Positions 1-21,421 of a stretch of 21,421 nucleotides of DNA are shown one piece after another (position 1 is the first letter of the stretch; every line of letters starts with the position of its first letter). The stretch is from a virus. The notes under the pieces are model-generated. The model searched no databases. It worked only from the letters and a program-made list of their open reading frames with translations, and was not told where the DNA came from. The DNA lies in the IMG/VR virus record IMGVR_UViG_3300043449_001982, positions 1 to 21,421 of that record; one strand, written 5' to 3'. Position numbers and translations under genes: made by a program.

Positions 1-25
1 ACCCCGTCTACAAAGGAGAACGCCC

Positions 26-469
26 ATGAACGGAATCCGAAACATCCCGCCGCCCGTGTGGGCGCCATCTACAGAAGGGTCCGGAGATGGACGCCCAGCG
101 GATGGTGATCCGCCTGCTTCTTCACGGGATCGGGCTTCAACTGGTCAGGGCCAACACGTGCAAGCGGATTATCCCGTGATCTCACCCTTCGCCTTCAATG
201 CTCTGGGTTCGGGCCAGCTTGCCCAGTTCCTTCGCGGCAGGGGGTGGACTGTCTACGAAGGGGACAGGAAGCGCCTGGGCATGGCCTGTCTTGAGGTCAA
301 CGACTTTCTGTTTTGTTTCCATTTCCCACTGCCCGGCAGACCGAGACGGTTCGCGAGAGATGTTCAGTATATGCTGGAGCAAATAGCCAGATACGAGGGC
401 GTGAGTCTGGAGACTGTGTCTGCCGATTTTTCTCGCGCCATCGCTTGCGCGGGTGAAGCTCCGGGATAG
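26..469 (+). CDS. hypothetical protein, start uncertain
   Basis: I do not recognise this protein. ATG 26 has an excellent Shine-Dalgarno (AAAGGAG, 7 nt away) and gives 147 aa. However, the first 50 residues are Pro/Ser/Gly/Asp-rich and use many A/T-ending codons, unlike the rest, while another frame (87-179) has GC-rich third positions over the same bases. An in-frame GTG at 176 overlaps the stop of that small ORF (GTGA) and would give a compact 97-aa protein. The part from 176 onward looks genuinely coding: a short alpha/beta domain with an aromatic stretch (FLFCFHFP) and a helical C-terminus (ARDVQYMLEQIARYEG). It is followed 20 nt later by the next gene in the same direction. I am fairly sure of the C-terminal two thirds and unsure of the N-terminus. 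Confidence 0.5.
   Translation: MNGIRNIPPPVWAPSTEGSGDGRPADGDPPASSRDRASTGQGQHVQADYPVISPFAFNALGSGQLAQFLRGRGWTVYEGDRKRLGMACLEVNDFLFCFHFPLPGRPRRFARDVQYMLEQIARYEGVSLETVSADFSRAIACAGEAPG
87..179 (+). CDS. possible 30-aa small ORF overlapping the previous entry
   Basis: A short ORF (MDAQRMVIRLLLHG... ending at TGA 177-179) lies in a different frame from the 26-469 ORF. Its codons end in G or C in about 24 of 29 cases, as expected for a real gene in this genome, while the overlapping frame does not show this. An AAGGG lies about 7 nt before the ATG and the stop overlaps a GTG start at 176, a typical phage coupling arrangement. The product would be a small basic amphipathic peptide of unknown role. A second in-frame ATG at 102 is equally possible. 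It may instead reflect a broken or frameshifted longer gene at the window edge. Confidence 0.22.
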   Translation: MDAQRMVIRLLLHGIGLQLVRANTCKRIIP

Positions 470-489
470 TCTCCCCTGAGAGGTCCGTC

Positions 490-798
490 TTGATCGCCTT
501 GCTGCTTCTGTTTTCCTCCTTGCTTCCCCCGCTCCACCCAGAGCCCTCGCCATCTTGCCGGGCCAAGGCCCGCGTTGAGCCAGCCGGACTCCTGGCACTT
601 CCGGCCTACACAGTTGACGGGTGCCTTCATTCTGTCCGCTGCACAGAACCGGGCTGGGTGACCTACGCGGCAACCGTTCACGGCCGGCCTGTTCACCTTC
701 CTGGGGAGGCTGACCTGTGGGTTGTCCGCCCTGGGCCAGGGTCCTCCTGGTGCTGCGCGGAGGTGTACGAAGGCACTGAGGAGTGCTTCATTCTGTGA
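490..798 (+). CDS. hypothetical exported cysteine-rich protein
   Basis: 102 aa, starting at TTG 490 with GAGAGG 6 nt upstream. The first 17 residues (MIALLLLFSSLLPPLHP) form a hydrophobic segment like a signal peptide or membrane anchor with no clear positive N-region. No canonical lipobox is seen. The remainder holds at least six cysteines, including a CC pair near residue 76, suggesting disulfides in an extracytoplasmic location. Small exported proteins next to terminase genes can be lysis accessory proteins such as spanins, but nothing here proves that. It overlaps the next gene by 16 bp, so the two are probably translated together. Function unknown. Confidence 0.45.
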   Translation: MIALLLLFSSLLPPLHPEPSPSCRAKARVEPAGLLALPAYTVDGCLHSVRCTEPGWVTYAATVHGRPVHLPGEADLWVVRPGPGSSWCCAEVYEGTEECFIL

Positions 799-1121
799 GG
801 GCAGAATACAGACCGGTTCACTTCGCCCCTGGCCCGGGCGTTGCTCACTGTATCGGCGCGATCGTGTCTGTGGAGGATGGGAGGGTTAGGGGCGTGCCTT
901 CGCCGTCCTGCCTTCCCGCAAGCTACACGGATGCGTCTAGCCAGGTGCTCCGGCTCCTGGGTCTGTTCCCGCGCATGAACCCGGCTGACTTGTGGCCAGG
1001 TGGCGACGTAAGGACGGGCGAGCCTTGCCCCATCCCTGATGGGGTGTCAGATCCGTTTTTGTGGGTGGAGAACCTTTTGAACGGTCGGCCGCCCCTTGCT
1101 GGTTTCGTTCCACCAGGTTAG
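783..1121 (+). CDS. hypothetical protein upstream of terminase
   Basis: 112 aa from GTG 783, with GAAGG a few bases upstream and a 16-bp overlap with the end of the previous ORF. I do not recognise the family. The protein is Pro- and Gly-rich with short hydrophobic stretches, no clear membrane span, and a C-terminus ending in GFVPPG. Its last codons carry the putative -35 element for the terminase operon, and its TAG stop lies inside the putative -10 element (1118-1123), so the gene end and the next promoter are interlocked. Confidence 0.45.
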   Translation: MLHSVRAEYRPVHFAPGPGVAHCIGAIVSVEDGRVRGVPSPSCLPASYTDASSQVLRLLGLFPRMNPADLWPGGDVRTGEPCPIPDGVSDPFLWVENLLNGRPPLAGFVPPG

Positions 1122-1123
1122 CG
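1095..1123 (+). promoter_or_regulatory. putative leaderless late promoter for terS
   Basis: CTTGCT (1095-1100), 17 nt, TTAGCG (1118-1123), then 7 nt to ATG 1131. No Shine-Dalgarno precedes the ATG. The same layout recurs before the portal, protease and DUF2341-like genes. The -35 half resembles the alphaproteobacterial CTTGAC. The -10 half departs from the usual CTATAT. A start site about 7 nt after the -10 would coincide with the A of the ATG. Confidence 0.5.
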
Positions 1124-1130
1124 CCCCAGC

Positions 1131-1637
1131 ATGGACCTTGCCGAACCGAAAAAACTGGCCGCTCAACTCCTCCGGGCAGGGAAACCGGCGGCTTTTGTCA
1201 AGAAGAGGGTGCTTTCACAATATCCCAAGATGACGGTGACAGACTGGTCCGAGGTTTTCTACTCGAAAGAGTGGACAGATGCTTCAACCGAGTATCTCGG
1301 CGCCCATTCGCTGGACTTCAAAAGTAGGGTCATGCGGGCCGGGACGAAGGCGCTTCCGACCCTTGAACGGTTGGCCACTGAAGAGGACATAGATCAGAAC
1401 ATCCAAAACAAAGCAGCGATGCACCTTACCACCTTGGCCGCGAAGCTCTGCGCGGACAGGGTGATCGCTGAGGCCGCCGTTGACCAGTTACCCTATGATG
1501 AACGGATAGCCCTTCTTCGGCGGGCCTGGTCACAGATGGCCGCTATGATCTGTTCAGAGGACGCGCTTGACGCCCTCCTTGTGCTCCGGGATCTGCACCC
1601 CGAGTTCGCCCAGCTTTACGAACCTGTCGGCGGATGA
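1131..1637 (+). CDS. putative terminase small subunit
   Basis: 168 aa, mostly alpha-helical. The assignment rests on position and size: it ends inside the terL start (ATGA overlap at 1634-1637) and has the length of terminase small subunits, which bind the packaging site on phage DNA and feed it to the large subunit. The N-terminal half (KKLAAQLLRAGKPAAFVKKR, then a YPKMTVTDWSEVF segment) could form a helix-turn-helix-like DNA-binding fold, but I cannot verify a motif. The C-terminal half is acidic and helical, as in oligomerisation regions of the family. ATG 1131 lacks a Shine-Dalgarno and sits 7 nt after a putative -10 box, so it may be translated as a leaderless message. A different packaging accessory protein is the main alternative. 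Confidence 0.55.
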   Translation: MDLAEPKKLAAQLLRAGKPAAFVKKRVLSQYPKMTVTDWSEVFYSKEWTDASTEYLGAHSLDFKSRVMRAGTKALPTLERLATEEDIDQNIQNKAAMHLTTLAAKLCADRVIAEAAVDQLPYDERIALLRRAWSQMAAMICSEDALDALLVLRDLHPEFAQLYEPVGG

Positions 1638-3097
1638 ACCCCACTCCATCCCTTCCTGCGCCTCTACCCCTGGCCAGCCTGTGGGCGCCGGAGTGTCGGG
1701 ACTGTTCACGACAGGCGGACAAGCCTTGGCGCGGGTGGCCTTTGCGCCGGACATCTGGGCTGGTCCACCGCTGCCCGAAGTGTGGGAATGTTGAACAAAG
1801 GGGTTCGCAGAGGGCGGTTGCGCAAATCTGGGCGGATGCTCACGCGGAGAAGGTCCGCGCCCGGGAGGTTGCACAGACTCACCTTCTGGTGAGTGGTGGA
1901 AACCGGGCGGGGAAGTCGGAGCTTGGCGCGGCCTGGCTACTGGCCCAAGCGATGGGGAGGAGTCACCCGTGGACGGTCGCATTCTGCAAAGCGAACAAAC
2001 TCGATCCGATGGCCTTCCCCGATGGGCCCGGGGTTGTGTGGGCACTTTCGCTGACCTGGTCAGACGCGATCAGGTATGTTCGGGGGAAGCTCGATCTGTA
2101 CTGTCCGGCCGGCGCAGAGTGGCATGGGCGGATGGCCCAGAACGAAGCCCGCCTATCTCTTCCTGGGGGAGGTCTGGTCATTTCCAAGTGCTGGAGTCAG
2201 GGCCGGAAGGGGATGCAGGGGGACAGTATCCGGGCCGCATGGGTGGACGAAGAGCCCAGGGACCGGGAAGCCTTCGATGAACTGATGATGCGCCTCGCCG
2301 ATCAAATCGGCGCCCTTTGTTTGACTATGACACCACTGATGGGGCTGACCTGGGTTTACCACTCATATGTGAAGAACCCGCCCCCGGGCTGGCTTTTCTT
2401 CGAGCTGTCCGGCTTGGACAATCCCCATGTCCCGCCGACCATCCTAAAACAGACGGCCGAGGCAGGCGCTGCTGCCTTTGTGGCTGCTCGCCTTTATGGC
2501 CGGTGGGGAGCCATCGAGGGCCTTGTCTGGCCGGAGTGGGATGAGTCCGTCCATGTGGTCGATGACATGATCTTGCCCCCCACGTGGAGGCGATATCGGG
2601 CCATCGACTTCGGGATGAGGGCCCCCTTCTGCTGCCTCTGGGGAGCTGTCGATCCTGATGGGGTGCTTTGGATTTACCGGGAGCACTACGAAGCCGGTCA
2701 ACTGGTCAGCTACCACGCGGACATGATCAAACACATGACCGGGACTGACCAGATTGAAGAGACGATCGCCGACCCTGAAGATAGGCAGTCTCGGATGTCG
2801 CTTGCCTTGGAGCATGACATCCAAAACGTTCCCGCGATCAAAGATTTCAGGGCCACCGTGGACAGTGTGGCCCGTCGACTGAAGCCGATGAAGAACGGAC
2901 TTCCGGGGATTCGGGTCTTGCGACAGTGCAAGAGGCTTCGGGACGAGATGGCCGGATACATCTGGGCCAAGGACAGAAACGAAGAACGCCGCGAACAAGT
3001 CGCGGCGGGCGTTTCGGATCATGCTGTCGACGCTCTGCGGTATCTGTCTCTGTACCTGGACAGAAACCAGGGCGGCGGGTTCGTTCTGGCCTTGTGA
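1634..3097 (+). CDS. terL: terminase large subunit (packaging ATPase and nuclease)
   Basis: 487 aa. The motor that pumps DNA into the prohead and cuts the concatemer. The ATPase domain shows Walker A GGNRAGKS (88-95), a Walker B-like AAWVDEEP (201-208) with the catalytic Glu, and a coupling motif TMTP (231-234). The RNase H-like nuclease domain follows: AIDFG (D325), an ADPE segment (D380) and SDHAVDALRY (D463), in the order expected for three metal-binding acids. An unusual N-terminal extension of about 80 residues carries CRDC (21-24) and CPKC (47-50), a zinc-ribbon arrangement C-x2-C-x22-C-x2-C. The start overlaps the terS stop as ATGA. The gene is followed at once by an inverted-repeat terminator rather than by the portal gene, so it closes its transcription unit. 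Confidence 0.93.
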   Translation: MNPTPSLPAPLPLASLWAPECRDCSRQADKPWRGWPLRRTSGLVHRCPKCGNVEQRGSQRAVAQIWADAHAEKVRAREVAQTHLLVSGGNRAGKSELGAAWLLAQAMGRSHPWTVAFCKANKLDPMAFPDGPGVVWALSLTWSDAIRYVRGKLDLYCPAGAEWHGRMAQNEARLSLPGGGLVISKCWSQGRKGMQGDSIRAAWVDEEPRDREAFDELMMRLADQIGALCLTMTPLMGLTWVYHSYVKNPPPGWLFFELSGLDNPHVPPTILKQTAEAGAAAFVAARLYGRWGAIEGLVWPEWDESVHVVDDMILPPTWRRYRAIDFGMRAPFCCLWGAVDPDGVLWIYREHYEAGQLVSYHADMIKHMTGTDQIEETIADPEDRQSRMSLALEHDIQNVPAIKDFRATVDSVARRLKPMKNGLPGIRVLRQCKRLRDEMAGYIWAKDRNEERREQVAAGVSDHAVDALRYLSLYLDRNQGGGFVLAL

Positions 3098-3104
3098 TGA
3101 CCTT

Positions 3105-3161
3105 CCACCAAAAGACGGACCCACCGCGAAACCGTGCAGCCGGCGGCCCGTCTTTTGGTGG
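3105..3161. terminator. bidirectional inverted-repeat terminator after terL
   Basis: A perfect 14-bp inverted repeat: CCACCAAAAGACGG at 3105-3118 and its complement CCGTCTTTTGGTGG at 3148-3161, with a 29-nt loop that is GC-rich and could add inner pairs. It lies 8 nt after the terL stop and 26 nt beyond the end of the converging leftward gene. The TTTT or AAAA runs inside the arms leave a short U-tract on either strand. This fits a two-way barrier between the terminase operon and the island. Confidence 0.6.
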
Positions 3162-3187
3162 CAGGACTTGGCCAGTCCTGCCAGACC

Positions 3188-3445
3188 CTAGAGCCGGGCC
3201 CCGGAGGGAGCCACGCGAGCCCAGCCCTGGGTTGCGAGGTAGGCCAGCGCGGCCCGGACGTTTTCCGGGGGACCCATCAGGGTGATCTTGCTTGGTGCAT
3301 CGGGTTCGAGGGCATACGCTTGGATATCGTGTGCGCGGATCGCGACCTTCACCGCCTCCCCAGGGGGGAGCTGTCCGCTGGCCTGGGTCTTCGGGGGGAC
3401 GGCGCAGGCGGCTTCGATGTCGTCGCGGATCACGGAGGGTGACAT
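3188..3445 (-). CDS. hypothetical protein, 85 aa, accessory island
   Basis: Starts at ATG 3445 with GGGGCAGG about 8 nt upstream. I do not recognise it. The sequence reads as a small alpha/beta domain: an N-terminal helix (IRDDIEAACAV), a Pro-rich linker, a beta pair (AVKVAIRAHDIQAYAL, KITLMG) and a C-terminal helix (PENVRAALAYLATQGWARV). There is no signal peptide or metal motif. It is the only leftward island gene without its own copy of the repeated promoter module, so it is probably transcribed from the module upstream of the 69-aa gene. It ends 26 nt before the bidirectional terminator. Confidence 0.65.
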   Translation of the reverse strand: MSPSVIRDDIEAACAVPPKTQASGQLPPGEAVKVAIRAHDIQAYALEPDAPSKITLMGPPENVRAALAYLATQGWARVAPSGARL

Positions 3446-3586
3446 TTGGTTTCCTGCCCCTGTGGAGATTGCGCAGACTCGGGGCCGGTCTGCACAGGTT
3501 GCGCCCGTCCGTGGGCCTGGGCCCCCATCCTTGCAGGGGGCTACGCCAGCTCTGGGCTGGTGCAGGCGGCGCCGCCGCCCTTCGGG
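3446..3586. other. 141-nt spacer between two leftward island genes
   Basis: No convincing gene. It contains a 12-bp palindrome GGCGGCGCCGCC (3565-3576) just past the stop of the 69-aa gene. Its core GCGGCGCCGC recurs at 5844-5853, past the stop of the rightward island gene. A 32-aa leftward ORF (3430-3528) is possible but is not supported by anything except an upstream purine run. Confidence 0.3.
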
Positions 3587-3796
3587 CTACTCCTCTTCGA
3601 GGATCTGGATAGACCCGGCGAGGATCCCTTCCTGGCCCCCCTTGCCCGCCTGGTCCAGCAGCTCGGCCCTGGCCTCGGCGAGGGTGAGCCCGGTCATGTC
3701 GAGCTCTCCCTCGCCATCTGCGGAGAGCCACCAGCCCGCCCAGCGGGCGTCGGTGGGGAGGATGTCGGAGACGAGGATGGTGGGGATGCGGGTCAT
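3587..3796 (-). CDS. hypothetical protein, 69 aa, accessory island
   Basis: The start is placed at ATG 3796 (MTRIPTILVS...), because AAAAGGAG lies 6 nt upstream and the bases before it belong to the repeated regulatory module shared with three other genes. The longer in-frame start at 3844 would translate that module. The protein is small and acidic: a short beta start (TRIPTILVSDILP), a tryptophan pair (ARWAGWWLSADGEG), a helix (TLAEARAELLDQAG) and an acidic tail (ILEEE). I recognise no family. The acidic charge and control by the shared module make a role in host takeover or counter-defence plausible, but this is only inference from context. Confidence 0.7.
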   Translation of the reverse strand: MTRIPTILVSDILPTDARWAGWWLSADGEGELDMTGLTLAEARAELLDQAGKGGQEGILAGSIQILEEE

Positions 3797-3891
3797 GGGA
3801 TCTCCTTTTGTCGGCGCGGTTTCGTTGCCGCCGATGTTTTTCAATTATCTCGCCTTCCGGAAGGCGCAAGCAAGATCCGGAAAAAAGATCA
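3797..3891 (-). repeat. regulatory module copy A (before the 69-aa gene)
   Basis: Reading leftward: the TGA stop of the upstream zinc-ribbon gene followed by a T-tract (TCTTTTTT), then CTTGCG, the palindrome CGCCTTCCGGAAGGCG (3851-3866), TAATTG, a stem-loop with 6-bp arms TCGGCG/CGCCGA (3811-3834), and AAAAGGAG 6 nt before the ATG. It is closest to copy C in the -10 region (TAATnGAAAAA) and in the ACAAAAGGAG after the stem. Confidence 0.9.
3842..3870 (-). promoter_or_regulatory. putative promoter with palindromic operator, copy A
   Basis: CTTGCG (3870-3865), a 17-nt spacer, and TAATTG (3847-3842). A 16-bp perfect palindrome centred on TTCCGGAA overlaps the -35 box and fills the spacer, so a bound dimer would block RNA polymerase. 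The T-tract upstream sits where an UP element would. Confidence 0.6.
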
Positions 3892-4329
3892 CGCCTTGCA
3901 GATTTGGTTCAGGAGCGCGCCCGCCTTGGTCTTTGTGAAGCGATGGCGGAGGCTGTCCGAGATCGACTCAACGCGCCAGGCGCCGGGCCGCCCAGTAAAC
4001 CAGAGGGTTCCACCGCAGATCTTCTCCCCTTCTTCGGAAAGCTCGGCCATCAGCTCGAACCTTCCGCCGCCGGGGCCGGCCTTGATTGTCAGGATGCAAT
4101 CGTGGCCCACGGCGTAGTTGCCTGCGGCCAGGAAGGCGCCGGCCTGCTCTGGGGACAGGCGCTTGTAGCGGGCGCCGTCAGGGCCGACACTGACCGTCAC
4201 GCGGTCCGAGGGGGGCGAAGCCTTGACCTGGCCGCTTCCGTTGCACCGGAAGCAACGCCCATGCTCGACGTGGCTGAACCCGTGAATCTTGGCGGCGCCA
4301 GCGCACTTAGGGCAGGTGATGGTGGTCAT
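3889..4329 (-). CDS. zinc-ribbon protein, paralogue 1
   Basis: 146 aa from ATG 4329, with AAGGAG 5 nt upstream. The N-terminus has two CxxC pairs, CPKC (6-9) and CFRC (26-29), with the DnaJ-like context CNGSG after the second pair, so it probably binds one zinc. Residues 36-60 (KASPPSDRVTVSVGPDGARY) are nearly the same as in the neighbouring 152-aa protein, residues 70-112 differ, and the end (LLNQICKA) is shared again. There is no catalytic signature. Small CxxC proteins of this type bind nucleic acid or protein partners, and I cannot say which applies here. The gene is preceded by module copy B, and its TGA stop is the first codon of module copy A. Function unknown; metal binding is likely. 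Confidence 0.8.
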   Translation of the reverse strand: MTTITCPKCAGAAKIHGFSHVEHGRCFRCNGSGQVKASPPSDRVTVSVGPDGARYKRLSPEQAGAFLAAGNYAVGHDCILTIKAGPGGGRFELMAELSEEGEKICGGTLWFTGRPGAWRVESISDSLRHRFTKTKAGALLNQICKA

Positions 4330-4424
4330 GGGATCTCCTTCATCGGCGGGGTTTCGTTGCCGCCGATGAAATACACCTATCGCGCCTTCCGGAAGGCGCA
4401 AGCGCGATTCGGAAAAAAAGATCA
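4330..4424 (-). repeat. regulatory module copy B (before zinc-ribbon paralogue 1)
   Basis: Same order as copy A: TGA of the upstream gene, a 7-T tract, CTTGCG, the palindrome GCGCCTTCCGGAAGGCGC (4382-4399, 18 bp, the longest of the four), TAGGTG, a stem-loop with perfect 9-bp arms CATCGGCGG/CCGCCGATG and a 10-nt loop (4341-4368), then AAGGAG directly after the stem and 5 nt before the ATG. It is closest to copy D. Confidence 0.9.
4374..4402 (-). promoter_or_regulatory. putative promoter with palindromic operator, copy B
   Basis: CTTGCG (4402-4397), a 17-nt spacer, and TAGGTG (4379-4374). The palindrome overlaps the -35 box and spacer. A start about 7 nt after the -10 falls on the first bases of the 9-bp stem, so the transcript would begin with the hairpin. 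Confidence 0.6.
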
Positions 4425-4880
4425 CGCGCGGCAGATTTGGTTTAGGGCGCCAAGGGCTTCCCTCTTCGAGATGTACTTCTCGATCGTGTGAGAGATATTG
4501 ACGATCTCCCAGCCTCCCGGGCGCCCGCGGAAGTCGACAGCGCTGCGGCCCATGTGGACCACCTCTCCGGGGATATCGTCATGGGCGTAAAGGTCGATTT
4601 CAAGGCGGTAGTCTCCGCCCGCCCTGACCCTGACGGTCAGGCCGGCCCCGCAGTAGTCCGCAGGCCAGCGCCCTGCGGCCAGGAAGGCGCCGGCCTGCTC
4701 CTGGGTGAGGCGCTTGTAGCGGGCCCCGTCGGGGCCAACACTGACCGCCATGCGGTCCGAGGGGGGCGCCGCCTTGACCTGGCCGCTTCCACCGCAGCGG
4801 AAGCAACGGCCATACTCAACCCGGAGGAACTGGTCCAGGGTCTTCTGTCCTTCGCACCGGGGGCAGGTGATGGTGGTCAT
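4422..4880 (-). CDS. zinc-ribbon protein, paralogue 2
   Basis: 152 aa from ATG 4880, with AAAAGGAG 6 nt upstream. CPRC (6-9) and CFRC (26-29) match the first paralogue in position and spacing, followed by CGGSG and a block VSVGPDGARYKRL identical to it. The middle (residues 71-118, with an LEIDLYAHDD segment) is unrelated at a glance, and the C-terminus (LNQICRA) converges again. This pattern of conserved ends and divergent core suggests duplication followed by changing partner specificity. The longer upstream in-frame start is rejected because it would translate the regulatory module. The gene is the first leftward gene from the divergent promoter region and faces the pentapeptide gene. Role unknown. 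Confidence 0.8.
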   Translation of the reverse strand: MTTITCPRCEGQKTLDQFLRVEYGRCFRCGGSGQVKAAPPSDRMAVSVGPDGARYKRLTQEQAGAFLAAGRWPADYCGAGLTVRVRAGGDYRLEIDLYAHDDIPGEVVHMGRSAVDFRGRPGGWEIVNISHTIEKYISKREALGALNQICRA

Positions 4881-4977
4881 TTGAGGCTCCTTTTGTCGGC
4901 GGGGTTTCGTTGCCGCCGATGTTTTTCTATTATCTCGCCTTCCGGAAGGCGCAAGCGCGATTCGGAAAAAAAGATCA
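4881..4977 (-). repeat. regulatory module copy C (before zinc-ribbon paralogue 2)
   Basis: Contains TGA plus a 7-T tract although no gene ends here now, then CTTGCG, the palindrome CGCCTTCCGGAAGGCG (4936-4951), TAATAG, a stem-loop with 7-bp arms TCGGCGG/CCGCCGA (4896-4919), and AAAAGGAG before ATG 4880. The orphan stop and T-tract look like the remnant of a gene that once lay upstream. Confidence 0.9.
4927..4955 (-). promoter_or_regulatory. putative promoter with palindromic operator, copy C
   Basis: CTTGCG (4955-4950), a 17-nt spacer, and TAATAG (4932-4927). It is divergent from copy D, with about 85 nt between the two -35 boxes. Confidence 0.6.
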
Positions 4978-4992
4978 CGGCCAGCTAAGGCA

Positions 4993-5014
4993 GGCCATGA
5001 TCGCGATCGTGGCC
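4993..5014. other. 22-bp imperfect palindrome between divergent promoters
   Basis: GGCCATGATCG / CGATCGTGGCC, symmetric apart from one base pair, lies midway between the leftward and rightward module copies C and D. It differs from the TTCCGGAA palindrome inside the promoters. A second regulator site shared by both promoters is the simplest reading. Confidence 0.4.
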
Positions 5015-5029
5015 GCACTTTTAAATATT

Positions 5030-5114
5030 TCGCACTTCCGCTTGCGCCTTCCGGAAGGCGAGATAGGTGTATTTCATCGGCGGCAACGAAACCCCGCCGA
5101 TGAAGGAGCACATC
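5030..5114 (+). repeat. regulatory module copy D (before the pentapeptide gene)
   Basis: This is the only rightward copy. An AT-rich block (TTTTAAATATTT, 5018-5029) precedes it in place of the T-tract. Then come CTTGCG, the palindrome CGCCTTCCGGAAGGCG (5045-5060), TAGGTG, a perfect 9-bp stem with a 10-nt loop (5075-5102), AAGGAG (5103-5108) and ATG 5115. From CTTGCG to the ATG it matches copy B almost base for base. Confidence 0.9.
5041..5069 (+). promoter_or_regulatory. putative promoter with palindromic operator, copy D
   Basis: CTTGCG (5041-5046), 17 nt, TAGGTG (5064-5069). The predicted start is near 5075-5077, exactly where the 9-bp stem begins, which gives a 5'-terminal hairpin mRNA. 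Confidence 0.6.
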
Positions 5115-5834
5115 ATGGCCCCCATTCCCGCCCACCTCGCTGTCCTCCCCTGGTATGCTCCCCATCTGGCATGGCTGGCCAGCCAGGGGTTCACCCCCTG
5201 GCACGATTCGGGTGAGGCTGCGCCGAAGAGGGCCGACCTGACGGGGGCCAGCCTGACCGGGGCCGACCTGACGGGGGCCAGCCTGACCGGGGCCGACCTG
5301 ACGGGGGCCAACCTGGAAGGGGCCGACCTGACGAGGGCCATCCTGGCAGGGGCCGACCTGAGGGGGGCCAACCTGCGGGTGACCCGCCTGACGAGGGCCA
5401 TCCTGGCAGGGGCCGACCTGAGGGGGGCCGGCCTGAGGGGGGCATACCTGACGTGGGCCGACCTGAGGGGGGCCGGCCTGGAGGGGGCCGACCTGAGGGG
5501 GGCATACCTGACGGGGGCATACCTGACGGGGGCCGGCCTGGAGGGGGCCGACCTGAGGGAGGCATACCTGGCGGGGGCCATCCTGACAGGGGCCAAAATC
5601 GCCGAGGGTACGATCCTATCTACCTCAGCGGGCGAGGCCGGCGGCTACCGCTGGTCCGCTCTCCGCCTGGAGGATGGACAGACCATCCTCCGCTACGGGT
5701 GCGAGCGCGCCACCCTGGAGGAGTGGCGGACCCGTGGGCCAGAGTACGGAGCCAGACACAATCACCCGCCCGAGCACTGGGATATCGGCCCAGCCGTGGC
5801 GATCGCTGCGGCCGAAGCTCTGGCGGCCGCCTGA
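5115..5834 (+). CDS. pentapeptide-repeat protein with distinct C-terminal domain
   Basis: 239 aa from ATG 5115 with AAGGAG 6 nt upstream. Residues 1-39 are a leader with aromatic residues (LPWYAPHLAWLASQGFTPWH). Residues 40-164 form about 25 consecutive A(D/N/S/Y/G/I)LxG pentapeptides, the pattern that folds as a right-handed quadrilateral beta-helix, interrupted once at NLRVTRLTRA (86-95). Residues 170-239 are a separate domain containing GYRW, a DG turn, YGCERATLEEW and an Ala-rich end. I have an impression of similar tails on phage and proteobacterial pentapeptide proteins but cannot verify it. Some pentapeptide proteins (Qnr, MfpA) mimic DNA and protect or inhibit gyrase, but most have unknown roles, so the target here is open. 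The gene has its own module promoter and an intrinsic terminator at its end, the classical moron layout. Confidence 0.9.
   Translation: MAPIPAHLAVLPWYAPHLAWLASQGFTPWHDSGEAAPKRADLTGASLTGADLTGASLTGADLTGANLEGADLTRAILAGADLRGANLRVTRLTRAILAGADLRGAGLRGAYLTWADLRGAGLEGADLRGAYLTGAYLTGAGLEGADLREAYLAGAILTGAKIAEGTILSTSAGEAGGYRWSALRLEDGQTILRYGCERATLEEWRTRGPEYGARHNHPPEHWDIGPAVAIAAAEALAAA
5232..5606 (+). repeat. 15/30/60-bp tandem DNA repeats encoding the pentapeptides
   Basis: The repeat is visible at the DNA level and not only in protein. A 30-bp unit beginning GGCCGACCTGACGGGGGCCA is repeated without change at the 5' end. A longer block (ACGAGGGCCATCCTGGCAGG and following bases) recurs 60 bp apart. Synonymous differences are few, which points to recent slippage or unequal recombination. 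Confidence 0.85.
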
Positions 5835-5842
5835 TCTTTTTT
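5808..5842 (+). terminator. intrinsic terminator overlapping the end of the pentapeptide gene
   Basis: A perfect 7-bp stem GCGGCCG (5808-5814) / CGGCCGC (5824-5830) with a 9-nt loop is followed by CTGATC and six T (5837-5842). The stem is still inside the coding region and the stop codon lies between stem and T-tract. The palindrome AGCGGCGCCGCT (5843-5854) follows immediately. Confidence 0.65.
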
Positions 5843-5944
5843 AGCGGCGCCGCTTGCGCGTGTCGCGGAGGGTGGAGTTCCTCGATTCACCACAAAAGGG
5901 GCTCCGCAGAGGCGGAGTACCAGGATCAAGTGAACAAACTCGCA

Positions 5945-5967
5945 ACGGCAGGGACAGTCCCTGCCGT
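5945..5967. other. 11-bp perfect hairpin before the portal promoter
   Basis: ACGGCAGGGAC, a single central A, then GTCCCTGCCGT: a 23-bp near-perfect palindrome in the 179-nt gap between the island and the portal gene. A smaller hairpin CTCCGC-AGAG-GCGGAG lies upstream at about 5901-5916. No T-tract follows it, so a protein-binding site or RNA-processing site is as likely as a terminator. The rest of the gap shows no gene. Confidence 0.45.
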
Positions 5968-5978
5968 ATAGGGCATAG

Positions 5979-6007
5979 CTTGCCATTCCGACCGCATCGG
6001 GTTAGCG
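5979..6007 (+). promoter_or_regulatory. putative leaderless late promoter for the portal operon
   Basis: CTTGCC (5979-5984), 17 nt, TTAGCG (6002-6007), 6 nt, ATG 6014, with no Shine-Dalgarno. The stretch TCGGGTTAGC is identical to the one before the 13193 gene. Confidence 0.55.
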
Positions 6008-6013
6008 GCTCGC

Positions 6014-8476
6014 ATGAGCACCGCCGCACCCTGGTACAGTCGGATCGTCTCCCCCATCGGGGCAGGCTTTGGATACCTGGCCAGAGCCTTCGGGTTCCGG
6101 GGGGAACAGACCCCAAGGATTGAGTCTGTCTCCTACGGGGCGGGCTGGGAAGCGTCCGCGCCGCAGTCGCCGTCATACGCGGTCGAGCAAAGCATGTCCG
6201 CCTATGCGGCCTTTCCCATGGTCCGGGCTTGCGCCTCGGCCATCGCGGAGGACCTGGCCGGGCTCCCCCTGAAGATCGTCAAAGGGAGCGGAGAGGAGGC
6301 GAAGACAGTCGAGATCCCAGAGCTGCGGGCCATCCTTGACAATCCTCTCAGCATCGACCCGACCGGGTCGGGCGTGCTGTGGCGGCAACAGTGGGCGATC
6401 GATCTTCTTCTCCCAGGCAACGCGTACGCACTGATCTTGCTCGGTGAACGGAGCCTGCCGGTCGGGCTTCTCCGTCTCCACCCTGGGCATGTCAACGTGG
6501 TCCCCAGTCCGTTCGGAACTCCCGCCGGGTATGTTTTCGGCGCCAACCAGAAGAAGTATGAACCCTCCGCGGTCCTCCATGCGAGGATGCCCAGCTGGGC
6601 AGATACCCCCGATGGGGTGATGGGGGAGGGGCTGATCAGGGTCCTGGACCGGACACTATCCGCAGAACTGGCCATGAGGGAGCGGACCAAACAGAACGCG
6701 GCAATTGGCGCCCCCCTGGTGATTATCTCCGCCGGGTCTGATCAACTGCGCCTCTCTCAAGCCCTGATGAGTGCGCTACAGTCTGCCTATATGCGGGCAG
6801 CGAAAGAGAGCCGGCCGTTGGTCATTGACCAGACCGTCAAGGTCGACTCACTGTCTCTCACCGCCCAGGAAATGCAGCTAACCGAACAGCAAGCCCGCCT
6901 CGACGTGGAGATCATGGCGGTCTTCGGCGTCCCCCCTTCGCGACTGTTCAGCAACAACGCGAACTATGCGACCGCTGCCGAACAGTCCCGCGGGTACTGG
7001 GAATCGCTCCGGAAGCGCGCCGCGATGATTGACGGTCAACTGACCAGGGTAGCCAGGGCCTTTGGTGATGATTTGACCATTCAACATGACTTCTCTTCTG
7101 TCGCTGTGCTCCAGGACAGTCGGACCGCCCAGATAAACCGTGCGGTCATCCTTGTGGAGAAGTTCGGGGCCGATCCTGCCTCAGCCCTGGCCTATGAAGG
7201 GCTGGCCGATGCGCCGATTAGACCTGGACAGACTGTGCCAGAAGATGACGAGACAACCGAAGAGATCGAGCCGGTGAAGGTAATCCGGGCCCTGGACGGA
7301 GAAGAACCAAGGCTTGAACAGTCCGACTATGCACGCCCCCCGCGCGCCTGGCTGGCGGACCTCTTCGAGAAGTACCCCAAAATCTGGAGGGCGGGCGGAA
7401 ATATCCGGGGGCCGGAAGCCTGGGCCCTGTGGGGCGAGTACGAAGGGGGTGCCCGGTCCGAGTCTGTTTTGGACTGGGTTAGAGAGCGGGAAGATTGGGC
7501 CGCCGGTCACTACCAGGACGGGGCCCAGCTGCGCGGGCGGACAAATGAGGCCACACTGTCCGAGATCGCTGGTGTGGTTGCGCAGTGCAAGTGGGGAGTG
7601 GTCGGCGCCCTGGGTTGGCCTTCGATGCGCGCCGCCTTGCGGACAGTCGCGGACAAGCTCGAAGCAGAGAGCGAGGCCCGCGCCGCATCCTGGGCAGAGT
7701 GGGAGATGAAGGTCAGGGCGCCGGCTGAACGGAAGCTCTTGGCTTCTGTCCTGGCCGCCCTTAGTGAACAGAGCGGGCGGGTCCTGGCCCGCCTTTCGGA
7801 TGTCGCGGACAGAGAGCGCCCCACCGTCGAGGCCGGACTGGTTGCGAAGGACTTTGTATCCGACCTTGTCGACGAGATCTTCCCCCCTGGGGTGGAAGAT
7901 CAAATGCTCCGGGAAGCGCTGGAAAGTGCGATCAGGAGTACGGTCGAGACTGGCTACAGGTTCGGGATTGACCAGATTCAGTCCGGGCTTTTGTTTGAAC
8001 CGTCCAGGCTTAGCGCTGCAACCCGTCAACAGGTGGCGCAGATGGTTACAGCGGTCAACTCAACGACCCGGAAGCAGATTCAAGACGCAGTCTTGACTGT
8101 CTATGAACAGGGCGGGACTGTCAACGACATCCAGAAGGCCATCCAGGACAGTGTAGACTTCGGGCCTTCCCGGTCGCTGCTGATCGCCAGAACGGAGACA
8201 TGCCGGGCAGTCTCTACCGGGACAGACTCTGCTATCAACCAGGGTCTTTTGTCAGGGGTCAACGTCCGGAAGCTCTGGCTGTCCGCCCGGGATTTGCATG
8301 TGCGGGATGAGCACATGCTCTTGGACGGTGATGAGGTGATGCCGGGTGAGACGTTTACAATCCCAGCGGGTCCGTTCGCAGGGAGAACCGCCCCGGCCCC
8401 TGGGGGCTTTGGTTCCCCTGCGCTTGACTGTAACTGCCGGTGCGGTCTTGTCCCGAGTGTTATAGAGGAATTGTAG
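6014..8476 (+). CDS. portal protein fused to MuF head-morphogenesis domain
   Basis: 820 aa. Residues about 55-400 are an HK97-like portal: helical clip and stem features, a YALILLG strand region (138-144), and the conserved end of the family (VEIMAVFGVPPSRLF, then NYATAAEQSRGYWESL). The portal forms the dodecameric DNA gate at one capsid vertex. Residues about 443-552 form an extra module (WRAGGNIRGPEAWALWGEYE ... REREDWAAGHYQDG ... QCKWGVVGALG). Residues about 700-815 match the MuF fold: RTETCR, KLWLSARDLHVRDEH, LDGDEV and a closing CNCRC. MuF proteins are minor capsid proteins, often ejected. Portal-MuF fusions are known but uncommon compared with separate adjacent genes. ATG 6014 follows a putative leaderless promoter. 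Confidence 0.9.
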   Translation: MSTAAPWYSRIVSPIGAGFGYLARAFGFRGEQTPRIESVSYGAGWEASAPQSPSYAVEQSMSAYAAFPMVRACASAIAEDLAGLPLKIVKGSGEEAKTVEIPELRAILDNPLSIDPTGSGVLWRQQWAIDLLLPGNAYALILLGERSLPVGLLRLHPGHVNVVPSPFGTPAGYVFGANQKKYEPSAVLHARMPSWADTPDGVMGEGLIRVLDRTLSAELAMRERTKQNAAIGAPLVIISAGSDQLRLSQALMSALQSAYMRAAKESRPLVIDQTVKVDSLSLTAQEMQLTEQQARLDVEIMAVFGVPPSRLFSNNANYATAAEQSRGYWESLRKRAAMIDGQLTRVARAFGDDLTIQHDFSSVAVLQDSRTAQINRAVILVEKFGADPASALAYEGLADAPIRPGQTVPEDDETTEEIEPVKVIRALDGEEPRLEQSDYARPPRAWLADLFEKYPKIWRAGGNIRGPEAWALWGEYEGGARSESVLDWVREREDWAAGHYQDGAQLRGRTNEATLSEIAGVVAQCKWGVVGALGWPSMRAALRTVADKLEAESEARAASWAEWEMKVRAPAERKLLASVLAALSEQSGRVLARLSDVADRERPTVEAGLVAKDFVSDLVDEIFPPGVEDQMLREALESAIRSTVETGYRFGIDQIQSGLLFEPSRLSAATRQQVAQMVTAVNSTTRKQIQDAVLTVYEQGGTVNDIQKAIQDSVDFGPSRSLLIARTETCRAVSTGTDSAINQGLLSGVNVRKLWLSARDLHVRDEHMLLDGDEVMPGETFTIPAGPFAGRTAPAPGGFGSPALDCNCRCGLVPSVIEEL

Positions 8477-8484
8477 CCTGTTCA

Positions 8485-8513
8485 CTTGCACCAATCCTTT
8501 GAGCATGGTAGTC
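8485..8513 (+). promoter_or_regulatory. putative leaderless promoter for the prohead protease
   Basis: CTTGCA (8485-8490), 17 nt, GTAGTC (8508-8513), 7 nt, ATG 8521. The hexamer is less similar (TGGTAGTC against GGGTTAGC) but all spacings match the other sites, and again no Shine-Dalgarno is present. Confidence 0.4.
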
Positions 8514-8520
8514 AAACCAC

Positions 8521-9252
8521 ATGATCAAGCATCTGGCGATCACTGACTCCGAGGTCCTCCGGGCCGCCGGCTTCCATCCGCCCACGATGGACGCTGCCTG
8601 GTTTGTTATGTCAACGCCCGCACCGGACAGACACGACGACATCGTTGAACAGTCCTGGGACCTCAAAGAGTTCAATGACAACCCGATCGCTGTTGTCGAC
8701 CACTGGGCGAGCGCCAGCAACGTGGTCGGTTCATGGTCTGATGTGGAGGTCCGGGGGGGCAAGTTGACCGGTCGGCTTGTGTGGTCGAAGACAGAGGACG
8801 CCCAGGAGATTGCACAGAAGGTCGTCGAGGGCCATATCCGGGCGGTATCTGTCGGGTTCCGCCCCAGGAACGCCCTGGAGCGGAGGAGCCTTCCCGACAC
8901 AGACCCCCGCAAAGGCTTACGCGGGTCTGTGTTCCAGGGCCCCAACCTTCTGTTGGAGTGCTCTGTGGTCGGCATCCCTGCCAACACGGGCGCTCTGGTC
9001 ATCCGCAACAGTGGGGTGGACCTGGGTGGGCTTGTTGATGCGGTATCAGCCCGGGTGCTGACCGGGGTTGAACAGAAGTTGACCGAGCTGGCGTCTTCCT
9101 TCTTTACCCAGCGGATTGAACAGTCCATCCGTGACGAGTCCTCTTTCCCCGGCTCTCCGCCTGTGGATGAGCACCGGGCCGGCGACCTTGAAGACTTCTT
9201 CGCAGAGAAGAACAGTCTCGACGCGTTCTTTGCGTCGAAGGAGAACAAATGA
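8521..9252 (+). CDS. prohead serine protease (HK97 type, S78)
   Basis: 243 aa. Processes capsid and scaffold during prohead maturation. Family features are VMSTPAPDRHDD (29-40), the strand PIAVVDH with the probable catalytic His61, the GKLTGRLVW strand, HIRAVSVGF with the nucleophile Ser110, and LLECSVVGIPANTGAL (144-159) with the acidic residue Glu146. The C-terminal 80 residues are helical and charged (DLEDFFAEKNSLDAFFASKENK) and could act as a scaffold or be removed by self-cleavage. It overlaps the capsid gene by 4 bp (ATGA), so the two are translationally coupled. A 44-nt gap with a promoter-like site separates it from the portal gene. Confidence 0.9.
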   Translation: MIKHLAITDSEVLRAAGFHPPTMDAAWFVMSTPAPDRHDDIVEQSWDLKEFNDNPIAVVDHWASASNVVGSWSDVEVRGGKLTGRLVWSKTEDAQEIAQKVVEGHIRAVSVGFRPRNALERRSLPDTDPRKGLRGSVFQGPNLLLECSVVGIPANTGALVIRNSGVDLGGLVDAVSARVLTGVEQKLTELASSFFTQRIEQSIRDESSFPGSPPVDEHRAGDLEDFFAEKNSLDAFFASKENK

Positions 9253-10883
9253 GCGGTATCGCAATTGACGAGATCCGGAAGGCGCCGACTTCGGTAGCCG
9301 AACTGGGCGCCTGGGCCGCCAAGGTCGCGGACGCCATTGAGTCTGGCGTGAAGACCAAGGAACTGAAGGACCGCGCAACCGACGAGGCGATCGCGATTCA
9401 CAAGCAGGTCCTTGCTTCTGAGGAGGGCAAGCGCGTTCAGACCCGGACCCGGGCGGGCGACCCGACCGACCTGGGACTGTACATCAACAATGATGGTACT
9501 GTCCGGTTCTACGACGAGACGGTTGAATACAGGGGAACCAAGGTTCACCTTCCCGGCTTGCTCACTGACCAGAAGACCTGTGGAGAGTGGCAAGAGCGGC
9601 TTCAGGACGCAACCCAGGCCCGCACCTTCCACCGTCTGGCCATGGGCTCCGGCCCGACTCTGGCCAAGTACGGAGGGATCAAGACCCGGGAGCGCCTGGA
9701 CGGTGAGTTCGTCCGCCTCTGTTTCCAGGCGCCGGCCTCGATCCGCGCCGCCCTGGATCTCACCCTGGACCAGCGCGCCAACGCTGCGAAGAAGAGTGAC
9801 CAGATCGGCGATTCGATGTCCAAGCACTTCAAGTCGCAAGGGTTCGGCGAAGAACGCGCATCCTTCGACTTCGAGGCGAAGTCTTTCGCCGATGTGTCCG
9901 GATACGGTGGCGAGTGGATTCCGGACAACTACAGCGGGGACCTGATCAGGCCCGCGACCATGCCTGATGTGGTCGAGAGTCTGTTTCCGGTCGAGAACAT
10001 CACGGGCCCCGCAACCGTCATCTTCACCCTGACCGGTCAGGCTCGTTGCTACCTCCTGAACCCGCCCAACCAGTCCGATCAACTGGCCAAGGTTCCGGCC
10101 ACCAATATCACCACCTCCTCCCAGTCGATCGCGCCGGTTGAACTGGCCTCTCTGTTCAATATGCGGATTACCGCCATCGAGGACGGCGAGGTGGATATTC
10201 AGCGGTTCATGGCGGAGCACCTGCCTGCCACCCATCGGGCCGCCGTGGGCGACATGATCGTGAACGGTGACAGCACCGCCACCCATCAGGACGCTATCGC
10301 CTCCTGGAACATTGACGGTCGCTGGGGCGCTTCCGGCCTGGGCGGTTCGAACGATCACCGCCGCGGCTGGATTGGGCTTCGGGCCCTGGCCCAGGACAAT
10401 TCATCGACCCATACGGTCGACATGGGCAGTATGCAGACTGTCTCCGACATCGCTGCACAACTGTTCTCCCGCCTGGGCAAGTTCGCCAGCATGGACGGTA
10501 CGGTTCTGATCTGCGGCCTTGACCTCTTCTGGAAGAAGATCGCCACTGATACCAATGTCCTGACCGTCGACAAGTACGGGCAGGGCGCCACCATCCTGCG
10601 GGGCGAAGTGGCCGCCCTCTTCGGGAAGCCGCTGGTTGTCTCCCCATGGATGTCGGCCGACCTGGCTTCTTCTGGTCTGTTCACGGGCTCGGGGGCCAAG
10701 GCTGGGCTCCTGGCCGCCAACACCAAGTCCTTCCGGGTCTACCGGCGCCGGGCGCCGACCCTGGAGATTGTCCGGGACTCGACTACCCGCACCGTCTCGA
10801 TGGTGACCACTGAGCGACTGTTCTTCGGCCGCAACGCGCTCTCTTCTGAGTGCCCCGTTGTGTACGGCTACAACTACCTCTGA
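9249..10883 (+). CDS. major capsid protein with N-terminal scaffold-like region
   Basis: 544 aa, with AAGGAG 6 nt before ATG 9249. Residues about 1-210 are charged and mostly helical, like the delta or scaffold domain of HK97-type capsids that the adjacent protease removes. Residues about 215-544 read as the HK97 fold: WIPDNYSGDLIRPATMPDVV starts the N-arm region, EHLPATHRAAVGDMIVNGDS resembles the spine-helix region, GEVAALFGKPLVVSPWM the P-domain, and a strand-rich end runs to YGYNYL. Several hundred copies build the shell. It lies between the protease and a small decoration-like protein, which is the expected place. The cleavage site cannot be fixed from sequence alone. Confidence 0.92.
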   Translation: MSGIAIDEIRKAPTSVAELGAWAAKVADAIESGVKTKELKDRATDEAIAIHKQVLASEEGKRVQTRTRAGDPTDLGLYINNDGTVRFYDETVEYRGTKVHLPGLLTDQKTCGEWQERLQDATQARTFHRLAMGSGPTLAKYGGIKTRERLDGEFVRLCFQAPASIRAALDLTLDQRANAAKKSDQIGDSMSKHFKSQGFGEERASFDFEAKSFADVSGYGGEWIPDNYSGDLIRPATMPDVVESLFPVENITGPATVIFTLTGQARCYLLNPPNQSDQLAKVPATNITTSSQSIAPVELASLFNMRITAIEDGEVDIQRFMAEHLPATHRAAVGDMIVNGDSTATHQDAIASWNIDGRWGASGLGGSNDHRRGWIGLRALAQDNSSTHTVDMGSMQTVSDIAAQLFSRLGKFASMDGTVLICGLDLFWKKIATDTNVLTVDKYGQGATILRGEVAALFGKPLVVSPWMSADLASSGLFTGSGAKAGLLAANTKSFRVYRRRAPTLEIVRDSTTRTVSMVTTERLFFGRNALSSECPVVYGYNYL

Positions 10884-10901
10884 TCCCTGAGAAGGTGAAC
10901 A

Positions 10902-11285
10902 ATGTACATTCGTCAACTGAACTCCTCTGGGATCTCGGTGGCTGCCGGGACCGGTGGTGACATCTATGTCGCCAACGCTTCTGAACAGAAACTGAAGATC
11001 ATGGCGGTCTACTTCGTCCCCCATGCGACCACTGCGGCGCACGGCACGAACTACGCCACGTTGACCTTGACGGTGGGCGGGACCTCGATGGCGACCGCTC
11101 GCACTACCGCGGCCGATGCGCTGACCGGCGGGACTGTCTTCGAATTCACCCTGACCGGAACCGCCGGGACCGCTCTGGAGCTGTCCGCCAACTGTGCGAA
11201 CATGCTCAAGTGCGCGGTGACCCACAGCGGAACAGGGGCCGCCATCAACGGCCATCTTCTGGTCAAGTGCTCGGAGATCGCTTGA
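10902..11285 (+). CDS. putative capsid decoration or head-stabilising protein
   Basis: 127 aa with GAAGGTG before ATG 10902. It is rich in Thr, Ala and Gly with alternating beta-strand patterns (LKIMAVYFVPH, ATLTLTVGG, VFEFTLTG, HLLVKCSEI), which suggests a compact beta-sandwich. It has three cysteines and no signal peptide. Its position directly behind the capsid gene and its size fit decoration proteins that sit on the outer capsid surface. No specific family is recognised, so the call depends on order and composition. Confidence 0.55.
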   Translation: MYIRQLNSSGISVAAGTGGDIYVANASEQKLKIMAVYFVPHATTAAHGTNYATLTLTVGGTSMATARTTAADALTGGTVFEFTLTGTAGTALELSANCANMLKCAVTHSGTGAAINGHLLVKCSEIA

Positions 11286-11286
11286 T

Positions 11287-11907
11287 ATGGCGCTGATCAC
11301 CGCGGCAGAGGCCCGGGAGCACATCCCGGGCATCGAGGGCACCAGCGAGGATGCCTACCTTGACGCCCTGATCGCGGTGATCGGTAGATTGTTCGCGGAC
11401 TATTGCGGGGTTCCAGCGCCTTCCAACGGTCTAAACACCTTGGAAAGCGCGACCCGCATTGTCTATCCATACGTGGACGAAGACGGGGACCTTCGGCGCC
11501 TCATCCTTGGGTGGGCGCCGTCTTTCCCCGTATCTTCGATCACGGAGATCGTTGAGGATGACGACCTCGACTATACAGACCCGGCCGATGTGGTCACGTC
11601 AACAGACTATACCCTCCTCAAGGCAGACCTTGGCTGGGAAGTCCGACTCAAGAGCACCGGGACAAAGGCCGCATGGTCCACAGTCTCCGGGTCCCTCCGC
11701 GTGACTCTGGTAGCCGGGTGGTCGACTGTCCCCGAAGATCTGAAGATGGCCGCCCGGGTGGCTGTCCGTTCACTATATGATGGACGGACGACCCAGGGGG
11801 TGACCAGGATCGGCGACCGCAGTTTCACCGAAGAGGCCATGGCCCTGGGCCCCGATGTCCGCAAGTTCCTTTCGGGATATCGTCAAGCGGCCTCTGTGAT
11901 GGGTTGA
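11287..11907 (+). CDS. head-tail connector (gp6-like adaptor)
   Basis: 206 aa. The N-terminus (MALITAAEAREHIPGIEGTS, then DAYLDALIAVIGRLFADYCG) matches the helix pair of the HK97 gp6-type adaptor that binds below the portal. The centre is beta-rich with a paired-strand insert (YTLLKADLGWEVRLKS, SLRVTLVAGW), and the end returns to helices (DLKMAARVAVRSLYDGR). It follows the decoration gene by 1 nt after a GGAG ribosome site, and its stop overlaps the next start. The fold assignment is from pattern memory. Confidence 0.75.
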   Translation: MALITAAEAREHIPGIEGTSEDAYLDALIAVIGRLFADYCGVPAPSNGLNTLESATRIVYPYVDEDGDLRRLILGWAPSFPVSSITEIVEDDDLDYTDPADVVTSTDYTLLKADLGWEVRLKSTGTKAAWSTVSGSLRVTLVAGWSTVPEDLKMAARVAVRSLYDGRTTQGVTRIGDRSFTEEAMALGPDVRKFLSGYRQAASVMG

Positions 11908-12089
11908 AGGTGTACAATCCAACCAACCCATTCTCAGGGCATGTAACGGTCAGGGCCTCAGCTCCTGGCCAGTGGTGCGGCTACGACTTCCAGGAGGGTC
12001 AGACCCGCGCGGTCCCTGCGGTTCTGCTCTGGGCTAGAGCTCTTCCCGGCTGGCTTTCCGTCCTAACTGACGACATTGTCTTGAAGTGA
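11904..12089 (+). CDS. small hypothetical protein in the connector region
   Basis: 61 aa, starting at TTG 11904 (overlapping the previous TGA) or at GTG 11910, with a GGG/GAAGG purine run nearby. The sequence (VYNPTNPFSGHVTVRASAPG ... QEGQTRAVPAVLLWARALPGW) suggests a short beta domain without a membrane span. Tiny genes are often found between adaptor and tail-completion genes. It could be a minimal head-closure protein, but it is shorter than the known ones. Confidence 0.5.
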   Translation: MKVYNPTNPFSGHVTVRASAPGQWCGYDFQEGQTRAVPAVLLWARALPGWLSVLTDDIVLK

Positions 12090-12093
12090 ACGG

Positions 12094-12657
12094 ATGGACT
12101 TCGATCAACTGGCCCGCAACCTCCTCAGACTCCGCGCAGAGATGCCGGTCATCACGTCAAAGACGTTGACCACGGCTGGCCTGAAGATGGAGCAGCTCGG
12201 AAAACAGAACGCGGCGGCCAGAATGAGGACAAGGTCGGGAACTCTGGTCAGGTCTATCCGGGCCAAGGTGGACGGTCAGACCTTGACCCTGGCCGCGAAC
12301 GCTTCGGGTGCGGACCTGGTGTACGCCTCGACCCAGGAGCGGGGGGCAACGGTCCGGCCGGTGAACAAAAAGTGGTTGACTGTTCCGGTTCCAGGCGGTC
12401 CCGCATTGACTCCGGCCGGGGTTCACAGATACAAAACCGCCCGCGACTTCCCGGGCGGGCTGCGCTTTGTCTTCCTCAGTCCGGTCAGGGCCCTCCTGGT
12501 CCAAGATAGGAAGAACCGGTCTGAGATTGTTTACATCCTCCTAAAGAAGACGGTCATTCGTCCAAAGTGGTTCATGCGGGATGCTTTTGACGATGTGGCC
12601 CCGAAGGTGGAGGGCGCTCTATCGGCCCGGATTCTGTCCGTCCTGCGGGGGAAGTGA
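12094..12657 (+). CDS. tail completion / gp10-like morphogenesis protein
   Basis: 187 aa. Starts with an amphipathic helix (MDFDQLARNLLRLRAEMPVI), followed by a helix with many charged residues, then RTRSGTLVRSIRAKV, a strand pair, and YASTQERGATVRPVNKKWLTVP, the signature-like Y-x3-QE-x-G block seen in tail-completion proteins. It ends with a helix after RPKWFMRDAF, where such proteins keep a conserved aromatic-Arg motif. It is expected to sit at the head-tail junction. The order adaptor, small gene, this gene, tail terminator agrees with siphovirus genomes. Confidence 0.7.
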   Translation: MDFDQLARNLLRLRAEMPVITSKTLTTAGLKMEQLGKQNAAARMRTRSGTLVRSIRAKVDGQTLTLAANASGADLVYASTQERGATVRPVNKKWLTVPVPGGPALTPAGVHRYKTARDFPGGLRFVFLSPVRALLVQDRKNRSEIVYILLKKTVIRPKWFMRDAFDDVAPKVEGALSARILSVLRGK

Positions 12658-12660
12658 ATA

Positions 12661-13161
12661 ATGGCGAGCCATGCAGAGAACATCTTGGCAGCGATTGAAG
12701 CACAGATGGTTGCGACCGTGGGCGCTGCGCCTGCGAACCAGTCTGGCCGCACGCTGACCGGCGCCCAGGTCTTTGTTTACCCTCCACCGCAAGGCACCGC
12801 GCCCGCCGGGTTGTATCTGTTCATTGACTCTATGAGGATTGAACCTCAACACCTGACCGCCCACCTGATCACAGCTCAGATTGGGATCGGGTTCCGCTTC
12901 GCCGCGACTTCCAAGGCCCGTTCCGAGGTATATGTACAGACCCTCCGCCTGCTTCAAGACCTCCGCTATAGCCTTGACTTGAACAGGACCCTGGACGGAA
13001 GGGGGCCCGGCGTTGGAGGGGCCTGGGGCGATGTGACTGCGATCAATGTGACCACCACTGACAGCGCCCCGGGCGGAGCTGGGGCGGACGGTGGGGCCCT
13101 CGGCCTGGACGGTGCGATAGTGCTTCTGGCCACATGGAGGGAGCCAGCGGTTCCCACTTGA
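12661..13161 (+). CDS. putative tail terminator protein
   Basis: 166 aa, with GGGGGAAG a few bases before the ATG. The N-terminal helix (HAENILAAIEAQMVATVG), a YPPPQG turn, a strand pair (LYLFIDSMRI, ITAQIGIGFRF), a helix with YVQTLRLLQDLRYSL, and a final strand (AIVLLATWRE) give the alpha/beta order of tail terminators, which cap the tail tube as a hexamer. A Gly/Ala-rich loop (GGAGADGGALGLDG) lies near the end. Its stop codon is part of the -35 box of the following promoter. Confidence 0.6.
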   Translation: MASHAENILAAIEAQMVATVGAAPANQSGRTLTGAQVFVYPPPQGTAPAGLYLFIDSMRIEPQHLTAHLITAQIGIGFRFAATSKARSEVYVQTLRLLQDLRYSLDLNRTLDGRGPGVGGAWGDVTAINVTTTDSAPGGAGADGGALGLDGAIVLLATWREPAVPT

Positions 13162-13185
13162 CCCCCCACCCACTTCGGGTTAGCC
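13157..13185 (+). promoter_or_regulatory. putative leaderless late promoter for the tail operon
   Basis: CTTGAC (13157-13162) overlaps the previous TGA stop; then 17 nt, TTAGCC (13180-13185), 7 nt, ATG 13193, with no Shine-Dalgarno. This is the best match to the alphaproteobacterial -35 consensus. Confidence 0.55.
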
Positions 13186-13192
13186 CTTCCGC

Positions 13193-13981
13193 ATGAGCCT
13201 CTTGAGCGTCCCATCACTGACCCCGGCCACCTGGCAGTATCGGACGCCGATCACTGTTTACAGTGCGAGCACAACTACAGCCGACGTGGAAGTAGCCATA
13301 CCGGACGATTGGGATCTGTTCTGGAGCAACGTCCGGACCTCTGGCGAAGACATCCGGGTTACCACGTCAAATGGGACGACTCTGTCCACATTCGGGTTGA
13401 GCAGCTTCAACAAGACAAACCGGACCGGCACCATTCAGATTGACGCGGCATCCCTCCAGACCGGGGCCAACTGTTTTTGGCTCTACTGGGGCCATGCGAG
13501 CGCAGCCACGGCGGCCACGTCTCCAACCATTTCCGCCCCCGTGGCTGGCTACATTGAACTGTCCACGCCCGCCGGGCCAAGGGTCCTCCGGGCAGGCCAG
13601 CAACAGCCGCGGACCACCTCTTCAACCCTCGCCCCGATCTCCAAGGCGAAGGCCGATAAGGTCTATGTTTACGTCGTCCCCGACGACTTGAACGAACGCG
13701 CCGACCCTCATGGTCAGGTGACTGTCCTTGATGAGCTGGGCTATGTGACCTATGAATACCTCCGGGACGGGACCACGGCCGAGGCTTCAATGGTCGACGC
13801 GACGGCCACCCGGTTTGTTTCCCAGGGGACCGCAACTGAACAGCCCTCCGCTGTTATGGTCCTTTTCCAGGGCAGTCACGTGAATTCGACCGAGGGTATT
13901 CTGTCCATCACATACACAACCGCAAGGGGGGCCCGCCGGAATGTGCGCGGGTACTGCCTTGTCACTGACTACGGGATCTGA
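13193..13981 (+). CDS. DUF2341-like beta-sandwich protein, tail-associated
   Basis: 262 aa. Residues about 14-112 resemble a DUF2341 domain: WQYRTPITV, a VEVAIPDDW strand, GEDIRVTTSNGTTLSTFGL, NKTNRTGTIQIDAASLQTG, and FWLYWGHASA in place of the usual lyYGN motif. This domain is usually found in surface or carbohydrate-binding proteins. Residues 120-262 are a second beta-rich domain (KVYVYVVPDDLNERADPHG, YVTYEYLRDGTTAEASMV, ARGARRNVRGYCLVT). It has no signal peptide and no obvious enzyme site. The location between tail terminator and major tail protein is unusual for such a domain. It could decorate the tail tube or the head-tail junction. It has its own promoter-like site. Confidence 0.6.
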   Translation: MSLLSVPSLTPATWQYRTPITVYSASTTTADVEVAIPDDWDLFWSNVRTSGEDIRVTTSNGTTLSTFGLSSFNKTNRTGTIQIDAASLQTGANCFWLYWGHASAATAATSPTISAPVAGYIELSTPAGPRVLRAGQQQPRTTSSTLAPISKAKADKVYVYVVPDDLNERADPHGQVTVLDELGYVTYEYLRDGTTAEASMVDATATRFVSQGTATEQPSAVMVLFQGSHVNSTEGILSITYTTARGARRNVRGYCLVTDYGI

Positions 13982-13983
13982 CC

Positions 13984-14949
13984 ATGGCCACCTACACAGG
14001 GCTGGGCGCTTGCCTCCAGATTGGTGAAGAGTCGACCGCGGGAACCGCGGTTACCCCGACCCAGAAGATGCCGGTCATGGAAATTAGTTTCCGTGAGCCG
14101 AGCAATATCAAGCCTTCCGAGGTCCTTCCGACCACCAATACAACCTCGCCGCTGGCTTCGCGCTTCTTCCTGGGGTCGACCTCGGCGGAGGGCAAGTCTG
14201 TCCACCAGCTTGGCTACCACGGGATCGGTATGATCCTGGAAGCCATCATGGGCAGCGGTTCGGGCACTACAGGCCCCTCCGGCGGACTGTACACGCACAC
14301 ATACCCGCTCGGGAAGGACCAGCACGCGTACACCTGTGAGATTGTGCTTGGTTCCTCTGGCAACGCTGAACAGTTCGCGGGATGCTATGTCTCCGCCTTC
14401 GAGATGGTCTTCGAGGTGGACAAGGAGCCCATGGTTGAACTGACCTGGGTAGGGCACAAGTCGGAGGGCAGTCGGAGCACCGCAACCGGCTCTTTGACAG
14501 AGTCTACATCTGTTTCCTATCCTCTCACTTGGCACGCGCTCACCGCGCTGACCTGGAACTCCACCACCTACAAGGCCCGCAAGATCACGATCTCCGGCAA
14601 CAGGGGGATGACCCCACGCCACAAGCTCGGGACTGTCCGGACCCCGGCCGACATCTTGCCGGATTCGATGATGGAACTGTCCGCGACCGTCGAGTTTGAC
14701 TATGAAACGGACACTATCTGGACGGGCGCGCGGGCGGAGACATCTTCAGACCTGGCCTTCACCTTCACCTCCGGGTCCAGGACCTTTACGGTTACCCTGC
14801 ACAATTCCCGGGTCGAAGAAAACGAAATGTCTATCGCCTCGCAGGGGGTGATTCCATATTCGTACACCTTCCATCCCCGGCCGGACTCTACAGACCCCGG
14901 GATGTCGATCGTTGTCGTGAACACTCAATCATCCGCGATCGCGGCCTGA
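13984..14949 (+). CDS. major tail protein (tail tube)
   Basis: 321 aa. Begins with the tube-protein pattern: a short strand (TGLGACLQIGEESTAGTAVT), then PTQKMPVMEISF. The middle alternates strands and loops (AYTCEIVLG, AGCYVSAFEMVFEVDKEPMV), and the end carries TFTVTLHNSRVEENEMSIAS and YSYTFHPRPDS. It stacks as hexameric rings around the tape measure. It is placed directly before the chaperone and tape measure genes, as expected. It has no good Shine-Dalgarno; it starts 2 nt after the previous stop and may depend on coupled translation. Confidence 0.85.
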   Translation: MATYTGLGACLQIGEESTAGTAVTPTQKMPVMEISFREPSNIKPSEVLPTTNTTSPLASRFFLGSTSAEGKSVHQLGYHGIGMILEAIMGSGSGTTGPSGGLYTHTYPLGKDQHAYTCEIVLGSSGNAEQFAGCYVSAFEMVFEVDKEPMVELTWVGHKSEGSRSTATGSLTESTSVSYPLTWHALTALTWNSTTYKARKITISGNRGMTPRHKLGTVRTPADILPDSMMELSATVEFDYETDTIWTGARAETSSDLAFTFTSGSRTFTVTLHNSRVEENEMSIASQGVIPYSYTFHPRPDSTDPGMSIVVVNTQSSAIAA

Positions 14950-14955
14950 GCGAAC

Positions 14956-15462
14956 ATGAGCCTGAAAGCCGCCCTAAAGGCCAACAACTATGTGGACGCT
15001 GAAGTGGATGTGAACGGACTTCCGGTCACTTTCCGGGTTCGGCGGATGTCTGACCTCGACGTGGCAGCGATCATCTCGCTGTCCGCCCGAACCGCTGGGA
15101 TGGACGGAGACAAGGCCTGCCCGGTGAAGGCCAGCCAGATCGTGGACGGACTGAATGAGCGCAGGGTGATGGCCTTCGGCTATTTGATCGGCTTCAAGGC
15201 CAGAGATTCCGACTGTTTTGAATCCTTCGACAGCGTCGAAGAGTTGGCCGAAGTTCTGCCTATGGACGCCGTTGAGGAAATCCTGGGAGTGGCCCTCCGC
15301 TTTGCTGTCCAGCCTGGCAACCTGGCTGACAAGATCCTTAGGGAGGATGGCCAGACCATTCCGAAGTTTCGCAGACCGGGATCTGGTTCTGGTGGACAAA
15401 CTGGCCAGGCGGTACAAGCTCAGCCCTCTGGAAGTGCTGACCCTGGGCCCGAAGGAACTTAG
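14956..15462 (+). CDS. tail assembly chaperone, zero-frame product (gpG-like)
   Basis: 168 aa, helical. It is the short form of the chaperone that coats the tape measure protein during tail assembly. The residues up to about 138 (ending GQTIPKF) look well formed. The last 30 residues (RRPGSGSGGQTGQAVQAQPS...) are a low-complexity Gly/Gln/Ser tail, while the overlapping +1 frame encodes a folded helical segment. This is the usual sign of a programmed frameshift near the end of the first gene. It sits between tail tube and tape measure genes, the standard place. Confidence 0.8.
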   Translation: MSLKAALKANNYVDAEVDVNGLPVTFRVRRMSDLDVAAIISLSARTAGMDGDKACPVKASQIVDGLNERRVMAFGYLIGFKARDSDCFESFDSVEELAEVLPMDAVEEILGVALRFAVQPGNLADKILREDGQTIPKFRRPGSGSGGQTGQAVQAQPSGSADPGPEGT

Positions 15463-15541
15463 GACCTTGATGGAGGTGGCCCGCGCTGGTAGCAGGGCCG
15501 AGGCCGATGAGATTGACAAGGCGAAGAGGAGTAAACGGTGA
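14956..15541 (+). CDS. tail assembly chaperone, frameshifted long form (gpGT-like)
   Basis: Joining the zero frame through TTT 15367-15369 to the +1 frame at GCA 15371 gives about 194 aa: ...GQTIPKF followed by ADRDLVLVDKLARRYKLSPL and 36 more residues ending KAKRSKR. The downstream segment has a strongly helical, charged sequence and its own stop (15539-15541) overlapping the GTG of the tape measure gene. The likely slip site is TTT-C (15367-15370): the Phe tRNA can re-pair from UUU to UUC. A -2 slip would reach the same frame, and both types are known among phages, though -1 is commoner. The exact slip codon is inferred. Confidence 0.65.
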
Positions 15542-17817
15542 CCACCCCAGTCCGCTACGAACTGTCTGTCCAGGACCTGATGGGGCCCGCGCTGGCCTCT
15601 ATCGCGGCCGATGCGGGCAGGGCCGGGCAGTCCGTGGGTGTGCTACAGAGCGAAGCGCGCGGGCTTGACTCGATCGTCCGTTCAGTTGGTGCGTCCACCA
15701 CTGGGCTAAGCGCTGACCTCGCCAGGGTGTCCGCGACCGCTGTTAGCGCTTCATCTTCCTTTTCTGACCTCGGTGGCGCCATCGGAAGGATTGACGCGCC
15801 CACTGTTCAGACTGGCGGGATCGACAGCTTCGGAGATTCTGCGAAGAAGGCGGGGGGCTCTACCAAGGCATTTGGTGCGGCGCTGTCAGGTGTCGCTACA
15901 CAAATGCCGGATGTGATCTCCCAACTGTCCATGGGTGCGTCCCCCATACAGATCCTCATCCAACAGGGCTTGCAGGTTGTACAGTCTACCGAGGGCCTGG
16001 GCGCCGCTTTCTCCGCTATCGCTGGCCCTCTGGCTATCGCCACGGTCGCAGCAGCATCCCTGGGGACGGCCTATGTCGTCCTGAAGAACCACACAGAGGC
16101 CGCGGCCGAAGCCTCTGGCCGAGTGGTGGCCCGCGCGAACGAAGCGGCAACCGCCCTAAACAGAGCCCGGCAGGCGGTGATTGACACTTCGATGGCATGG
16201 GGCGCCTTCCAGGTGGGGGCGGAACAATCCGAGATTGACCTTGGCGTTCTGACTGGTCAGTTGGACAAATACAGCGTCACGGCCGACCGCCAGATCGTGA
16301 AGCTCGAAGAGCAGGCCCGGGCGGGGATTCTGGCGTCTTCCGTCCATGTCCAGTCGATCGGGCGACAGATTGACGCCAACAAGGACTTGATTCGTTCAGA
16401 AGCGCAGACGGTTCTGGAGAAGGAGAAGCTAAAACAGGCCAACGCCAAACTCCGCCAGGAGCAAGAAGCCGCTCAGAAGGTTCTTGATGAACGGTTGGGC
16501 GCCCTTGAAAAGGGCCGCCAAGTTATCCGCGACTCTGCCGAATACAGCCGGGAGTTGGCCGCCGAAGAGGATCGGCTTGCGAAGGCCAAGGACAGGACCT
16601 CCAAATCAACAGACCTTCAGGCCCAACGGGAACGGCTCCTGAACGAACTTCGCCAGGTTGCGCTACGGGGCCTCTCCGAAGAGCGGCGCCATTTGGCGGA
16701 GCTTCAACAAGAACTGGCAAGCCTGGCCGAAGAATCCAGCAAATTGGGGATCGGCGCTGAACAGACCGCAGCGGCCTTCAAGCAACTGGGCGTTGAAATC
16801 CTGGCTGCATCCAACGCGGTGGAGCTTGCCGCAACTTCCCAAGAGTTTGACAGTTGGGCCGCTGGACTGGTTAAACAGACCCAGATGGGAACCGATGCCC
16901 TGGCCGGGTTCTATTCGACCCTGTCGAGAACGGTCCCGGCCCCTGCATTGTCGGCGCTTGACCAGTTGACGATCGCAGAGATCGAGCTTGAGGCGGCGCA
17001 GGCCCGGGGCATTGTTACCGCCGGACAGGCGGAAGAAGCGATGTCGTCTCTGGCCTCTGCCCGCGAACAGTTGGCCAAGTCCAGTCGGCTCGAACTGACC
17101 ACGGGGATTATCTCCTCTGTGTCTGGTGGGGCGGGGACAGCGATTCAGACCGGACTGACCGCCCTGGGGGCATCTTCGGGAGTTGTCGGCGCCGCGGGCG
17201 CAGCGGTCGGACTGCTCAACTCCTCCGCATCTGGTGATCTCGCTGAGAACTTCCTGGGCTCCTTCAAGGCGCTTGGTGATGGCCTGCGCAACCTCCCCGG
17301 TGAGCTGGGCGAGATTCTGAAGGGAGTCTTGAACGGTCTGCCCTCGATTCTGTCCAAGGGTATCCCCGCATTTACAGAGGCCCTTGTTGCCGCTGTTCCT
17401 GCTCTGCTCGGCGCCATCCTGAACCCCGAACTGTGGGTGAACCTGACACAGGCCCTCGCCCGCGGTGTGTTCAACGCTGGCAAACTCATTGTTCAGGGTC
17501 TGGCCGATGCGGTCCGCGCCCTGCTTTCCCGCGACTTCTGGAGGGATGTCGGCCGCTCCCTGGTAGATGCCTTGATTGATCTGATCACTGGCAAGTCCAG
17601 GAGGGAGGCCAGAAGGGAGGACAGGGCAAGCGGTAGGAATGAACAGTCCGGCGCTTCCTCTTCGCCCAGGTATGCGCAGCAAGGCTCCACCTCCCGCCAG
17701 TCTGGGCAGAGTCAAAGCGGCGCCCTGATCGTCAACGTCGGAGGGTCCATGCTCGGGAACGCCCGGGACCTTGAACGGTCGATGAAAAGCGCCCGCAGGC
17801 GCGGAGCTTTGATCTGA
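15538..17817 (+). CDS. tape measure protein
   Basis: 759 aa from GTG 15538, overlapping the chaperone stop (GTGA). It sets tail length and is ejected with the DNA. Residues 110-150 (FGAALSGVATQMPDVISQLS ... QILIQQGLQVVQ) match the tape-measure family core, followed by a hydrophobic helix (about 155-183). Residues about 265-410 are a long charged coiled coil with heptad spacing. Residues about 515-690 are Gly/Ala-rich and hydrophobic with two or three possible membrane-inserting helices, and the end is basic and Ser/Gln-rich. At roughly 1.5 angstrom per residue, the tail would be about 110-115 nm. No lysozyme-like domain is seen. Confidence 0.92.
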   Translation: MTTPVRYELSVQDLMGPALASIAADAGRAGQSVGVLQSEARGLDSIVRSVGASTTGLSADLARVSATAVSASSSFSDLGGAIGRIDAPTVQTGGIDSFGDSAKKAGGSTKAFGAALSGVATQMPDVISQLSMGASPIQILIQQGLQVVQSTEGLGAAFSAIAGPLAIATVAAASLGTAYVVLKNHTEAAAEASGRVVARANEAATALNRARQAVIDTSMAWGAFQVGAEQSEIDLGVLTGQLDKYSVTADRQIVKLEEQARAGILASSVHVQSIGRQIDANKDLIRSEAQTVLEKEKLKQANAKLRQEQEAAQKVLDERLGALEKGRQVIRDSAEYSRELAAEEDRLAKAKDRTSKSTDLQAQRERLLNELRQVALRGLSEERRHLAELQQELASLAEESSKLGIGAEQTAAAFKQLGVEILAASNAVELAATSQEFDSWAAGLVKQTQMGTDALAGFYSTLSRTVPAPALSALDQLTIAEIELEAAQARGIVTAGQAEEAMSSLASAREQLAKSSRLELTTGIISSVSGGAGTAIQTGLTALGASSGVVGAAGAAVGLLNSSASGDLAENFLGSFKALGDGLRNLPGELGEILKGVLNGLPSILSKGIPAFTEALVAAVPALLGAILNPELWVNLTQALARGVFNAGKLIVQGLADAVRALLSRDFWRDVGRSLVDALIDLITGKSRREARREDRASGRNEQSGASSSPRYAQQGSTSRQSGQSQSGALIVNVGGSMLGNARDLERSMKSARRRGALI

Positions 17818-18650
17818 TGGGAACGCCCACATTTTATTGGTATCCGAACCAAAACGGTGGACCGTCCAGCGTCGACCTGGGCGAAGAGTTGAGCGATCTC
17901 CCCGTTCAAGCCGAGGTCATCGGCGAGCCCTCGCCCCTTCCCGGCCATGGGGTCGTGGCCCTGGGCATTGTCCACCGCATCGAGATCGTTCTAGAGGACT
18001 TCGGCTCAGGAACCAACGGAACCCTTGCAGCACAACTTGAACCGATGATCGCTCACCTTCAAGTCGGTGGGCTGGTCGGGTTCGGGCGCGACTCTGCGAA
18101 GCTCTTCGCAGCCCGTCTCCCCAGGAGGCCGACCGCTGGCACAACTACGATCCGGCCTTTGTCCAACATTTTCACCAGTTGGAACGCGTCGGCCGCACTC
18201 GCGGACAATGATCGGATCATCCTGGAGGAGCCGTTCCCTGGGCACCGTCGGGAATATGTCCAAGTGAACGGGACACCTTCCGCTACTGCGATCGTTTTGG
18301 ACTCGCCCGGCACCGTTTACGCTTATGAAACGCCACCCATCGCCAGATACGAAGACTTCTGGCCGGTGCTCTACCTCGACCCGAAGGCAGACCCAGGGGG
18401 AATCCTGACCAGTGAACGGAGGCGCATTTGGACTCTCCGCCTCCCCCTCATCTGGTCGCCAAATCTGGCTACGTCGCTGTGGCGCCCCCCTGGTGTGGCC
18501 TTCCCTTCGCTGGATACGGTTGGCCTGACTGTACTGAGGAGCGGGACCGTTCACCAGGGCGCGACCCTTGAAAGCGCGGTCAGGCCCAGGGTTTCCCGGA
18601 GTCTGTTGATGGGAGGGCCCAGGATTCATAATCGCGGGTGGATTTCCTGA
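17817..18650 (+). CDS. putative distal tail / minor tail protein
   Basis: 277 aa, ATG 17817 overlapping the tape measure stop (TGATG). It is the first gene after the tape measure, where the distal tail protein that starts baseplate assembly usually lies. The N-terminal half has a strand-rich pattern (RIEIVLEDFG, then a helix LAAQLEPMIAHLQVG), which could match the N-terminal domain of such proteins. The C-terminal part holds LYLDPKADPGG and RIWTLRLPLIWS. No motif fixes the family, so the role depends on gene order. It overlaps the next gene by the TGATG signal. Confidence 0.6.
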   Translation: MGTPTFYWYPNQNGGPSSVDLGEELSDLPVQAEVIGEPSPLPGHGVVALGIVHRIEIVLEDFGSGTNGTLAAQLEPMIAHLQVGGLVGFGRDSAKLFAARLPRRPTAGTTTIRPLSNIFTSWNASAALADNDRIILEEPFPGHRREYVQVNGTPSATAIVLDSPGTVYAYETPPIARYEDFWPVLYLDPKADPGGILTSERRRIWTLRLPLIWSPNLATSLWRPPGVAFPSLDTVGLTVLRSGTVHQGATLESAVRPRVSRSLLMGGPRIHNRGWIS

Positions 18651-20179
18651 TGGCATGGTCCCCTGACTTCGTCGAGGCCCTGGCCGCCCCGTCCCTCAAG
18701 TTGGTCTTCAGGGCTAAGATCCGCCGTCACTTCAAGGAGCCGGAAGCGGACTCCTCCCCTCTGGTTCTGTTTTCCATCCCTGGGATGGGTGATGACGAAC
18801 TCTACATCCGGGAGGTCCGGGTAGAGGGTAGCACCCTGCGGACAGATGACTGGTCATCCGACACGGGCGGCGCGGAGATTGTCCTTTACGGTCCTGGGAG
18901 CGGCCGGAACCTGACCCGGAGGGCCTTGCGGGGTTCCATCCTGGAGGTGGATGTCAGCGCGAACGGTTCAGGCTTCGAGCGCATCTTCCTTGGGATGCTC
19001 GACGGGGACGCGCTTAGCTACAACGCTGGACAGTGGACAATCAGGGCGGCGTCGATGCTCGGCGCCCTCCGTTGTAGGCTTGACGCTGAAAACTACGGGT
19101 CTGCCTACCTCTTCCATCTGGACGAAGACGAAGGCAACACCTATCCGGTGAACGGTACACTCTGGACCCCAGCCGATGACCCCCTTGGGGTTGATGACAC
19201 CACAGGATTCCAGTACAGTGAAGACAGCTCCGGTAACATCCTGGGCGCGGTTCTGATCCAGGTGGGCGAAAGCGGGGAGCCCTTCGTCATCACCTACACC
19301 GGTCTGACCTCTTCTGAATTCTCAGGTCTGACCACTGGGGTCATGGACACCCTGGCCCTCAACCTGATCGACTCTAACGATATTCGGGTCAAGTCGGTTG
19401 CATACTTGTACGGTCATCCGATCACGGTGGCTCTTCGGATCTTGACCTCGACAGGGACGCCCAGCGCTTCCAGGTCGCTCGACATCTATCCCCGGGAGTG
19501 GGGTCTATCTATCCCTGTCGACCTATTCGACGTGACAGACTCAACCGCTCACCGTCAAGCCTGCCCCAGCCTCATCTGGGAGAGCATCGTAGACGAAGAG
19601 ACAGACGACGCTCTTTCTTGGTTGTCCGGGTGGCTCAGTCCGGGCGGGTTCTTCCTGACTGTGCGCCAAGGATGCCTAACTGTCCGCGCCGCATCTGACC
19701 CGATGGCGCCCTACCTGGGCTTTGTCTTCACCGTCCAGGACTCTGACCTTTTGGCCCTCCCGTCCTGGGCATCGTACAATGAAGGCCAGGAAGCCGAATA
19801 TGTGACCGTTCTGGTCACATCGGTAGCCGTGGCCGGGACCACTTCCCCGCCCAGGTCCATCCCCTTTGTTTACCGTCGGGACATTGACCAGTCTGGCAGG
19901 CTCTACACGGGGGAGACAGACGAGGCTGAACGGGTGATGGCGCAACTGCGCAGCTATTACACCAGAGTCGCGGAGGTCTATACCGTAACGGTCGGCCTCC
20001 GCTTCGCGGCTCTTGCCCCGGGAGATCACGGCCGGCTCTACTTCACCGCACCGTCCAGGACTGCCGGGATTGACCAGTTGGACGGACGCCCGGCTATGGT
20101 TAGTTCCGTTAGCGTTGATTGGATGGCGGGCGCGGTTGAGCTTACCTTGCTCGCCTTCCCGGAGGATGAACTCCTGTGA
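18650..20179 (+). CDS. putative tail hub / tail-associated structural protein
   Basis: 509 aa when started at ATG 18650, which overlaps the previous stop. A GTG at 18638 would add four residues and is less likely. Residues 20-115 are beta-rich (LVLFSIPGMGDDELYIREVR, ILEVDVSANGSGFERIFLGM). Residues about 255-300 contain VALRILTSTGTPSASRSLDI, like the segment in hub proteins that precedes the receptor-binding part. The end (DQLDGRPAMVSSVSVDWMAG) reads like the closing strand of a hub domain. It is expected to bind the distal tail protein and carry the fibres. It has no recognisable peptidase motif. Confidence 0.6.
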   Translation: MAWSPDFVEALAAPSLKLVFRAKIRRHFKEPEADSSPLVLFSIPGMGDDELYIREVRVEGSTLRTDDWSSDTGGAEIVLYGPGSGRNLTRRALRGSILEVDVSANGSGFERIFLGMLDGDALSYNAGQWTIRAASMLGALRCRLDAENYGSAYLFHLDEDEGNTYPVNGTLWTPADDPLGVDDTTGFQYSEDSSGNILGAVLIQVGESGEPFVITYTGLTSSEFSGLTTGVMDTLALNLIDSNDIRVKSVAYLYGHPITVALRILTSTGTPSASRSLDIYPREWGLSIPVDLFDVTDSTAHRQACPSLIWESIVDEETDDALSWLSGWLSPGGFFLTVRQGCLTVRAASDPMAPYLGFVFTVQDSDLLALPSWASYNEGQEAEYVTVLVTSVAVAGTTSPPRSIPFVYRRDIDQSGRLYTGETDEAERVMAQLRSYYTRVAEVYTVTVGLRFAALAPGDHGRLYFTAPSRTAGIDQLDGRPAMVSSVSVDWMAGAVELTLLAFPEDELL

Positions 20180-20535
20180 GTGTACGGACCCGCTTTCAGC
20201 CCCCATCACCCCGCAAGCCCAGGGGGGCCGGCGAACTGTTCATAGATGCGTTGACCGGACTGGTCGGCATTGTCACTACGGCCGGGCGGAGGGTCATCGA
20301 GCGCCCCAGGCTTTACCAGCAGGAGGCGGCCTATACCTCCCTGGCCCCAGGTGGACAAACCGAGATTTCTTTGTCCCCCCTCGCAGACGTGGCCAATGGG
20401 ACGTGGATTGTCTTCGTCGACGGCGCGCCCCTTCTGGCCGCAGCCTACACAATCACCCTCAACAAGGTCACCTTGGTAACCCCGTTGACCACTGGCCAGA
20501 TTGTTCAGATCCGCTACCAAAGCAGGACCGCTTGA
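20176..20535 (+). CDS. hypothetical small tail-tip protein
   Basis: 119 aa from GTG 20176, overlapping the hub gene stop (GTGA). The first 20 residues are basic and Pro-rich. A helix (GELFIDALTGLVGIVTTAGR) is followed by a beta-strand region (TEISLSPLADVANGTWIVFV, ITLNKVTLVTPL, IVQIRYQSR), which suggests a small beta-barrel or sandwich domain such as those of phage tail fibres. The family is unknown to me. Its TGA is part of the next putative -35 box. Confidence 0.55.
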   Translation: MSVRTRFQPPSPRKPRGAGELFIDALTGLVGIVTTAGRRVIERPRLYQQEAAYTSLAPGGQTEISLSPLADVANGTWIVFVDGAPLLAAAYTITLNKVTLVTPLTTGQIVQIRYQSRTA

Positions 20536-20559
20536 CATCGGGCCTTGTCCGAGTTAAGC
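20531..20559 (+). promoter_or_regulatory. putative late promoter for the fibre genes
   Basis: CTTGAC (20531-20536) overlaps the previous stop; then 17 nt and TTAAGC (20554-20559). Unlike the other four sites, 22 nt separate it from ATG 20582 and a GGAG lies 5 nt before the ATG, so this message would have a short normal leader. Confidence 0.45.
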
Positions 20560-20581
20560 ACCCTTCACCGCTGGAGACTCG

Positions 20582-20968
20582 ATGCCTGCGCAGCCCGCCA
20601 CACTGTCCATCTCCGGGAGCGGTAGACTTCTGGTCTATGCACTGTCCGAGACAAGCGGAACCACCACCAGCACGATCGAGATCGCCCCGGGCGCTGGACA
20701 GTTCCGCCTTCGTGAACTGAGGTGGAAGAAAACCGCCGGGGCGGCCTCGCACGGCCATCCCGCGGTGGGGGTCGATTCGTCCACCTTCACGGATGACGGC
20801 TATCAGCAGGTGGCCAAGGTGTCCGGGACTACCACAGAAACCAGCGTGACCAGTGAAGCTCAGTGGGTTTCGTTCACGACCACCACGGGCAGTATCTACC
20901 TGCGCTCCAACTGGCAGAGCGGAACCAACAATGAAGCTTCTTGGGTTGTCTGTTTGGAGCGGCTCTAA
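20582..20968 (+). CDS. hypothetical beta-rich tail or fibre protein
   Basis: 128 aa from ATG 20582 with CTGGAG upstream. The composition is Ser/Thr/Gly-rich with regular strands (ATLSISGSGRLLVYAL, TSTIEIAPGAGQFRLRELRW, EAQWVSFTTTTGSIYLRSNW, EASWVVCLERL), consistent with a jelly-roll or beta-sandwich. No catalytic residue pattern is seen. It lies between the hub genes and a large fibre-like gene, and its TAA overlaps the next ATG (TAATG). A baseplate or fibre-attachment role is inferred from order alone. Confidence 0.55.
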   Translation: MPAQPATLSISGSGRLLVYALSETSGTTTSTIEIAPGAGQFRLRELRWKKTAGAASHGHPAVGVDSSTFTDDGYQQVAKVSGTTTETSVTSEAQWVSFTTTTGSIYLRSNWQSGTNNEASWVVCLERL

Positions 20969-21421
20969 TGGGCCGCTTCCAGACCGGTGGGCGCTATCAG
21001 TCTGGCCCCGAAGGGGACTATGATCCGTTCACGGCCGCGTCCCCTTCTGTAGCCAGCGAGGCGAGTGGCACCACAAGCAAAGTACTAACGTTCGCTGCCC
21101 CTGCCGGGGGGAGCGGCACCTACACCGCCTCCACCGCGTTGACACAAGCCACAGGATCAGGGGCATCTCTGTCCGGGACCGCGCCCGGAAATCTGACCGT
21201 ATCCAGCCTTGAAGACGGTGACGTTGTCCGGGTGACCGTGACCTATACGGACACGGTGACCAGCGAGACAGCGGTAGCGTCCACAGTTGTGGGCGTAGCC
21301 CCCGCCCCTCCGGCCGGCGGCTGGACGACTGTGCTCGATGTCGACTTCACCGCGCTCGATGCCGGACAGTCCTGGACGGCTCCCGGCACGGTGTCGCTGA
21401 CCTTCTCCGATGCCCAGGCTG
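20968..21421 (+). CDS. fibre-like protein with Ig-like domain, cut by the window edge
   Basis: An open frame starts at ATG 20968 and runs 151 codons to the end of the window without a stop. Residues 1-20 are a short Gly/Tyr-rich head (MGRFQTGGRYQSG). Residues about 22-108 are strand-rich and Thr/Ser/Val-rich (SGTTSKVLTFAAPAGGSG, LTVSSLEDGDVVRVTVTYTD), the pattern of an Ig-like or similar virion surface domain. After a Pro-rich hinge (VAPAPPAGG) a new strand domain begins (WTTVLDVDFTALDAGQSW), perhaps lectin-like. Tail fibres that recognise host glycans have this build. The final length is unknown. Confidence 0.7.
   Translation, partial: MGRFQTGGRYQSGPEGDYDPFTAASPSVASEASGTTSKVLTFAAPAGGSGTYTASTALTQATGSGASLSGTAPGNLTVSSLEDGDVVRVTVTYTDTVTSETAVASTVVGVAPAPPAGGWTTVLDVDFTALDAGQSWTAPGTVSLTFSDAQA

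Follow-up and report, generated by a model that had tools for sequence, protein, structure and literature searches.

A four-copy gene-start module in an accessory-gene island of a divergent tailed phage

Related elements and the phage record

Cluster K mycobacteriophages carry a 13-nt element, SAS, that includes AGGAG and adjoins start codons; about half of its copies are preceded by ESAS, which consists of inverted repeats (PMC3203893). Carriers of both elements in Cluster K include TM4, Anaya and Adephagia (PMC3203893, PMC11373665). Adephagia has seven ESAS copies of 46-47 bp with an inverted repeat and SigA-like -35 and -10 hexamers that stand 17-18 bp from each other, and its authors regard repression via a regulator binding the ESAS repeat as plausible (PMC11373665). 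In phage Anaya, read directly, ESAS takes the form TGTTGACATGCATACAG ... CTGTATGCATATCAACA, with SAS following 5-7 nt on in most clear copies.

The modules described below also recall the stoperators of mycobacteriophage L5 and the conserved inverted repeats of Streptomyces phage phiC31, in which a short operator is repeated for coordinated control. Both have in common with our modules one short repeated site, but theirs comes without a leader hairpin and SD. Stoperators have been set against SAS (PMC3203893).

The window analysed here is the whole of IMG/VR record IMGVR_UViG_3300043449_001982, which comprises 21,421 bases and is probably part of a larger genome. Its gene content is that of a tailed phage, with a head-tail adaptor, tail proteins and a tape measure encoded in addition to the following genes:

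1634-3097: terminase large subunit (terL)
6014-8476: portal/Mu-F fusion
8521-9252: protease-like protein
9249-10883: major head protein

Megablast of the window against phage records gave zero DNA matches, the capsid protein search returned 0 matches, the portal had no match in IMG/VR, and, for the terminase, the best hits among known phages reach only about 25% identity. The phage is a divergent tailed phage and, judged by sequence, lies outside Cluster K and related genomes.

An accessory-gene island of 2.9 kb sits between terminase and portal. Using a terminase profile, we kept 80 relatives from IMG/VR and none from genome_contigs; about half of the 80 are 31-39% identical across most of the protein. 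Most of the IMG/VR relatives examined have a long co-directional ORF close behind the terminase and no island, four (L041, L052, L061 and L064) have other accessory ORFs at this joint, and in three compared phages the portal follows the terminase directly or nearly so. That relatives mostly lack the island while a few have other ORFs fits a moron or accessory-gene site, and the island is inserted, as a moron would be, between genes that are adjacent in relatives. Like phage morons, its genes lie between structural genes, are partly antisense and carry putative start signals of their own; the left boundary (3108-3165) has a candidate terminator. Morons usually carry individual promoters; unlike them, four of the genes here have one repeated start cassette in common. 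A PADLOC scan of the window gave no defence match. Two inverted-repeat features flank the module-driven genes:

3108-3165, unstranded: long inverted repeat, CCAAAAGACGG...CCGTCTTTTGG, in the gap that separates terL from the island
3562-3575 and 5844-5857: short inverted repeats containing GCGGCGCCGC, directly beyond the outermost module-driven gene on either side of the island

With a second hairpin, the long repeat extends over 3108-3183 and folds on both strands; an 88-nt region here has z-scores of -4.6 and -4.9, one per strand. In this folding model, 3108-3183 is a candidate bidirectional terminator parting the late operon from the island. The GCGGCGCCGC repeats may be due to chance in GC-rich DNA.

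Module layout and conservation

The first-pass annotation of this DNA had described four modules of the same order at gene starts, and these are borne out: each, about 90 nt long, stands directly 5' of an ATG, three leftward and one rightward. The island features are:

3188-3445, minus strand: 85-aa ORF without a module, in the same island
3587-3796, minus strand: M1 gene, 69 aa, matching no family
3797-3887, minus strand: module M1, leader subtype A, palindrome at 3851-3866, before the 69-aa gene
3889-4329, minus strand: M2 gene, 146 aa, zinc-ribbon-like, N-terminus CxxCxG...CxxCxGxG
4330-4420, minus strand: module M2, leader subtype B, palindrome at 4383-4398, before the 146-aa gene
4422-4880, minus strand: M3 gene, 152 aa, zinc-ribbon-like N-terminus
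4881-4973, minus strand: module M3, leader subtype A, palindrome at 4936-4951, before the 152-aa gene
4993-5014, unstranded: near-perfect 22-bp palindrome GGCCATGATCGCGATCGTGGCC, midway between the divergent M3 and M4
5023-5114, plus strand: module M4, leader subtype B, palindrome at 5045-5060, before the pentapeptide-repeat gene and diverging from M3
5115-5834, plus strand: M4 gene, 239-aa pentapeptide-repeat protein (PF00805, E 5.4e-47)
5832-5842, plus strand: gene-end motif TGATCTTTTTT at the end of the M4 gene
3881-3891, 4414-4424 and 4967-4977, all minus strand: further copies of TGATCTTTTTT

From 5' to 3', the first half of a module consists of an AT-rich block, GCTTGCGCCTTCCGGAAGGCG, A or C, GATA and a 9-nt linker, and the second half of CATCGGCGGCAACGAAACC, C or G, CGCCGA, a short linker, AAGGAG, 5-6 nt and the ATG. 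M1 thus reads as a T-run, CTTGCG, the palindrome, GATA, the hairpin and AAGGAG. GCTTGCGCCTTCCGGAAGGCG and CATCGGCGGCAACGAAACC form two long invariant blocks, and the GATA between them is invariant as well. Counted from the palindrome start, GATA lies at 17 nt and the leader block at 30 nt in 4/4 modules, with AAGGAG at 58-59 nt. The palindrome is perfect, uninterrupted and 16 bp long in all four; it had been placed within a 17-nt spacer, but the two bases with which it begins also form the end of CTTGCG. The sequence of the GGCCATGATCGCGATCGTGGCC palindrome is unrelated to it. Leader subtypes A (M1, M3) and B (M2, M4) differ in the 9-nt linker and in stem length. Identity is 68/70 between M1 and M3 and 69/70 between M2 and M4, against 59-60/70 across subtypes.

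An AT-rich block does open all four modules, as had been proposed, but it is not one element: in M1-M3 it is the motif TGATCTTTTTT, and the block upstream of M4, also AT-rich, has little sequence match to the others. TGATCTTTTTT occurs 4 times in the window against 0.14 expected, and its TGA is the stop codon at three gene ends, including those of the genes upstream of two of M1-M3. Upstream of M3 no recognised gene ends at the motif; because TGATCTTTTTT stands there without a gene, its presence suggests that a gene once lay upstream of M3 and is now lost. A role for TGATCTTTTTT as a terminator was considered and dropped, the terminator scan having made no call.

The module sequence CGCCTTCCGGAAGGCG occurs exactly 4 times in the window, and there are 6 hits against 0.40 expected when as many as 3 mismatches are allowed; the block TCGGCGGCAACGAAACC has 4 exact copies against 0.13 expected. 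There are 20-mers that occur four times in the window; 100 Markov sequences of equal size contained no 20-mer more than once. A chance origin of the modules is excluded. Invariant columns (64/90) are clustered in blocks, one run having 21 nt and another 19 nt; permutation gave P = 0.0077 for the stretch GCTTG to AAGGAG and 5e-5 over 90 columns.

The modules precede three unrelated gene types. The M2 and M3 genes are paralogs (53% amino acid identity), the M1 and M3 genes have no similarity, and the M4 gene encodes a pentapeptide-repeat protein, in keeping with the earlier view that conservation before partly unrelated genes is regulatory. The M2 and M3 modules are identical at 59/70 positions (84%), against 64% nucleotide identity and 27/49 identical fourfold sites for their genes. 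That the modules are better conserved than the silent sites of the genes implies maintenance by selection or gene conversion. Within the fragment, copies are confined to the island, in both orientations, and the search for further ones found none away from gene starts. We take the module to be probably functional and in all likelihood regulatory on these sequence patterns. The M2 and M3 proteins show weak similarity to DnaJ, anti-TRAP and TIGR02642, all under curated cut-offs, and had no relatives in IMG/VR.

An exact search of IMG/VR and genome_contigs found no module outside the record, and DNA searches of phage and plasmid collections found none either; the phage DNA matches listed were pentapeptide-repeat genes. 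The palindrome by itself occurs in 15 IMG/VR contigs, on inspection never in a module-like context. A repeated-palindrome scan and a module sequence model, applied to 958 kb, recovered the window's copies only, and the next hits of the model were bare-palindrome contigs with E-values of 0.015 and worse. As no related genome in these searches carries the module, the terminase relatives included, the evidence of conservation comes from four paralogous copies and is open to homogenisation by gene conversion.

Putative promoter and leader signals

The modules had been read as containing a promoter, with CTTGCG and a TA-starting hexamer in their order; our analysis did not bear these out as the -35 and -10 of a sigma-70 promoter. 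The hexamers TAATTG, TAGGTG, TAATAG and TAGGTG (M1-M4) are poor -10 elements, with the worst sigma-70 matches in M2 and M4 (TAGGTG), and a simple sigma-70 scan called 0/4 modules. Scored with a weight matrix that approximates E. coli promoters from general knowledge, may not be that of the host and makes this a rough test, the proposed -35 positions rank from about 550th to about 10,200th of 42,776, with the best spacer allowed. Only in M1 is there a good match: TTGCTT-18-GATAAT, which ranks 15th and lies three bases 5' of the site proposed. The AT-rich block of M4 scores better than its proposed site (rank 49 of 42,776). The poor sigma-70 match implies an atypical or activator-dependent promoter, a phage polymerase or sigma factor, or a start elsewhere. 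Should the proposed -10 be correct, the transcript would begin with the opening bases of the leader hairpin, an arrangement that is coherent but unproven.

Uniform message stability had been suggested in the first-pass annotation, but the hairpins are predicted to be unequally stable, ranging from -9.7 to -18.8 kcal/mol. Compared with shuffled sequences, those of M2 (z -3.7) and M4 (z -4.2) are the stronger, and those of M1 (z -0.9) and M3 (z -1.9) are not clearly above the shuffles. The stem has 11-12 pairs in subtype B, reaching the first bases of the SD, and 6-7 pairs in subtype A. In consensus folding both a palindrome hairpin and the leader hairpin form. Covariation is absent, every hairpin pair being invariant and one being broken in one copy, which leaves the RNA structure without evolutionary proof. 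Rfam gave no match up to a gathering score; rox1 was rejected, at 30 bits against a gathering score of 58 and spanning only the inverted palindrome copies. The first-pass reading of the palindrome as suited to a dimeric DNA-binding protein, followed by a leader hairpin and an SD, is supported by the sequence.

That annotation also knew of no named system with such a build, yet the Cluster K ESAS/SAS is a close analogue (PMC3203893, PMC11373665). Both are multi-copy composite elements just 5' of the start codons of unrelated genes, with an inverted repeat upstream of a conserved ribosome-binding element, and by this analogy our modules may function like ESAS/SAS. However, SAS is missing from our modules: the 13-mer GGGATAGGAGCCC, sought with up to 2 mismatches 3-9 nt before starts, is absent at all four, and 3 mismatches still gave no module match, with 6 scattered hits against 11.6 expected. 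The absence of SAS places the window element outside Cluster K ESAS/SAS. The ESAS repeat is imperfect, with 17-bp arms 11-15 nt apart in the clear Anaya copies, whereas our palindrome is perfect and unsplit. ESAS has a clear TTGACA; our modules have none and no recognisable shared sigma-70 hexamers, and by the SigA-like spacing of 17-18 bp, CTTGCG-17-TAATTG/TAGGTG/TAATAG scores poorly. Our modules add a leader hairpin before the SD and lie in an island between terL and portal, whereas Cluster K elements stand at non-structural genes.

Possible origins and meaning of the module

The best explanation, to which we give a probability of roughly 0.5, is a duplicated promoter-operator-leader cassette that co-regulates moron-like genes via a dimeric regulator. 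It accounts for four copies at ATGs, in both orientations and before three unrelated gene types, for the constant distances between palindrome, GATA and hairpin and the clustering of invariant columns, and it has a counterpart in the comparable layout at gene starts of other phages (PMC11373665). A moron-like set of accessory genes would have been inserted between terminase and portal, each starting with one copy of the ~90-bp cassette. The 16-bp palindrome, overlapping the promoter core, would be the operator of a homodimeric regulator encoded outside this fragment (no regulator gene is visible within the 21 kb), and this one regulator would switch all four genes together, more likely by repression than by activation. 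The leader hairpin would begin at about the transcript start, ahead of a strong SD, and would give all four messages one structured 5' end. The cassette may have spread by duplication within the island, M2 and M3 with their gene and M4 inverted. Counting against this explanation are the missing sigma-70-like hexamer pair common to all modules, the regulator gene not seen in the fragment, the hairpins that show no covariation and in M1 and M3 do not clearly exceed shuffles, and the failure to find the module in relatives.

The invariant block might instead be a promoter for a phage-specific polymerase or sigma factor, with the palindrome inside the recognition site and no separate operator. A 21-nt invariant block without a good shared sigma-70 match would suit such an enzyme, and the single-stranded palindrome could fold into a stem of 6 bp that closes a 4-nt loop, for which the hairpin promoters of the N4 virion RNA polymerase set a precedent. 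The N4 loops have 3 nt, however, the downstream structural genes are without copies, which is unusual for the phage-polymerase class, and the scanned proteins of the window, itself a fragment, include no RNA polymerase or sigma factor; we consider this improbable. Slightly better placed, though still unlikely, is a two-hairpin RNA leader acting on message stability or translation, with transcription starting further upstream, by read-through from co-directional genes or, for M4, from the AT-rich block. M1-M3 point the same way at short intervals, consensus folding yields both hairpins, and the M4 block outranks the proposed site; but the would-be loop CCGG is invariant along with its flanks, as in a DNA site, covariation is absent, and in modelled longer transcripts the minimum-energy fold contains the palindrome hairpin in M2 only and not in M1, M3 or M4.

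The modules could also be a recombination or duplication repeat, their similarity reflecting recent copying of a cassette without regulation. TGATCTTTTTT ties gene ends to the next module, the M2 and M3 genes are paralogous, and subtypes and flanks combine as a mosaic, all of which copying would explain. Against it, the M2 and M3 genes are far more diverged than their modules, variable linkers interrupt the constrained blocks, no recombinase was recognised in the fragment and no copy stands off a gene start, so that we rate it as improbable as the phage polymerase.

The proposed co-regulated cassette bears on a poorly known process, the common control of newly gained phage accessory genes; for Cluster K the role of ESAS/SAS is still described as unclear. 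The design principle is already known from Cluster K, and the window variant differs in sequence, palindrome, hairpin and position. As a small four-gene case, it makes operator, promoter and leader separately testable. A second, unrelated phage with a composite gene-start cassette suggests convergent design. It may also be, though we think it less likely than not, that the module is an independently evolved Cluster-K-like regulon element in an unrelated phage lineage, with a non-sigma-70 core, a palindromic operator and a 5'-terminal hairpin, that spreads as a cassette. If so, it would be a plug-in expression unit for newly acquired accessory genes.
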